Shown here: one piece after another, positions 1-64,000 of the stretch
How the letters are laid out: each line of letters begins with the position of its first letter
Numbering within the stretch: the stretch's first letter is position 1
From: Chloracidobacterium sp. N
GTDB taxonomy: Bacteria > Acidobacteriota > Blastocatellia > Chloracidobacteriales > Chloracidobacteriaceae
Length of the DNA stretch: 64,000 nucleotides
Assembly: GCF_018304765.1 (NCBI RefSeq)
Contig: NZ_CP072643.1
Span: 186,001-250,000, forward strand
Reading direction: 5' to 3'
Translations under genes and position numbers: made by a program
The notes under the pieces: model-generated
Database searches by the model: none
The model's input: only the letters and a program-made list of their open reading frames with translations
What the model was told of the DNA's origin: nothing

Positions 1-790
1 GTTGTGGACAATGGCTGTCCGAAATGCACATACACCCGGCAAAACGTTGGATCGGCACATCCAGCGCAAAGAAACCGTCGGTCAGGTTGCGGCTGTCAGG
101 GGTAAGCATCGGTAAGTTCCCACCCTTGACCCAGACCTGGGCAGTCGTGAAAGACGACTGAGACTGTTTCAGGAATTCCACCGCCTGGGGCGTCAGAGCT
201 ACCCGATCGGGATCAAGCAGGATCAGCGGCTGTGGGAACAACTCCCCCACCGTCAGATCAAGCACCTTCTTTTCATGAGGCGAAAGAAGGTCATACCGGG
301 CGCGAATACGATCCGGCTTCAACCCGGAGTAGTATGCCTGCCGACGCATCTCTGGAATGATGGACTCAACATGCCAGGCGGAGATTCGGCGCAGGGTCTC
401 GGCTTCGGCAGGATAGCGTTGGTAGTAAGGTTTCATCCCGGCCAGGAATGCCCGGGTACTGACATCCACCGGCAGATACCAGGCGATGAACATCCGCAAG
501 GCCGGAGGGAAGCGGTAAAACAGCGCAACCTGTTGTTCCTCGGGCTGGCGGTCAATATATCCGGCAATTTCGTAGCAGAGGTTCAGGAAAAACGGGAAGC
601 GGCGGGTCAGGCTCGCGGGCTTGATTGTCCTTTCGGAAGACACTTCGGGAGAGGTGGCGCCTGGTGTCCCTTGAGCGCAAACAGCATACCCCTTGGTGGG
701 TGGCACTGCCCAGGCGGATGAGAAGCTCAAAGTCCACAGGCAACAGCCGCCCAAAACAACCCACAGCAGAATGTCACGGAGAACAGGCAT
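1..790 (-). CDS. Secreted Cys-tailed protein, family copy A (3' end outside window)
   Basis: The frame opens with ATG at 790 and stays open for 263 codons to the window edge. The N-terminus is a signal peptide (hydrophobic ILLWVVLGGCCLW, then SSAWA). A helical body follows with FPPALRMFIAWYLP, RYPAEAETLRRIS and LSPHEKKVLDL, then NLTDGFFALDV and a Cys pair, CMCISDSHC, at the edge. The same order of blocks recurs at 22699-23544, 35185-36132 and 37846-38791, and as a relic near 46230-46564, so this is a lineage-specific paralogous family. No known domain was recognised and the function is unknown. The start is supported by the signal peptide beginning right after this ATG. Confidence 0.75.
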   Translation of the reverse strand, partial: MPVLRDILLWVVLGGCCLWTLSFSSAWAVPPTKGYAVCAQGTPGATSPEVSSERTIKPASLTRRFPFFLNLCYEIAGYIDRQPEEQQVALFYRFPPALRMFIAWYLPVDVSTRAFLAGMKPYYQRYPAEAETLRRISAWHVESIIPEMRRQAYYSGLKPDRIRARYDLLSPHEKKVLDLTVGELFPQPLILLDPDRVALTPQAVEFLKQSQSSFTTAQVWVKGGNLPMLTPDSRNLTDGFFALDVPIQRFAGCMCISDSHCPQ

Positions 791-1039
791 ACAGGCAACC
801 TCCAGAGACAGCGTTTTCGAGGTGGTGGTTTGATAAGTAATGCCGTGATGTTAGATGGGGAGAATAAAACTGCAATAGTAGATGCCGGAATGGAAGGTGC
901 GGACAGCCGGGATGGCTGACAAGGCGGCAGCCAGCGCACACACCGGATGGCGGAACCGAACACTTTTCTTTTGAATCAGGAGCCGCGGGAATTTTAGATT
1001 CAGGTATAACCGGCAACCTGGTTCGGGAGCGTACAGAAG

Positions 1040-3187
1040 ATGCGCAGGAAGCAACTCGCGCGTGCTTTTCCGGTATGGCTCATCTTCCTGCTGGGAATGC
1101 TGGTTGGTCAGGCGGTTGGGCAGTCCGGGGCGGTGGATGGCACATTCAACCCGGGAAGCGGCGTCAACGGCGCTGTCTATGCCATGGCCGTGCAGGCTGA
1201 TGGAAAGCTGGTCATTGGCGGGGAATTCACGGCCTTCAACGGCATACCACGGAGCAACCTGGCGCGGCTCAATGCTGATGGTTCGCTGGATACGACCTTC
1301 ACACCCGGCAGCATCGCGGGGCGGGTGGAGGCGCTTGTCGTCCAGTCCGATGGCAAGGTGGTCATCGGGGGGGAGTTCTCCAGCGTGGGCGGCATCGCGC
1401 GCCGGAGCCTGGCCCGGCTCAACCCCGACGGCTCGGTGGATACCGGCTTTGTCGCCGAAACGGATGCCAATGGCATCGTCTATGCGCTGGCGCTCCGCAG
1501 TGATGGGAGGCTGCTCGTCGCCGGAGATTTTATTGCTTTGGCAGGCCAGCGGCGGGAGCGTATCGCCCAGCTCGAACCCAGTGGTGCGCTGGATGCCAGC
1601 TTCAATCCCAATGCGGCAGCCAACGGCGCCATCTTTGCGCTGGCCCTTCAGCCCAACGGACGTGTTCTGGTGGGTGGAGCCTTTACCCAGGTCAACGGAA
1701 GTCCCCGCAGTCGGGTGGCGCGGCTGACGCCTGACGGGGGGCTGGACCTGACCTTTTCACAGAGCGGCCCGATGGATGGCACGGTGCTGGCACTGGAAGT
1801 TCAGCCGGATGGGCGCATTGTCATCGGCGGCGCCTTTCGTTTTGTCAGTGGCATCGAGCGCAACGGGGTGGCCCGTCTGGAACCCGGCGGCGCACTGGAC
1901 ACATCGTTTGGCGCTTTTGGCGGTGTGGGGGGACGGTTGCTGCCGGTGGTGCAGGCGGTGCGCCTTCAGCCGAACGGACGCATACTCATTGGCGGCGACT
2001 TCACGACCGTCAACGGGACGCCGCGCAACTTTGTCGCCCGGCTTAACGGGCTGGATGGTTCGCTGGACACCGGCTTTGACATTGGCAGCGGGGCCAGCAG
2101 CGCCGTTCTGGCGTTGGCGCTGCAAGCGGATGGCCGGATCATCCTGGGCGGGGCGTTTGCAACCTTCAATGGCACGCCCCGGGCCGGTATCGTCCGTCTG
2201 CTTGGCGATGATCCCGGGTGCGCTTCAGCGGTGTTGCCGGCAGTGGCGAACGTGTCGGCGCTGGGTGGGGAAGGCGTTGTGACGGTAACGGCTGCCGGAA
2301 GCTGTACCTGGCGCGCGGTGAGTGACGTGCCCTGGATCACGGTCCTGAGCGGGGCAACGGGCAGCGGGAACGGGACGGTGACGTACCGCGTGGCGGCCCA
2401 CCGTGGACGGGCGCGGACGGGGACGCTGACCGTCTCAGGGCGGACCGTCACGGTCAACCAGGCCGTTTCAGCTTTCGAGACCGTGGGGCTGTTCCGCCGG
2501 TCGGATGGCTTTTTCTATCTCCGCAACAGCCTGACGAGCGGCTTCGCCGACGTGGCCTTTTTCTTTGGGCAGGGGAATGACATCCCGCTGTCCGGCGATT
2601 GGGACGGCGACGGCACCACGACGATTGGCGTGTTTCGGATCGTGAGCGGAGCGGCAACGTTCTTTCTCAGAAACAGCAACAGCGCCGGCTTTGCCGATGT
2701 GTCGTTTTCGTTTGGCGCGCCGGGAGACATTCCGGTGGTCGGGGACTGGAATGGGGACGGCCGGGATACGGTGGGCGTCTTTCGCAATGGCGTGTTCCTG
2801 CTGCGCAATACCAACAGCGCCGGCATGGCGGATAGCATCGTCAACTTCGGCCTCGGCACGGATGTACCCGTGGTGGGTGACTGGGATGGCAACGGCACGA
2901 CGACGGTCGGCTGTTACCGCCGTGCGAACGGCTTTTTCTACTACCGCAATGATTTGCTGTCGGGCGTGGCCGAAGGGGCGCTCTTTTACGGGCTGGCGGA
3001 TGATCTGCCCTTTGCCGGCGACTGGGATGGCGACGGGCGGGATGGTATTGGCATCGTCCGCCTGACCGAAGGCAGTTGGCGGTTTTTCCTGAAAAACGAA
3101 CTGAGTCCCGGCTTTGCCGATGTGTCGTTCAACTATGGCAATGTGAATGACCTGCCGGTGGTCGGGAACTGGAACGGGCGGCCGTGA
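1040..3187 (+). CDS. Secreted delta-60 repeat / FG-GAP-like repeat protein
   Basis: The 715-residue protein starts with a signal peptide (about residues 1-27, ending QAVGQ). Residues about 30-380 are tandem delta-60 repeats, each with a core such as [13 protein letters not shown] followed by ARLxxDGSLDxxF. Residues about 390-474 form a BACON-like beta domain ([15 protein letters not shown]...TGTLTVSG). Residues about 475-715 carry about five repeats of the type GDWDGDGxxTIGVFR...FxLRNSxxxGFAD, as in FG-GAP/VCBS-like beta-propeller proteins. It is probably a secreted or surface adhesive or carbohydrate-binding protein. No catalytic motif was seen. It lies upstream of, and co-directional with, the glycosyltransferase/radical SAM cluster. 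Confidence 0.85.
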
Positions 3188-3278
3188 GCAACCGCCTGCG
3201 GGAGCTTGCCGGAAACCGGCTTTTGCCGTAGGGTTCAAATGTACCATTTCTCACTTTTCTTTCTGGGGCGGCCTTCCC

Positions 3279-4532
3279 GTGTACGTCAGCCAATTTCTCT
3301 CTCTGGCCCGGCAGCGCCGGACGGAACTGCAACAGGCGCTGGCGGCGCTGCCCACGGAACTCATGGGGCGGCACGAAGCACGTGGGAAAGCTCTGGAGCA
3401 GCTCCGGGAACAGACACTCGATGCGTTGGCCGAGGTCAACCTGCCGACTCTTGACCAGGCAACGCTCGACGCTGTGGAGCGGTTTACCGGTTACGGGCGG
3501 TTTCGCGGACTGAACCTGGCGGCCCATCTGGCGGCCGAGCAGGAGCGGCTGACACAGCGCATTGCGGCCATCACGGCGGATGAGCGGTTTATCCGGCGCG
3601 AGGAATTGCTCGATCCGACGGCCGGTGTGTTGACCCTGCGCGCCAAACAGGCGCGGGATGAACTGACGCTCATCGAAAGCGGCCTCCAACGCTACGAGCG
3701 GGAGCCGGGTTTTCTGGATTTGTACCGGCGCGGCTACCGGACGCCGAGCTACCGGCAGAGCGCTCTGACGTTGCAGTACTACAAGGACTGGAAGCGGGGC
3801 GACGAGATCACGGAAAAGTTCGGCTGCAAGGCGTTTTCCGAAGTGCGCGCGGCCTATGAGAACCTGCTGCGGGGGAAAGCCGTCTGTCAGCAGACACTGA
3901 ACAGCATTGAAAAGAACATCCGGCAGGTGCGCGAGCTGATTACCGAACTCAACACAGCGCAGCAGCGGTTGAGCCATTTGCCACAGGCCGTTCTGGGGGA
4001 CTTCCGCCGGATGCTGCGGGAGCATCTGGCGCTGGCCGACCGGAAGCAACTGTTTCAGTGGGCCAGCGGGGATCGCGTCCGCGAGTCGCTGATCAAACGG
4101 CTCGATGGGGTCGAGAAGCAGATGACTTATACCAAGTCCATGGCGGAGCGCCGTTTCGAGGAGGAGCGGCATTACCTGTCCGGGCAGTTGACCAGGCTGG
4201 ACCGGAAAATCACCAAGTATTCCCGTCCGAAGTATGCGAACGCCTGGATTCCTCCCAATGAGGCACAGGTTTGGTTGCGCGATCCACGGGAGCGCCTGGC
4301 CGCGCAACGGGCGCGCTTCTGGCGCCAGTATGACCGTGTGGCGACCTATGACCGTTACGACCGTTATGATTTCGCGGCGGACATGCTGTGGTGGGACGTG
4401 ATGACAGACGGGCGGCTGGATGGAAACTTCATCCCGGAAGTCTATGAGTACCGGCAGGCGCATCCGGGCTATACGTATGTGCGTCCGCCGGAGCCACAAT
4501 ACAGCTACTACCAGGGAATGGATGTGTCATGA
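3279..4532 (+). CDS. Coiled-coil protein of unknown function
   Basis: The reading frame is open from 3147, but that would overlap the end of the upstream gene. The GTG at 3279 (VYVSQFLSLARQRR) is a more plausible start and gives 417 residues. The sequence is mostly long, charged amphipathic helix, with heptad-like stretches such as LTQRIAAITADERFI and LNSIEKNIRQVRELITEL. The C-terminus is Tyr/Pro rich (YVRPPEPQYSYYQGMD). No signal peptide, membrane segment or known domain was recognised. Its stop overlaps the start of the glycosyltransferase gene in an ATGA arrangement at 4529-4532, so the two are almost certainly translationally coupled. Confidence 0.7.
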   Translation: MYVSQFLSLARQRRTELQQALAALPTELMGRHEARGKALEQLREQTLDALAEVNLPTLDQATLDAVERFTGYGRFRGLNLAAHLAAEQERLTQRIAAITADERFIRREELLDPTAGVLTLRAKQARDELTLIESGLQRYEREPGFLDLYRRGYRTPSYRQSALTLQYYKDWKRGDEITEKFGCKAFSEVRAAYENLLRGKAVCQQTLNSIEKNIRQVRELITELNTAQQRLSHLPQAVLGDFRRMLREHLALADRKQLFQWASGDRVRESLIKRLDGVEKQMTYTKSMAERRFEEERHYLSGQLTRLDRKITKYSRPKYANAWIPPNEAQVWLRDPRERLAAQRARFWRQYDRVATYDRYDRYDFAADMLWWDVMTDGRLDGNFIPEVYEYRQAHPGYTYVRPPEPQYSYYQGMDVS

Positions 4533-6400
4533 CGCGGCCGCTTAAAGTCGTGGCCTATGCGGTCAACGGGGCCGGTGTGGGGCACCTGACGCGCGTGCTG
4601 GCGATATTGCGCTGGATGCGCCGGCTGGCGCTGTGCGCCGGGCGGCGGCTCGACGTATATGTGCTGACCACATCCGAGGCCGGGGCGTTGGCGTTGCGCG
4701 AAGGGGTGGCCGTTTTCAAGCTGCCAAGCAAGACGGCGGTGCGGGCGGCCGGGTTGCCGAAGGAGGATTATCTGCGGCTGGCGCGGCAGTGGGTGTGGCA
4801 CAGTCTGGGGCTGCTCCAGCCGGACCTGCTGGTGGTGGATACGTTTCCCGGTGGGACGTTTGGCGAACTGGGTCCGGTACTGGATGTGCCGGCGCGGAAG
4901 CTGTTTGTGTGCCGGGAAGTGAAGGCGGGCTTTGATGCGGCGGGTTTTGCGGCGTGGTTGCCGTTCTATGACCGGATTGTGGTGGTTGGGGAGGGCGGGG
5001 CGGTGCGACATTCGTCTGATAACGATTTTGATTTCTCTGCACCGGCCGACTCGTTTGCCGACTCGTTTCTGGAAGAACCACTGGAAGACCCGTTTCCGGG
5101 TGTGACGGTGGATGGAACCACGGACCGGAACCTGCCGGTCAAAGGCCGGGGAGCGCCGGCTGAGGGCGAAAGCGTGGCTGACGCCGGACAGGGCGGATGG
5201 CTTCCGTCCGGGCCAGTGGTGTCCAACGGGGTTGTCTTTCCGGCAGCCGTCCGGTCGCGGGTGCGGCGCGTTCCGCCCATCCTGCTACGCGAACCGGAAG
5301 AACTGCATGACCGGACAACCGCGCGCCGGCGGCTGGGGATTCCCGATGGGGCGCTGGCGCTGTGGCTGAGCGCCGGCGGTGGCGGGGATGCACTGGCCGA
5401 GCGGACGCTGACGGCGCTGATTACGGCCCTTGAACCACTGGATGATGTTCACCTTGTCGTGGGGGCAGGGCCGCTGTTTACCGGTGCGCCCCGACGGGGA
5501 AAGGGCATCACCTGGCTGACGGAGCCGCTGGCGGTGGAGGATTTTGCCGGGCTGGATGCCGCCATTTCGGCCGCCGGTTTCAACGCCACACACGAACTGC
5601 TGGCCGCCGGGGTGCCTACGGCGCTGTTTGCCCAGGAAAAGATTGCCGATGACCAGGCCGCGCGGGTGGCGCGGCTGGCTGCCGCCGGCGCCGTGCTGCC
5701 GCTGCTGCTCAATGCGGATGGAACGCCGGACGCCGCCGGGTTGGCCGCCATAATAGCCGATTTGCGACAGCCGGAAGTCCGGGCGCGGTTGCGGGCGCAG
5801 GCCCGGTCCGTTGTGGCATTGGGGGGCGCACGCCAGGCTGCCTGGTATGGGTTACAACTCGTTCTCGATACCGGCGAACTCCAGTCCGCAATGGCACGGG
5901 CAACCCTGCGCCTCTGCCGCTGGCTGGAGCAACGGCAACCCGATACGGAATCCTGTGCGCGACTCTGGGCATTGACGGCGGCCATCACGGACGGGGATGA
6001 GCTGGCCGAGTGGCTGGAAGCCATCCCGGAGGGGATGACACTGGACGACCTGCTCACCTTTCTGCGACGTTTGCCGCGTCTGGCCGATGCGGCTGATCTC
6101 GACCATGCCTTTGGGTTATGGCAGCGTTTGGCGGAGGCGCTGGGAGCCGTGGGGGATGAGCGCGCCCGAACGATGTTTCTACGGCAGATGCCGTGGTCAC
6201 GCCGGGCCGCGGCCGGGGATCAGGTACGGGTTCTGACGACATTTCTGGCGGCAGTGGGTACGGCCGGGGAAAGTCTGTACCGGGCGTTGGCCGTGCTGGA
6301 GCGCCATACGGCCGGAGCCGAGTCTGACCCATGGCAGTGGCTGTCGGCGGTTTTGAAGGCGGCCGAGGAGGTGCGTCATGGACATAGCGCAGGCGCGTAA
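4529..6400 (+). CDS. GT28/MurG-like glycosyltransferase, 623 aa
   Basis: The N-terminus (VVAYAVNGAGVGHLTRVLAI) matches the glycine-rich start of GT-B enzymes of the MurG/GT28 type. The second domain carries LWLSAGGGGDALAERTL, WLTEPLAVEDFAGLDAAISAAG and HELLAAGVPTALF, which form the usual nucleotide-sugar binding half. Between the halves (about residues 155-235) is a low-complexity acidic insert (DFDFSAPADSFADSFLEEPLEDPF), and a C-terminal helical extension of about 180 residues has no recognised domain. It probably transfers a sugar to a lipid or small-molecule acceptor; donor and acceptor are unknown. It overlaps the next gene by 23 bases, so it shares an operon with the radical SAM genes. 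Confidence 0.8.
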   Translation: MTRPLKVVAYAVNGAGVGHLTRVLAILRWMRRLALCAGRRLDVYVLTTSEAGALALREGVAVFKLPSKTAVRAAGLPKEDYLRLARQWVWHSLGLLQPDLLVVDTFPGGTFGELGPVLDVPARKLFVCREVKAGFDAAGFAAWLPFYDRIVVVGEGGAVRHSSDNDFDFSAPADSFADSFLEEPLEDPFPGVTVDGTTDRNLPVKGRGAPAEGESVADAGQGGWLPSGPVVSNGVVFPAAVRSRVRRVPPILLREPEELHDRTTARRRLGIPDGALALWLSAGGGGDALAERTLTALITALEPLDDVHLVVGAGPLFTGAPRRGKGITWLTEPLAVEDFAGLDAAISAAGFNATHELLAAGVPTALFAQEKIADDQAARVARLAAAGAVLPLLLNADGTPDAAGLAAIIADLRQPEVRARLRAQARSVVALGGARQAAWYGLQLVLDTGELQSAMARATLRLCRWLEQRQPDTESCARLWALTAAITDGDELAEWLEAIPEGMTLDDLLTFLRRLPRLADAADLDHAFGLWQRLAEALGAVGDERARTMFLRQMPWSRRAAAGDQVRVLTTFLAAVGTAGESLYRALAVLERHTAGAESDPWQWLSAVLKAAEEVRHGHSAGA

Positions 6401-7517
6401 GCGGCGGTGGGCAGGTCTGGCAGTGGGGAAGACCGTGGTTGGGCCGCAGACCGTGCATGTGGACCTCGCCAACGGCTGCAACACAAACTGCACAACCTGC
6501 TGGGACCATTCGCCGCTGCTGACCACACCGCGCCCGCCGGCCTGGAAGCGGAAGCTGTTTGACCTGGAGCGATTTCGGGCCCTGGCGGCCGATCTGGCCG
6601 GGATGCAGTCCGTCGAGTCGGTCATTTTGTCAGGAATGGGTGATCCGTTTGTCCATCCGGGGATATACGACATCATTGCCGAGTGCAAACGCTACGGGTG
6701 GCACGTGACCATCCTGACCAATGCGCTGCTGGCCGATCCCGACCGGGTGGCGGCGCTGGGTGTGGATGCCATGCTGGTGTCGGTCAATGGCGTGAGTCCG
6801 GCATCCTATACCGCGTTTCATCCCAACCTGCGGGCAAGTGATTTCGCGCGTCTGGAATGGCTGCTGACCCGGTGGCGGCAGTTGGGGGTGGCGGTCAAGC
6901 ACGTCCAGGTCATCAACCGGGATACGGCTGCGGAACTGGTGGAGATGGTGCACTTTGCCGCGCGGCACGCAGCGCGGCAGGTGACGTTCAAGCTGGCCAG
7001 CCTGGGAAATGGCACGGAAGCATGTGCCATCACGGAAGCGCAGCGGGTGGAACTGCGGGAGCAACTCGTTCCGGCGGCGCGGGCGGCGGCAGCGGAATTG
7101 GGTGTAGTGACGAACCTGGAGGTTTTCGCCCAACAGCTTACGGCCGGAGGACTGGCGACGACGCCCATCGAGGAAGTGGGGTGTTTTATGGGCTGGCACT
7201 ACGCGCGGATTACGGTTGAAGGGGCGCTGCTGTACTGCTGTGCGGCGACGTTGCAGGTCGGGCACCTGGACTGGGGGCCGTTTTCGGAGCAGTGGTTTGG
7301 GGCGGCGTGGGAGGCACTGCGGGCATCGCTGCGGGCCGGGCAGTATGCGCCGGCGTGTCGGCAGTGTGGGAAGTTCAACCAGAACGTCAAGCTGGCGGCG
7401 AAGGTACGGGAGCGGTTTGGGGCGGTGGTGTATGCGTCCCTGACCGGTCGTTCTGCAGGACAAGCGTCTGATAACATTGAGAGAAGGAACGGCACGGCCG
7501 GTCATAGGTTAGGTTAG
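6378..7517 (+). CDS. Radical SAM/SPASM-like protein
   Basis: The protein has 379 residues. The radical SAM iron-sulfur motif is C34-x3-C38-x2-C41 (CNTNCTTC), followed by the SAM-binding region ILSGMGDPFVHP (the GGEP-like loop is GMGDP here) and a strand HVTILTNALL. The C-terminal third has a Cys set (EVGCFMGWHYARI, LLYCCAATL, CRQCGKFNQN) like the auxiliary-cluster region of SPASM or twitch proteins. The gene overlaps the glycosyltransferase by 23 bases. The last about 30 residues are Ser/Arg/Gly rich and look like a drifted tail. The substrate is unknown. Two further radical SAM genes follow directly. Confidence 0.88.
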   Translation: MDIAQARKRRWAGLAVGKTVVGPQTVHVDLANGCNTNCTTCWDHSPLLTTPRPPAWKRKLFDLERFRALAADLAGMQSVESVILSGMGDPFVHPGIYDIIAECKRYGWHVTILTNALLADPDRVAALGVDAMLVSVNGVSPASYTAFHPNLRASDFARLEWLLTRWRQLGVAVKHVQVINRDTAAELVEMVHFAARHAARQVTFKLASLGNGTEACAITEAQRVELREQLVPAARAAAAELGVVTNLEVFAQQLTAGGLATTPIEEVGCFMGWHYARITVEGALLYCCAATLQVGHLDWGPFSEQWFGAAWEALRASLRAGQYAPACRQCGKFNQNVKLAAKVRERFGAVVYASLTGRSAGQASDNIERRNGTAGHRLG

Positions 7518-7539
7518 GTAACGCTACTTAGGCGACACC

Positions 7540-8445
7540 ATGGCTAAGGTGAACATCATGCCGCCGCGTCCAACCATCGAATGGCAAACCAACGGTGTGT
7601 GTAACTACGACTGTTCGTACTGCATACAGTCACGCCGCTATCGTCAGGGGCACCCGTCCGACGCCGACATCGAACGTTTCCTGGCGTTTTTTGCGACGTT
7701 GCCGGGCGTGTGGGAAATCAAGATGTCGGGCGGGGAGCCGTTCGCCTTCCGGGGCTTTATGCAGCATATCGTTCCCGGTCTGGCGGCGTTGCCGCACCGG
7801 GTTTCGGTACTGACCAATTTTTCAGCGCCGCTGACCGTGCTGCGGCGATTTGTGGACCTGGTGGGCGACAAACTGGAAGTTTTCTCGGCAAGCCTGCACC
7901 GGGAGTACGTGGATGTTGCCGACTTCATTGCCAAGGCGGTTACGTTTCGGGGATGGCTGCGCCGGGAAACGGCATTTGTCGTCAACAACGTGCTCGTGCC
8001 GGGAACCGTCAGCGAACTGGCCGCAGTCAGGGCCGCCGTGGAAGCTGCGGGGCTTAGGTACTTTCCCCAGGTGATGAAAACCAAGCACGGCGTTTACGAA
8101 TACGACGCTATGGAAGCTTCCCTGGTGCGCATGCTGACCGGAGCACATCCAACGGCACGGGAGGCCAACATCGCGCCTTCCTACCGTGGACGGCGTTGCT
8201 GGGCAGGAGCGGCCTACTTCGTCATTGACCAGTTTGGCCACGCCTTTTCCTGCCGCACGGCAAAGCGTTTCGGGGAAGGGTATCTGGGCAATGTGCTCGA
8301 CGGGAGCTTTCGTCTGAAACCCGGCCCGGAAGTGTGTCCGTACGATATTTGTCCGTGTACGGTCCCGGCCAACCGGGGCATGATTGAAGGGCTTGCAACG
8401 CCGGAAAGCGGAGGTGACACGCATGGCGACCGACACACGGGATGA
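7540..8445 (+). CDS. Radical SAM protein, paralogue 1 of a tandem pair
   Basis: The protein has 301 residues, with C21-x3-C25-x2-C28 (CNYDCSYC) followed by WEIKMSGGEPFAF, the standard GGE motif for SAM binding. FSASLHREYV and YRGRRCWAGAAYFVIDQFGHAFSCR are shared with the next gene. A C-terminal cluster CPYDICPCTVPANRGM resembles an auxiliary iron-sulfur site. The tandem neighbour shares the same blocks in the same order, so the pair arose by duplication. The substrate is unknown. The stop lies 22 bases inside the following gene. Confidence 0.88.
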   Translation: MAKVNIMPPRPTIEWQTNGVCNYDCSYCIQSRRYRQGHPSDADIERFLAFFATLPGVWEIKMSGGEPFAFRGFMQHIVPGLAALPHRVSVLTNFSAPLTVLRRFVDLVGDKLEVFSASLHREYVDVADFIAKAVTFRGWLRRETAFVVNNVLVPGTVSELAAVRAAVEAAGLRYFPQVMKTKHGVYEYDAMEASLVRMLTGAHPTAREANIAPSYRGRRCWAGAAYFVIDQFGHAFSCRTAKRFGEGYLGNVLDGSFRLKPGPEVCPYDICPCTVPANRGMIEGLATPESGGDTHGDRHTG

Positions 8446-9304
8446 TGCCGGATGGCCGGTACCGCCGCGTCCGCCGGAAGGCGTCGTGATGTGGAACATC
8501 AACACGACGTGCAACTACCGGTGCTCATACTGTACGCAGCGTTTTCTGGATGACCGGACCCGCTGGGCGCGCGATACGCCACGCTTTCTGGAGGGCTTCC
8601 GGCGGCTGCCGGGACGCTGGGAAATCAAGCTTTCGGGCGGCGAGCCGTTCCTGCACCCAACCCTGACGGAGATTGTGGCCGGCCTGGCTGAAATGGGGCA
8701 TCACGTAAGCGTTGTGACGAACTTCTCGGCCGGCACTGAGAAGCTCGACCGGTTTCTGGAGGCGGCAGGAGCGGCGCTGCGGGTCTTCTCGGCCAGCCTG
8801 CACCGGGAGTACGTGGCGACGGAGCAGGAAGAAACAGCCTTCATTGAGAAGGCGCGTCATGTGATGACGCGGCTGCCGCCGGGGGCGAGCTTTCACGTCA
8901 CCTGTGTGGCCACACGCGCCAACCTGCCTGTTCTGCCGGAACTGGTACAGCGTTTTGCCACAGCCGGGATTCGCCTCAAGGTACAGCCTGAAAAGCAGCA
9001 GCGGGATGTCATTGCCTATACAGCCGGGGAGCAGGCGCAGCTTCTGGCGCTGGGCGGACACAACGGTCTGGGGATGCTTGCGCCTTCGTTTCAGGGGCGG
9101 CCCTGCTGGGCGGGAGCCCTTGCCTTCACCCTCGATGACCGGGGTGCGGCCTGGCGGTGCTATCCGGCGCGGCGGTACCGGCAGGAGTATCTGGGGAACT
9201 TTCTGGATGGCACGTTTGCGCTCCGTGAGACAGCCCAGCCGTGCCAGTATGCCTATTGCAACTGTACCGTCCCCATTGAGCGGGGGATGATGACGCGTTC
9301 GTGA
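8423..9304 (+). CDS. Radical SAM protein, paralogue 2 of a tandem pair
   Basis: The frame is open from 8384, but the ATG at 8423 follows a strong ribosome binding site (GGAGGTG at 8411-8417) and is chosen as the start, giving 293 residues. The iron-sulfur motif is C30-x3-C34-x2-C37 (CNYRCSYC), then WEIKLSGGEPFLHP. FSASLHREYV, FQGRPCWAGALAFTLDDRG and the C-terminal CQYAYCNCTVPIERGMM match paralogue 1. The paired Cys-rich ends suggest auxiliary clusters. Together with 4529-8445 it forms a five-gene run that looks like a modification pathway for an unidentified glycosylated or peptide product. Confidence 0.88.
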   Translation: MATDTRDDAGWPVPPRPPEGVVMWNINTTCNYRCSYCTQRFLDDRTRWARDTPRFLEGFRRLPGRWEIKLSGGEPFLHPTLTEIVAGLAEMGHHVSVVTNFSAGTEKLDRFLEAAGAALRVFSASLHREYVATEQEETAFIEKARHVMTRLPPGASFHVTCVATRANLPVLPELVQRFATAGIRLKVQPEKQQRDVIAYTAGEQAQLLALGGHNGLGMLAPSFQGRPCWAGALAFTLDDRGAAWRCYPARRYRQEYLGNFLDGTFALRETAQPCQYAYCNCTVPIERGMMTRS

Positions 9305-9345
9305 ACCGGTAACGTCCGCTTGGACAGAAAGGGCAGGGTGAGGGC

Positions 9346-9801
9346 ATGAAGTTCAAAACGTTTCTGGCGCTGGTCATCACGGGCGGGCTGGTGTTGTCAG
9401 CCGTTATTATCGGGTCCTGCGTGTGGCTTCTCCGCCAACCGGCAAGACAGGATGTTGTGTCGCGGCCGGTTGTATCTCAACCACCGGCGCTGCCCGCACC
9501 GACCACCACAGGCAGTTTACGCCCGGTGGATCGCGACCTGCTGGAGGCACTGCGCCGGCCGGTGACAAGTGACCGCATCAAAGATGCTTTTCCGGGTCGG
9601 CCGTATAAAATCACCCTTTACTGCGACAATCCGGGAGCGGGCTGGAATCGCGCCAAGATTGACCTCAACCGCAACAACCGGTGGGATGAAAAGATCACCA
9701 TCGTCAACGGCGAGCCGACAAAGCGCCAGGTGGCATCACGGGATGATGAAAACTACGACCTGGAGTACCGCTGGCGCGGCGGCCAGTGGGTGGCCAAATA
9801 G
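9346..9801 (+). CDS. Small membrane-anchored protein, function unknown
   Basis: The protein has 151 residues. An N-terminal hydrophobic segment (FLALVITGGLVLSAVIIGSCVWLL) anchors or exports it, followed by a Pro/Thr-rich linker. The C-terminal domain (about residues 65-151) contains PYKITLYCDNPGAGWNRAKID, LNRNNRWDEKITI and DDENYDLEYRWRGGQW, which look like a compact beta-sheet domain. No known family is assigned. A purine-rich site lies just before the ATG. It is the last gene of the co-directional cluster and ends at a bidirectional terminator. Confidence 0.7.
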   Translation: MKFKTFLALVITGGLVLSAVIIGSCVWLLRQPARQDVVSRPVVSQPPALPAPTTTGSLRPVDRDLLEALRRPVTSDRIKDAFPGRPYKITLYCDNPGAGWNRAKIDLNRNNRWDEKITIVNGEPTKRQVASRDDENYDLEYRWRGGQWVAK

Positions 9802-9822
9802 GGATGGCAACCGGCATTTACT

Positions 9823-9851
9823 GTAGGGGCAACTCCCGGAGTTGCCCCTAC
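9823..9851. terminator. Bidirectional intrinsic-terminator-like hairpin
   Basis: A perfect 14-bp stem (GTAGGGGCAACTCC and its complement) with a single-base centre sits between the convergent genes ending at 9801 and 9848. It overlaps the stop codon of the minus-strand methylase. T-runs are weak on both sides, so the role as terminator is inferred from position and symmetry. Confidence 0.65.
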
Positions 9852-10783
9852 CATATTTCTGCATTTTGTGGGCAGCACGGGTAGTTGGTAATCAGAAGCT
9901 CACTGATTTTCCCACGTTTTTCGCCATTGGAGTTGATGGCGCGGCCGGCCGAAACCCTGAAGACGTTATATCCCGGATAGATACGCTCAAAGAAGCTGTC
10001 GTCCGGGTTTTCATTCGTCGGGTCGGAATTGGAAAGCATCAGGCGGGCGTTTTTTTCCCGGTCCAGCCGGCGGAAAAATTGGGCCAGGCGGATTTGCTCA
10101 GCATCAGAAAAACTGCCGCCGGTGTAGGTGGTGAAACTGGCCGTCCGGCTGAGTGGACGATAGGGCGGATCAAAATAGACAAACGTGCTTTCGTTGACCC
10201 TGGGCCAGCATTCCGTGTAGTCGGCCTGTCGTATTTCCGCCTTCTGCAGAACGCGGGAAGCGGCCAGCAGGTTTGATTCGTCACAGATGACGGCGGTTTT
10301 GTATTTCCCAAACGGTACGTTGAAGGCTCCTTTCGAGTTGAGACGAAAAAGACCGTTGAAGCATGTTTTGTTCAGAAAAATAAGCTGCGCGGCCCGTCGA
10401 ATCCCGTCGGCAGAGTGTTGTGCTGCGTTGATGTCAAGGCAGCCCTTGTTGAAGGCATCGCGCATGGTCAGAAACAGATGGCCGCACTGTTCTTCCGGGG
10501 TCCGGTCATAAGCTCTCTGGTAGCTTTCCAGAGTGTCCAGCAAGTCAGCCGGCCGCTGCTGTACAACCTGCCAGGTCAGAACCAAATCCGGGTTGATGTC
10601 CGAAAGCCAGGCGCTTTCGATGGGGTAACGCCGGGCGATGGCAAAGAACACCGCCCCGCCGCCCAGGAAAGGCTCGACATCATGCCTGATGCGACCGGCT
10701 CGCAGGTTACTTGGGTAGTAGTTTTGATCCAAGAGTTGGCTTTTTCCGCCTGCCCATTTCAGAAAGGGCCGCGCTTTCAGCAT
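9848..10783 (-). CDS. dam: DNA adenine N6-methyltransferase, D12/Dam class
   Basis: The protein has 311 residues. The N-terminus FLKWAGGKSQLL is the D12-class signature region, EPFLGGGAVFF is the SAM-binding FxGxG motif, SDINPDLV follows, and the catalytic DPPY motif is in VYFDPPYRPLSRTASF. These are diagnostic for the Dam/MboIA-like family that methylates adenine, commonly in GATC. No restriction enzyme gene is adjacent, so it could be a solitary regulatory methylase or the orphan half of a restriction-modification system. The target site cannot be read from the sequence. It is likely co-transcribed with the upstream secreted protein gene (33-base gap). Confidence 0.9.
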   Translation of the reverse strand: MLKARPFLKWAGGKSQLLDQNYYPSNLRAGRIRHDVEPFLGGGAVFFAIARRYPIESAWLSDINPDLVLTWQVVQQRPADLLDTLESYQRAYDRTPEEQCGHLFLTMRDAFNKGCLDINAAQHSADGIRRAAQLIFLNKTCFNGLFRLNSKGAFNVPFGKYKTAVICDESNLLAASRVLQKAEIRQADYTECWPRVNESTFVYFDPPYRPLSRTASFTTYTGGSFSDAEQIRLAQFFRRLDREKNARLMLSNSDPTNENPDDSFFERIYPGYNVFRVSAGRAINSNGEKRGKISELLITNYPCCPQNAEIW

Positions 10784-10816
10784 GGCTTCGGTTACAAACG
10801 ACGGGAAACGACCAAT

Positions 10817-11578
10817 CTATAACTGGTCACGGATGGCCAGCACCAAGTCACGGAATTCCTCGGCTGACTGCCCGGTGAAGGATTCCAGATTGGCGCGGGC
10901 CTGCTGCCGCAGACGTTCACGCTCACGTCCGTCCGCCGACGTATATTGCGAGTACATCGCCGTTGCCAGAATGGCCAACGACTCGGCCAGCAGTTGCCGC
11001 TCACGGTCGCTTGAAGCCGTAAAATCCCCGTCATTTCCCAGAATCCCCTGGAAAAGCTCATACAACGCATAAGGAACGCCGGGAGGCATCGGCTGGCCGA
11101 AAACAACGGTGTAGTGGTTGTTGAGGTACACCGCAATCGCCGAGCCGACATCTTCAACGGGCCAGCCCTGCTCGACCAGACCACGGCGGTACTCCCGCAA
11201 GGCTTCCTCATAAAAGCGGCGTACCTGAAGCGGATCGCCATCGGCTTCCTGGGCCAGAATCTCCGGGGCAAGCATATCCGCCACGGGACGGTAACTCGTG
11301 ACACTGCGGCGCGGGCCGCGCTGTGGAGCGTTGGGGAAGGTCGTTCCACGGCGTGTCACCGGGCGGTCGGAAAAAATTGCCCCGGCCCGCTCCTCGTAGG
11401 TGTGCATTTTTTCCCGGGCGGGACGGCCGTTGATGGTCGGCCGGCGGCCGACCCGCTCGTAGTCATACCAGTCAGGGTTGGCCGGAGGGCGGGAAGCCGG
11501 CCGGCTCTGCCCCGGCACCCAGATAACGCCACCCAAAACCATCCACAACCCAAGAACAACACGGCATACATTCAGCAT
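10817..11578 (-). CDS. Secreted DUF6683-like protein
   Basis: The ATG at 11578 is preceded by a GAGGTG site and starts a signal peptide (MLNVCRVVLGLWMVLGGVIW). The mature part (254 residues in total) contains VTSYRPVADMLAPEILAQ, a helical block with SAIAVYLNNHYTVVFG, and VPYALYELFQGILG. The same layout occurs at 21826-22590 (VTDFRPRRRQSIAEQF, LTYAVALAVGVAVG), so the two are paralogues. The architecture resembles DUF6683, an uncharacterised family of exported helical proteins; this family assignment is from memory of the pattern. The function is unknown. Confidence 0.7.
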   Translation of the reverse strand: MLNVCRVVLGLWMVLGGVIWVPGQSRPASRPPANPDWYDYERVGRRPTINGRPAREKMHTYEERAGAIFSDRPVTRRGTTFPNAPQRGPRRSVTSYRPVADMLAPEILAQEADGDPLQVRRFYEEALREYRRGLVEQGWPVEDVGSAIAVYLNNHYTVVFGQPMPPGVPYALYELFQGILGNDGDFTASSDRERQLLAESLAILATAMYSQYTSADGRERERLRQQARANLESFTGQSAEEFRDLVLAIRDQL

Positions 11579-11663
11579 AGGCACCTCACCACAGGAAAAG
11601 CACGATTCCGGGCACAGCCAAATGCCACATGGCTTTGGCATCCCGGACACCCACCGGCGGCGG

Positions 11664-11699
11664 CACACCGTTGTCGCCGCCAGGCAGAGTGACAACCGC
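11664..11699. repeat. 35-bp repeat, copy 1 (copy 2 at 12771-12806)
   Basis: The block around ACCGTTGTCGCCGCC and CAGAGTGACAACCG occurs here in the gene-free region and again inside the first codons of cobN, with about two mismatches. Each copy contains a 6-bp inverted repeat (GTTGTC/GACAAC) about 15 bases apart. Both copies have the same orientation. The role is unknown; a protein-binding site or a small dispersed repeat are options. Confidence 0.5.
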
Positions 11700-11851
11700 C
11701 GAATACGACTTACTGATAACGTTTGTCCATAGTGTCTTGCGAAATGCCGATAACATGCTTTTTTTCTGCGCTTTTTTCACGCTGAATCTTGTTCTCAATG
11801 CTGAGAACATACTTCAACTATTTTGATGGGCAATCCGATAACGTGCATGGA

Positions 11852-11985
11852 GAGGGAGAGTAGGGCTACCAAGGCCAGCCTACTGGAAGTGGGAGAGGAG
11901 TCCAACTCAGCCGGGAAATACCGGAAAGGCGACTCAGGTCTGCAATTGTTCACTGAACAATTGGCATCATCGAATTGCGCGGGAA
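11852..11985 (+). ncRNA. Candidate structured RNA, HEARO/omega-RNA-like
   Basis: The stretch has features of a folded RNA rather than a coding region. GAGTC (near 11899) can pair with GACTC (near 11930), enclosing a CCGG-GAAATA-CCGG hairpin. This is followed by a perfect 10-bp palindromic stem at 11943-11963, and then by an IS200/IS605-type terminal hairpin at 11987-12006. This layout resembles the HEARO / IscB-associated omega RNAs that travel in IS605-like elements, but no IscB gene follows, so it would be an orphan copy. The family assignment is by pattern only. The strand is chosen because the GAAA-type loops read on the plus strand. Confidence 0.4.
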
Positions 11986-11986
11986 A

Positions 11987-12006
11987 CCCCGGCGTTGAGG
12001 CCGGGG
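11987..12006. repeat. IS200/IS605-type terminal hairpin, orphan
   Basis: A 7-bp stem CCCCGGC/GCCGGGG with loop GTTGAG is followed by AGGGATGGCGC. It closely parallels the left ends of the two TnpB elements in this window (CCCCGCC-GTTCA-GGGCGGGG then AAGGATAGCGC at 33058 and 37831), but belongs to a different sequence group. No transposase or TnpB gene is attached. Confidence 0.5.
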
Positions 12007-12710
12007 AGGGATGGCGCGGAGGCGCTGCCAGACGTCCTGGTCGAGTTCGGCGGTGGCGGTATCGGTCCAGTAGTCTCCGTGGCGGACGAGAGCGGGGGTG
12101 GCGGCGAGCTGGGCGGCAATGGTTTCCGCCGGTGGGGTGTGCCCGGCGCGGGTGCGCATCATCTGTCCGAGAGTGATCAGTTCGAGGTGGGGGGCTCCGG
12201 GGGTGCCGCGCCACGCTGAAATCCACCCGGTTGTCTTCGAGCGGTTCAAAATCCAGAACGCCATTGCCTTCCGCCCCGACGCCATCCTCCTCACAGGGGT
12301 GGTGACCGTTGACGATGGGCATTCTTACGGGGAAGCACATGACCAAGGACGATTCCTGCCATTGCACCCCGAACAGGGTAACGTCCTGAAAAAGCTGGAC
12401 CACCCGGATTTCTACCAGGCCCTGGGCCGGTACCTGAACGACTTGAACAGGCCATCCTGAAGCGGTGGTTTCCAGACGGGACATCCAGAACGTGTGCGGC
12501 GATGTGTCGGCACGTGTCACCCGCAGGACGAACTCACCCGCCTCGCAGCCCGGACGGTCACTTTGTGTCGCGGACACCCGCCGACGTTGGCTTGATGACC
12601 CGTTGACTTGATGACCCGGCCCAACTTCGCATAAAACCCGGCCGCGAACCAAGGTCTCCCCGGCAAGCCGGTCAAAAGACGGCAACTACTCATAACCTGC
12701 CCTTGTCAAC
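12007..12710. other. No intact gene; possible minus-strand gene relic
   Basis: No intact reading frame here has convincing protein character. On the minus strand, two frames give plausible pieces that would join only across a frameshift near the C-rich stretch at about 12187-12210: FEPLEDNRVDFSVA (around 12220-12260) and then ELITLGQMMRTRAGH and DTATAELDQDVWQRLRAIPP (down to about 12013), which stop at the IS-like hairpin. This may be a gene truncated by that element. No family was recognised. No cobalamin riboswitch box was found upstream of cobN. Confidence 0.3.
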
Positions 12711-15700
12711 ATGGGAATTTACCACCCGACGAATCCCGGCGAGACGCCGCCCAAATCCAACCCGTCGCGCTACACCGTTGTCGCCGCCAAGCAGAGTGAC
12801 AACCGCTGCCGTGAAGCGCACGACAACCCCTACCGGCTGCGGCCGGATGTCGTCTTCATCTCCGCCTCTGATACCGAGCTGACCGTACTGGAAGCCGCCC
12901 GGGCCCAACTGCCGGATGGCTTCCCACCGCTGCACATGCACCCCAGCTACGCCCTGCAAACACCGGCCGAAGTGGCGGCGTTTCTGTCCGACATCGCTCC
13001 CACCGCCCGCCTGGTGATTGTCCGCATTCTGGGCGGACGGGCGTATTTTCAGGAAGGACTGGAACAGTTGCGCACCCTGCACCGCCGAACGGGCGTGGCA
13101 CTGCTGGCGCTGCCGGGGGATGACCGGCCTGATGCTGACCTGGCCGACTACACGACGGTTGCGCCGGAGGTAGCCGCGAGATTCTTTGCCTACTGCGTCG
13201 CTGGCGGCAGCGCCAACTATGCCCAAGGGCTGCGGTACTTGTCCGATCAGGTGCTGGGCACCACCTTTGACGCCGCGCCGCCGGCCGCCATGCCGCTGTG
13301 TGGGTTGTACCACCCCGCCGCGGCCGACCTGGAAGTGACCGCGACACTGGACATCGAAACCTTCGGCCGCCACCACTGGCGCGACCCAACCGCACCGCTG
13401 GTGGGCGTGCTGTTTTACCGGGCCTACTGGCAGAGCCGCGATCTGGCCGTTGTGGATGCCCTGATCCGCGCGCTCGAAGCCACTTCCTGCCGGGTGCTGC
13501 CGGTATTCTGCTACAGCCTGCGGGAGCTGGCGCCGGAAACACTGGCGGCTTACTTCGGGCAACCCGGCGAAGCCCGCGTCGAAGTCATCGTGAGTCTGGT
13601 CAGCTACGCCCTGGCTGAAATCGGACATGGGCCGCGCGGCCCACAAGCTGCCGGAGCCACCCTGGAAGCCCTGGTCAATCTGGGGATTCCTGTCATTCAG
13701 GGGCTGACGGTGCGTGACACGCTGGACGCCTGGGAAGCCAATCCGGCCGGATTGTCACCGCTCGATGCCGCCATGAAAGTCGTCATGGCGGAGTTCGACG
13801 GACGGATTATCTCGACCGTGGTCGGCGTTCAGGAGCCAGCACCTTCCGGGGCCAGCCGCCAGAAATCCATTCCGGGGCAGGTGGAGCGGCTGGCTGCCTT
13901 CGCTGCCCGGTGGGCGCGGCTGCGTCGCCTGCCCAACCACACGAAGCGGCTGGCGATTGTGCTGACGAACTTTGCCAACCGCAACGGACGGGTCGGCAGC
14001 GCCGTCGGGTTGGACACACCGGCTTCCGTCCTCAACCTTCTGCGGGCGCTGCGCGCACGGGGCTACCACGTCGGCGAACTGCCGCCGGACGGCGACACCC
14101 TTATGGCGGAACTGCTGGCCCGGGGCGGATACGAAGCACCCGTGCTTTCCGCAGAACAGAAAGCGTCGGCAGCACACTACCGCACGGTGGACTACCAGGC
14201 GTGGTTTGCAACCCTGCCGGCCGTGTGCCAGGCGGAACTCCGGGCAACCTGGGGCGAGCCGCCGGGCCGCGTCATGGTGGAAGGCGATGTGGGCTACATT
14301 GCCGGACGGCGCTACGGAAACGTTCTGGTGCTCATTCAGCCGCCGCGTGGGTACGGGGAAAACCCACGGGCGATCTACCACAGCGGGGAACTCGTCCCGC
14401 CGCACCATTATCTGGCGGTCTATCACTGGCTGCGGTCCGTGTTTGGCGTGGACGCCATCATTCACTGCGGCAAACACGGTACGGTGGAATGGCTGCCGGG
14501 CAAGTCGCTGGGGCTGTCCGACCGGTGCTACCCCCAACTCGTCCTGCCGGATACGCCGGTGCTGTATCCCTTTCTGATTGGCGATCCGGGTGAGGGGCTA
14601 CAGGCCAAACGGCGGTGGCAGTCCGTTCTGGTCAGCCACCTGCCGCCGCCCATGACGCAGGCCGAAGCCGACCAGGAAGGTGAACTGGCTCCACTCCAGG
14701 GGCTTCTGGCGGAACTGGCACGTGCCGACCAACTCGACCCTGACAAACGAAGCCTCATTGTGGATGCTATCTGGGAAGCCGTCGTAGCGGCCAACCTGCA
14801 CCACGACCTGGGCTACACCGCCCGGCCGGACGAAGACGCCCTGCCGGCGTTCCTGAAAAAACTAGATGGCTATCTCTGTGACTTGGGGGAAATCCAGATT
14901 CGCCACGGGCTGCACATTCTGGGTGAAGCGCCCGCCGGTGAACGGCTGGTGGACTTTCTCTGTGCGCTGGCGCGGCAGGGCGGGCCGTCATGTCCGGGGC
15001 TGCCGGCGGCACTGGCGCGCGACCTCAACCTGCCGGCCGACCTCCTGACCCTTCCGGCCGAAACGCCGTGGTCCCCGGCGGCGACACCACCCTCCCTGGC
15101 GGTGCTCAGTGACACTCCCATCACCACGGTCGGAAGGTTGCGGCGGGCCATAGACGCCGCCCTGCGGAACCTGGTCTGGCAGTTGGCCGAGCGGAATTTT
15201 GTGCCGGCCGCCGTGACCGAACTGACCGGAGAGAAACCGGAGACGCAACGCACACTGACGTATCTGGTGGAAGACATCCTGCCCCGGATACGGCAGGCGC
15301 CGGAGGAAATCCGCAACCTGCTGGATGCCCTCGAAGGGAAGTCCATTCCACCGGGTCCCAGCGGCGCGCCAACCCGTGGCCGGGTGGACGTGCTGCCCAC
15401 CGGGCGGAACTTTTATGCCGTGGACATCCGCGCCGTTCCTTCCCGTTTTGCCTGGCAGGTGGGACGACAACTGGGGGACGCACTGCTGACGACATACGTC
15501 CGGCAGCAGGGACGTTTTCCCGAAGTCATCGGCCTGACGCTGTGGGGAACGGCCAACATGCGTACCCAGGGCGATGACCTTGCCCAGGTGCTCTGGCTGC
15601 TTGGCGTCGAGCCGGTATGGAATGTGACCAACCAGCGCCTGGCTGGTCTCCGGCTGCTGCCGGTCGAGCAGTTGCAGCGCCCACGCATTGATGTCGTCAT

Positions 15701-16631
15701 CCGGGTTTCCGGCTTTTTCCGCGATGCCTTTCCCAACCTGCTGGCGTTACTCGATGAAGCCGTCCATCTGGCCGCCGAAGCGGATGAACCGGACGAATGG
15801 AACTACGTCCGCAAGCATGTCCGGGTGGAGGAACAGCAGCGGATTGCCGCCGGTACGCCGCCCGAAGTAGCCCGCCAGCAGGCGCGTTTCCGGGTTTTTT
15901 CCAACCGGCCCGGCGTCTATGGCGTGGGGATCCTGGCCGCCATCGCCGAAGGCGCTTGGACGAGCCGCGAAGACCTGGCGCAGATTTACCTGCGCTGGAG
16001 TGGTTACGCCTACACGGCGGGCGAGTATGGCACACCGGCCGAAACCATCCTGGCGGCGCGACTGGCGGCCTGCGAAGTCGTGGCCCAGAACCAGGACAAC
16101 CGCGAGCATGACATTCTTGACAGCGATGACTACATGCAGTTTCACGGCGGCATGGCGGCCGCCGTCCACAACCTGCGCGGGGAACTGCCGCCGACTTTGC
16201 TGGGCGACTCGTCTGATCCGGCGCGGCCGCAAGTGCGCTCACTTGACGAAGAACTGCGCCGGGTCCTGCGCGCACGGGTGACGAATCCAAAGTGGCTGCG
16301 GGCCATTCAGGAACATGGCTACAAGGGCGCCCTCGAAATGGCCGCCACCGTGGATTACCTGTTTGGGTACAGCGCGCTGACCGGTCTCGTCGCGGACTGG
16401 ATGTATGAGCGGGTTGCCGAGGCGTACCTTTTTGACGAAGCGGCCGCCGCGTTTCTGCGCCGGAGCAATCCCTGGGCACAGCGGGACATCGCTGCGCGGC
16501 TTCTGGAAGCGGCCCGGCGAGGGCTGTGGGCGCAGCCGCCGCCGGCGGTACTACGTCGTCTGACAGCCGTCCAGGCAACGGCTGAAGAAGCCATCCAGCA
16601 GGCGGAGGTGAACTGTGACCGGGAGACATAA
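12711..16631 (+). CDS. cobN: Cobaltochelatase subunit CobN
   Basis: The protein has 1306 residues, in the usual size range for the large ATP-dependent cobaltochelatase subunit that inserts cobalt into hydrogenobyrinate a,c-diamide. Typical CobN blocks are RPDVVFISASDTELTVL near the N-terminus, IQPPRGYGENPRAIYHSGEL and HCGKHGTVEWLPGKSLGLS in the middle, and DNREHDILDSDDYMQFHGGM near the C-terminus. The last block separates CobN from the magnesium chelatase subunit BchH. The only in-frame standard start upstream of the conserved region is ATG at 12711, so the first about 45 residues are a poorly conserved extension that carries the 35-bp repeat. CobS/CobT partners are not in the window. It leads an operon with a binding protein, cobO and cobB. 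Confidence 0.92.
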   Translation: MGIYHPTNPGETPPKSNPSRYTVVAAKQSDNRCREAHDNPYRLRPDVVFISASDTELTVLEAARAQLPDGFPPLHMHPSYALQTPAEVAAFLSDIAPTARLVIVRILGGRAYFQEGLEQLRTLHRRTGVALLALPGDDRPDADLADYTTVAPEVAARFFAYCVAGGSANYAQGLRYLSDQVLGTTFDAAPPAAMPLCGLYHPAAADLEVTATLDIETFGRHHWRDPTAPLVGVLFYRAYWQSRDLAVVDALIRALEATSCRVLPVFCYSLRELAPETLAAYFGQPGEARVEVIVSLVSYALAEIGHGPRGPQAAGATLEALVNLGIPVIQGLTVRDTLDAWEANPAGLSPLDAAMKVVMAEFDGRIISTVVGVQEPAPSGASRQKSIPGQVERLAAFAARWARLRRLPNHTKRLAIVLTNFANRNGRVGSAVGLDTPASVLNLLRALRARGYHVGELPPDGDTLMAELLARGGYEAPVLSAEQKASAAHYRTVDYQAWFATLPAVCQAELRATWGEPPGRVMVEGDVGYIAGRRYGNVLVLIQPPRGYGENPRAIYHSGELVPPHHYLAVYHWLRSVFGVDAIIHCGKHGTVEWLPGKSLGLSDRCYPQLVLPDTPVLYPFLIGDPGEGLQAKRRWQSVLVSHLPPPMTQAEADQEGELAPLQGLLAELARADQLDPDKRSLIVDAIWEAVVAANLHHDLGYTARPDEDALPAFLKKLDGYLCDLGEIQIRHGLHILGEAPAGERLVDFLCALARQGGPSCPGLPAALARDLNLPADLLTLPAETPWSPAATPPSLAVLSDTPITTVGRLRRAIDAALRNLVWQLAERNFVPAAVTELTGEKPETQRTLTYLVEDILPRIRQAPEEIRNLLDALEGKSIPPGPSGAPTRGRVDVLPTGRNFYAVDIRAVPSRFAWQVGRQLGDALLTTYVRQQGRFPEVIGLTLWGTANMRTQGDDLAQVLWLLGVEPVWNVTNQRLAGLRLLPVEQLQRPRIDVVIRVSGFFRDAFPNLLALLDEAVHLAAEADEPDEWNYVRKHVRVEEQQRIAAGTPPEVARQQARFRVFSNRPGVYGVGILAAIAEGAWTSREDLAQIYLRWSGYAYTAGEYGTPAETILAARLAACEVVAQNQDNREHDILDSDDYMQFHGGMAAAVHNLRGELPPTLLGDSSDPARPQVRSLDEELRRVLRARVTNPKWLRAIQEHGYKGALEMAATVDYLFGYSALTGLVADWMYERVAEAYLFDEAAAAFLRRSNPWAQRDIAARLLEAARRGLWAQPPPAVLRRLTAVQATAEEAIQQAEVNCDRET

Positions 16632-17541
16632 CGCGCAAGGGAACTGGTCACGGACGGCCACGGCCGTTGCGGCTGTGACAGCCGTGGTGTGGCCGGGCAG
16701 TGCCTGTCAGTCCTTTCGTGCGCCAGCCGACAACCACCGGCCGGCTGCACACACAACCGCGCCCAAGCCACAACGCATCGCCTCACTTTCGGTTGGTACG
16801 GATGAAATCCTCTGCGCGCTTGTGCCGCCGGAACGGATCGTCGCGCTGTCAAAGTACGCTGCCGACCCCGAAGTGAGTTACGTTGCCGATGTGGCCCGCC
16901 AGATTGGTGTCTTTGTCGAACGGGAGCCGGAGCGGATGCTTTCGCTGCGGGCTGATCTGGTGCTGCTGGCGCGCTACACCAAAGCGGAACTGCGGCAGGC
17001 CGTCGAGCAGACCGGAACGCCAACCGTGGTCGTCGAGGATTTCCGGTCACTGGCTGACATTGAAAACAATCTGCGTCGGATTGGTCAGACGGTGGGTGAA
17101 GTGGAGCGTGCCGAGGCCGTGATTGCCGACATGCGGGCAAAACTGGCTGAGGCGCGGGACGGGCTGCGTCCTGACCGGGCCGGGTGGCGGGCGCTGTACC
17201 TGATGCCGCCGCTGATGGTGGCCGGGTGCGATACCATGGCGGATGTGAAACTGACCGCGGCCGGTCTGCGCAATGCCGCTGCGGACCTGACCGGCCACGT
17301 GGCGCTTTCGGCCGAGGCCTTGCTGGCGCGTGACCCGGACGTCATCTTTGTGGCGACGGGACTGGCGGCCGACCGTGGCTTCCGGGAACAATTGCTGGCC
17401 GACAAGCGGTTGGCCAGCCTGAGTGCCATTCGGAAACGGCGCGTCGTGGCGCTGCCGTCACGGTCGCTGCGGACGGTATCGCACCACATTGCCGACGCCG
17501 TGGGTGATATTGTTCGTGCTGTCAATGCCCTGCCGCAGTGA
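16615..17541 (+). CDS. BtuF-like cobalamin/metal-chelate ABC binding protein
   Basis: The protein has 308 residues. GTG at 16615 follows GGAGGTG directly and overlaps the cobN stop by 17 bases. The N-terminus is a signal peptide with a possible lipoprotein cysteine (WPGSAC). The periplasmic-binding fold of the BtuF/FhuD type is shown by PQRIASLSVGTDEILCALV, ADLVLLARYTKAELRQAVEQ and LLARDPDVIFVATG. Its position between cobN and cobO argues for cobalamin or a corrinoid precursor as ligand. The permease and ATPase are not here. Confidence 0.82.
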   Translation: MTGRHNAQGNWSRTATAVAAVTAVVWPGSACQSFRAPADNHRPAAHTTAPKPQRIASLSVGTDEILCALVPPERIVALSKYAADPEVSYVADVARQIGVFVEREPERMLSLRADLVLLARYTKAELRQAVEQTGTPTVVVEDFRSLADIENNLRRIGQTVGEVERAEAVIADMRAKLAEARDGLRPDRAGWRALYLMPPLMVAGCDTMADVKLTAAGLRNAAADLTGHVALSAEALLARDPDVIFVATGLAADRGFREQLLADKRLASLSAIRKRRVVALPSRSLRTVSHHIADAVGDIVRAVNALPQ

Positions 17542-17579
17542 GTGCCGTGGCAAAGACCCAGTGGGAAAGGAAAGGACAC

Positions 17580-18209
17580 ATGATGGCGGAGGACATAACG
17601 CAACCGTCTGAAGGCGATGAAGCACAGCACCGGGCGCAGATGGCGCGCAAAAAGGCCCTCCAGGACGCGCGCATCGCGCAGGCTACCCAGGAAAAAGGGC
17701 TGATCATCGTCCACACGGGCCCCGGAAAGGGAAAAACCACGGCGGCGTTGGGGATGGTGTTTCGGGCACTGGGGCACGGGATGCGGATTGGCATCGTCCA
17801 GTTTACGAAGGGGGCGTGGGAGAGCGGGGAAGCTGCCTTTGCCCGGGAACTCGCCGGCCGGGTGGATTTCTTTGCACTGGGCGAAGGTTTCACCTGGGAA
17901 ACCCAGGATCGGGAACGCGACCGCGCCGCGGCTGAACGTGCCTGGGCCAAAGCCTGCGCCCTGATGGAAGACCCGCACTACGATCTGGTGGTGCTCGATG
18001 AACTCAACATTGTCCTGCGCGATGACACGCTGCCTCTGGAACCGGTCATGGAAAAGCTGCGGCAGAAACGTCCGGCGCTCCACGTCGTCATCACCGGGCG
18101 CAGCGCCCGCCCGGAGCTGGTCGAGCTGGCCGATCTCGTCACCGAAATGAAGCTTGTCAAACATCCGTTCCGCAGCGGCATCAAGGCGCAGCGGGGCATT
18201 GAATTCTAG
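17580..18209 (+). CDS. cobO: Cob(I)yrinic acid a,c-diamide adenosyltransferase
   Basis: The CobA/CobO family is shown by the P-loop HTGPGKGKTTAALG, then IGIVQFTKGAW, YDLVVLDELNIVL and HVVITGRSARPELVELADLVTEM. The enzyme transfers the 5'-deoxyadenosyl group of ATP to the reduced corrinoid cobalt. ATG codons at 17580 and 17583 follow a GGAAAGGAAAGGAC purine tract; the longer frame from 17538 overlaps the upstream gene and is less likely. The gene gives about 209 residues, normal for the family. It is the third gene of the cobalamin operon. Confidence 0.92.
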   Translation: MMAEDITQPSEGDEAQHRAQMARKKALQDARIAQATQEKGLIIVHTGPGKGKTTAALGMVFRALGHGMRIGIVQFTKGAWESGEAAFARELAGRVDFFALGEGFTWETQDRERDRAAAERAWAKACALMEDPHYDLVVLDELNIVLRDDTLPLEPVMEKLRQKRPALHVVITGRSARPELVELADLVTEMKLVKHPFRSGIKAQRGIEF

Positions 18210-18225
18210 CCGGTAGGCTTCGCTG

Positions 18226-19308
18226 ATGATTTCTCTGGAAAGCCCATCTGCAACCCTCTCCACTCTGGCTCCGCGTGCCGTGGGCGCATCGCCATGCCAA
18301 CTGTGCGGCAACCCTGAAAGCGTTGTCCTGGCTAACCGCGGCCGCCATGGGAAACCTCTCCGAACGGTGATCTGCCTTCAGTGCGGGCTGGTCTGGTCAG
18401 ACCCGCTTCCCCATAACCCCCGTGAGTTCTACACACAACACTACCGCCTCCACTACAAAGGCACGTACACGCCCAAACCAAAGCATATTCTGCGCGCCGG
18501 CAGGTTGGCACTGGCACGCTGTCAGACCATCCGGCATCTGCTGCCGACCCCACAGACGATCCTGGATGTGGGTTCCGGGGGAGGGGAGTTCATCTATCTG
18601 CTTCACAAACTGGGTCACACCGTGCAGGGCATTGAGCCAAACCGGGGTTATGCGGAATATGCCGAAAGTGAGTATGGGCTTCAGGTCCATATCGGCTTTG
18701 CTCAGGATGTGGCCTTGCCGGAAGAACACTTTGACCTGATCACGATGTGGCACGTCCTGGAGCATACCGAACGACCGGCCGAAGTCCTGTTGAAACTGCA
18801 CCGGCTGCTGAAGCCCAGCGGGATACTGGTTATCGAAGTGCCGAATGTTGAGGCGACCTGCCAGGCGCCCCAAAACACCTTTCACGAAGCCCACATCTTC
18901 AACTTCAACCTCTCAACGCTGCAAAAGCTTGCTGAAAAAACAGGCTTCACCGGGATTGGTCAACTGACCTCCGACGATGGCGGGAACATCACCCTTTTTG
19001 CCCGGAAAAACGCAGAAAAAAACGGCGCTCCGGCGGCGCTTGCGATTCCGGGAAATGCGGAAAGCATCATCCGCATTGTCCGGGGACACACGCCGTTGAA
19101 GCATTACACAACCGCACATCCCTATCGCCGGTTGTGGCATCGCCTCCGGCAGTATTTTGCCGGGCAGTACGGGACACGCGATTTCACCAGCGGCAAGGCC
19201 CTGCTTGACCAGCTTTATGCGCCCACCATCCGCCGGCACGTACACCACGGCACACCTCATCAGGAACCAGCATGTCAAACCCCGCCGATGACCCGGTTCA
19301 GGAACTAG
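18226..19308 (+). CDS. SAM-dependent methyltransferase with N-terminal zinc ribbon
   Basis: The protein has 360 residues. A CxxC...CxxC zinc-ribbon-like start (CQLCGNPE...CLQCGLVW) precedes a class I methyltransferase core: ILDVGSGGGEFIYLL (motif I), IEPNRGYAEYAE, FDLITMWHVLEHTERPAEVL and LKPSGILVIEVPN. This matches the methyltransferase_23 type often found in glycan or natural-product clusters. The substrate is unknown. It follows cobO by 17 bases, so it shares the operon, although it is not a known corrin methyltransferase. Its end overlaps the next gene by 37 bases. Confidence 0.82.
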   Translation: MISLESPSATLSTLAPRAVGASPCQLCGNPESVVLANRGRHGKPLRTVICLQCGLVWSDPLPHNPREFYTQHYRLHYKGTYTPKPKHILRAGRLALARCQTIRHLLPTPQTILDVGSGGGEFIYLLHKLGHTVQGIEPNRGYAEYAESEYGLQVHIGFAQDVALPEEHFDLITMWHVLEHTERPAEVLLKLHRLLKPSGILVIEVPNVEATCQAPQNTFHEAHIFNFNLSTLQKLAEKTGFTGIGQLTSDDGGNITLFARKNAEKNGAPAALAIPGNAESIIRIVRGHTPLKHYTTAHPYRRLWHRLRQYFAGQYGTRDFTSGKALLDQLYAPTIRRHVHHGTPHQEPACQTPPMTRFRN

Positions 19309-19709
19309 GTCACAGCCTACATGAGACACCACATCAGCCGGCAGGTCTGACAACTCCGTCGAACCGGCCGTCGGGGCGTCTCCTGTTTCTCAACGCCAGC
19401 ATTCTCACCGCCTATGGTGTTTATCGCTACGAGCCGGTGACACCGGAAGCGGCACGGCAGCTCATTGCCCGGTTTCGCCAGGCGAGACGGACGCTCTACT
19501 CGGCAGTCGGGCATCGCGCCACAGCAGCCTTGATGACCCGGCTGCTGGGCATTGAAGTGCCGTTCAACCGGGTCACGGTTGAGCATCTGGCAGGCGAGTC
19601 GGCGATTGTGCTACGCCTCAATCAGCGCCCGCCGGAAGGACTGGTGCTTTCCATTGCCGACATCGAAGCCATCGGCTATGAACTCGGTCTGGTGACCCGT
19701 CTTGAATAA
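19272..19709 (+). CDS. DUF1874 protein, AcrIII-1/Crn2-type ring nuclease homologue
   Basis: The protein has 145 residues, with a 35-residue disordered N-terminal extension followed by a DUF1874 core. It begins RLLFLNASILTAYG and continues SAVGHRATAALMTRLLG, VPFNRV and LRLNQRPPEGLVLS. DUF1874 includes the STIV B116 protein, the viral anti-CRISPR AcrIII-1 and the cellular ring nuclease Crn2, which cleave cyclic tetra-adenylate made by type III CRISPR systems. The expected catalytic histidine corresponds to H81 in GHRATAA, and R119/E122 in QRPPEG match the conserved Arg/Glu pair. No CRISPR array or cas gene is in the window. Its place between a methyltransferase and cobB is unexpected. Confidence 0.75.
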   Translation: MSNPADDPVQELGHSLHETPHQPAGLTTPSNRPSGRLLFLNASILTAYGVYRYEPVTPEAARQLIARFRQARRTLYSAVGHRATAALMTRLLGIEVPFNRVTVEHLAGESAIVLRLNQRPPEGLVLSIADIEAIGYELGLVTRLE

Positions 19710-19715
19710 CGTGCC

Positions 19716-21128
19716 GTGAACCCTCCCAGAATCATCATTGCCGCGCCGGCCAGCGGTCACGGCAAAAGCACTGTCGCCACGGGACTTATGGCCGCGCTGG
19801 CAGCAGACCGGCGCGTACAGGGGTTCAAAGTCGGCCCCGACTATATTGACCCGATGTACCACACGGCGGCCACGGGGCGGCCCTCACGCAACCTCGACGC
19901 CTGGATGCTGCCGCCGGCTGCGGTGCAACTGGTGTTTGCGCGGGTGGCTGCCACGGCCGACGTGAGCATCATCGAGGGCGTCATGGGCTTTTTTGACGGC
20001 GCCGGCAGCGATCCGCTCGCTGGCAGTACAGCGCAGATGGCGCTGTTGTTGGCGGCTCCGGTCATTCTGGTCGTGGATTGCAGCCACATGTCGGTCAGTG
20101 CGGCGGCGGTTGTCCACGGCTTTCACACGTTTATGCCAAAGGTCAATATCGCTGGCGTCATCTGCAACCGGGTTGGCGGGGAGCGCCATGCCGCATGGCT
20201 GCGGGAGGCCATCACGCAGTACGGCGTTCCAGTACTTGGCTGTCTTCCGTACCTGCCCGACCTTACCATACCGGAGCGGCATCTTGGGCTGTTGACCGTG
20301 GAGGAACGGCCGCAGGCCGTACAGACCTTCCTGGCCCGGGCACGGGAAGCGATGGCACGTGATGTTGATCTGGAGGCGGTCGTGGCGTTGGCTGAAGCCG
20401 CGCCGCCGCTACCGCTGCCGGACAGCGCCGGCCCACTGGCTGCGGCCCTGGCCGCGGCTTCGGATGGCGTGGTTCGGATAGGTGTCGCCCGTGACGAGGC
20501 GTTTTGTTTCTACTACGCGGACAATCTGGACGCGCTGCGGGTCGCGGGTGCGGAGGTCGTGTGGTTCAGTCCGTTGCGCGATGCCGTTCTGCCGCCCGGT
20601 ATCAGCGGGCTGTATTTCGGCGGTGGCTATCCTGAAATTTATGCCGCCGCCCTCAGTGCCAACCGTCCGTTGCTGGCGGCCGTTCGGGAAGCCCACGCCC
20701 AGGAGATGCCGATCTACGCCGAGTGTGGCGGGTTGATGTATCTGACCGAGGCGTTGGAAGATGCCGAAGGGCAGCGCCATCCGATGGTTGGCCTTGTTCC
20801 CGGTGTCTGCCGGATGGAGCGCCGGCTGGTCATGGGCTACCGGGAAGTCAGGCTGGCTGCCGACGGACTTCTGGGCGCGGCCGGACAACGGCTGCGGGGG
20901 CACGAGTTTCACTACTCGACGTGGCAGCGCCCGGAAGGAGCGCCGCCGGCCTACGTCATTGAGCCGCGTCATCCGGCAGAACAACCACGCGCCGAAGGGT
21001 TTGCCAGCGGCTACCTGCATGCCAGCTACATTCACCTGCATTTCGGGCAGGATGCGCGGCTGGCCGCACAGATGGTGGCCCGTTGCCGCCTGTGGCAGGA
21101 AAGCCGGGGGCGGGCGCAGCGTTCATGA
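19716..21128 (+). CDS. cobB: Cobyrinic acid a,c-diamide synthase (CobB/CbiA)
   Basis: The protein has 470 residues. The N-terminal dethiobiotin-synthetase-like domain has the P-loop APASGHGKSTVATGLM and KVGPDYIDPMYH, and VSIIEGVMGFFDG follows. The C-terminal glutamine amidotransferase-like domain carries the nucleophile cysteine in YAECGGLMYLTE and the HASYIHLHF region. The enzyme amidates the a and c carboxylates using glutamine and ATP. GTG at 19716 is used as start, 7 bases after the previous stop. It is the last gene of the operon. Whether the substrate is cobyrinate or hydrogenobyrinate cannot be read directly; the presence of cobN favours the aerobic-type (hydrogenobyrinate) route. Confidence 0.92.
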   Translation: MNPPRIIIAAPASGHGKSTVATGLMAALAADRRVQGFKVGPDYIDPMYHTAATGRPSRNLDAWMLPPAAVQLVFARVAATADVSIIEGVMGFFDGAGSDPLAGSTAQMALLLAAPVILVVDCSHMSVSAAAVVHGFHTFMPKVNIAGVICNRVGGERHAAWLREAITQYGVPVLGCLPYLPDLTIPERHLGLLTVEERPQAVQTFLARAREAMARDVDLEAVVALAEAAPPLPLPDSAGPLAAALAAASDGVVRIGVARDEAFCFYYADNLDALRVAGAEVVWFSPLRDAVLPPGISGLYFGGGYPEIYAAALSANRPLLAAVREAHAQEMPIYAECGGLMYLTEALEDAEGQRHPMVGLVPGVCRMERRLVMGYREVRLAADGLLGAAGQRLRGHEFHYSTWQRPEGAPPAYVIEPRHPAEQPRAEGFASGYLHASYIHLHFGQDARLAAQMVARCRLWQESRGRAQRS

Positions 21129-21153
21129 GAGCCGGGAACCGGGGCGCAGGCAG

Positions 21154-21588
21154 TCACTCGCCGATGACCTTGACGAGCACCCGCTTGGGCCGGTAGCCGT
21201 CAAACTCACCGTAAAAAATCTGCTCCCACGGGCCGAAATCCAGTCGTCCGTTGGTGATGGCGACGACAACCTCCCGTCCCATGATCTGGCGCTTGAGATG
21301 GGCATCGGCATTGTCTTCGCCAGTGCGGTTGTGGTGGTAGTGGTTCGGGTCCGGGTTGAAAGGCGCGAGCTGTTCCAGCCACACGCCGAAGTCGTGGTGC
21401 AGTCCGGCTTCGTCGTCGTTGATGAAGACGCTGGAGGTGATGTGCATGCTGTTGCACAGCACCAGCCCTTCCTTGACGCCGCTGCGCCGCACAATTGCCT
21501 CAACCTGGGGTGTGATGTTGACGAAGGCCATTTTGGAGGGAAGGTTGAAGGTCAGGTATTCCGTCAGGGATTTCATACGCAGTCGCAC
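21154..21588 (-). CDS. YjbQ/UPF0047 family protein
   Basis: The protein has 144 residues, the usual size for this family. [48 protein letters not shown] and [13 protein letters not shown] are characteristic of UPF0047/YjbQ proteins, some of which have been linked to thiamine phosphate synthase activity. The cluster of histidines suggests a metal site. The start could be the ATG at 21588 or the one at 21576. It converges on cobB with a 25-base gap. Confidence 0.88.
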
Positions 21589-21825
21589 CCTTGTGTGAGT
21601 TTGTCCGGCATGATTGCTGATGTGCTGCCGGTGGCCATGATCCTGGGCCGTGTGACAGAAGCAAGGGACGGCGCGCCGTACAAAAATCTGAAAGTACGCG
21701 AAATTTTCTCAAAATCCCCGGCGCTGTATTGCGTTGACACAGTGAAGCACGTATCCTTGTGCCACACGACATTTTGTACCGGCCCCTTCCGATGCGGGCC
21801 GGTTGTGAAAGGAGTTGCGCAAGCG

Positions 21826-22590
21826 ATGTTGAAGTGCAGGGCGCTGCGCCGGAGTTTTGTTTTTTTCTTCCTGTTTGCGTCGTGGCTTGCGGCTGCCTCT
21901 GGTGAGGCGCGCGCCCAGTTTACTGATCCGCTGAGCGGGATGCAGTTTGAGACCATGGCCATGGCGAACCTGAGTCTCATGCTGTCGTTGTCCCAGCGCA
22001 GTGTGTTTTACCAGTCGGTGCCGCTGCGTCTTTCCGGCGACCGGGGGCGGGCCGGCAGCAATGCCCAACGGCGTACGCCGGCGGCCGCACCGGAAAGCCG
22101 TCCGGTACAGACACCGCGCCAGTATGCCGTGACGGATTTTCGTCCGCGCCGGCGGCAGTCCATTGCCGAGCAGTTTGCGTCGTTGTCCAACGACCCGCAG
22201 CAGCGGGCGACGCTGCTTTCGCTGGGCGATGCCATTTTCAAGGAAATTGAGCGAAGCCCGGACTTTCGCAAAAACAACCTGACATACGCGGTGGCTTTGG
22301 CCGTCGGGGTTGCTGTCGGGATTGAACGCGGACGGGACCTCACCGATGAGGAGTCAGAATTTCTGCTGGGGGCAGTTCACGAACTGTTGACCTCTGACCC
22401 GAAGCTGATGCAGCAGCCGGCGGCCGAACTGACAGCCTTGTATGACACATGCCTGTTGTTTGGCGGGCTGATGACGACGTTTCACCTTGACGCCCAACAG
22501 AATGGGACCCGTGAGTCTGAACTGGCGGCCAAGCGGCTGGCCAAGGTCACGCTTCAGGCGCTGGGCTGGCCGACAGATTCGAAAAAGTAA
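21826..22590 (+). CDS. Secreted DUF6683-like protein, paralogue of 10817-11578
   Basis: The open frame starts far upstream, but that part is the shadow of cobB and yjbQ. The ATG at 21826 opens a clear signal peptide (FVFFFLFASWLAAASGEARA) and is preceded by AAAGGAG. The 254-residue product has a disordered stretch, then VTDFRPRRRQSIAEQF, LTYAVALAVGVAVGIERG and a C-terminal helical region. This matches the layout of the protein at 10817-11578. Function unknown; exported. Confidence 0.7.
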   Translation: MLKCRALRRSFVFFFLFASWLAAASGEARAQFTDPLSGMQFETMAMANLSLMLSLSQRSVFYQSVPLRLSGDRGRAGSNAQRRTPAAAPESRPVQTPRQYAVTDFRPRRRQSIAEQFASLSNDPQQRATLLSLGDAIFKEIERSPDFRKNNLTYAVALAVGVAVGIERGRDLTDEESEFLLGAVHELLTSDPKLMQQPAAELTALYDTCLLFGGLMTTFHLDAQQNGTRESELAAKRLAKVTLQALGWPTDSKK

Positions 22591-22698
22591 TGGGGACAAA
22601 CGGGGTTGGAAAGCCCAGCCTGGGCAAGGCACCGGGTAAGACAAACAGCAATTCAACCATCAACCGGGAAACCGGTGTCATAGATAGGAGACCTGAAC

Positions 22699-23544
22699 AT
22701 GAAATTCGTATCCATCAAATTTTCCAAGAAAAAAACCATGTTTCTGTTCGGATGTTTTCTGTCCGTTTTTGCCATGACAGGCCCGGTGCTTGGCGTTGTG
22801 TCACAGGAGAAACCTCAATCGCCTCCGGTCGCAGGCAGTGCGTCGCAGGAAAAACCTCAACCGTCACCGGACGATCTGTTTGTTCCCCCGGACTCTCCAA
22901 TACCAGATATAGACTTTTCAATTCTGAATCAAAAATTCAGATTGATGGACCTGGCGCGGGATATTGCCGAAAGCATGAAAAACGAGCCCACGGAGACGAA
23001 GTTTGAAAAAATAATGCAGATGCCATCTGGATTGCGCAGATTTATCATGTGGAGTCTTCCAGAGGAAGAAATAATCCAGCATTTTACGTATACTATGGAA
23101 AAGGAAGTTGCCCCGAAATATCCATCAAAAGCTGCCGATGTCAAAAGCCTGCACCAAAAGATTGTGGAAATGATCCCCGCAATCAGGCAGGCCCTGCAGC
23201 AATCGCGCATATCTTTTGAAATCCCGCGGAAATTTATCATGAGCCTGACGCCTGGTGAAATTGAGATTATTAAAGGAGCAAGTGATCTAAGCCGTATGAA
23301 TTCAGAAGTGTATATCAACATGATGCAAAGCATAGACAAAATGGCTATAGGAGAACGCGGATGGAACTTTCTTGAGAAAATAAGCTCGTTTTCTCCAACC
23401 GCACGTGAACTCATCATGATGTTTCCGCCGGATAAGAGAACAAAACCATCACCTACGGAAGAAGTCATATATGATGACGGATTCATAATTATTATTGATG
23501 ATGGCAAAGGAGAATGTGTAACCCCCAGTCGTAACCAGCATTGA
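22699..23544 (+). CDS. Secreted protein, family copy B with shortened tail
   Basis: The protein has 281 residues, with a signal peptide ([18 protein letters not shown]). The body carries the family blocks [46 protein letters not shown] and [13 protein letters not shown]. The motif equivalent to TDGFF is YDDGFIIII, followed after a few residues by a single cysteine (GEC) and the stop, so the Cys-rich tail seen in copies A, C and D is almost missing. The base composition is visibly more A/T rich than in the neighbours. The function is unknown. Confidence 0.72.
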
Positions 23545-23756
23545 AAGGCCAATGAAATACAGTGGGCTGATGGATGGCAGACCCACCAGGTCAGTCGTGC
23601 AGGCGCAGGATGCTGACCAAGGTACTGCCGCCTGCCAGCAGATGAAAATCCGGGAGTACCTCACCCCCTTTGCCCGGTTCTACGGACGCAGGAATGAGCG
23701 TATGGACGGCTCGTGCACCCCTTTCCTGCGCCTCTACATTGACACCTTTGAGCGGA

Positions 23757-24118
23757 TTGGGCTGGACTTGGGGCAATACACTTAAGAAAACGCTTCATGG
23801 TCTTTGGGCAAGTTCGCAGGTGAATTTGGAGCGTTGGTCCACACCGTCGCGCAGAGCGTTCGTGTCGGGTCGTCCTGATATTTTTTGAGATGTCTTCTTC
23901 AAGACGGGCAATTGCATCCTCGAAGTGACGAATGTCCAACTGGTCTGTTGGTCATGGATGCACCTCAGAATCCAGGGTATTTCCGAAGACCGTTGGCCGG
24001 GAAATACGCTGTTGCTCACCTGAGTATCCATTTTTGCCCCGGCGTTTTCAAAACCAAGTAGCTTTGGATTGTCCTCAATCTTCTGATCTGCGGGCTGGAA
24101 GCCCGCGCTTCCAAGTAT
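23757..24118 (-). pseudogene. Truncated duplicate of the toxin-antitoxin gene start and its upstream region
   Basis: This segment is an imperfect direct copy of 24655-25018. On the minus strand it encodes MDIRHFEDAIARLEEDIS and later [16 protein letters not shown], which match LDIRPFENAIARLEEGIS and KTLKRFLEFVSPSPAQ of the intact gene at 24437-24850, with a frameshifted middle. The rest of the segment copies the region upstream of that gene, including the palindrome GCGGGCTGGAAGCCCGC. It is a non-functional remnant of a tandem duplication. Confidence 0.75.
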
Positions 24119-24119
24119 T

Positions 24120-24440
24120 TCACTTTCCACCCTGTACTACAACCTTATCCCGCTCGATGATCTCCCGGAAGGCCTGGCTGGTGGTGGCCCAGTCCACCAC
24201 ATCCACCTTCCATGGCAGGTCAGATTCCGAAAAGTCATCCCGCAAAGCAGCCCTGACATCCAGCGGTAATGCCCGGTCACTGATGATCACCAGATCGAGA
24301 TCGGAATGCGGTTTGGCTGTCCGCTTCGCACGAGAGCCAAAAGCCCACACTTCATACCCGGGCACATGCTTCTGCAGGATACGTCGCACCATAGCCCAGT
24401 GTCCCGGGTGAATATCTATCGGGGGGCAATCCGTACTCAT
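24120..24440 (-). CDS. MNT-type nucleotidyltransferase
   Basis: The protein has 106 residues. The nucleotidyltransferase motif is WAFGSRAKRTAKPHSDLDLVI, that is GS, ten residues, then DxD. This is the minimal nucleotidyltransferase fold used by MNT/HEPT toxin-antitoxin modules, where it usually acts as the antitoxin that modifies its partner. It overlaps the stop of the upstream gene by 4 bases, so the pair is co-translated. The target of modification is inferred from the family. Confidence 0.85.
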   Translation of the reverse strand: MSTDCPPIDIHPGHWAMVRRILQKHVPGYEVWAFGSRAKRTAKPHSDLDLVIISDRALPLDVRAALRDDFSESDLPWKVDVVDWATTSQAFREIIERDKVVVQGGK

Positions 24441-24850
24441 GTGAGCCTTGCCTTCAGTGCGTCGCGCAGATGGCGGGCTTCTTCCAGAAAAGCAGGAATC
24501 CCGGCCACGACTTCGAGCGCAACGCCTTCGTCACAGGTATGACTGGTTTTGCTGCGCATTTCACGGTAGCGCCGCCAGGTCGGCCAATCACCGAGCAGAA
24601 GCCCCTGCTCATTACCGGAACGAATCAGGTCCTGAAAGGACATCTGGTCGTATTGGGCTGGACTTGGGGAAACGAACTCAAGAAAACGCTTCAGGGTCTT
24701 GTGGGCCAGTTCATAGGTGAATTCAAAGCGTTGGATCGCACCGTCGCGCAACAGCGTCCGTGTCGGGTCAGCCTGATATTCTGAGATACCCTCTTCAAGA
24801 CGGGCAATCGCATTCTCGAAGGGACGAATGTCCAACCAGTCTGTGGTCAT
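24437..24850 (-). CDS. HI0074-type nucleotidyltransferase substrate-binding protein (HEPT-like)
   Basis: The protein has 137 residues. FENAIARLEEGISEYQ, RFEFTYELAHKTLKRFLEF, FQDLIRSGNEQGLL and WRRYREMRSKTSH match the HI0074/TIGR01987 family, the helical partner of minimal nucleotidyltransferases and a relative of HEPT toxins. It is the first gene of the pair with 24120-24440. A decayed copy of its start and upstream region lies downstream at 23757-24118. Confidence 0.85.
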   Translation of the reverse strand: MTTDWLDIRPFENAIARLEEGISEYQADPTRTLLRDGAIQRFEFTYELAHKTLKRFLEFVSPSPAQYDQMSFQDLIRSGNEQGLLLGDWPTWRRYREMRSKTSHTCDEGVALEVVAGIPAFLEEARHLRDALKARLT

Positions 24851-25018
24851 GGATGCACCTCAGAATCCAGGGTATTTCCGAAGACCGTTGGCAGGGAAAT
24901 ATACCGCTGTTCACCTGAGTATCCAGGTTCGCCCCGGCGCTTTCAAAACCCAAGTATCTTCAGGTTGTCCTCAACCTTCTGATCTGCGGGCTGGAAGCCC
25001 GCGCTCCCAAGCACCCCA
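24655..25018. repeat. Direct repeat, intact copy (degenerate copy at 23757-24118)
   Basis: About 360 bases from GGGCTGGACTTGGGG to GGCTGGAAGCCCGCGCT occur twice in the same orientation, about 900 bases apart, with roughly 85-90% identity by eye and several indels. The repeat covers the start of the toxin-antitoxin gene, its upstream region and the 3' end of the gene at 24943-26109. It indicates a past tandem duplication followed by decay of one copy. Confidence 0.75.
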
Positions 25019-26109
25019 ACCAGACTCGTCCCACGCGCCCGGGAAGCCGCCAGGACCGTTGTCCGCAACGTCGTCAGCCCACCCTTGAGCGTACTCAGCA
25101 GCTTTGACTGGGCAAACTTCTTCTTCAAAAACCCAAGCTGCCCACCCAGAAGATCAGTCTGAAGGCACACGCTGTACACCACAATAGTCTGTGTCCGTCC
25201 GGTGGGGTCAGTGAAGGGAATGAGTTCCGCCAGAACAAAGGCGGCTTCCGTGTAGTGATTGGCGTAGATGAGCGTTGAGGCAATATAGTCACGCCCCTTG
25301 TCCTGCCACATCAGGACGTGCACAACGGTGGTGACGGGTTTGAGATCACCGTACTTCTGAACGGCCCAGTAGAGAAAAGACTCGCCCCGGATGGCATCCA
25401 GGCGGGGAAAACGCTCAAGCATTGTGTGCGCCCGGGATGCCGGGTGTGCCAGACGAAAACACTCTGACACCAGCGACGCCACGGCGGCCGGTACGTCGGT
25501 CGGCATGTTCTTGTCAGCATAAGCTGGAAGTCCCCGTGGCCCGTGGGTGGCGTACGCCAGCGCGCGCTTCCAGAGCATCTGCCGGTAGGCATCCGCCAGC
25601 GACGGGCGGAGCTGTGCCGCCGGGCAGGTCTGCCGGAGTTGCGTCAGGGTTTCAATTTCTGCCGCAGAAAGCTTGATTTTTGAGTCTCCCACGTGCGCCG
25701 TGGAAAGCTCCGTAAGGGTGTCAGGACTCACAGGAAGGTGCGCCACGTCTGCAAGCGTCGGGACGGGGCTGAATCGCCCACAGGTGGTGACGCTTCCGCC
25801 ATGCCGGATGGCTTCCAGGGAGCGGTAGGCGTCCAGAAACGTTTCCGGCGGGCTTTCCACTATAGCCAGTCCCTGAGCGGCAATGGTTTTGGCGTGGCCG
25901 GTCGGGAGCGGACGGACGACGATGCCGCCGGTGTCGAGAAGCCGTTGTTCTTCCGGTCCCAGATTCAACCCGGCCACAGAGACGGCTTCGTGGCTGACTG
26001 GTGAAGGATGCCTGCCGGCAGTGACGTTGGTCTGACTGAGTGTGACAAGTCCTGCCAGCAGGCCGATGAACCAGCCTTGGCGTCCTGCCCGTAGGCCTTT
26101 TGTGGGCAT
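24943..26109 (-). CDS. Secreted protein of unknown function, about 388 aa
   Basis: The frame is open from 26223, but the ATG at 26109 starts a signal peptide (GWFIGLLAGLVTLSQTNVTA) and is preferred. The body is mostly helical, with LSAAEIETLTQLRQTCPAA, YADKNMPTDVPAAVASLVSE, FLYWAVQKYGDLKPVTTVV and HYTEAAFVLAELIPFTDP. No known domain was recognised. The last residues (LGSAGFQPADQKVED) are encoded by the palindromic repeat GCGGGCTGGAAGCCCGC, so the natural C-terminus may have been replaced when the repeat or the duplication arrived. Confidence 0.65.
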   Translation of the reverse strand: MPTKGLRAGRQGWFIGLLAGLVTLSQTNVTAGRHPSPVSHEAVSVAGLNLGPEEQRLLDTGGIVVRPLPTGHAKTIAAQGLAIVESPPETFLDAYRSLEAIRHGGSVTTCGRFSPVPTLADVAHLPVSPDTLTELSTAHVGDSKIKLSAAEIETLTQLRQTCPAAQLRPSLADAYRQMLWKRALAYATHGPRGLPAYADKNMPTDVPAAVASLVSECFRLAHPASRAHTMLERFPRLDAIRGESFLYWAVQKYGDLKPVTTVVHVLMWQDKGRDYIASTLIYANHYTEAAFVLAELIPFTDPTGRTQTIVVYSVCLQTDLLGGQLGFLKKKFAQSKLLSTLKGGLTTLRTTVLAASRARGTSLVGVLGSAGFQPADQKVEDNLKILGF

Positions 26110-26392
26110 GGTTCGATACCTTTCCAGTCGGGATGAACCAGACAAAACCCGACCTTGAACTTTACCCGGCCTTGAACTTTTGCTGTCTGTGGTTAGGCTT
26201 TCGGTGCTACGTCCGTTGAACATTCCGGCAACATTTCTGCATCCTTGCGGACGGGCATAGAAACATAATCTATATTATCAGACTCTAAGCCTCCAAAATA
26301 AGCATCCAAAACCGGACTGAAGCTGAAAACACTCCGTACCCCTGCCCCGGAAACGACAGAAGCAAGGCGGCTTCAGTCACAGCCGTGATCAA

Positions 26393-27943
26393 TCAAGGTT
26401 GTGAGTGGTCCTGCTGCCGTTTGCCAAACCCCAGCCATGACAAAGCCGGTGCAGCCGTGCGCACCGGCGGCTTCCCCCCAGCCGGCTGCCAGCGCGCCTG
26501 CTCCCAACGCCGAATCCCAAAGCCAAACCAACGGTAGGCATTCAACACGGCAGCCTGCCGGAACCAGTGAAAACCAATGGCTTCCGTCAGTATCGTCAGG
26601 ACCAGCCGCGCCCGTCCCAAGGATAAAGGGCGTCCCGGAAATGTCCTTTCGTGGAGGCTGACCAGAAGCCCGGTCAACACGAGATCGTACAGCCACTTCG
26701 CCCCAAAGAGTGCCACGGCGTACCAGCGCCACTGCTCACGCCCAAAAAGAAAGGCCCCAACCAGGATGAAGAGTGACGTTATCCCCCAGATTGGCAGAAG
26801 CGCGTCCACCACCTTGACGGGGAGCATGAAGCAGCCAATAGCACGGTAGGACGGCGCACCAATCATCCGGCGGTAGTCCCACAGGGTATTCAGAAATCCG
26901 GCGAACCAGCGGGTGCGTTGCTTGACAAACGCCCACGGGGTACGTGGAGCATCCGTGTAGGCCACCGCCGCCGGGGCCACGCGGACGGCATACACACGCC
27001 CCAAACGCTGATAGACCTCATGCAGCCGGTAAATGATTTCATAGTCCTCAACGAGCGTCGCCTCTGAAAAACCACCCACCTCACGCAACGCAGCCGTCCG
27101 AAAAGCGCCAAATGCACCTGAGACCTGGAGACACACGCCACAGTGCGCCAGACCAATGCGCCACATGAAGTTGCGAAAAAACTCAAGATACTGGTGACGT
27201 ACCATCCAGGGCCCACCGGCCGCACCACGGACGTAGATAAAACCACCCGCCGCCACGGTCACGCCGTCCTCAAAGGTCGCCGCCAATTCCAGGAGCGCCC
27301 GCGGAGCCAGCAGGGTATCCGCATCCAATGTGACCAGCCGTTCCGCCTCCGCCACCCGCAGCCCCGCATTGAGCGCCGCCCCCTTCCCGACTTTGGGCAG
27401 TGCCAGCAATGTGAGCCGCGCCGGAGCGGTGTCCACCCGGGGAACCTCGCCGCACCATCTTTCCTGCCCGTCCACGGCGGTCAGTCCAAAAGTCCTGATG
27501 AGCATTTCATTCATGCCATCCGTTGAGCCGTCGCTCGCCACGATGACTTCCGGGACCACCCCCACCTGACCAAACACGCTCGTCAGGGTTTCCAGAATAC
27601 AATCGGCTTCGTTGTGCGCGGCGATGAGTACACTGACCGGGTGGGCGGCTTCCGGGCACGGTGGACGGTAGCCACGCTGCCAGGCGGCAATCCCCAGCGC
27701 CGTGGCCACAAAGAGAAAGAGCGTCAGGCTGATTTCATAGGCCAGATAGCCCAGGGTCAACCATACAATCACCTCTGGCTGACCGGTCACCAAACCCCAG
27801 ATGCTGCATCCGATGACCAGGACGACCAGCCCCAGAACATACCCATAGGGCCTGAAAAGCAAGTTTGTTCCGGCCTCACTCAATCCAGGAATGCCATGAG
27901 CGCCACGGCTGTCCAGCCACTGGGGGAATGACTGGCAAACCAT
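26393..27943 (-). CDS. Processive-type GT2 membrane glycosyltransferase
   Basis: The ATG at 27943 (MVCQSFPQWL) is preferred over the open frame from 28024 and gives about 516 residues. Two N-terminal membrane segments precede the GT2 domain: VSVLIAAHNEADCI, IVASDGSTDGMNEM, VTLDADTLLAPRAL, EDYEIIYRLHEV and the QxxRW motif in VKQRTRWFAGFL. Further membrane helices and a Pro/Ala-rich tail follow. The layout matches cellulose/hyaluronan-synthase-like enzymes and N-acetylglucosaminyltransferases of the NodC/PgaC type. The product is unknown. A 170-base gap without visible signals separates it from 26223. Confidence 0.85.
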   Translation of the reverse strand: MVCQSFPQWLDSRGAHGIPGLSEAGTNLLFRPYGYVLGLVVLVIGCSIWGLVTGQPEVIVWLTLGYLAYEISLTLFLFVATALGIAAWQRGYRPPCPEAAHPVSVLIAAHNEADCILETLTSVFGQVGVVPEVIVASDGSTDGMNEMLIRTFGLTAVDGQERWCGEVPRVDTAPARLTLLALPKVGKGAALNAGLRVAEAERLVTLDADTLLAPRALLELAATFEDGVTVAAGGFIYVRGAAGGPWMVRHQYLEFFRNFMWRIGLAHCGVCLQVSGAFGAFRTAALREVGGFSEATLVEDYEIIYRLHEVYQRLGRVYAVRVAPAAVAYTDAPRTPWAFVKQRTRWFAGFLNTLWDYRRMIGAPSYRAIGCFMLPVKVVDALLPIWGITSLFILVGAFLFGREQWRWYAVALFGAKWLYDLVLTGLLVSLHERTFPGRPLSLGRARLVLTILTEAIGFHWFRQAAVLNAYRWFGFGIRRWEQARWQPAGGKPPVRTAAPALSWLGFGKRQQDHSQP

Positions 27944-28036
27944 TATCAGAAAGCCTTCAGAATGGCGAGAGCCAACCCGGTTGTGGATTGGAGTACAGAG
28001 GTGCAGGCGCCCGGAAACAGCCATGGCCCCGCCCGG

Positions 28037-30508
28037 TCATAGCTGTGAACCTGTCACTGCCGACCCAGGAACTGAAGCCCCGCGCCGGAGTTGATACAGG
28101 CGCGACGCCGGATCGTGGGGATGCTCCTTCCCTGTCATGCCAAAGCTCAGGACATCCATCGGGCAGCTCGTAACACATGCGGCACACCGTACGCACTCGA
28201 CATCATCCATCGGACGCCCCTGGCTCGCATAGCCCATCACGTCAATCCCCATGTGACAAACCCTGGTGCAGATGTTGCAACTGATACACTTGGGTTTGTC
28301 GGCAAAAATCCGATAGCGCGTAAAGCGGGCGTAGATGTGCATGAGCGCCGCCAGCGGACAGCCATACCGGCACCAGATGCGACCGGAATAAAAAAAGTAA
28401 ACCCCAAGGGAGATCGTGCCGGCAAACCCCACGTCAATCACCAGCTCATACCAGTGCCTGAGGTGCTCAACGGCTACAGGCAGGGACAGTCCACCAAAGG
28501 TGGCCGTCCGAAACCAGGACCCGGCCGGCGTCCAGTGGGTCAACCCCCAACCCAACGTAAGCACGAAAATAACCAGCAGTACCCCCTGCCCCAGATGTTC
28601 CCAACGCTTGGCCCGCTCGCCATGGGGAGCCAGCGTGCGATAGTCATCACCGAGGGTTTCAGCCAGCGCACCGCACGAGCAAATCCAGCCACAATAGGCC
28701 CCCTTGCCAAAAAAGTACACCAGCCCGGGAATGAGCACGAACGTCTGGATGACCGAGACCACAAGCCAGAAGGCACTCGGCTCCCCGGTCAACACATTGT
28801 GAATGAACAGGGGATACGCCAGGATAAATCCATACCACCGCCAGTAATCCCCATGCGGAAAGGCCTGGCGCCTCGATCCAGGCCGGAATCCAGCCGTGAC
28901 GGGCAATGACCGGTAACAGCTCCGGGATAAGAAACAGGGGCACCGCTTGGATGAGCGCCAGGCTGAGGGTCTGACGGACGATGTAGCCATCCCACTTGCT
29001 TGCGCCGCATGCGACGCAGGCCAAAGATGAAAATTGTGACCGTGTACAGCAGGCTGTACCAGAATCCAGGATGCCTGCCCCACAGAAAGTTGGCATCAGA
29101 CTGCCCGCTCATCCACCACAGCGCACCGAGTGACGCCCCTAACGTCACGATCAGCACCGCCGTCGGACCCACATAGGCCCGGAAGGTGTCCAGCTTGCCA
29201 CGATTCAAACGGAGATAGACCACATACACCACGCCGATCATGCCGGCGACGATGATCGCCGGGACGAGCCATTCGGAATAGCGCCGGACCGGTTCACCTT
29301 CCTGAAGCACCCGCGATGCCACGACATGTTTGCCAAAGTAAATGGAGGTGAAGATGAACACCGCCAGACCGTAGAGCGCAAAGCGGGTGAGCGTCCAGGT
29401 CTTCTCAATCGCAATGCCGATTCGTTCAAAAAACGCATAGGGCAACTCACGGCCGATCATGGCGAAGACCAGGGCATTCGGGAGGCGCCGGCGCTGCCCA
29501 CCGACATCGAGTTCGACCTCCGTTTCGGAGATATGCACCACGGTGGTGTCAAACAACAGGGTGATCCGCCGGGCGTCCGCAAGCTGCCGGATCCGTTCGT
29601 GGTTGCCAGCCTTGATACGGGAAAAAGCCGAACGCCGATAAGCGAGGGTCACCCGATTGCCGGCCTCAGCCAAAGCCACGGCGGTTTCCACCGCCGTATC
29701 ACCCCCCCCCTACCACGAGGATGTCCAGATCGTGAAAATCCTGTGGACTGAAGAGCCGGTCCAGAACCTTCGGGAGGTCCTCCCCCGGAACGCCCAGCCG
29801 CCGGGTATTGCCCGCCTTCCCTGTCGCCAGCACGACCCGCCGCGCAACCACGGCTGGCTGCCCGGCCACCGTAACAGCCCAGTGGCCATCCGTGCGGCGC
29901 TGAATGTCTGTCACCTCCGCCCCTTCCCGAATGGCGAGCTGCTCACGGTCAAGCAACGCCTGCCAGGCAGCCAGCAGTTCCTCACGGTTTGATTCACGAA
30001 TGGGAAGCTCGCTCGGATTCGCAATCTGCATCGGCTCGGCAAAGATCAGTTTCCCCTTGGGAAAGTTGACAATCGTATTGGCCGCCCGGACCGACTCCAG
30101 AACAACATAGTTCAGTCCAAGCCGCTTGGCCTGGAGCGCTGCCGATAAACCGGCAGCGCCGGCACCCACGATCACAACATCCAACACATCTGGTGAAGCG
30201 ACCGGTGGCAGGGACTGCAACTCCCGGTGAATGGTCTCCATCACCTCGAAGCCCTGCCTGGCGGCAAACTTCAGCAGAGGCAGACCCGACAGATCACCAA
30301 TGATGAAGACCCCCGCCAGGTTGGTTCGGTAGTCCGGCCCAATCACGGGGTAGCGCACGACATCTCCGGTCGGGACACCCTGCTGCAGCCACTCCAGGTA
30401 ACGCTTGACAAAACCAGGCACGTTGTTTGCCCTCCACGCGGCGGGCCAGCCCCTCGGCCGCCCGCCATCGAGTCCGCGCGGCACACCACCCTGGCGGCAG
30501 GACCGCAT
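28037..30508 (-). pseudogene. FAD/NAD(P) reductase-polyferredoxin fusion, multiply frameshifted
   Basis: Three frames must be joined to read one protein of about 820 residues. The N-terminal part (30508-29699) has GVFIIGDLSGLPLLKF and the FAD-binding VVIVGAGAAGLSAALQA. The next frame (29691-about 28990) continues AVETAVALAEAGNRVTLAYRR and membrane helices. A short third frame (about 29000-28870) reads YIVRQTLSLALIQAVPLFLI. The last (about 28870-28037) is a NapH-like membrane domain with CGWICSCGA, CRYGCPLAALM and two 4Fe-4S motifs (CISCNICTRVC, CVRCAACVTSCP). The first break is at nine Gs (29702-29710), where eight would restore VVGGGDTA. At least two more breaks argue for a true pseudogene rather than one read error. 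Confidence 0.75.
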
Positions 30509-30750
30509 CTGATGGGCATAACTTTTCCGGAGTGACGTTTATTCCCTTCCCGCGTGCCCGCTCCCGCCCGCACATACCGCCCCACACATACCGCGACGCA
30601 TGTCACAGGAGCATCCGCCACGCCTGAAAGCCCGGCCGGGCATCAGCCGGCAAAAAAACCAGGGGAATAAAGCCACCCGCCCGTGGGTTTTGACTGATGA
30701 GCCGGTGCTCAGGCAGCCCTGGCATCTTCGCAGAAAGCAGACCTCACCCG

Positions 30751-31617
30751 ATGCGTGAACCGGTGAACGCCCACCCGCTGGTCTTCTGGCTCTCCCCGCT
30801 CCTGCTCCTGGCCGGCCAGTCCTGCCAGTCGGCGGCCGGACCAGGGCCGCATCTCCAGTCCGACCGTTCCCATCCGGCGGCCGCCAGCCGTGAGCCACAG
30901 GCTTCCCCGGCGGACGCACCGGCCGATGAACGGCATCGCGCCTTTGGGCGACTGCTCAGGACGTATGTCGTGGAGGGAAAGGTCAGGTACGAGTCCTGGT
31001 TGCGCAGCCCGGGTGACCGCGCGGCACTCAGGGACTATGTCCAATGGCTGGCCGGAACGTCCCCCAAAAGCCTCGACGAACCCTCGCGCAAGGCATTCTG
31101 GATCAATGCCTACAATGCCCTCACCCTCAACAGCGGGCTGGAACGGTATCCGTTGACAAGTGTCAACTTCAATGAACTCAAAGACCCCGGAGCCAGGGGA
31201 TTCTGGGAAACCCCAGCCGTGGCAGGCGGACAGTCCCTGACGCTCAACCAGATCGAAGCCACGATCCTGCGTCCGACATTCAACGACCCGCGCATCCACT
31301 TCGCCATCAACTGTGCCTCCAACGGCTGCCCGGTTCTCGCTGCCGACGCCTATTGCCGCGACACGCTCGACCAACAGCTCGACGCCCGAACGGTGGCGTT
31401 TCTCAACGATCCCGCCCGTGGCGCGCACTTTGACGAAAAGACCGGCACGCTGACAGTCTCGATGATCTTCCAGTGGTATGCCGCCGACTTTGGCGATGTC
31501 ACCGCATTCATCACCCGATACCGTCCTGAACTCACCGGGAAAGTCAAGGCCATGGCTTTCCTCCCCTACGACTGGCGGCTCAATGACTTTTCCACCGCCC
31601 CCAACCCGGCCCCTTGA
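30751..31617 (+). CDS. DUF547 protein, exported
   Basis: The ATG at 30751 (MREPVNAHPLVFW) begins a hydrophobic export signal and gives 288 residues. The DUF547 pattern is clear: RKAFWINAYNALTLNSGLER, a Phe/Trp-rich loop (GARGFWETPAV), LTLNQIEATILRP, DPRIHFAINCASNGCPVL and FLPYDWRLN. The conserved cysteines and the similarity of the core to papain-like/transglutaminase-like folds are noted for the family, but the activity is unknown. It starts a plus-strand run that continues through 35056. Confidence 0.85.
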   Translation: MREPVNAHPLVFWLSPLLLLAGQSCQSAAGPGPHLQSDRSHPAAASREPQASPADAPADERHRAFGRLLRTYVVEGKVRYESWLRSPGDRAALRDYVQWLAGTSPKSLDEPSRKAFWINAYNALTLNSGLERYPLTSVNFNELKDPGARGFWETPAVAGGQSLTLNQIEATILRPTFNDPRIHFAINCASNGCPVLAADAYCRDTLDQQLDARTVAFLNDPARGAHFDEKTGTLTVSMIFQWYAADFGDVTAFITRYRPELTGKVKAMAFLPYDWRLNDFSTAPNPAP

Positions 31618-31645
31618 AACACAGGGACCAGCAAGGAGTCGCGCC

Positions 31646-32093
31646 ATGCGATGTTTTTCCATGTGGCGACGGTGTGCCTGCCCGGTCGTCGTCATCACGG
31701 GCTTCGTCGGCATCACCAGCGGCAACGTGCCCCCCCAGCGGCAACGTGACCCCAGGGGTGTCCGTCAGGGCATCCGCAAACGCCTTCACCAGCGGGGGGA
31801 GCGGAGGAGTCGTCTCCACCCCCGGCTCTGAGGCCCGGGACGACTTCACCATCAGCCGCTCCGTTCGGGGTGAGTTACGCGCCATCCGCAATTCATCCAT
31901 CACGCTGCGGGATGCCAAAGGACGCGAAACCACCCTTGTGTTCAACCGTGAGACCCGGTTCCGGGCCGAAGACAAGTCAGCCTTCGGCGGCCGGTCCAGG
32001 CTCACGGCCACCGGGGGAATTCAATTCGCCGTGGCTGGGCAAAACACCCCGACCGGAACCTTTGTTACGGTCGGCATCAGCCGCCTTTTCTGA
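31646..32093 (+). pseudogene. Small secreted protein, frameshifted at a C7 tract
   Basis: ATG at 31646 follows AAGGAG and opens a signal peptide (CACPVVVITGFVGITSGNV). After seven Cs at 31730-31736 the frame runs into unrelated sequence. With six Cs it continues as PPSGNVTPGVSVRASANAF and then a domain with ELRAIRNSSITLRDAKGRET, LVFNRETRF and GTFVTVGISRLF, ending at 32093. It would be a 148-residue exported protein with a small beta-rich C-terminal domain (DUF5666-like in pattern). Sequence error, phase variation or decay are all possible. Confidence 0.65.
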
Positions 32094-33134
32094 CGGATGC
32101 TTTTTGACGGACCCCCTTGAAACAACGCGACCTCAGCCCCAGTGCCTGTGAACCCTGCCCACCGGGAGAGCGCCGGAAATGGTCCCGGAAGGGGTTACTC
32201 CCGGTAACGCTGGGCCTTTCCGCCCTCGCCTATGCCTACACCGGCTTCCACCTGACCAACCTGCCGGGTGCCGCCGGGGTGCATGCGTTTTTACTTCTGT
32301 TTGCCTGGCTTTTTCTGCTGTATGTGATGGCCGTTCGCACCCTGGCGACACAGCATTTCTGTATCCAACCGGGCTGTGTAGCCGCGTTGGTCGTCCTCGT
32401 TGGCACGGGCTTCCGGCTGCTGGTGCTTCCGGCCGGCATCCCCGACGGGATCACACCAGCCAAACTCCACGCCGACCTCACCGGAAAGGAAGTGGTCTTC
32501 AACCGTTTCCTGCTCTATGACCATGACCTGTGGCGCTTCCTGTGGGACGGACACCAGCAAGCCTTGGGACTCAACCCATACCAGTACCCACCGGCCTGTT
32601 TTCTCGAACCCGACGACGCGCTGGAGTGGGGGCTCACCAGCGTGCCGGCAGCGGAGCGCGCCCGCCTGCTTCCCAATGACCACTGGCGTGATATTCACGC
32701 CCACATCAATCATCCTGACCTTCCAACGGCTTATCCCCCCGGACTCCAGCTCCTGTTCCGCCTGAGTTACACCCTGTTTCCAGGCAGCGTCGTGGGATGG
32801 AAGCTGTGCCTGCTGCTCCTGGACCTGGGCGTGATGGCCCTGCTCTGGCTGACGCTCACGCACTTTGACCAGCCCCCCTGGAAACTGGCGCTTTACGCCT
32901 GGAGTTCGCTCGTCATCAAGGAAGGTGTCGGCACCGGGCACGCCGACGCCCTGGTCGCCTTCATGCTTCTGGGGCTGACTTTGGCACTGGCCCGCGCCCG
33001 GCCGGTGGCCATTGGCATCTGGCTGGCCGCTGCCACGTTGACCGGGATGCGCGGCAAGCCCCGCCGTTCAGGGCGGGGAAGGATAGCGCAGACGGCGAAG
33101 CCGTCCAAACGCAGTTCATAGTACAATCAAGACC

Positions 33135-34424
33135 ATGCTGCGACTTCAAGCCTTCAAGTACGAACTGATACCCAATGGCCGGCAGGAGCGATTGATGCGT
33201 CGCTTCGCCGGCTCATGTCGGTATGTCTATAACAAGGCGCTGGTGCTACAGAAAGAACGGCACGAGAAGGGCGAGAAGAAGTTGGGTTACGCCGGGTTGT
33301 GCAGGTTGCTTACCGAGTGGAGGCACAGCGAGGAAACGGCCTGGCTGGCCGATGCCCCAATTCATCCGCTGCAACAGGCGCTCAAAGACTTGGAGCGGGC
33401 TTACACCAACTTCTTCGCCAAGCGGGCCAACTTCCCGCAATTCAGGAAGAAAGGCCGGTCAGATAGCTTTCGTTACCCCGACCCAAAAGGGATCAAGCTT
33501 GACCAGGCCAACAGCCGTATTTTTCTGCCCAAGCTTGGATGGTTGCGCTACCGCAACAGCCGGGAAGTGCTGGGCACAGTGAAAAACGTCACCGTCAGCC
33601 AGTCTTGCGGCAAGTGGTTTGTGTCAATTCAGACCGAACGTGAAGTTGAGACGCCTCGACCAAAGAGAGGCACGGTTGGGATTGATCTGGGTATTGCCCA
33701 CTTTGCTACGCTTTCGGACGGCACGTTCTTTGCTCCGCTCAACAGCTTCAAGCGGCATGAGGTAGCCTTGCGCAAGGCACAACAATCGCTCTCCCGTAAA
33801 GTCAAAGGCAGTAACAACCGAAAGAAGGCGCTAGCCCGCGTCCAGAAGATTCACGTTCGTATTGCCAATGTCCGGCGCGATTTCCTGCACAAGGTCTCGA
33901 CGGCGATAAGCAAAAACCACGCGGTCGTAGCCATCGAAGACCTGAAGGTGGGCAATATGTCCCGGTCGGCGGCAGGTACGGCCGATGCTCCGGGGAAGAA
34001 TGTCCATACCAAGTCAGGGCTGAATAAGTCCATCCTCGACCAGGGTTGGTACGGGTTCCGTCGTATGCTGGAGTACAAGCTGTCTTGGAAGGGCGGACGC
34101 CTTGTTGCCGTGCCGCCGCAGAACACCAGTCGCACTTGCCCAGGCTGCGGCCACGTGTCGGCGGACAACCGCCAGACCCAAGCCCGGTTCGTATGCGTGG
34201 CGTGCGGCTGTAAGAATAACGCCGACGTTGTTGCTGCAATCAACATCCTTTCCCGCGGGATACAACGATTGCGGGACGAAGGGCAGGACACGGCCAACGC
34301 TTTGGTCGGGATGCAGGTGGACTGGCTGCCTGTGTCAGCCCGGATGGCCTGTGGATCGAACTGCATAGGCAGTCGGAAGCAGGAACCCGCCGAGACGACG
34401 GCGCGTGGAGCGATCCGTGCGTAG
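33135..34424 (+). CDS. tnpB: TnpB RNA-guided nuclease, copy 1
   Basis: The protein has 429 residues and appears intact. The RuvC-like catalytic residues are D184 (VGIDLGIAHFATLSDG), E268 (VVAIEDLKVGNMS) and D364 (NNADVVAAINIL). The zinc finger is C335/C338 (CPGCGHVSAD) and C354/C357 (CVACGC). TnpB proteins of IS605 elements are RNA-guided DNA nucleases that use an RNA from the 3' end of their own gene. The protein is about 80% identical by eye to the copy at 36333-37622 in the first 370 residues and identical over the last 60. Confidence 0.93.
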   Translation: MLRLQAFKYELIPNGRQERLMRRFAGSCRYVYNKALVLQKERHEKGEKKLGYAGLCRLLTEWRHSEETAWLADAPIHPLQQALKDLERAYTNFFAKRANFPQFRKKGRSDSFRYPDPKGIKLDQANSRIFLPKLGWLRYRNSREVLGTVKNVTVSQSCGKWFVSIQTEREVETPRPKRGTVGIDLGIAHFATLSDGTFFAPLNSFKRHEVALRKAQQSLSRKVKGSNNRKKALARVQKIHVRIANVRRDFLHKVSTAISKNHAVVAIEDLKVGNMSRSAAGTADAPGKNVHTKSGLNKSILDQGWYGFRRMLEYKLSWKGGRLVAVPPQNTSRTCPGCGHVSADNRQTQARFVCVACGCKNNADVVAAINILSRGIQRLRDEGQDTANALVGMQVDWLPVSARMACGSNCIGSRKQEPAETTARGAIRA

Positions 34425-34467
34425 TTGTGGTAGGAATCTCCGCCCTTTAGGGCGGGGAGGACGTCAA
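34254..34467 (+). ncRNA. Predicted omega/reRNA of TnpB copy 1
   Basis: In characterised TnpB systems the guide RNA scaffold lies at the 3' end of tnpB and the right end of the element, and the guide is the flanking DNA. Here 214 bases, from 34254 to the end of the element, are identical to 36290-36503 of copy 2, while the rest of tnpB differs. The predicted guide begins at 34468 (CAAACTCGCCCCCCTCCTGC). The expected recognition motif is the left flank TTGAC. The exact 5' end of the RNA cannot be read. Confidence 0.6.
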
Positions 34468-35184
34468 CAAACTCGCCCCCCTCCTGCTGCTTCCCTTTGC
34501 GGTACGTCACCTGCGCTGGGCCGGGAGTTGCGCTTTTGGACTGACCCTCGCCACCGGGCTGTGGCCATTCCGGCACGGAGAAGTCGCCTGGGCGGGACTG
34601 GCGGCCTATACCCAACACTGGACCTTCAACCCCGGCTTCTCCGAACTGTGCCATGGACTGCTCCACCTGAGTGGACTTCCACTCAACCATGCGGTCCTGG
34701 CCAGGACCATCAGCGGCGGTGTGTTTCTGACCCTGCTCTTCCTGTACCGCCGTCAGTTGCCGCTCACACCCCGGTCCGCCCCCGAAACGCTGCTCTGCGT
34801 GCTTGGTGGACTGTTCTTTTTCAGCCCGACCGTCATGCCCTGGTACTTCATCTGGATCATCCCCCTTGCCGCCCTGACCGGACAGTGGTCCTGGCTGCTG
34901 TACGGCGGACTCTCCGTACTCTCATACCTGATCTATGCGGACAGTGACGGTCGGGAGTCAGCCACCCGCCTGCTCCTCATTCACGGAAGCTTTTGCGTTG
35001 CCTGGTTCATAGAGCGCCACCGGGTACGCTCCCGGACCACCCCGAACATCACATAGCCATGCCATGAACCCTCCCCTGAGCCGACGGGCACTCTTCTGCA
35101 TCTGGCTCCCGTAAGGATGTCCGGGTTTTTGAGGAGTCCTTGCCGTATATCCCTGGTTTCCGGATGACCCGGTTGAGGGAAGGC

Positions 35185-36132
35185 TCAGGATGAGGACTGG
35201 ACCGGGGGGGCGGGCATCTTTTCAGACGGGAGGCATTTTCCCTGACATGGAATGATGACCCCCAGCAGGTGACAGCAGGTGAAGGTGTCTGATGGAGGAG
35301 CGGGGATGGAAACATGGCAGACCGAACCCGGCAGGCAATCCACATCGGTTGCGCAGTCACAGGTGGCGAGGCGCGGTGCCGCAAAAAAACCGTCGGTTTC
35401 ATAATGGGTGGCAAAATCAGGCGCCGCAGGGTCGCCCGGGAAAGGGCTGAACGGAAACAGGTCTATCTCTTCCCGGAGTCTATCATAACGGGACAGCCAG
35501 TCATTGATGACGGGAACCGTCGTCGGAAGAATCCAGACCCGGTTGCGGTGGCGCAGATGGAGAGCCGGATGAAACCACTCCCGGTGCAATACCAGGGCCA
35601 GGTTTTTTTCTTCCGGGGTCAGGGACTGCAGCCATTCCGCACCAACTTCCCGGAAGAGGGGGAGTGCCGCCGCATTGTTGGGCGGCGCGTCCTGCAGGCG
35701 ATAGAGTTCGGCTGTCTTGGCAAAAAGGCTGTGAACCGTTGCCGTCTGGTGGGGGAACCGGGTGCAGGCCCTTTCTTCCAGCATGGAGAGCAGGGTCAGA
35801 CTGGTCTCCGGGTCCATCATGCGGAGAATGAAAAAACGCAGTGGAGGTGGGATGGAAAGCAGGTGGTCCAGCCAGCGTTCACGTGGGAGGCGGTTAAAGT
35901 CGCGGGCCATTTCGCAAGCCAGGGAAAGGGTCACCGAGTGGTTCGGAACGGAATGCAGCCGGCACCACCATTCCTCGATGTGAACCCTGATTTTCCACGG
36001 GATGACCCATTCCCAGAAGACCAGCACCACCAGCAGGGAAGCCCCGGCCACGGCAAGCCAGACTATCAGCCGCCGGAAACGGGAGGGCAGAAAGCGCAGG
36101 ATGGGGTGCTGTGATGTTCTGGAAATCGGCAT
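35185..36132 (-). CDS. Membrane-anchored/secreted Cys-tailed protein, family copy C
   Basis: The protein has 315 residues. The N-terminal hydrophobic segment LIVWLAVAGASLLVVLVFW anchors or exports it. Family blocks are PPPLRFFILRMMDP, RFPHQTATVHSLFAKTAELY and LTPEEKNLALVLHREWFHP. The motif HYETDGFFAAP is followed by a cysteine-rich tail, CDCATDVDCLPGSVC, then CCHLLGVIIPCQGKC and a Pro/Ser end. The eight cysteines in about 45 residues suggest a disulfide-bonded exported domain. A decayed close copy lies near 46230-46564. The function is unknown. Confidence 0.75.
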   Translation of the reverse strand: MPISRTSQHPILRFLPSRFRRLIVWLAVAGASLLVVLVFWEWVIPWKIRVHIEEWWCRLHSVPNHSVTLSLACEMARDFNRLPRERWLDHLLSIPPPLRFFILRMMDPETSLTLLSMLEERACTRFPHQTATVHSLFAKTAELYRLQDAPPNNAAALPLFREVGAEWLQSLTPEEKNLALVLHREWFHPALHLRHRNRVWILPTTVPVINDWLSRYDRLREEIDLFPFSPFPGDPAAPDFATHYETDGFFAAPRLATCDCATDVDCLPGSVCHVSIPAPPSDTFTCCHLLGVIIPCQGKCLPSEKMPAPPVQSSS

Positions 36133-36289
36133 CGGTAACTGGGGTTACAGGACTGGTTGATGAGACTGAAACCGGTGAGACTGAAAGTTGCTTGCGGGAG
36201 ATAACAGCTGGTGGAAAACCGGAGCGGAAACCAAGGGAGAGTGCCCGGCATGAAAACCGGAGCATGCCACACGATCAACTGCAGAGCCC

Positions 36290-36503
36290 TTGACGTCCTC
36301 CCCGCCCTAAAGGGCGGAGATTCCTACCACAACTACGCACGGATCGCTCCACGCGCCGTCGTCTCGGCGGGTTCCTGCTTCCGACTGCCTATGCAGTTCG
36401 ATCCACAGGCCATCCGGGCTGACACAGGCAGCCAGTCCACCTGCATCCCGACCAAAGCGTTGGCCGTGTCCTGCCCTTCGTCCCGCAATCGTTGTATCCC
36501 GCG
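36290..36503 (-). ncRNA. Predicted omega/reRNA of TnpB copy 2
   Basis: This is the 214-base segment identical to 34254-34467 of copy 1, covering the last codons of tnpB and the right-end hairpin. By analogy with studied TnpB systems it is the guide-RNA scaffold. The predicted guide starts at 36289 on the minus strand (GGGCTCTGCAGTTGATCGTG), which is the 3' end of the interrupted gene copy D. Confidence 0.6.
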
Positions 36504-37622
36504 AGAAAGGATGTTGATCGCGCCAACAACGTCGGCGTTATTCTCATAGCCGCACGCCACGCATACGAACCGGGCTTGGGTCTGGCGGTTGTCCGCCGAC
36601 ACGTGGCCGCAGCCTGGGCAAGTGCGACTGGTGTTCTGCGGCGGCACGGCAATGAGATGGCCGCCTCTCCACGCCAGCTTGTAGTCCAGTTGGCGGCGGA
36701 ACTCGAACCAGCCCTGGTCGAGAATGGATTTGTTCAGGCCGGACTTGGCCCGAACGTTTCTTCCCGGCGCATCTGCCGTGCCTGCCGCCGACTTGGACAT
36801 ATTACGCACCTGCAAGTCCTCGATACACACCATCGCGTGGTTTTTGCTGATCGCGGTCGAGGCCTTGTGCAGGAAATCGCGGCGGGCGTTGCCGATGCGG
36901 GAATGGATGCGCTGGACGCGGGCTTTCGCCTTCTTCCAGTTGTTGCTGAACTTGACCTTGCGGCTCATGGCTTGCTGCGCTTTGCGCAGGGCAACCTCAT
37001 GCCGCTTGAAGCTGTTGAGGGGTGTCCAGAACGTGCCGTCCGAGAGCGTAGCGAACCGGGCAATACCCATGTCGATGCCGACCGCGCCACCCTGCGGGAT
37101 GGCCTGCTCGACCTCTCGCTCGGTCTGAATGGAAACGAACCACTTGCCGCCGCTCAGGCTGACGGTGACGTTGCGCAGATCGCCCAGCACTTTCCGGCTG
37201 TTGCGATAGCGCAGCCAACCGAGCTTGGGCAAAAAGATACGGCTATTGCCCTGATCGAGTTTGATTTGCTTGGGGTCGGGATAGCGGAAGCTGTCCGACC
37301 GCCCCTTCTTCTTGAAGCGCGGAAAGTCGGCGCGTTTGGCGAAGAAGTTGCTGTAGGCGCGCTCCAAGTCCTTGAGTTTTTGTTGCAGCGGGTGAATCGG
37401 TGCATCGGCCAGCCAAGCTGTCTCTGCGCTATTGCGCCACTCAGTGAGCAACTTGCACAGCCCGGCATAGCCGAGCTTCTTCTCGCCACGCTCGTAGCGC
37501 TCCTTCTGCAAGGCCAATGCTTTGTTGTAGATGAACCGGCAAGCGCCAGCGAAGCGGCGCATCTGCCGCTCCTGCTGGCCGTTTGGCATGAGTTCGAATC
37601 TGAAGGCCTGGAGGCGTTGCAT
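36333..37622 (-). CDS. tnpB: TnpB RNA-guided nuclease, copy 2
   Basis: The protein has 429 residues and looks intact. Catalytic residues are D184 (VGIDMGIARFATLSDG), E268 (VCIEDLQVRNMSKS) and D364 (NNADVVGAINIL). The zinc finger uses CPGCGHVSAD and CVACGYE. Differences from copy 1 are spread through the first 370 residues, and the last 60 residues are identical. With an intact nuclease in an element that lacks a working tnpA, it resembles retained TnpB loci that persist by homing or guide-directed maintenance; this is inference. Confidence 0.93.
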   Translation of the reverse strand: MQRLQAFRFELMPNGQQERQMRRFAGACRFIYNKALALQKERYERGEKKLGYAGLCKLLTEWRNSAETAWLADAPIHPLQQKLKDLERAYSNFFAKRADFPRFKKKGRSDSFRYPDPKQIKLDQGNSRIFLPKLGWLRYRNSRKVLGDLRNVTVSLSGGKWFVSIQTEREVEQAIPQGGAVGIDMGIARFATLSDGTFWTPLNSFKRHEVALRKAQQAMSRKVKFSNNWKKAKARVQRIHSRIGNARRDFLHKASTAISKNHAMVCIEDLQVRNMSKSAAGTADAPGRNVRAKSGLNKSILDQGWFEFRRQLDYKLAWRGGHLIAVPPQNTSRTCPGCGHVSADNRQTQARFVCVACGYENNADVVGAINILSRGIQRLRDEGQDTANALVGMQVDWLPVSARMACGSNCIGSRKQEPAETTARGAIRA

Positions 37623-37645
37623 AACCGCAATTATACTCTTGGTCT

Positions 37646-37774
37646 ATGGGTGATGACAACGATATTCGACATGGGCGGCACTGTGTTTTCAAGGTGCACG
37701 TTCACGTGGTCTTTTTGGTGAAATACCATCGTGCGCCAGTACATCGAGCAGCAACAGACACCGCACTGAGATAA
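37646..37774 (+). pseudogene. tnpA: Truncated tnpA (Y1 transposase) remnant
   Basis: ATG at 37646 opens a 42-codon frame with RHCVFKVHVHVVFLVKYHR, the conserved first strand of IS200/IS605 Y1 transposases, and then ends in unrelated sequence. The HUH motif and the catalytic tyrosine are absent, so it cannot be active. It is divergent from tnpB, as in IS605-type elements, which shows that this lineage once had the two-gene layout. Confidence 0.8.
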
Positions 37775-38931
37775 ACCCAAAGGACGGCTCCGCCGTCTGC
37801 GCTATCCTTCCCCGCCCTGAACGGCGGGGCTTGCCGCGCATCCCGGTCACAGTAAATCCACCAGAACCACCAACTGCATTGTCTGTACCCATGGTTATAA
37901 CATCCCCCGGGGGTGCAGGTTGCCAGTCGTCCCCGACACTCCCGGTTGGTGTTGCAGATGCACCCGGAGGCGGGATTTTTCTGCACATTTCCCTGCGGGA
38001 TGACGAAAAATCCATCGGTGGCATCCTCCGGGGACGGTCTTGTGGTGCCGGATTCGGTATCCGGGGCCTTCGGCAGCGTCAGAAACTGACGGGCAGCCGG
38101 AGATGTGGAAGCCATCCGGGACAACCACTGCCATCCGGCCGGACTGATTTCCGCTTCCGTCGGATAGATCATGAACAGCGAGCCGGGAAAAAGCGCATCG
38201 CCAATGGCCGAGGCCAGGATTTTTTCCGCCGGTTTGAGGCTGTCCTTGAACGCCCGTGCCACGTTGCCCGACATCCGGCCGGTTCTCCGCACCTTTTCAA
38301 ACAGGGGCAGCAGGGCCAGATACTTTTTCTCCAGGGAGGCCACCGTTGCGCTTTGCCGGGGGTAGCGGGCGATCATTTCCTGCATTCCGGTCCGCACGAT
38401 TCCGGACTGGGTGGATGTGGAGAGATGCCAGAAGACATACATCTGCAGCCCCTCCGGGATTTCCCTGAAGCGCAGCAGGTGCTCGCGGGGGGGCTTTCTC
38501 GATGGCGTCTGCAAGTTCCTGCGCCAGTTGAAGCAGCGGAAACCGGCGGTTCAGGTCCGACAGATTGAGATCATCCGCACCGGACTCCCAGGCCGCCGAA
38601 AGCCAGGCGGTATCGGCATCGGTACCGGCGACGGTGGAGGGGGGGGCGGTGCGGGCCGTCATCCGCCATTCCGGCTCGAAGGGCTTCCACATGGACTGCC
38701 CGAAGGCGGAAGGCGTGAGGAAAACGGAGAGCAGGAACAGACGCAGGGCAGGTCCGGCGCACCGGAAACGGGCGGATGAATGACGAGGCATGAGGCTCTT
38801 CCTTTCTTGAAAGTTGTTGGAAACAGGGTGTCCTTCAGCTTCAGGGAGGAGGGGCGTCAGGCACCGGAAACACGGGCAGAACCGGATCATCGGCCGGTAC
38901 AGCCCGTTGTCCGGTCCCGGACGGACAGGGT

Positions 38932-39507
38932 TTACCGTGGTGGCGGAGACGGAAGTGGAACATCAAACATGGCCGGCGAAAGACAGGTGGCGCGCAGGCT
39001 GATCTGTCCTCCCGTTCCCACCAGCACTTCAAAGTCCCGGAAGGAAAGCAGGCGGGGGTAGTCCCGCAGCCAGTCGGCAAAGGAACGGACACGGGGGTAG
39101 CCGCCTGCGGTGATGGATTCGACCGTAAAATCGAGTGTCCCGGACTGGATGCCTTCACGTTTGACCGGAGGCTGGGCCTGAACGGTCAGGGACAGTTGCC
39201 GCTCACGTGCCGCCGAAGTAAAATCCTGAATCATCTGCCCAAACTGATCCTGACTCGGCAGCCGCATCTGGAGCCCGGTAACGGCTTCTTCCAGGCGGCG
39301 GGATTCCTCGCGGACTTCCGCGAGCCGGGGTTCTAGCCAGGCCAGCTGCTCATTTTCGTTTTCAAGCATCTGAACCTTCTGTGCTTCCTTGTCGAGCCGG
39401 GCCTGCCAGTCGCCAAAAAGATAGCCATCCAGAAAATAGATTCCCAGTGCCGAGATGCCGGTTGCCGCCAGCAATCCCAGAAGCAGGTTTTTGAAAAAAG
39501 GGCTCAC
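38932..39507 (-). CDS. PilO-like inner-membrane protein
   Basis: The protein has 191 residues from GTG at 39507. A single N-terminal membrane segment (LLLGLLAATGISALGIYFL) is followed by a coiled coil (KVQMLENENEQLAWLEPRLAEV) and a C-terminal alpha/beta domain (SLTVQAQPPVKREGIQSG, GYPRVRSFADWLRDYPRLLSF). The sequence TVESITAGGYPRVRSFADWL corresponds to the ferredoxin-like fold of PilO of type IV pilus assembly. No other pil gene is nearby, so it may be an orphan or have another role. It overlaps the divergent next gene by 17 bases. Confidence 0.65.
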   Translation of the reverse strand: MSPFFKNLLLGLLAATGISALGIYFLDGYLFGDWQARLDKEAQKVQMLENENEQLAWLEPRLAEVREESRRLEEAVTGLQMRLPSQDQFGQMIQDFTSAARERQLSLTVQAQPPVKREGIQSGTLDFTVESITAGGYPRVRSFADWLRDYPRLLSFRDFEVLVGTGGQISLRATCLSPAMFDVPLPSPPPR

Positions 39508-40078
39508 GGGTTTTCTCCTGCTGCCCCTGACCAGGGGCTTGACGGCAGCGTGCCGTGGGGCTTCGGCTGGGAATTCAGCCGGGGATTCAGCCGGGGCCCT
39601 GGCTCAGGACCGGGCAGCAGTCTTTACGCCCGGTGAACGTCGCCTCATCCGGGACCTCACCACGACCCTCCTGCCACCTGACCGTGAGCCACGCACCGGG
39701 GCGGATCCGCCGGCAGTGCTGCGCCTGCTTTCCCATCACCTTGCCCCCCACCCGCAACAGCACACCGATTTTCAACGGGGACTGGCAATCTTGCAGCAGC
39801 GGCTTGGACGGGATTTCACCCGTCTTGGCCAGGATGCACGGGAACACCGACTGAACCTGGTGTGGACGCCCACCCTCCCCCCCAGCGCGCACCGGGTACT
39901 CGTCACCCTCCGGCACATCGCCGCACTGGAATACTTCACCCGCCCCGAAGGCCGTCGCCACCTGGGGGTTCACTTTCGGACAGCACCATGCGTCAAGACA
40001 ACGTATCGCAGGTCATTGTCATTGGGGGCGGGGCGGCCGGATTGGCCGTTGCCTATGGGCTGGTCATGCGCGGTCTGA
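39491..40078 (+). CDS. Gluconate 2-dehydrogenase subunit 3-like protein
   Basis: A TTG at 39491 starts a short export signal (LKKGLTGFLLLPLTRGLTAAC). An ATG at 39455 is an alternative, but it overlaps the divergent gene more. The domain has FTPGERRLIRDLTTTLLPPD, DFQRGLAILQQRLGRDF and LRHIAALEYFTRPEGRRHLG, matching the small subunit family that pairs with GMC-type dehydrogenases. The last about 90 bases overlap the GMC gene start, so the true end may be a little earlier. A C7 run at 39877-39883 lies inside the gene but the frame is consistent on both sides. Confidence 0.7.
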   Translation: MKKGLTGFLLLPLTRGLTAACRGASAGNSAGDSAGALAQDRAAVFTPGERRLIRDLTTTLLPPDREPRTGADPPAVLRLLSHHLAPHPQQHTDFQRGLAILQQRLGRDFTRLGQDAREHRLNLVWTPTLPPSAHRVLVTLRHIAALEYFTRPEGRRHLGVHFRTAPCVKTTYRRSLSLGAGRPDWPLPMGWSCAV

Positions 40079-41649
40079 CCGTGACCGTCCTTGAGTTTGG
40101 CCCAGTACCCGACCCTCAGCGGGAGTTCCTGACCGACACCCCGCCGGAAACACTTCCCTGGCGCGGACACGGAGCGGACGGGGAAGAAGCCTACCCGGCA
40201 GCCCACCTCATTTCCGATACCGATGCACCGTACCGCCTCGGCATCGAAGCGGGCCGGTCCTTCCTCAAGCGCGTGCGGGTCGCTGGCGGCAAAACCCTGT
40301 ACTGGACAGCACATGCCCTGCGCTTTGGCGACCTGGAGTTTCAGGCGCGTACCCTGACGGGACGCGGTGAGGACTGGCCGCTCAACCACGCGACACTGTC
40401 CCCCTGGTATGCCGCCGCCGAACGACTTATGGGCGTCACAGGGCAGCCGGCCGGGCTCATTCAGCACCCGGATGGACAGTTCCAGCCCCCGCTGTTCGGG
40501 TTGCGCGCCGCAGAGCGTCAGATGCAGGCGGCTCTCGCCCGGCAGGGAGTGCCGCTTGTGCTCGCCCGCAAGGCGATTTCCAATGGTGAACGTTCACCAG
40601 CCTGCCACGGATGTGGACGCTGTGCGCTCGGCTGCCGCACGGCGGCCAAATATGATGCGTTTTCGAGACTCGTCCCGGCGGCAGCCCGTACCGGACGCCT
40701 GACCCTGCGCAGCAACGCCATCGTCACCGAAATCATCCCCGATGCCAACCGGTGGGCCCATGGCGTCAACATCATGGACCGGCAGACCCGAGCCACCACC
40801 AGCCTCACGGCCCAGGTTGTCGTCGTTGCCGCTTCGGCCGTTGAAACGGCCCGTCTGCTGCTGGCTTCCCCGCACCCGGATGGGGGAAAGGGACTTGCCA
40901 ACAGCAGTGGACTGGTCGGCGTGTTTCTTTCGGAGAGCATGGGCGTTGAAATCGAGGGCTGGCTTCCGGCACTGAAAGGCACGGCGCGGAAATCCGGCCC
41001 CAGGGCGGATTCCCCACACCACGGCGAGCATGGACTCATCCCACGCCATGTCAACCTCAGCCCCGGATCGGAAGCTGACTTTGGGGGTGGGTGGCTGTTT
41101 CTCACCCAGAGCGGCCCCACGCTGTTCCCCTCTCCGGCGCAGCTCCAGTCGGGATTCGGCCGTGCCTGGAAGCAGGCGCTGTCCGCCTGGCATCCAGCTT
41201 CCATCCGGCTGCAAGGCATCGCTGAAGTCGGGATGCGACGCGAAAACCATATCCGACTCGACCCCCATCAGGTGGACACCTGGGGACGCCCGCTGCCCAA
41301 AGTCAGTTTTACGCTGTCAGATGAAGACCGGGCGCGATGGCAGGCCATGGTTGACGCCGGCTGCACGTTCCTCGATACCCTCGGCGCAGACCACATCACC
41401 GTCCGGCGAATGGTCCCGGAAACCGGTGGTGGACTGCATGCCTGTGGCACCTGCCGCATGGGAAAGGACCCTGTGACCTCAGTCACCAATGAATTCGGTC
41501 AAACCCACGATATTCCCAACCTCTTCATCGCCGATGCCTCACTGTTTGTTTCCTCGCTCAACCAGCCCACCCTGACCGTCATGGCACTCGCCCTGCGGCA
41601 GGCCCACTTTATCGCCGATTGGTTGCGTCACCCCCCACCACGGCGCTGA
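39988..41649 (+). CDS. GMC-family FAD oxidoreductase
   Basis: ATG at 39988 (MRQDNVSQVIVIGGGAAG) is used, giving 553 residues. VIGGGAAGLAVAYGLVMRG is the FAD-binding motif, GIEAGRSFLKRVRVAGGKTLYW is the second GMC region, and RMVPETGGGLHACGTCRMG with LTVMALALRQA forms the C-terminal GMC domain containing the catalytic His-Asn/His area. A Cys motif CHGCGRCALGC (about residues 206-216) is shared with long-chain alcohol oxidase-like GMC enzymes. It likely oxidises an alcohol or sugar and passes electrons through the adjacent small subunit. Confidence 0.85.
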   Translation: MRQDNVSQVIVIGGGAAGLAVAYGLVMRGLTVTVLEFGPVPDPQREFLTDTPPETLPWRGHGADGEEAYPAAHLISDTDAPYRLGIEAGRSFLKRVRVAGGKTLYWTAHALRFGDLEFQARTLTGRGEDWPLNHATLSPWYAAAERLMGVTGQPAGLIQHPDGQFQPPLFGLRAAERQMQAALARQGVPLVLARKAISNGERSPACHGCGRCALGCRTAAKYDAFSRLVPAAARTGRLTLRSNAIVTEIIPDANRWAHGVNIMDRQTRATTSLTAQVVVVAASAVETARLLLASPHPDGGKGLANSSGLVGVFLSESMGVEIEGWLPALKGTARKSGPRADSPHHGEHGLIPRHVNLSPGSEADFGGGWLFLTQSGPTLFPSPAQLQSGFGRAWKQALSAWHPASIRLQGIAEVGMRRENHIRLDPHQVDTWGRPLPKVSFTLSDEDRARWQAMVDAGCTFLDTLGADHITVRRMVPETGGGLHACGTCRMGKDPVTSVTNEFGQTHDIPNLFIADASLFVSSLNQPTLTVMALALRQAHFIADWLRHPPPRR

Positions 41650-41771
41650 AGTATGACCGCACCGGGAATAAAAGTCCCACCCGGCAGGTTATGCCCGCCG
41701 GACGTATTTCCTCAGCCATCCCCGCGCGCTTTCTGCCAACCTGGTCTGTGCACGCCCCACCACACCCAACG

Positions 41772-42536
41772 TCATTCAGCACGTTGTTCAGCCGCCCGGA
41801 CAACCAGCCCGGTGGTGGAAGCCACGGCGGTCGTGGCCAGCCGCCCCAGCGCCTGGAGAAGTCGTCCCGTGGCATACCGTCGTGGGTTGGCCAGTCCGGT
41901 AAGGTCCCGCTCCAGCCGGGCGAGGTCCGCACAGCGGTCAATGTCGAAGTACACCGGCAGGACCGCCGGTGCCACCCCGGCTTCGGCACAGCGCGCCTGT
42001 GTCGGCGCCAAAACCTGTGCCGTCCCCCACGCAATCCCCTCAAACAAACGCTCCGGCCGGCCCATGGCGGCAGAGACCCCAATCAGGTAATACCCTCCGT
42101 CCTCGGCAGGACCAAGCACCACCGGAACACGCTCAAGGCCGGCCACTGCCATTTCAATCAGGTATCCCGGCAGCAGGGGCGTGTCACTTCCAACGACCAC
42201 GACCCGCGTGTAACCGGCGGCAAAGGCTTCCTGAAAGACATAACCCAAACGCTCCCCAAAGGACTCCCCCACCTGCGCTGCCAGCGCCCGCTCCTTCAAC
42301 CACGGTGGCAGGGGAAAAACATCGCTGCCCGCCGGGGCCCGTGTCGGCCACGGGGAGGCGACCCGAAACCACACCTGTCCGGCGTGCCGCCTGGCAGCAC
42401 CGCGCAGGTTGGCCAGTGAATCCAGAACGAAGGCGTGGTGCAGGCGCCGTCGGGCTGGCCCGTCACAGCAGGGCGCCAGCCGCGTTTTGATGCCCTCGCC
42501 ATAGGGCGAACGGGCAAACAGGACGAATAACCGCAT
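41772..42536 (-). CDS. TIGR04282/DUF2064 family nucleotidyl/glycosyltransferase
   Basis: The protein has 254 residues. LFVLFARSPYGEGIKTRLA is the N-terminal signature, followed by VVVVGSDTPLLPGYLIEMA, VVLGPAEDGGYYLIGV and VYFDIDRCADLARLERDL. These are the hallmarks of the TIGR04282 family of GT-A-like enzymes, sometimes found in arsenosugar-type clusters. It is divergent from the adjacent dolichyl-phosphate-type GT2 gene and overlaps its start by 2 bases, so the two probably share a control region. The acceptor is unknown. Confidence 0.82.
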   Translation of the reverse strand: MRLFVLFARSPYGEGIKTRLAPCCDGPARRRLHHAFVLDSLANLRGAARRHAGQVWFRVASPWPTRAPAGSDVFPLPPWLKERALAAQVGESFGERLGYVFQEAFAAGYTRVVVVGSDTPLLPGYLIEMAVAGLERVPVVLGPAEDGGYYLIGVSAAMGRPERLFEGIAWGTAQVLAPTQARCAEAGVAPAVLPVYFDIDRCADLARLERDLTGLANPRRYATGRLLQALGRLATTAVASTTGLVVRAAEQRAE

Positions 42537-43278
42537 GATGGATAACTCCTTACCGGCTCACTCCGTACCACCCCGTTTCCCGGTTCCGCCACCCCGTGTG
42601 GTGGTCATCATGCCGGCACTCAACGAAGCCGCGGCCATCGGTCAGGTGTTGGCGGAGATTCCCCCCTGGCTTGGGGCGAAAGTCATCGTCTGTGATAATG
42701 GAAGTACCGACGCAACCCCCCGCATTGCCCGGTCAGCCGGGGCCCTGGTTGTGACAGAAACACGACGCGGCTACGGAGCCGCCTGCCAGCGCGCCCTTGC
42801 CCACCTTCCTCCGGAAACTGACATCGTCGTTTTCCTCGATGCTGACCATTCCGACTTCCCGGAAGACATGCCACGGTTGCTGGCCCCCATTCAGCAGGGC
42901 AACGCCGACCTCGTTATCGGCTCGCGGACTCTGGGACAGGCCGAACCAGCGGCACTCCTGCCCCACCAACGCTTCGGAAACTGGCTGGCCACAGCGCTCA
43001 TCCGTCTCATCTGGGGTCATGCCTACTCCGATCTCGGACCCTTTCGGGCCATTCGCCGGACATCACTCCAGCACCTTGCCATGGGCGACAGGGACTATGG
43101 ATGGACGGTCGAAATGCAGATCAGGGCGCTCCAGGCCGGATTGCGGGTCGTTGAAGTCCCCGTGCGCTACCGCCCGCGCATCGGCGTCTCAAAAATCAGC
43201 GGAACGCTCGCCAGCAGCGTCCGCGCCGGTATCAAGATTCTCCATGTCGTCTTCCGCCATGCCATTGCCAAATCCTGA
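42535..43278 (+). CDS. GT2 family, dolichyl/undecaprenyl-phosphate sugar synthase-like
   Basis: The protein has 247 residues with no membrane segments. VVVIMPALNEAAAIGQVL, VIVCDNGSTDATPRIA, DIVVFLDADHSDFPEDMP, GSRTLGQAEPAALLPHQRFGN and GWTVEMQIRALQAGLRV match DPM1/DPG-synthase-like GT2 enzymes that charge a polyprenyl phosphate with a sugar. The following GT-C gene on the opposite strand would use such a donor, so the pair makes functional sense. The ends of the two genes overlap by 47 bases. Confidence 0.88.
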   Translation: MMDNSLPAHSVPPRFPVPPPRVVVIMPALNEAAAIGQVLAEIPPWLGAKVIVCDNGSTDATPRIARSAGALVVTETRRGYGAACQRALAHLPPETDIVVFLDADHSDFPEDMPRLLAPIQQGNADLVIGSRTLGQAEPAALLPHQRFGNWLATALIRLIWGHAYSDLGPFRAIRRTSLQHLAMGDRDYGWTVEMQIRALQAGLRVVEVPVRYRPRIGVSKISGTLASSVRAGIKILHVVFRHAIAKS

Positions 43279-44503
43279 CCCCACCCCTCCCGACCAGCCA
43301 ACCGGTCACGGGCAGAAACTCAACAGCCCAGACCCAGTACGACTCCCGCCACACACCCTCCACCTGATACCCAAGCTCGGTGAAGCAGGTCAGAGGGGCC
43401 GTCACGATGAGCCACACGACCGGAAAGGAAAATCCCGCCATCAGTCCCGGCACAAGCCACATCAGGTACCACGGGAAAACCGTCGTCCCACACAGGAAGA
43501 AGGCCAACCACAACCACTGTGCCGCCGGTATGAAACGGGTTTCCCGGATGACCACCCCGGCGGCCGTTGCCAGAAAGAGCAGCAGGCAAATCTGCCGGGC
43601 GCGGTAGCCATCCTGGAGCCAGTGCTGGAAACCGGAAAACAACGGCGCGTTGAATTGCCAGTTCCACACATACACCCTGAGTGACACCAGCGGGTCAGCC
43701 GCATCGAGGAAAAATGCGGCCCACCCTGCCACAAGCGGCAGGAGACTGGCCGCAGACACGGCCACTACGGCACGCCCCCGTTCCTGTCGCCACAGTGCCG
43801 GGAGCAGTACCAGTGGGAAAAGCTTGATGAGGGCTGCGCCTGCCAACGCGAGTCCGGCGACCACCGGGCGACGGCCGGCCGCAGCCAGGTACACCGCTGC
43901 CAACCACGGCATTCCCAGCGTATCGCCATGCACCCCCACCATGGACTCCAGAATTGGCAACGGACACCAGGCATACGCCACAATCCACGAAGCATCACGC
44001 CCCACAGCGGTGAGCCGGACAAACCCCAGCAACCAGAGTGTCACCCCCTCGGCCAGCAGGCTGAGCAGCTTGATTCCCCACAGCGAGTCGTTCCCCAGAA
44101 GATAGGCCACCGCAAACAACACCTGTGCCAGCGGTGGATAAATCGTGGGCAACTCAGGGTGGTTGATGTGTGGGAACACATATCCGTCACGGAGCGACCG
44201 CAGTTCATCGGACACCGGCGCACAGCGATAGGGGTTGCCGGTCCACACAAACACCTTGCCATCCCAGACATACCGGAAGACATCCGTCGAAGTCAGGGGT
44301 GGAACAGGCAGCAGCAGCACCCGGAACAGCACCCCCCAGAACACAATCCCACGCGGGGAAAACCATCCGGGACGCCACTGCCAGAGCAGCCCACCCCAGA
44401 GGACGCCCGCCAGCAGGGCCACCAGAATGTAGCACCTCAGAAACCAGACACTCGCTACGCCCCAGAGCGTCAGCCCTGGCAACACAGCATAGGCGGCGGC
44501 CAT
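43232..44503 (-). CDS. GT-C-type (DUF2029/GT87-like) membrane glycosyltransferase
   Basis: The ATG at 44503 (MAAAYAVLPGLTLWGV) is taken as start, since the longer frame is a shadow of the radical SAM gene. About 423 residues with some ten membrane helices carry YVWDGKVFVWTGNPYRCAP, HINHPELPTIYPPLAQVLFAV and LIKLFPLVLLPALW. It is a paralogue of the interrupted gene at 32117-35056, which had the same blocks. The donor is probably the polyprenyl-phosphate sugar made by 42535-43278 (inference). Confidence 0.82.
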   Translation of the reverse strand: MAAAYAVLPGLTLWGVASVWFLRCYILVALLAGVLWGGLLWQWRPGWFSPRGIVFWGVLFRVLLLPVPPLTSTDVFRYVWDGKVFVWTGNPYRCAPVSDELRSLRDGYVFPHINHPELPTIYPPLAQVLFAVAYLLGNDSLWGIKLLSLLAEGVTLWLLGFVRLTAVGRDASWIVAYAWCPLPILESMVGVHGDTLGMPWLAAVYLAAAGRRPVVAGLALAGAALIKLFPLVLLPALWRQERGRAVVAVSAASLLPLVAGWAAFFLDAADPLVSLRVYVWNWQFNAPLFSGFQHWLQDGYRARQICLLLFLATAAGVVIRETRFIPAAQWLWLAFFLCGTTVFPWYLMWLVPGLMAGFSFPVVWLIVTAPLTCFTELGYQVEGVWRESYWVWAVEFLPVTGWLVGRGGVRIWQWHGGRRHGES

Positions 44504-44570
44504 GACCGGCGCGGCAGCCGGCACCCATCCCGGCCGGGGGGGCGCTGACCCGACCTCGGTGGGGACGCCC

Positions 44571-45610
44571 TCACTCCGGGCGTCCTGATCGGCGCAGCGG
44601 GATGAGGACCTCTTCATGAAACCGGTCACAGCCGATACAGAAATTGCGATACGTGGCCCCGGAAGGCAGTCGCATCTGGGATTTTTCAACGAAGGTCTCG
44701 ACCGACCAGCCGTGGCGGATGCCCATCCGTTCGGGATGCCCCATGGAAATGGCTTCGTAAACCGGGTCTCCCTGCAGCCGGTCCAGGATGGCATCGAGGG
44801 GATCCTCCAGCAGATTGCCAATCGCCAGTCTGGTCTTTAGACAACAGGGATAGACATTGCCATTCGGTTCGATGGAAACCTCCGAACCCTGAAAATTGGG
44901 CTGCAAAAAGCCCACCCCACCCGAGAGCTGGTTACAAAAGTTGTCGCACAGCCGGGCGGTGGACAACTCGTTCACCATGGCGCGCCCGCGCGGCCAGAGC
45001 TTTCCAATCCACAAGTCCGGTTGCGCGCCGAAAAACAGGTAGGTCGGCCGCCCCTGTGGCGTGAGATGGCCACGCCTGGCGTCTTCGAGCGCGAGCTTCC
45101 GTACCCCCCGCGTTTCGAGCAACATGGTGAGGCGTGTCACAAACCCAAGCTGCGCCGCTTTGGTTTCGAGCCCCTTGTGAAAACTATCCACCCCTGAAAT
45201 CAGCAGGCACGAGACATGACGCGCAACCAGCGCGTCAATCAAGCTCCAGGTCAGCAGGTCTCCGGTGGTCTGGACAACGATGTGAACGCCGCCTTCGGTG
45301 GCATATTTGCGATGAATTGCCTCCATGGCCGGATAGAGAACCTGTTCGCGGACGGCTGGCAGCAGGACTTCCCCCCAGCCAGAATGATGCGCCCGACCTT
45401 TTCCCGGGGTCTGCCCTGTTCATCGGGATCATGGAGATCGAAATAGCGCATGTGTTGCGGCAGGTTCGCAACCAGGCGCTCGATGTTGCGCGCTGATTCA
45501 GCAACCAGGGACTTCATTTCCTCACCCTGGTAGGGGTGAAACCGATCATCGTAGCAGTGGGGGCACTGCCGATGGCAGGGCCAGGACAGAACAAAGTAAA
45601 TGGATTCCAT
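44571..45610 (-). pseudogene. Radical SAM/SPASM protein, frameshifted at a G6 tract
   Basis: The 5' half (45610-45377) has C12-x3-C16-x2-C19 (CHRQCPHC) and VGRIILAGG. The 3' half, in another frame to 44571, has EAIHRKYATEGGVHIVVQTTGD, a SPASM-like region (EVSIEPNGNVYPCCLKTRL) and FCIGCDRF. At the six Gs (45371-45376) one extra base would join them as RIILAGGEVLLPAVREQVLY and give a 346-residue enzyme. The break is a single missing base in a homopolymer, so the gene may be functional in the organism if this is an error or a variable tract. Confidence 0.8.
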
Positions 45611-45641
45611 AGTGCCTTCAGCTCTGGGCGCGGAGAGCCGC

Positions 45642-46079
45642 CTACTCGACGGTGATGGTGTAGTGTGGCGTCGGGTTCAATGGGCAGCTATACACATAGG
45701 TTCCCCGGTTCAAACGGACAACTTTGGTCTTCCTTGTCTCTCCGTCCCGGACATGGCCGGCGTCTGAGCCTTTGACCGCCCGACCGTTCCTGTCTTTTTC
45801 CTAGAGATAGAACCCGACTTCATGCCCGATGCCACGGTTGACAATTTTGAACACGTAGTTGCCTGGTTTGAGCCTCAGCCCCTTGGTCTCGAATTGACCC
45901 GGTGTTTGAACCAGCTCAATTTCGACCGGTGCCGCCGCCTGTGGTGCGGCGGTACGGGCCGAAGCATCTGCGGCAACCGGAAACGGTGAAGATGGTTGTC
46001 TGCCAATAACCAACGTACCTGCCACCAACCCGACACCCAGCCACGCCAAGCGCCGCTTGTTCCAAAGTAACTGCATCAT
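45642..46079 (-). pseudogene. Exported cupredoxin-like protein with an in-frame TAG
   Basis: ATG at 46079 or 46076 opens a signal/anchor (LAWLGVGLVAGTLVIG), and a domain follows with LRLKPGNYVFKIVNRGIGHEVGFYL. A TAG at 45801-45803 interrupts, and the same frame continues for 52 codons: EKDRNGRAVKGSDAGHV, VVRLNRGTYVYSCPLNP and HYTITVE, ending at a TAG at 45642-45644. The complete 145-codon frame fits a plastocyanin-like fold, with a His and a Cys (GHEV, YSCPL) as possible metal ligands. The stop could be a nonsense mutation (CAG to TAG), an error, or a read-through codon. Confidence 0.72.
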
Positions 46080-46229
46080 GGGGGGCCCCCTGTCCGAGAG
46101 ATTTGACAGGTAGAACCTGCCGGCAGGCGACTTTATTCCGCCTGCCGAAACGCTCCCGGACGTTTGCAATGCACCGCCTTGTGCCGGACGCGCACCAGCT
46201 TCAATGGTTTCTGCCCGACCATTCCCTGC

Positions 46230-46564
46230 CGTCCGGCAGGTTTGGGGCAGAGGGGAGTGGTTTCACCCCAGTCTGTACCTGTGTCACTGAAACCAATCCC
46301 CGCTGTCCCGCTACGCCAGACTTTGCCAACGCCTATGAAACCGATGGTTTTTGCAGCGCCACGCCTGGCAAGCTGTGACTGCGCCACGGATGTGGACGGC
46401 ATGCCGGGTTCGGTCTGCCGGGTTCCCACACCTCCGGCCCAACCGGACTGTTTACCGTCTGCCATCTGTTGGGTGTGATGATTTCCTGCGAGAGAAAATG
46501 CGCTCCAGCACCAGACGGCGATGCCCTTCCGCCTCCGCCTTCACCGCCCCCTTCCCGCTAAAAC
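46230..46564 (+). pseudogene. Relic of the Cys-tailed family (copy E)
   Basis: Three frames together read as the 3' part of copy C: EWFHPSLYLCH and LSRYARL near 46251-46325, PDFANAYETDGF at 46317-46352, then SCDCATDVDGMPGSVC at 46374-46421, and finally FTVCHLLGVMISCERKC at 46447-46497 followed by a Pro-rich end at 46564. These match EWFHPALHLRH, PDFATHYETDGFF, CDCATDVDCLPGSVC and FTCCHLLGVIIPCQGKC of copy C. There are at least two frameshifts and an internal stop. Confidence 0.75.
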
Positions 46565-46579
46565 GCTAAGGCGTCAGGG

Positions 46580-46926
46580 CTGCCCGCCGGTTGCAAGCTG
46601 AAGAACTATCCCGATGTAGCTGTCCCTGTCCTTATCCTGAAACACCACGTGGTGCCTGCTCACCCAGGTTGAGAGTCACCGGTGAAATCTCAACCACACT
46701 GTTATTGAGAGAGAGGAGCGGCTGGTACAGATGCCGACCGAACCAGATGGCCTTGAGACCGCCAAATTCAGTTCGCCGCGCTCAATGGCCGCCTTCAAGT
46801 CGGTCAGCTTGGCGACAATCTCCTGCTGCACCAGTTTTCGGTTAAACGACAGCGGCGAGGTGCATTGGTCGTGTGGCGGCCTGTCCCCGGCGGGTACCGT
46901 ATCCGTGTGAGGGCATCCGCGCGGCA
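46580..46926 (-). pseudogene. Gene relic, possibly restriction/helicase C-terminus
   Basis: There is no intact gene in this stretch. On the minus strand two frames give FNRKLVQQEIVAKLTDLKAA (around 46790-46860) and [20 protein letters not shown] with [13 protein letters not shown] (around 46650-46780), which read like the end of a long restriction or helicase-type protein. The family assignment is weak. It lies just downstream of the DUF262 nuclease gene, suggesting a former larger defence locus. Confidence 0.35.
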
Positions 46927-48723
<1,797 letters not shown>

Positions 48724-48823
48724 GGCTTCCCCCCTTCCATTTCAAACATTCAAACATGAGATGCTCTGAGGTGATTTCTCATGCGTTATCAGACGAAAGA
48801 ATTTCCCAGAACGCCAACCTACC

Positions 48824-49849
48824 TCACCCCGCACGCCGCTCCCGCACCCACGCCGCAATCCGCGGCCACACCACCTCCACGGCGCTCTTCCCAATGGACA
48901 ACCCATGATGCCCACCATTGACCGCCAGCAGTTCCTTCTCCCGACTCCCAACCAGCCCCATTAACGCCTCCGAAGATACACGCGGCACAACGTCATCGTG
49001 GTTGGCCACCACGTTGAGCACCGGCACGGCAATCTGCTCCAGCTTCACCGTCCGCCGCCCCAGCCTGAGTTTCCCCTGCACGAGTTGATTTTCCTGATAA
49101 CACCACTTCACAAACTGCCGAAACGTCTCCCCCGGCAGCGAAACAACATCGTTGACCCAGTAATCAAAGGCCAGAAAAGTCTCCACAAAATCCTCATTGT
49201 CGGCATGCTGGAGCAAATCCACATACTTGGTGATGTTTTTCGTCGGCTTCATCATCATAAAGGTGGATTGCAGAAGCTGCTCCGGCGGGTTGCCGAACGT
49301 ATCCACGAGCTTGTCCACATCAAAATACTCCCGGCGCGTCCAGAGGTTGAGTATGGCGTCATTGGCGAAATCCACCGGCGTGGCCAGCAACACCAGCCCG
49401 GCAACACGCGCCGGATGCAGCGCCGTGTACATCAGCGACAGCGTCCCGCCCATGCAGTAGCCAACCAGGACAACCTGCTCCACACCAGCGTCGACACAAA
49501 CCGCCTCCACCACCCGCCGCAGATAGTGATTGACGTGATACGCCAGGGTAAGCCGGGCATCGCCGGCATCCGGTACGCCCCAGTCAATCATGTACACCGG
49601 GATGCCCTCTCCGGCCAGATACGCCACGAAGCTTTTGCCGGGCGTCAAATCCAGGATGTAGTACTTGTTGACGAGCGAGTTGACGATGAGCACCGGCAAG
49701 GGACGCTGCTTCTGCCGCTTCCCGGCAGCCGCATAACCCAAAACCCGCAACTTGTTTTCATGATAGACGAGGCGCGACGGCGTCGGCGCAATGTTCGGTT
49801 TTTTCCCAAGCCGCGCCAGCAGGCGCGTGATGTGTGCCAGTTGGGTCAT
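48824..49849 (-). CDS. phaC: Class III polyhydroxyalkanoate synthase-like PhaC
   Basis: The protein has 341 residues, close to the size of class III PhaC subunits. The lipase-like box is VGYCMGG with catalytic C132, the Asp is in VANHDDVVPR, and the His is in GGHHGLS. VYMIDWGVPD and FLAFDYWVNDVVSLPGETFRQF are typical PhaC blocks. It would polymerise hydroxyacyl-CoA; the PhaE partner needed by class III enzymes is not in the window. Confidence 0.88.
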   Translation of the reverse strand: MTQLAHITRLLARLGKKPNIAPTPSRLVYHENKLRVLGYAAAGKRQKQRPLPVLIVNSLVNKYYILDLTPGKSFVAYLAGEGIPVYMIDWGVPDAGDARLTLAYHVNHYLRRVVEAVCVDAGVEQVVLVGYCMGGTLSLMYTALHPARVAGLVLLATPVDFANDAILNLWTRREYFDVDKLVDTFGNPPEQLLQSTFMMMKPTKNITKYVDLLQHADNEDFVETFLAFDYWVNDVVSLPGETFRQFVKWCYQENQLVQGKLRLGRRTVKLEQIAVPVLNVVANHDDVVPRVSSEALMGLVGSREKELLAVNGGHHGLSIGKSAVEVVWPRIAAWVRERRAG

Positions 49850-50034
49850 ACTCGTTCAGGCCAGTGAGCAATGGGAATGGGTAGCCAAGAGCCTACCCAG
49901 CAACCCACCAGTCACACAAGTGCCCCCAAGCCCATCCCAAAACACCAGCTTGCTCGCCCAATGGCAAAGGATTGTCCCCTGCCCCTGGTAAGCAGGCCAG
50001 CACAGGTCACCCCGGTTACAAAACAGGCTCAATA

Positions 50035-51597
50035 TCAGGGGACGGAAGACATACCCGCCCGGTAAGCTGCCAGGAAATCAGCCGCGACTTCACGTGGCGT
50101 GCGTTTTTCACCATCCACGGCATAGTTCATCCGCTGCATTGCCGCCGTCGAAATTACCCCTGCTAATGACTGCACGACTTCGGCAAGCGACGGCACTTCG
50201 GACCCTGCCGCCTGACGCACGACATACACGGCCTGGTAGGGCGGAAAATAGTGCCGGTCATCTTCCAGAGCGACGAGATCAAGCGCCGCGATGAGGCCAT
50301 CCGTCGCATTGCCGGCAATGATGTCCAGCTCGCCGGCCGCCAGCGCCCGGTAGGTCAGTGCCAAGTCCATTTCCCGTGGCGACTGAAAATCAAAGCCATA
50401 CGTCGCACAAAACCCCGCGTACCCATCAGCGCGCGACATAAAATCCTGCCCAAAGCCGGCCCGCCACCGCAGCGGCGCCCGCGCCGCATCAGAAATGGTC
50501 CGCAGACCGTACTCCACGGCCGTCTGGCGACGGACGAGAATGGCAAAGTCATTGCGAAAGCCCAGTGGCGGCCCGACCACCAACCCAAAACGCGCGGCAT
50601 ACGTCTGCCGGACTTCCGTATAGACGCGCTGCGGATCGGTCAGCGGACGTTGCCCCAGAATGGCCGTCCAGGCCGTGCCGGTGTATTCGGGATAGACATC
50701 CACCGCCCCTGCCAGCAGGGACGTATGCGCCAGGTTGCCGCCCAGCTCATACCGGCGCTCCACGGCCACACCCCGCGCCTCCAGCGCCTGCGCCAGCACT
50801 TCTGCCAGAATGACCGACTCGGTGAAGTCCTTTGAACCGACGACAACCGGCCGTCCCGTCGGCATCACCGGCCCGGAGGCCACCCGGTAACTCCACAGCA
50901 CCGGCAGCAACAGCACCACCAGTCCAGCCGCCGCCGCCAGACGGCGGACCCGTACCAGACGCGGGGCAGCCCCCGGGGCATGGCGCTCGAAAGCCGCAAA
51001 GATGACATCCACCAGCAGCGCCAGCAGCGCCGCCAGCGCCCCGCCGGCAATCAGCAGGCGGTTGTCGTTTTGCCGCAGCCCGCGAAAAATGAGCGTCCCC
51101 AACCCGCCGGCGCCAATGGCCGCCGCAATCGTGGCTGTGCCGACCGACAGCACGACGGATACCCGTACCCCGGCCAGAATGACGTTCGTCGCCAGCGGCA
51201 ACTCCACGTAGCGCAGCCGCTGCCACGGCGTCAGCCCAAGGGCTGCCGCCGCCTCCCGTACACCCGGTTCAATTCCCAGAATCCCCGTGGCCGTGTTGCG
51301 CACGATGGGCAGCAGCGCGTACAGCGTCAGGGCCACAATCGCCGTGCGCGCGCCGATGCCGCCCAGCCACGGCAACGGCAGCAGCAGCCCAAACAGGGCC
51401 AGGCTCGGCACCGTCTGCACGGCATTGACCACGGCAAACACCACCCCCCGCACGCGGGGCAGATGGGCCGCCGCAATCCCCAGCGGCAGCCCGACGGCCA
51501 GCGCCAGCACCGTGGCCACCAGAACGAGCAGAACGTGCTCCCGCCAGGCTGTCAGCCAGATGGCCCGCTCTTCCAGAATGAACTGTAGCCACGTCAT
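50035..51597 (-). CDS. Osmolyte ABC permease/substrate-binding fusion (OpuBC/ProWX type)
   Basis: The protein has 520 residues. Residues about 1-215 are a binding-protein-dependent permease domain with the EAAxxLG-like loop (REAAAALGLTPWQRLRYVELPLA) and several membrane segments. Residues about 240-520 are a glycine betaine/choline-type binding domain (VVVGSKDFTESVILAEVLAQ, LAHTSLLAGAVDVYPEYTGTA). The fused layout is known for OpuB/OpuC-like and carnitine/choline uptake systems. It is translated right after its ATPase (25-base gap). Confidence 0.88.
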   Translation of the reverse strand: MTWLQFILEERAIWLTAWREHVLLVLVATVLALAVGLPLGIAAAHLPRVRGVVFAVVNAVQTVPSLALFGLLLPLPWLGGIGARTAIVALTLYALLPIVRNTATGILGIEPGVREAAAALGLTPWQRLRYVELPLATNVILAGVRVSVVLSVGTATIAAAIGAGGLGTLIFRGLRQNDNRLLIAGGALAALLALLVDVIFAAFERHAPGAAPRLVRVRRLAAAAGLVVLLLPVLWSYRVASGPVMPTGRPVVVGSKDFTESVILAEVLAQALEARGVAVERRYELGGNLAHTSLLAGAVDVYPEYTGTAWTAILGQRPLTDPQRVYTEVRQTYAARFGLVVGPPLGFRNDFAILVRRQTAVEYGLRTISDAARAPLRWRAGFGQDFMSRADGYAGFCATYGFDFQSPREMDLALTYRALAAGELDIIAGNATDGLIAALDLVALEDDRHYFPPYQAVYVVRQAAGSEVPSLAEVVQSLAGVISTAAMQRMNYAVDGEKRTPREVAADFLAAYRAGMSSVP

Positions 51598-51622
51598 GCG
51601 TGTGATGGACGACCACCCGGCT

Positions 51623-52384
51623 TCAGAAGCGCGCCGCCTGCACGTATTCGCGCACCGCCGGGCAGTCCAGCTTCAGAAAGGTTTCCGGCGGCGCATCCGC
51701 CACCAGCCGCCCGCCGACCAGCAACCCGATGCGCGTCCCCACCCGCAGCGCCTCCCGCAGGTCATGGGTGACGAACAACGCCGTTTTTCCCAACCGGGCG
51801 ACCAGTTCCGCAAACTCATGTTGCAGCCGGGAACGCACGACCGGATCGAGCGCCCCAAAGGGCTCATCCAGCAGCAGAAGGTCAGGATCGAGCGCCAGCG
51901 CCCGCGCCAGCCCCACCCGCTGCCGCTCGCCGCCCGACAGTTCGGATGGAAACCGGCCGGCATACATCCCGGCCGGCAGACCGACGCTGTCCAGCAGTTC
52001 CACCACCCGCGCCCGCCGCCGCTCCGGCGTCCAGCCGGACAACTCCAGCAGCAGCCCGACATTGCGCTCCACCGTCAGGTGCGGAAACAGTCCCGCATCC
52101 TGCATGACATACCCCATCCGACGGCGCAGTTGGATGACATCCCACATCGCCACCGCCTGCCCGGCCACCCGCACCTCGCCGGAGGTTGGCTCAAGCAGGC
52201 GGTTGACGAGCTTGAGCAGCGAGGTCTTTCCGCTCCCCGAAGCGCCGAGCAGCATGAACACCTCCCCCGACGCCACCGCCAGATCAATGCCGTCAAGCAC
52301 CGGCACCCCGGCCCGTACCAGACCGACCCCGTGCAACTCGACGACGGGCGCAGCCACCGGCTTCGGAACAGGTACGTCGCTCAT
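51623..52384 (-). CDS. Osmolyte ABC transporter ATPase (OpuBA/ProV type)
   Basis: The protein has 253 residues. Walker A is LLGASGSGKTSLLKLV, the signature is FPSELSGGERQRVGLARALA, Walker B is LLLLDEPFGALDP and the H-loop is FVTHDL. It supplies energy to the permease fusion encoded downstream. It lacks the C-terminal CBS domains of some ProV/OpuCA proteins. Start ATG at 52384. Confidence 0.9.
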   Translation of the reverse strand: MSDVPVPKPVAAPVVELHGVGLVRAGVPVLDGIDLAVASGEVFMLLGASGSGKTSLLKLVNRLLEPTSGEVRVAGQAVAMWDVIQLRRRMGYVMQDAGLFPHLTVERNVGLLLELSGWTPERRRARVVELLDSVGLPAGMYAGRFPSELSGGERQRVGLARALALDPDLLLLDEPFGALDPVVRSRLQHEFAELVARLGKTALFVTHDLREALRVGTRIGLLVGGRLVADAPPETFLKLDCPAVREYVQAARF

Positions 52385-52462
52385 CGCCTCCCCACTGTCC
52401 CTGTTTCAGGGCGTCAGAACAGCGTTGAGATTGTTGGCCCGTACGCCCACGCGCCCGTCAGG

Positions 52463-52580
52463 CGCTTCCCCCGGCGGCATACTGCATCATTCGCCACTCG
52501 CCACTCGCCATTCGCCACTCGCCACTCGCCACTCGCCACTCGCCACCATCAGACGCTTCCCCCGGCGGCATACTGCATCA
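52463..52580. repeat. Heptamer tandem repeat between two copies of the trpB 3' end
   Basis: Eight tandem TCGCCAC units (one TCGCCAT variant) occupy 52491-52546. They are flanked by 27-base direct repeats that begin CGCTTCCCCCGG, at 52463-52489 and 52554-52580. The second copy is the 3' end of trpB, so the first is a duplicated piece of that gene. Such heptanucleotide repeats are known from cyanobacteria and other groups. Confidence 0.85.
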
Positions 52581-53730
52581 CGGTTTGCATGTCCTTGTCG
52601 CCGCGCCCGCAGAGGTTGAGCAGAATGGTTGTCCCCGGCGGATAGTGACGCGCATGACGCCGTACCCAGGCAACAGCATGGGCCGGCTCTAGCGCCGGAA
52701 TGATCCCTTCACACCGCGACAGATGGTGAAAGGCAGCAATGGCTTCGTCGTCGGTGGCCACGTCGTACTGCACTCGCCCAATGCTTTTCAGATAGGCATG
52801 TTCGGGACCGACAGAAGGATAGTCCAGCCCGGCCGAGATACTGTACGTTTCGTGAATCTGACCATCTTCATCCTGAAGCACATAACTGCGCATACCGTGC
52901 AGCGTGCCAGGTGTTCCTCTGGCCAGAACAGCCCCGTGGGCACCCGTATCCAGCCCCCGTCCTCCCGGCTCGACGCCTACAAGTTGCACATCCGCATCCT
53001 CCAGAAAGGCCGTGAACATCCCGATGGCATTCGAGCCGCCGCCGACACAGGCCACGACGACATCCGGCAGACGGCCGGTTTGTTCCAGCATCTGCGCCCG
53101 GGCCTCATCGCCAATGACCCGCTGGAAATACTTGACCATGGTTGGAAAGGGATGCGGCCCGGCGGCCGTTCCCAGCACGTAATGCGTGGTGCGGACGTTG
53201 GTCATCCAGTCCCGCAGGGCGTCATTGATGGCATCTTTGAGCGTACGCCCACCGGTACGGACGGCATGAACCGTCGCCCCCAGCACCTGCATGCGAAAGA
53301 CGTTCGGCTGCTGCCGGGCCATATCCACTTCGCCCATATAAACTTCGGTGCGCAGCCCCAGCAGCGCCCCGGCCATGGCCGTGGCCACGCCATGCTGCCC
53401 GGCGCCGGTCTCGGCAATCAGGCGCGTTTTGCCCATCTGCTTCGCCAGCAGTGCCTGCCCCAGCGCATTGTTGGTCTTGTGCGCGCCGCCGTGCAGCAGG
53501 TCTTCCCGCTTGAAGTACAGCTCGATGCCCAACTCACGGGAAAGGTTCCGGGCGTAAAACAGCGGCGTCGGGCGCCCCAGAAAACCGGTTGAAAGGTCCC
53601 GGAACGTCTCTTGAAAAACATTATCAGACTGTGCGGCCAGAAAAGCGGCTTCCAGTTCTTCGAGCGCCGGCATAAGGGTTTCCGGCGCATAGATGCCGCC
53701 AAAAGGTCCAAAGTAACCGAAAGACTGCAT
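52549..53730 (-). CDS. trpB: Tryptophan synthase beta chain
   Basis: The protein has 393 residues from ATG at 53730. The PLP lysine is in the [19 protein letters not shown] block, the phosphate loop is [14 protein letters not shown], and [15 protein letters not shown] and [14 protein letters not shown] are conserved. It condenses indole with serine to form tryptophan. No trpA is adjacent, unlike the usual pairing. Its 3' terminus is duplicated across a heptamer repeat. Confidence 0.95.
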
Positions 53731-53876
53731 GACACCTGCGGGACTGTCCTGCCAACACCTCCGTGCATCCGGCGACACTGGCTCTGGCGGTCAGGACAGG
53801 TTGTGTTTCAAGGTTTTCAAATCGTTCACGTGGGGGGCCGGCAAAGCAACGGTTTTTTCCGCTCCGGCCGGAAATG

Positions 53877-53912
53877 AAAAACCGGACAGACTTCAGACGA
53901 AGCCTGCCCGGT
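53877..53912 (-). terminator. Intrinsic terminator after korB
   Basis: On the minus strand a long stem (ACCGGGCAGGCTTC paired with GAAGTCTGTCCGGT, with a few mismatches) is followed by a T-run (GGTTTTTC), directly downstream of the korB stop at 53931. Confidence 0.75.
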
Positions 53913-53930
53913 TGGGATAAAACGGCCGGA

Positions 53931-54974
53931 CTATTCGACCACCCAGGTGTCGCCGCTGTGGAGCAATCGCTCCAGATCGCCTTTCCCCCGCGTCATGGCC
54001 ACCTCGATTTGTTGCCGGGTCAGTTCCTCGAAGGTGGGCTTGAAGACATTGCGGAACACGCCCATCGGCACAGGAAATTCCGGGAAGTTCATCTGGGTGA
54101 GCAGGTAGGCCAGCGTCGGGTCTTCCGCGTTTTCGTCATGGACGAGCAGATCGTCCACCGTCACGCCCTGTTCCCCAATGGTGACGACTTCGGGCCGGAT
54201 GCCGTTGAGCCGGATGCCCTTGTTGCGGTCCTTGCCAAAAATCATGGGCTTGCCATGCTCCAGGTAGAGCATGTTGTCCGCCCGCACTTCCTTGTCACTG
54301 ATGGGCTTGTAGGCCCCATCGTTGAAGATGTTGCAGTTCTGGTAAATCTCCACGAAGGACACCCCCTTGTGCCGCGCCGCCCGCTCGATGGTGGCCGCCA
54401 GGTGCTTGGTATCCACGTCTATCGAACGGGCGATAAACGTGGCCTCGGAAGCAATCGCCATACACAACGGATTGATGGGCCGCTCGATGCTCCCCATGGG
54501 GCTGGATTTCGTCTTCTTGCCGAACTCCGACGTGGGGGAGTACTGCCCCTTCGTCAGCCCGTAGATGCGGTTGTTGAACAGCAGGACGTTGACATCCAGG
54601 TTGCGCCGCATGACGTGGATGAAATGGTTGCCGCCGATGGACAGACCATCGCCATCCCCCGTGATGACCCACACCGAAAGGTCCGGGTTCGCCAGCTTGA
54701 TGCCGGTGGCCACCGTAGGCGCGCGGCCATGAATGGTGTGGAAGCCGTAGGTGTTCATGTAGTACGGAAACCGGCTCGAACAGCCGATCCCCGAAACAAA
54801 CACCAGGTTTTCGCGGGGAATGTTGAGCTTGGGAAGAACCGACTGCACCTGAAAGAGAATCGAGTAGTCGCCACAGCCCGGACACCAGCGGACTTCCTGA
54901 TCGGAGATGAAGTCCGTACGTTGCAAGTTGAGTGGCGTCTCCGACGCGCCAGCGATCTTGAGCGGTTCGGTCAT
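53931..54974 (-). CDS. korB: 2-oxoacid:ferredoxin oxidoreductase beta subunit
   Basis: The protein has 347 residues. CPGCGDYSILFQVQ, SGIGCSSRFPYYMNTYG, the thiamine-diphosphate motif GDGDGLSIGGNH and NNRIYGLTKGQYSPTS are typical of KorB. With the fused alpha/gamma subunit upstream it forms the enzyme that decarboxylates 2-oxoglutarate (or a related 2-oxoacid) to the CoA ester and reduces ferredoxin. Substrate preference is not readable directly. Confidence 0.93.
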   Translation of the reverse strand: MTEPLKIAGASETPLNLQRTDFISDQEVRWCPGCGDYSILFQVQSVLPKLNIPRENLVFVSGIGCSSRFPYYMNTYGFHTIHGRAPTVATGIKLANPDLSVWVITGDGDGLSIGGNHFIHVMRRNLDVNVLLFNNRIYGLTKGQYSPTSEFGKKTKSSPMGSIERPINPLCMAIASEATFIARSIDVDTKHLAATIERAARHKGVSFVEIYQNCNIFNDGAYKPISDKEVRADNMLYLEHGKPMIFGKDRNKGIRLNGIRPEVVTIGEQGVTVDDLLVHDENAEDPTLAYLLTQMNFPEFPVPMGVFRNVFKPTFEELTRQQIEVAMTRGKGDLERLLHSGDTWVVE

Positions 54975-55037
54975 GATGATTCTGCCCCTGCACAGGCGAT
55001 GCCGGAGGATGCACCGCCGGTAAAGTCACGACTCTCA

Positions 55038-56891
<1,854 letters not shown>

Positions 56892-56969
56892 CGGAATCTA
56901 CTCCGCCTTGAGCGTAAATGATGAGACCAGGACCGGCCGCGGGGCGGCTCCGGCACAAGCGGCAACAAC

Positions 56970-57458
56970 CTAACCGCCTTCAACGGTCAGGCTCTTCTGA
57001 TCGAGTTTGGGTGGGAGGTTGACCACATCCTGCGGAAAGTGCTCGACGATAAAGCTGATGATGTGGCGGGTCGAAATCACGCCCAGAATCCCGCCGTCGG
57101 CGTCGAGCACCGGCAGATGCCGGTAGTTCCCGGCATCCATCAGACGCATGGCCTCGACGATGGTGGCATCTTCCCGGATGGTCGTCGGATTCGGCGTCAT
57201 GAAGTCCTTGACCGGTGCTGTGTACTCGACGCCCAGCCCCATCACCTTGAGCAGGTAATCCCGCTCGGTCACGATGCCGAGCAGGGAGCCGTTTTCACAG
57301 ACGAAAGCATAGCCGGCCCGTTCGGCCATCATGGCCCTGATGGTTTCCGCCAACGACGTATCCGGGGTGACGATGACCGGGCGCGAGGGCTCCAGATGCC
57401 GCACTTTCCAATCCTGAATGACATGTTCGAGAGACATGGTGACAACCTGCGGTGCCAT
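56970..57458 (-). CDS. Tandem CBS-domain protein
   Basis: The protein has 162 residues, made of two CBS domains: IVTPDTSLAETIRAMMAERAG...LGIVTERDYLLKV and PTTIREDATIVEAMRLMDAG...LGVISTRHIISFI. Such proteins sense adenine nucleotides or modulate partners. It is upstream of korA in the same orientation (79-base gap), so co-expression is possible. No catalytic domain is attached. Confidence 0.9.
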   Translation of the reverse strand: MAPQVVTMSLEHVIQDWKVRHLEPSRPVIVTPDTSLAETIRAMMAERAGYAFVCENGSLLGIVTERDYLLKVMGLGVEYTAPVKDFMTPNPTTIREDATIVEAMRLMDAGNYRHLPVLDADGGILGVISTRHIISFIVEHFPQDVVNLPPKLDQKSLTVEGG

Positions 57459-57578
57459 GCACGACCTGCGCCGTGCTCCAAAGATGGGATTTCACAAGCC
57501 GTGGGCAGCAACCGCCTTCTGGACATTGTTGCCCCGGATGCTATGTGAGAAACCTTACTTTTGGCAATGCCGCTGTTG

Positions 57579-57602
57579 AAAAAACCGGCTCGAACGGCCG
57601 GC
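57579..57602 (-). terminator. Intrinsic terminator after 57662-58201
   Basis: On the minus strand CCGGC-CGTTCGA-GCCGG is followed by six Ts, 60 bases after the stop of the membrane-protein gene. The stem is short but GC-only. Confidence 0.6.
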
Positions 57603-57661
57603 TCAGAACGCTACCCACCGTGTCTGGACTGGCGCATAGACGGGTGACAACGTGGAATTCA

Positions 57662-58201
57662 TCACGCCTGGGCCGACAGGCGCGGGGCGTCCGCCAAAGC
57701 GGGCTGCGTCGCCAACCCGGTCACATCCCCCAGCAACGTCGCGTTGAGATGCGCCGCCAGCGAGTCAGCTTCATCCGTATCGAGGCCCTGCAGAAGCGGG
57801 ATGTCCACCCCACCCTGGCGAATGCCCAACACCCCCCACGCGCCAAAGAAACGTGCCGTGGAAAGGTCATAGTCGGCGCCAAACACCGTCAGCCGGTCTC
57901 CCGACCGCTCCAGCACAAGTTCAGGCAACCCGGCAATGGCTCCCATCGCCTGCCGGAAAAACAGCCACGTGGTGTACAACCCGGCACTGCCGGCGATGAG
58001 ACACAACACACCCGGCAGGGAAACCTGTTGCGCCAGCCCTGCGGCCGCCGCCATGGTCGTCACAAAGGACACGACCGCAAAACCAACTGCCAGCAGCGAC
58101 TTCAGCACATCGGACAGCTCGCCATTGCGGGTCAGCCACAGCTTCCGGTCCGTAAAGACAATGCTCCGCCCGTTCGACAGCAGGTATGATTCACGCCTCA
58201 T
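57662..58201 (-). CDS. Membrane protein of unknown function
   Basis: The protein has 179 residues. A short soluble start (NGRSIVFTDRKLWLTRNGEL) precedes two membrane segments (LLAVGFAVVSFVTTMAAAAG and LPGVLCLIAGSAGLYTTWLFF). A soluble domain with GDRLTVFGADYDLSTARFFG and LGIRQGGVDIPLLQG follows. No family is recognised. It stands alone between terminator-like sequence and the next gene. Confidence 0.65.
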   Translation of the reverse strand: MRRESYLLSNGRSIVFTDRKLWLTRNGELSDVLKSLLAVGFAVVSFVTTMAAAAGLAQQVSLPGVLCLIAGSAGLYTTWLFFRQAMGAIAGLPELVLERSGDRLTVFGADYDLSTARFFGAWGVLGIRQGGVDIPLLQGLDTDEADSLAAHLNATLLGDVTGLATQPALADAPRLSAQA

Positions 58202-58339
58202 GTTCGTTCCTCCGCTTAACGTTCCCGACCTTTGCCCTTCAGGTCACAGGTGAGTTGTGCCGCCCACCCCGCACAAAGTCAACGACTTTTGACGACAGCC
58301 TGCCGTCTGCGCCACACCGGTTCAGCGCCTGACCCGGCG

Positions 58340-59461
58340 CTAGCGCAGGGTCAGTGCCAGGTATTCAATATACGCCCGCGGCCCCGGCGTCACCCCGCGC
58401 GGACGGCGCAGGTTCTGAAGACAACCATCAAAGGCGCGCACGACAACGGCGGCTTCCATTTCACGCTCGACGTTCTCCCGGTGAATCTGCCGGCACAGCG
58501 CCAGTCCCTCGTCAATTGCCTGCAGGATGAAAGCCACGGAAGCGGAAGGATGCTCCAGCGGCGGGTCTTCTCCGGCTGCGGCAGCCGTTTGGGCCATCAG
58601 CAGCGCCTGTTCAACATCGGCATCAGTGATGAAGGGATTGGGCACGGCCGCATCGGCAATATGCCGCTCGATGGAAAACACCGTTCCACGGACAAGGTCC
58701 TGGGTCAGCGCCAGCCCGACGGCATCCTCGATGCCTTCAAGCGGAATGGCGCGCACCGGCGTGTCCCACCCGGCAGGCCGCCAGGTCAGACGCTCTGACT
58801 CCAACATGGCCGTCCGGTAGCGGACGTGCTGTGGCAGCGCATAGCGTGGATGGCGTGCGCCAAGCTGCTTGCGCTGGGCGCGGTCGGAAACGTAGTAGGC
58901 ATCCACCCCGCCCAGCGCATTTTTTCTGATCTGCTCGGCATAGACACTGGGCAGGGGGTCATCGGACACCGGACAGAAAAAGACGCCCGACGGCAGCGAC
59001 ACTTCCGGCAGGTCACCCAGCCGCGCCAGAAAGTCGGCCAAGTTGTCCGGGGGCGCTTTGCCAATGTAGTCATTGATGCGCCGCCCGTAAGCTATCACCC
59101 GCGCCGCCTGAAGCTGGTCGGCCGGCAACCAGGGAAAAGGGGCTTCGCGCATGCGCCGGTCGAGTTCCTCCGCCGGCAGACGCTCAAAAAACACCCTGAT
59201 GATGCCGTCCCGGAGTTCGTCAATACACAGCAGGGCAACGTCTGTGAAGGCCGCCGGTGGTTCGTCGGCGTGCTCATCTCCGGCGTGGTTGTCTTCAACC
59301 GGTGCGGCGTGGAGCAGAAAACGCAGTCCCAGATAACGTCCCCAGGACATACGCGGCCCCGTTTGAAAAGTGGCTGTGGCACCGCCAGCCCCCACCTGGC
59401 GCACACCACTGCCCTGGCGCTGCTGCGCCCGCAGTTTCTGAGCTTTGGTTTTCTTGGGCAT
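58340..59461 (-). CDS. Hypothetical protein, about 373 aa
   Basis: ATG at 59461 (MPKKTKAQKLRAQQRQG) gives a basic N-terminus and is preferred over 59542. The body is soluble, with LLCIDELRDGIIRVFFERL, EVSLPSGVFFCPVSDDPLPS and FILQAIDEGLALCRQIHREN. No signal peptide, membrane segment or known domain was recognised. Codon use looks like its neighbours, so it is likely a real gene. Confidence 0.65.
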   Translation of the reverse strand: MPKKTKAQKLRAQQRQGSGVRQVGAGGATATFQTGPRMSWGRYLGLRFLLHAAPVEDNHAGDEHADEPPAAFTDVALLCIDELRDGIIRVFFERLPAEELDRRMREAPFPWLPADQLQAARVIAYGRRINDYIGKAPPDNLADFLARLGDLPEVSLPSGVFFCPVSDDPLPSVYAEQIRKNALGGVDAYYVSDRAQRKQLGARHPRYALPQHVRYRTAMLESERLTWRPAGWDTPVRAIPLEGIEDAVGLALTQDLVRGTVFSIERHIADAAVPNPFITDADVEQALLMAQTAAAAGEDPPLEHPSASVAFILQAIDEGLALCRQIHRENVEREMEAAVVVRAFDGCLQNLRRPRGVTPGPRAYIEYLALTLR

Positions 59462-59572
59462 ACAACAATCGGACCGCAACCGAAGCCGGACCGGGACGAG
59501 AAGAAACATCCCTGTCACCAGGCAGGATGCGCGCTGCGTCACCGGCAGGACTTCGGGATGGAGAATCAGAAT

Positions 59573-60022
59573 TCAGGCCACGGGCGGCGGAGATGGACGG
59601 TTGAGCACGGCAACAGTCAGGCGACTGACGCACACCAGCCGTCCTTCTTCATCCTGGATTCGGATGTCCCAGACATGGGTGCTCGACCCAATGTGCAGGG
59701 CCGTCACCGTCCCATAGACAAAGCCCTCGCGCACCGCACGGAGGTGATTGGCATTGATTTCCAGCCCAACCACCATCCGCTCCGGGGACACCAGATGCGA
59801 GGCTACACTGCCCATCGTCTCGGCCAGCGCCACAGAGGCACCCCCGTGCAGCAGGCCGTAGGGCTGCTTCGTCCGCTCATCCACGGGCATGCGCGCCCGC
59901 AGGCAGGTTGGTGTGGCTTCCACAAATTCAATTCCCAAGTGCGCTGCCAATCCAAACCGCGCCGAGCTCAGCGCAGCCGGTGCGGCATCCGGCGGAAAAA
60001 CGGCCAGTTGTGATTCACTCAT
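59573..60022 (-). CDS. PaaI-type hotdog thioesterase
   Basis: ATG at 60022 (MSESQLAVF) gives 149 residues. The hotdog signature is PYGLLHGGASVALAETMGSVA, then VGLEINANHLRAVREGFVYG and VWDIRIQDEEGRLVCVSRLTVAVL. Family members hydrolyse aryl- or acyl-CoA thioesters. It follows HMG-CoA reductase in the same orientation with a 121-base gap. Confidence 0.88.
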   Translation of the reverse strand: MSESQLAVFPPDAAPAALSSARFGLAAHLGIEFVEATPTCLRARMPVDERTKQPYGLLHGGASVALAETMGSVASHLVSPERMVVGLEINANHLRAVREGFVYGTVTALHIGSSTHVWDIRIQDEEGRLVCVSRLTVAVLNRPSPPPVA

Positions 60023-60143
60023 AGGCAGTGGCTGTCGTTTCGGGAAAAATGGCAGGTCACGCGACCGGCGCCCGCCGGGTGTCAGACCGATGTCAGCCCC
60101 TGCGGCGCGTGGCGGCAAGCGCGGACCTGCGCCTCAGCGATGT

Positions 60144-61313
60144 TCAGCGGTTGCGTCCATACTGTTCATGGCTCGACACCCAGTCGTGCGAACTGATGGC
60201 CGAGGCCAGCGAAAGCTCCCCGGCCAGGACGACCGCCGCCACGATTTCGGCGAGTTTGTTGACCTTACCCGGCCCGTCACAGCCAAGCAACTTCAGGCAC
60301 TCGCGCTGGGTTGGCAGGGCCGTTCCCCCGCCGTAGGTGGCCACGATGAGCGAAGGAATCGTGATGGAGAGATAAAGGGCATCATCCGGCGTGCGTTCGC
60401 AGTAGAGAATGCCCGCCGAGGACTCGGACACATTGGCGACATCCTGCCCCGTAGCGATAAACATGGCCGTCACGCCATTGGCCGAGTGCGCGCCATTGTT
60501 GTTGACGCCCGACATGAACCCCCCAATGGACTGCACCTGAAAATGGTAGTGGAGCGATTCGGGTGAAGTCCGCATCACCTGGCGGAGCAGATCGCCGGGG
60601 ATGGTCGCTTCCGCCGTGACGCGCTTGCCCCGCGTCATGATGCTGTTGATCTGCGAGGCTTTCTTGTCCGTGGCGAAGTTGGACTCCAGAAACCACCGCA
60701 CGACCTTGCCGTGGTTCTGCACAATCCACTGACAGGCGACATACGTTGCCCGCCCGACCATGTTCTGCCCGGCGGCATCGCCCGTCGAGTAGTTGAAGCG
60801 CGTGTAGAGGAACTTGTTCGCCTGGTAAAACTCGATATTGAGCAGCTTGCCGACGCGGGTCGTGGATTCGGCAGCCGCCTTGACCTGAGTGAAGTGTTCA
60901 CGCAGCCAGTCAGCAAAATCGCGGGCATCGCGGGCGTTCTGGAAAATGAAGACCGGCGCACGCTGCATCTGGTCGGCCGTCACCGTACAGAGGACGCCCC
61001 CCGCCATCGTCAGCGCCTTCATGCCCCGGTTATAGCTTGCCACGAGCGTCCCTTCTGACGTCGCCAACGGGATCAGAAACTCCCCCTGGGCGTGCTCCCC
61101 GTGGATGAGAATCGGCCCGGCCAGACCAATCGGCACCTGCGCCACACCGATGAAACTTTCGATGTTGCCACGGCAAACATGCGGGTCGAACGAATAGCGG
61201 TTGACATGCTGGAACGGCTCGCCTAGGTACTGCGCGGCCAGTTCCTGCCGCTGCCGGATGATTTCATCGGCATAGTCATCTTCTTTACTGTACGGAACGC
61301 GCACAGAGGCCAT
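60144..61313 (-). CDS. HMG-CoA reductase
   Basis: The protein has 389 residues. The class I-like pattern is seen in IESFIGVAQVPIGLAGP, the catalytic Glu in TSEGTLVASYNRG, the Lys in ATDKKASQIN, the Asp in ATGQDVANVSESSAG and the C-terminal His in SHEQYGRNR. GDAAGQNMVGRATY is the cofactor-binding part. It commits carbon to mevalonate for isoprenoids; other mevalonate genes are not in the window. Confidence 0.93.
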   Translation of the reverse strand: MASVRVPYSKEDDYADEIIRQRQELAAQYLGEPFQHVNRYSFDPHVCRGNIESFIGVAQVPIGLAGPILIHGEHAQGEFLIPLATSEGTLVASYNRGMKALTMAGGVLCTVTADQMQRAPVFIFQNARDARDFADWLREHFTQVKAAAESTTRVGKLLNIEFYQANKFLYTRFNYSTGDAAGQNMVGRATYVACQWIVQNHGKVVRWFLESNFATDKKASQINSIMTRGKRVTAEATIPGDLLRQVMRTSPESLHYHFQVQSIGGFMSGVNNNGAHSANGVTAMFIATGQDVANVSESSAGILYCERTPDDALYLSITIPSLIVATYGGGTALPTQRECLKLLGCDGPGKVNKLAEIVAAVVLAGELSLASAISSHDWVSSHEQYGRNR

Positions 61314-61461
61314 AGTCTGGGTTCTCCTTCGGAAAGAATTTCGATGAGTGGGAGCGCATACGTGATCAGCGCGCGTTATACATCACCGCCCCGGTGCGTC
61401 AACCCTGAAGTACGCACGGATGGCGGTCAGCAGTCCGCACTTTTCCACGTTCGTCCCCGTT

Positions 61462-61485
61462 TGACAAACCCAAACGGGCTTGTCA
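61462..61485. promoter_or_regulatory. Inverted repeat, possible operator
   Basis: TGACA...CCC-AAAC-GGG...TGTCA forms a 24-base near-perfect inverted repeat in the 338-base region between the divergent genes at 61313 and 61652. The rest of this region shows no gene. A GAGGAG site precedes the ATG at 61652. The regulatory role is inferred from position and symmetry. Confidence 0.35.
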
Positions 61486-61651
61486 GCATCATTGCTTCGG
61501 CTGGATTACCGGTTTCGTTCAATCCACGGATTTGACCCCAGAGACGAGAGAAACGCAACGTGTCTGATCACCGGACCTGGCCCGTACCTGCCCGTTGGGG
61601 CTGCCCACCCCAAATCATTGACTGAACCACTTCGAGGAGAGCCTATTTGCC

Positions 61652-62638
61652 ATGAAGACTGTTTCGATTGCCGTCCTCAGCCTTGCACTTGCCGCCGGGG
61701 CGACCGGTACTGCCACTTTTGCCCACACCGTCGCCGGAGTGCCCGCACAGGACAATGCTGCCAAGCAGCGCAAGGAATATGACGACTACAAGAAAATTGA
61801 GGCGGAGCAGGACCCGGCCAAAAAACTTGAACTGGCGCGCGCCTTCTTCGATTCCGACCCGACCCCGACGTATGTCAAGTACGTCCAGGGACAGGTCAAT
61901 GCGGCCCGCTACGCCCTGTTTACCCGCTACAAAGACGCCGGCGACCTGGCTAATGCCGCCAAAATTGCCGATGAATACGTGGCTTCCGTCCCTGAAACCG
62001 ATCTGTTCTTTGCCTTTCAGTTGACGACGCTGGCCGAAGCCCGGGCGCTCAAACAGGGGGTGAAGCCGGAGGCCGCCGGGGCGTGGGCGGAAGCCGCCAA
62101 ATACGCCACCAAAGCCCGCAAACTCATCGTCGAGGACAACCGGAGCGAAGCGATGCTCTACGACTCCAAGACGACCACCTGGGACAAGGTCAAGCCGGGG
62201 TTTGTGGCCTACCTTCACCGGATTGAAGCCCTGGCGCACTTCGCTGCCAGGCAGAACGACCAGGCGGAAAAATCGCTGCTGGCAGTCATTGAAACCAAGT
62301 GCGACGCCTATCCCGATGTCTATTTCCTGCTCGGCCAAATCCACAACGCGCGGTATGACGACAAGGCCAACGCCTTCAACAAGCTCTCGGCCGAAGCACA
62401 AAGTGGTGAACAAGGACAGAAGCTGCTGCAGGAAGCCAGGGAAGAATCCAAAAAGGCGGCTGAGTTCTTCGCCCGCGGCATTCTCGTGGCTGAGGCTTCC
62501 CCAAACAAGGAGGCCTACAAGGCAGTCGTCGCCAACGCCCGCAAGGAAATGGAAGAGTCTTACGAAATTTGGAATGACGGCAAGAAGGACGGACTGGACG
62601 AGTTCATGGCCGGCTTCAAATCCACCTGCCAGCCGTGA
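61652..62638 (+). CDS. Secreted helical (TPR-like) protein
   Basis: The protein has 328 residues. The signal peptide is MKTVSIAVLSLALAAGATG with a likely cleavage near FAHT. The mature protein is alpha-helical with TPR-like blocks such as YALFTRYKDAGDLANAAKIADEYVA and FAARQNDQAEKSLLAVIE, and it is charged and Lys/Ala rich. The ATG at 61652 follows GAGGAG. The function is unknown; it is probably a periplasmic interaction scaffold. Confidence 0.72.
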   Translation: MKTVSIAVLSLALAAGATGTATFAHTVAGVPAQDNAAKQRKEYDDYKKIEAEQDPAKKLELARAFFDSDPTPTYVKYVQGQVNAARYALFTRYKDAGDLANAAKIADEYVASVPETDLFFAFQLTTLAEARALKQGVKPEAAGAWAEAAKYATKARKLIVEDNRSEAMLYDSKTTTWDKVKPGFVAYLHRIEALAHFAARQNDQAEKSLLAVIETKCDAYPDVYFLLGQIHNARYDDKANAFNKLSAEAQSGEQGQKLLQEAREESKKAAEFFARGILVAEASPNKEAYKAVVANARKEMEESYEIWNDGKKDGLDEFMAGFKSTCQP

Positions 62639-62736
62639 AGGCTCCAGCCTGCCGTGAAGGCTCCAGCCTGAACGCCCTGACAGGCCCCATTCAGCGACGG
62701 TCCTCCCTGCGTGTCCTCTGAACCCGTATCCGCCGC

Positions 62737-62850
62737 ATGCCAAAACGTGGATACCAGACCTTTGAACACCTCATGGCCCAGCCTGAAACCCGGCTGGGCC
62801 ACCGGTTTGCATGCCGTGAACGGCTTGCCGAGGCGCTGTCCCACGGCGTC
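62737..62850 (+). pseudogene. Truncated duplicate of the rnc 5' end
   Basis: About 112 bases starting at ATG 62737 match the first codons of rnc at 63688 with only about four mismatches (MPKRGYQTFEHLMAQPETRL versus MPKRGHQTFEHLMAQLETRL), then the similarity stops. The copy lies on the other side of the toxin-antitoxin pair, so the pair sits between two copies of the rnc start. Confidence 0.85.
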
Positions 62851-62941
62851 ACGCCTTGGCGTTTTCCCCCACACATAGCAGAAGCTTCGCGGTTTCCGGT
62901 GGCGCTGTTATCAATTCCATCTGTGGTAAGAACCAGGTTAC

Positions 62942-63292
62942 TTGTGGAGTCGGGGTATGTCTCTGACTGTGCGGGAGGAAAGTCGGATGATGAGGCACTT
63001 GGCTGTCTCCCGTGAGCGCATTGCAGAATTCTGCCGCCAGCGGGGTATCCGGCAACTGGCGTTTTTTGGCTCGGTCCTGCGGGAAGACTTCAGACCGGAC
63101 AGCGACATTGATGTGTTGGTCGAGTTCGAGCCTGACCGGGTTCCAACCCTCTTCGACATTGTGGGAATGGAGCAGGAATTATCAGCCATGTTGGGAGGAC
63201 GCCGGGTTGATCTGCGTACTCCGGAAGACCTGAGTCCCTATTTTCGGAACCAGGTTCTCAGGGAAGCTGCGTTGCAATATGCAACCGAATGA
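62942..63292 (+). CDS. mntA: MntA antitoxin, minimal nucleotidyltransferase
   Basis: The protein has 116 residues, with a possible later start at 62972 or 62975. The motif [22 protein letters not shown] is GS, ten residues, then DxD, as in MntA antitoxins that AMPylate the HepT toxin. The gene overlaps hepT by 14 bases and precedes it, which is the standard order. The chemistry is inferred from characterised MntA-HepT pairs. Confidence 0.9.
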
Positions 63293-63635
63293 CCTGATCC
63301 GGCTTCGCCACAGGCTGGACGCCGCTCACGAAGCGCTGCGCTTTGTTCACGGAAAGCAGCGTATTGACCTCGACAGCGATCGTCAGCTTGTCTGGGCGCT
63401 GGTCAAGGCCATTGAAATCATTGGCGAGGCAGCGTATCAGATGGCTCCCACGGTAAGAGCCGAAATACCTGACCTGCCGTGGAACGGCATCATCGGTATG
63501 CGACATCGCCTTGTGCATGCCTATTTCGACATCAACCTGGATATCCTCTGGAAAACGGTGCAGCAGGGACTCCCACCCCTTGTGGCCGGGATCGAGAAGT
63601 ATCTTTCAACCGTGGACACCGGAAGCAACCGTTGA
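63279..63635 (+). CDS. hepT: HepT toxin ribonuclease
   Basis: The protein has 118 residues. The HEPT motif R-x4-H-x-Y is in [15 protein letters not shown], and [18 protein letters not shown] is the conserved helix. HepT is an RNase whose activity is blocked when MntA AMPylates the motif tyrosine. The pair stands between two copies of the rnc start. Confidence 0.9.
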
Positions 63636-63687
63636 ACGCCCGCATCCTGTCCAACCTTCGCTGACACCCAACCCCATCATCCACCTC

Positions 63688-64000
63688 ATGCCAAAACGTG
63701 GCCACCAGACCTTTGAACACCTCATGGCCCAGCTTGAAACCCGGCTGGGCCACCGGTTTGCATGCCGTGAACGGCTTGCCGAGGCGCTGACCCACCGCTC
63801 CTACGCCCTGGAGCACCCACCCACCCCCCACAACGAACGCCTCGAATTCCTTGGCGATGCCGTACTGGGGTTCATCATCTGTGCGTGGCTCGTCGAGCGG
63901 TTCCCTGCCGCCAGCGAAGGTGATCTGGCCAAGGCCAAGGGGCACCTCGTGGCTTCCGCCCAACTGGCCCAGGCCGCCGAGCGCATCGGGTTGGGTGAAG
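63688..64000 (+). CDS. rnc: Ribonuclease III, 5' part
   Basis: ATG at 63688 starts a frame open to the window edge (104 codons). HERLAEALTHRS-like sequence (RERLAEALTHRSYALEHPP), NERLEFLGDAVLGFIICAWL and GDLAKAKGHLVASAQLA are the RNase III catalytic-domain signature, with the acidic residues of the ERLEFLGDAVL motif. The double-stranded RNA-binding domain is outside the window. Its first 112 bases are duplicated at 62737. Confidence 0.93.
   Translation, partial: MPKRGHQTFEHLMAQLETRLGHRFACRERLAEALTHRSYALEHPPTPHNERLEFLGDAVLGFIICAWLVERFPAASEGDLAKAKGHLVASAQLAQAAERIGLGE

Follow-up and report, generated by a model that had tools for sequence, protein, structure and literature searches.

The window analysed here is a stretch of 64,000 nucleotides (positions 186001-250000) of the 1,075,403-bp second chromosome (chromosome 2) of Chloracidobacterium sp. 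N, a member of the clump-forming Chloracidobacterium group (Table 1, PMC8245765) with a genome of 3,715,176 bp in two contigs. The locus raises the question whether similar-looking genes lying at five places form a true protein family, how such proteins are built, and what they may do. A sequence-only reading had proposed related genes at these places; translation and HMM searches bear out four copies (A to D) and one remnant, listed below.

Family members and inserted element in the window (window coordinates)
Feature	Position	Strand	Evidence
Copy A, front part	2..790	-	263/306 aa inside window; translation; leave-one-out HMM 1.3e-20
Copy B, tail-less, GC 0.44	22699..23544	+	DDGFI 23 residues from C terminus; leave-one-out HMM 3e-19
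Copy C, 315 aa, N-terminal membrane anchor, full 8-Cys tail	35185..36132	-	leave-one-out HMM 3e-40
Copy D, broken (pseudogene)	38791 down to ~37849	-	frame changes at ~38480, TnpB element enters tail coding sequence at ~37850; leave-one-out HMM 1e-26
TnpB element (IS200/IS605-type) inside D	36290..37850	-	NCBIfam guided_TnpB 2e-109; C. thermophilum counterpart 98.8% identical
Decayed copy, tail region only	46230..46564 (approx.)	+	nearest copy is C, 74% DNA identity

Copy A extends past the window start, and the complete gene, of 306 aa, resides at G000:C2:185870-186790 (L009:1372-2292, minus strand). A genome search added an intact member, copy E, at C2:310602, 60 kb outside the window. C. 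thermophilum carries a near-identical E (E') and one remnant (C2:356223-356489), C. validum a single, tail-less copy, called V. Shine-Dalgarno-like sites precede A (TGGAGG before the ATG), B, D, E and V; none precedes C.

Relatedness was measured by leave-one-out tests, in which an HMM made of all copies but one was searched against 2,382 six-frame segments. The omitted copy was recovered in every case, at E-values from 4e-12 (V) to 3e-40 (C), and so were the window remnant (1e-5 to 7e-7) and the C. thermophilum remnant (4e-10 to 2e-18). The next background match scored 0.013, matches at 0.01-0.1 corresponded mostly to the N-terminal part of D itself, and non-family frames were worse than 0.05. 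Since each left-out copy was recovered well above non-family frames, the family does not result from chance: it is genuine, and its members are related far beyond chance. A search of this type had been proposed as a check on the significance of the relationship, and significant it is, at 4e-12 or better for all copies. Paralogues are 15-32% identical in the body.

No credible member was found outside Chloracidobacterium in 162 genomes of the class and 396 of the phylum; in the phylum search the five best candidates per genome were scored, so that distant members could be missed. No relatives came from scanning genome and viral contigs with the tail patterns, genome contigs with copy B, or viral contigs with copy V. 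A tblastn search of plasmids and phages gave nothing credible (one match, E 0.5, in a Shinella record), and a viral fold library gave zero matches. No Pfam or NCBIfam model exceeded its cut-off for any member, which agrees with the earlier remark that no described family has this layout. Several candidates were rejected: tail-like matches elsewhere in the genome (L030, L031) are other genes or shadow frames, another is a frame within a subtilisin/BACON gene, and the weak match L008 was examined and is not a family member. Judged by these searches, the family is undescribed in the libraries and restricted to Chloracidobacterium among the genomes searched. Its products are apparently secreted.

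All members follow the same domain order: a hydrophobic N terminus, a body, a motif of the TDGFF type and, where present, a cysteine-rich tail. The signal peptide or anchor, the sequence blocks and the motif described by the sequence-only reading are all present in the alignment, where the shared blocks read P-x-x-L-R, Y/F-P, L-x-P-x-E and DG-F. No transmembrane segments follow the hydrophobic N termini, which hydropathy and n-region charge, the only features used for export prediction, mark as putative signal peptides (an anchor in C). A disordered linker would come next, leading to an alpha-helical body of ~150-200 residues. In the AlphaFold model of copy A the first half of the body is predicted at pLDDT ~92-97. 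Model confidence for the tail is only moderate (pLDDT ~50-77). The motif occurs as TDGFF in A, C and D, TDGLF in E, DDGFI in B, and SDGIF in V. It lies in predicted strands, and would form a short beta segment (T/S/D-D-G-F/I/L-F/I) at the end of the body. Because of this location, and because tail-less proteins keep it, its most likely role is to close the body, not to mark a cleavage site.

The tail had been viewed as variable, with CMCISDSHC as its form in A. The window edge cuts A at this point, and the complete tail has 8 cysteines, aligned with those of C, D and E. The four tails share one framework, CxC-x5-C ... C-x8-C-x3-C, with cysteine spacings of 1,5,12,4,6,8,3 in A, 1,5,5,13,0,8,3 in C, 1,5,5,14,8,3 in E and, as far as the insertion, 1,5,6,4,7,8 in D. 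In every pair of tail-bearing paralogues identity is higher in the tail than in the body (45% vs 32% for C/E, 31% vs 22% for A/C, 33% vs 21% for A/D), the reverse of the conserved front and diversified end first described. HMMs made of tails only, without the TDGFF motif, recovered A, D, C and E at 2e-9 to 4e-4 in leave-one-out tests, the tail being the best stretch each time. Given one cysteine framework, and tails more alike than bodies, the ~50-residue C-terminal region, with its seven or eight cysteines, is by sequence a conserved, optional, putatively disulfide-type domain, not a diversified core. The apparent diversity results from the window edge in A, the TnpB insertion in D and, in B and V, the lack of any tail. 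The case exposes a methodological trap: the edge of a window, together with missing domains and a mobile element, mimicked a diversified tail.

Copies B and V lack the tail, and no tail remnant follows their stops. They are also AT-rich: GC is 0.47 in V and lower still in B, against 0.58-0.60 in A, C, D and E. Such a composition hints at a foreign origin. Neither gene could be traced to a horizontal donor, and B and V were unsupported as a pair in a quick tree. The tail of E features seven cysteines, an odd number that makes intramolecular pairing of all impossible; binding of metal or a bond between molecules is possible.

The location of the motif at the junction of body and tail, and tails of 7-8 cysteines, had suggested that the proteins are precursors, cleaved after TDGFF to release a cysteine-rich peptide. 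The family resembles RiPP and other leader-core precursors in having a Cys-rich C-terminal end behind a conserved motif, but differs from them in the large folded body, the Sec-type signal, the conserved cysteine framework, the presence of tail-less members, and the lack of maturation enzymes. Among RiPP modification and export genes, only a frameshifted SPASM-type gene was found near the decayed copy, and none among the neighbours scanned elsewhere. This gene, of the radical SAM/SPASM type (window 44571-45610, minus strand; SPASM 1e-6), is split by the frameshift. Since a hypervariable core is missing, ~200 residues form a folded body, the copies share no modification gene, and the motif is retained in B and V, where there is nothing to release, the precursor reading loses its basis; the tail is more conserved than the body, and strands are predicted at the presumed cleavage site. 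We regard it as very improbable.

Secretion, a common N-terminal part and a C-terminal module are features that the family shares with polymorphic secreted toxins. The proteins might accordingly be imagined as bacteriocin-like factors acting against mat competitors, the Cys-rich tail being the active or receptor-binding part, and their multiple copies, very divergent paralogues and sporadic distribution are in line with such a role. In contrast to polymorphic toxins, they carry one homologous tail, built on a single cysteine framework and not swapped among copies, and no conserved immunity gene: neighbours differ at each copy, and none is shared that could be a candidate for this function. No PADLOC match was below E 0.03. 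A role in antagonism is therefore unlikely.

Whether the body belongs to a characterised family was a further check on the first reading, and only a resemblance below threshold emerged. A genome match once considered as a member (L038) proved to be an MgtE protein, and drew attention to the resemblance to MgtE_N. MgtE_N (PF03448) is the top Pfam match of three members, at E-values of 0.0016-0.01; scores of 15.8-19.5 bits for E, E' and V fall below the gathering cut-off of 25.9 bits. The match spans 40-53 residues per protein, and A, B and C gave no MgtE_N match in the Pfam search. MgtE is also the top PDB sequence match (E 0.082). It leads the Foldseek results obtained with the models of two members, at E 0.057 and 0.011 (probability 0.57 and 0.93, respectively); taken alone, these Foldseek matches are not significant. 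In a profile comparison (hhalign), 12 MgtE_N domains from relatives matched the family at E 2.6e-6 and 8.6e-6, pairwise values that overstate significance because MgtE_N had been picked as the best database match. The profile score was 43.6, whereas 150 column shuffles reached at most 16.8, and the reversed sequence 9.2; single MgtE_N sequences scored up to 46.0, and 3/12 exceeded the best (27.8) of 800 unrelated-frame slices. An additional MgtE_N candidate, at C2:879093, sits in a low-complexity repeat and was discarded. In our reading, the likeness, which concerns profiles and predicted folds, reflects a related fold or homology that is very remote, and not membership.

The body shares with MgtE_N and FliG-type repeats a helical-hairpin pattern over ~45-95 residues. 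It differs from MgtE_N because the proteins are predicted to be exported, not cytosolic, and carry the extra motif and, in most copies, the Cys-rich tail. Unlike the MgtE transporter, the family features neither a CBS pair nor a transmembrane Mg2+ channel domain (no Pfam match, no internal transmembrane segment). As MgtE_N is the nearest fold, and a Cys-rich tail could bind metal, the proteins could serve in the periplasm as sensors, stores or chaperones of Mg2+ or another metal. This appears improbable, as the match is short as well as below cut-off, and neither a transporter nor a two-component gene was found beside any copy.

Other than mobile elements, no neighbour gene was seen at more than one of the copies A, B, C/D, E and V. 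Convergent with copy A is a gene for a 1467-aa subtilisin-like protein with a BACON domain (L014:5230-9633), and a perfect, terminator-like 28-bp palindrome (L014:9800-9827) lies between the two. Beside B there is an 86% direct repeat of ~365 bp (window 23753-24117 and 24649-25011). B is adjoined by a 609-aa ORF encoding a DUF6683 (PF20388) protein (window 20761-22590, plus strand); since a signal-peptide-like stretch is found after ~residue 350, the ORF is probably overextended and the true start internal. This protein is like the family in apparent secretion, size (~250 aa) and helical content. Unlike B, the adjoining gene is conserved in C. thermophilum, where B is missing, and a profile similarity of 1.3 bits, not significant, led us to discard DUF6683 as a relative.

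Comparison with other species shows that members are present or absent at separate sites. Window positions 1064-22594 are collinear with C. thermophilum C2:327586-350766. Directly after the collinear block, the 1.5 kb carrying B correspond to 148 bp in C. thermophilum, where B is absent. Copy A sits at a rearrangement breakpoint relative to the same genome. For the interval 27.2-46.9 kb, in which C, D and the remnant lie, the part of the C. thermophilum chromosome that was compared offers nothing equivalent except the TnpB element. The remnant precedes a GmrSD-type gene in both strain N and C. thermophilum, the surviving fragments being different. C. validum and another relative (G002) share the conserved gene upstream of E, and both lack E at that site. 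Copy E is under purifying selection: relative to its C. thermophilum counterpart, 9 synonymous and 3 non-synonymous changes were counted (pN/pS 0.11; binomial P 4e-4).

Two TnpB elements, the one within D and another at window 33039-34469, face each other around copy C. In C. thermophilum, the site of the element nearly identical to that in D corresponds to an empty site at window 10825-10831. A truncated IscB-like gene (RRXRR + HNH; L005:2736-3713, minus strand) is located ~340 bp behind copy E, and a similar IscB copy is found near the C. thermophilum remnant. Family genes may be viewed as non-adaptive passengers of IS200/IS605-type TnpB/IscB elements, as TnpB occurs on both sides of C, within D and beside V, and IscB next to E and in the vicinity of the C. 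thermophilum remnant. TnpB sequences are, however, common on chromosome 2, which hosts 20/22 matches in the genome; none was found next to A or B, an element interrupts D rather than carrying it, and purifying selection acts on E. There is little probability that the genes are mere passengers.

The reading we prefer, tentatively and at somewhat less than even confidence, is that the family, restricted to the genus, consists of two-domain proteins that are exported by Sec, probably lack enzymatic activity, have a binding or surface/matrix role, and have been gained and lost in the course of evolution. From the sequences we infer export by the Sec pathway, disulfides formed outside the cytoplasm, where they would be expected, and no enzymatic activity. 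The only invariant columns of the body are prolines, a single Glu and the motif's DG, hence a binding role is suggested rather than a catalytic one. The helical body, its first half being a putative MgtE_N/FliG-like repeat module, and the Cys-rich cap would act as interaction modules of binding or surface/matrix proteins in the mat, and accessory copies would be acquired, lost or disrupted at separate sites of a rearrangement-prone second chromosome. A role at the surface or in the matrix would suit an organism that lives in mats. Among the three species compared (C. validum, C. thermophilum strain B and strain N), clumping is not tied to copy number: C. validum, with one tail-less copy, aggregates, and strain B, with one full copy, is homogeneous. 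A bolder view, possible if rather doubtful, is that a MgtE_N/FliG-like repeat, cytoplasmic elsewhere, works outside the cell together with a conserved disulfide-rich cap, in a variable surface/matrix repertoire expanded in a clump-forming Chloracidobacterium species.

Chloracidobacterium was long the only genus of its phylum known for chlorophyll-based phototrophy (PMC8245765). We found no published account of proteins that underlie its clumping and its life in mats. The present family, confined to the genus, apparently secreted and subject to gain and loss on chromosome 2, is a concrete candidate for differences among strains, and may provide a small test case for the extracellular use of a cytosolic repeat fold.

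Follow-up and report, generated by a model that had tools for sequence, protein, structure and literature searches.

Gene organization at the locus

The window analysed here, a stretch of 64,000 nucleotides, belongs to contig C2 of the genome of Chloracidobacterium sp. N (G000), a heat-loving, photosynthetic bacterium whose genome has two contigs and 3,715,176 bases in total. Within the window, the genes from cobN through cobB lie on a single strand, either overlapping or separated by gaps of at most 16 bases, and a DUF1874 gene is found among them (Table 1), its frame being intact from ATG to stop according to the open reading frame list and the translation. In a previous sequence-only reading, this gene had been placed between a methyltransferase gene and cobB, and the coordinates agree: since the methyltransferase frame ends at 19308, both genes overlap by 37 bases, while cobB starts (19716) 6 bases past the DUF1874 gene. 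The whole set may be co-transcribed. No cobalamin riboswitch was detected over the operon at the Rfam gathering threshold (five sources), and therefore any coupling with cobalamin would need a promoter or a regulator. Likewise, a simple scan of the window gave no array-like repeats, as had been stated of CRISPR in the earlier reading.

Table 1. Features of the cobalamin operon and of the DUF1874 gene, in window positions
Feature	Position	Strand	Basis or remark
cobN-like gene (CobN/Mg chelatase), first operon gene	12711..16631	+	ORF list, family match
Periplasmic binding protein, BtuF-like	16615..17541	+	Peripla_BP_2 match
cobO/btuR, corrinoid adenosyltransferase	17538..18209	+	Profile matches
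SAM methyltransferase gene	18226..19308	+	Profile match; seen here in G000 and G005 alone
DUF1874 gene, putative Crn2-type ring nuclease	19272..19709	+	145 aa, core residues ~36-145; H81, R119, E122
N-terminal extension, ~35 residues	19272..19376	+	Low-confidence in model; genus comparison
cobB/cbiA, cobyrinate a,c-diamide synthase	19716..21128	+	Profile match

The earlier reading had also drawn attention to an extension of 35 residues, absent from the viral forms. A stretch of about this length does precede the core, with no other in-frame ATG, GTG or TTG between its start and the core (codons read by eye), but it is not a novelty at the family level, its full form being present in only two of the five carriers of the genus, G000 and its close relative G005, where a single non-synonymous change separates the two sets of 35 codons. 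In the AlphaFold2 model the block means of pLDDT over residues 1-30 are 48-56.

Two other observations were made on the surroundings. The methyltransferase genes of G000 and G005 differ by two changes in 360 codons, far below the neighbouring genes, and this gene has possibly been exchanged recently. Furthermore, a gene pair coding for a nucleotidyltransferase and a substrate-binding protein (HEPN/MNT-like) lies on the minus strand at 24120-24850 of the window.

Protein family, fold and active site

The completeness of the DUF1874 core, claimed in the sequence-only reading, was borne out by the HMM search, in which PF08960 (DUF1874, STIV_B116-like) matched residues 38-138 with an E-value of 1.2e-24 (86.8 bits, the curated cut-off being 26) and positions 2-101 of the 101 in the profile. 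With E-values up to 1, PF08960 was the only Pfam family obtained and NCBIfam gave nothing, no cobalamin enzyme family being matched; a PHROG family of unassigned function, phrog_5063, was also recovered (E 5.2e-18). The nearest solved relatives by sequence are AFV3-109 (2j6b, 9.2e-14) and STIV B116 (2j85, 7.8e-7), while a profile built from ten relatives picks up Csx1-Crn2 (8y6z, 8y7f, 8y7g) and AcrIII-1 (6scf, 2x4i). The 'Csx16' model of PADLOC, PDLC01147, matches the window protein as well (6.1e-25). The Csx16 family proper is the Cas_VVA1548 family, and since the PADLOC model matches DUF1874 proteins strongly, its label may mislead or cover DUF1874.

The AlphaFold2 model has a mean pLDDT of 80.0, with ten-residue blocks of 85-94 from residue 51 onward. 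When compared with solved structures, it gave Z-scores of 16.0 with 2j6b, 13.8 with 8y7g (Csx1-Crn2 with cyclic tetra-adenylate, cA4) and 13.3 with 6scf (AcrIII-1 with cA4), whereas the matches in the structure library beyond DUF1874 entries reached at most 2.6 and were left aside. In the alignment, H81, the residue that had been proposed as the catalytic histidine, stands opposite H47 of the SIRV1 protein 2x4i and opposite the histidine replaced by alanine in the H495A structure 8y7g. The mutants H47A (PMC7213978) and H495A (PMC7293037) are both described as inactive in the passages of these papers that deal with them. Among 59 aligned proteins, which take in the five cob-operon proteins of the genus, H81 is conserved in 58, R119 in 58 and E122 in 57. 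The window protein thus has the Arg/Glu pair expected from the earlier reading, which hardly varies across the family and is presumably part of the binding site. By inspection, the sole row lacking the catalytic histidine is that of G256, a genome whose frame lacks that segment.

Sequence, fold and catalytic residues therefore agree with SIRV1 gp29 and with the Crn2 structures, in support of the ring nuclease assignment first made from the letters of the sequence, and it is very likely, on the basis of family, modelled fold and active site, that the window protein is a cA4 ring nuclease.

Variants of the family were also noticed. The one at L043:9516-9755, part of a type III-D-like locus, has a DUF1874 frame without the stretch that holds the catalytic histidine, and may be an inactive ring nuclease or a binding protein; at L050:1617-2021, a viral DUF1874 protein carries a Cys-rich, zinc-ribbon-like insert ahead of the catalytic histidine.

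CRISPR systems of the source genome

The search for a type III locus elsewhere in the genome, which had been proposed as a check, revealed Cas10 at two places on C1, the other replicon, in both cases with the GGDD motif, so that the DUF1874 gene, located on C2, is neither in nor beside a type III locus. Locus A (on L010) is of the Cmr type and contains cas10 with GGDD, a cmr3 fragment, a fragment of 267 aa and a CARF7-DUF2103 protein. This locus is broken at L010:12559-14234, where some 3.2 kb are missing in comparison with G005: cmr3 lacks its end, cmr4 and cmr5 are gone, and only the last third is left of the gene for an 813-aa RAMP fusion protein. Both cas10 and the CARF gene are still open frames. 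The nearest relative of the CARF7 effector is the APE2256-family protein of 8phb/8phj, the cA4-activated Cami1. Locus B (L012:10549-19762) is III-D-like, with a Cas10 of 489 aa bearing GGDD, three RAMP proteins (III-D-type Cas5/Cas7) and a CARF_m10-HEPN effector, which contains an RxxxxH-like motif, R-N-D-V-A-H, and for which no solved relative was obtained.

As regards repeat arrays, none with ATTGAAAC-ended repeats was found in the source genome by a pattern search of that repeat type, none by a simple scan of six pieces of it (L010-L012 and L124-L126), and none was seen near locus B. With the Cmr locus broken and no ATTGAAAC-ended array found, locus B is the only one that could signal. A dedicated stand-alone ring nuclease was not matched among the nine cas-locus proteins scanned; a 'CRISPR system ring nuclease' model gave a weak hit to the CARF7 protein of locus A (4.2e-4), and the host may therefore possess a further means of clearance. 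In any case, the genome that carries the DUF1874 gene also has CARF effectors and type III Cas10 proteins with the cyclase motif, the combination expected for action in trans. CBASS was considered as a source of substrate and rejected, no SMODS match having been obtained in the source genome with one CD-NTase model. The earlier suggestion that the protein had been repurposed for another cyclic nucleotide found no positive support, the active-site residues being unchanged and no SMODS/CD-NTase having been found with that model.

Conservation within the genus

DUF1874 is carried by five of the seven genomes of the genus, and Cas10, searched for with TIGR02577, is present in the same five. In every carrier the gene follows cobO on the same strand, immediately in G002, G003 and G006 and with the methyltransferase gene intervening in G000 and G005; the cobO of G005 is masked in the open reading frame list by a longer opposite frame, its place thus resting on the near-identical layout. 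Directly 3' of DUF1874 comes cobB in four of the carriers, the distance being about 2.6 kb greater in G006, and cobB was not found, in a search with no positive control, in the two members of the genus devoid of DUF1874 or in three family genomes from other genera (0/5; G001, G004 and G007-G009). Since Cas10, DUF1874 and apparently cobB co-occur, the genus alone cannot separate a CRISPR link from a cobalamin link.

The distance to the CRISPR machinery varies, the gene and cas10 being on different replicons in G000 and G005, while in G002 and G006 the gene is 22-25 kb from the Cmr locus. Open Cas10 frames with GGDD are kept in the Cmr loci of three of the five carriers (G002, G005 and G006); in G003, cas10 is fragmented and the Cmr locus looks fragmented too. 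Effectors found elsewhere in the genus include two CARF7-DUF2103 proteins (G005), a CARF2-HEPN Csx1 (G006), which hits the Marinitoga Csx1-Crn2 structures in their CARF portion (5e-7), and a CARF1-HEPN Csx1 (G002); on the 8.4-kb contig of G003 no CARF effector was noticed.

The Cmr deletion of G000 and the fragmented cas10 of G003 would be expected if an active ring nuclease were a burden, that is, an anti-CRISPR fixed by chance under which the weakened type III systems then decay. Nevertheless, this is very unlikely, given the open GGDD frames of the other three carriers, the constant place of the gene across carriers, and the fact that relatives carry it inside CRISPR loci (see below), which indicates a host role.

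Co-occurrence beyond the genus

A wider sample goes some way towards telling the two links apart. At the level of the class, DUF1874 was found in 12 of 162 genomes and Cas10 (PF22335) in 38, with both present in 11 of the 12 DUF1874 carriers (Fisher p 3.4e-7 by genome; 7/8 genera against 26/53, p 0.022, kinship being ignored in both). In a sample of the phylum, which overlaps with the class set, the six carriers among 396 genomes all had Cas10, over the cut-off in 82 of the 396 (p 6.8e-5 by genome and 0.010 by genus, kinship again ignored). A pattern scan of genome contigs gave relatives in 5 of 63 stretches, the patterns being narrow and the figure not a census.

As for location, six of the seven carriers outside the genus have DUF1874 in or beside a type III locus. 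In G093, G336, G256, G408 and G499 it shares a contig with Cas10 and is no more than 11 kb away, and in G435 its neighbours are a CARF5 gene and a repeat array, Cas10 being found on different contigs. In the seventh, G417 (86% complete), a stand-alone DUF1874 gene comes directly after an SLFN_AlbA_2 gene (L120:8004-9705) and no Cas10 was found. A contig filed under Parcubacteria (L047) is nearly the same as a Pyrinomonas type III locus (L045), likely through a binning error.

These locations bear on the possibility that the ring nuclease fold was kept while the protein came to serve cobalamin salvage or its regulation, through another nucleotide of that pathway. The place of the gene downstream of cobO in all five carriers speaks for such a role, as do the failure to find cobB in the genomes mentioned above and the fact that the gene is intact even though the Cmr locus is broken in G000 and seemingly fragmented in G003. 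Against it, the relatives outside the genus occupy type III loci and not cob operons, and the protein keeps the positions conserved among phage and Crn2 proteins. We know of no B12 salvage step that calls for a ring nuclease. Moreover, B12 salvage is reported for Chloracidobacterium, being thought common to all strains studied according to the relevant part of PMC8245765, with a further report in PMC12816986. A role of this kind is considered unlikely. C. thermophilum is stated to require B12 (PMC4376005).

Descent and selection

A tree of 59 proteins groups the five genes of the cob operons in one clade (support 99/99), and these may stem from a single acquisition; four type III-linked genes of Blastocatellia and that of G417 make up a separate clade (98/96). 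The two clades do not join, and the type III-linked genes of G499 and G256 fall elsewhere. The tree is compatible with an origin of the cob clade either from a virus or from a CRISPR locus, and gives it no firm place among viral proteins. Regarding selection, dN was 0.14-0.42 with dS saturated in most pairs, giving a rough dN/dS of 0.11-0.26; in the close pair G000-G005 a value of 0.37 was obtained from 8 changes.

DUF1874 is common in viruses, with 60 viral loci in one scan and 42 phage records, and this, together with a tree compatible with a viral origin, would fit an AcrIII-1 brought into the operon by a phage and since then inert or drifting. Such a remnant is, however, highly improbable: the gene has the same operon place in five of the seven genomes of the genus, the clade is strongly supported, dN/dS lies at about 0.1-0.37, and of eight window proteins scanned against PHROG, the methyltransferase alone gave hits, these being to generic methyltransferase families. 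A search with the peptides of the window protein itself recovered no close viral relative. On operon place, clade, dN/dS and PHROG scan, a prophage remnant is ruled out as the likeliest reading, and the prophage left-over offered as one option in the sequence-only reading is disfavoured. Among the three options then put forward, that of a host-controlled ring nuclease is the best supported, given the two GGDD Cas10 proteins and an operon place kept across the genus.

Proposed role

From what has been described, the window gene probably codes for a cellular, Crn2-type ring nuclease, which is carried in a B12-salvage operon and would act in trans as a host off-switch. This reading is favoured by the GGDD Cas10 and CARF effectors of the same cell, by the relatives in type III loci and by the constraint on the sequence. 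Weighing against it are the broken Cmr locus, the failure of the array searches, and the joint occurrence of Cas10 and apparently cobB with DUF1874 in the genus, as well as G417, where DUF1874 was found but Cas10 was not, and a tree in which the cob clade stays apart from the type III-linked clade of Blastocatellia. The type III Cas10 of the cell would make cA4, which a dimer of the DUF1874 protein would bind; with H81 as general acid, the ring would be cut to A2>P, the CARF effectors would be released and the cell could recover. The protein would be made in trans from the B12 salvage operon on the second replicon, and some cA4-clearing capacity would therefore exist whatever the CRISPR loci do.

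Most simply, the operon would give the gene steady expression without recourse to CRISPR promoters; a genuine link to B12 is possible but unsupported. In a more far-reaching version, regarded as doubtful, a viral-type ring nuclease was domesticated into a metabolic operon and cobalamin metabolism sets the type III off-switch. If this were true, cells salvaging B12 would keep cA4 low, while those that do not would be more alarm-prone. To our knowledge, no physiological wiring of the clearance of a CRISPR second messenger to nutrition has been described earlier. The question raised is whether the off-switch is made constantly or according to metabolic state.

Comparison with known systems

Crn2 and its viral twin were already known, the new element being a location away from CRISPR that is kept across a genus. 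A survey from 2025 looked at coding sequences up to 6 kb away from type III loci; its counts were seven loci with Crn2 and 36 phage genomes with AcrIII-1, and the part of it concerned with effector-less loci raises the possible action of ring nucleases in trans (PMC12409355). A Crn2-type gene in a metabolic operon away from CRISPR is outside that 6-kb range. No publication on such a gene, fixed in a metabolic operon, was found in a search made mostly without subscription journals; PMC6591296 names both Chloracidobacterium and DUF1874, in passages irrelevant to this gene. A probable ring nuclease kept across a genus and far from CRISPR loci suggests that surveys of CRISPR neighbourhoods can undercount off-switches, and a type III locus without a ring nuclease of its own need not lack one in the genome.

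When set against the small cA4 ring nucleases Csx16 and Csx20 (PMC12409355), the window protein would be of the same general type, and the PADLOC model that it matches even bears the Csx16 label; nevertheless, the DALI score published for Csx16 and 2J6B is only Z 4.8 in the corresponding part of PMC12409355, whereas the window protein hits PF08960 alone in Pfam. With the viral proteins AcrIII-1 (SIRV1 gp29), AFV3-109, the nearest solved structure, and STIV B116, it shares both family and active site. In contrast to these, the window gene is chromosomal and bears an extra N-terminal stretch, and it is found not in a virus or prophage, as a viral anti-CRISPR gene would be, but in an operon kept within the genus. 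On the host side, a close counterpart is the Csx1-Crn2 of Marinitoga, which has the same DUF1874 fold, catalytic histidine and Arg/Glu pair and is also host-encoded in a genome with Cas10 and CARF effectors; the window protein differs in being stand-alone and in being encoded in a cob operon instead of at a CRISPR locus.
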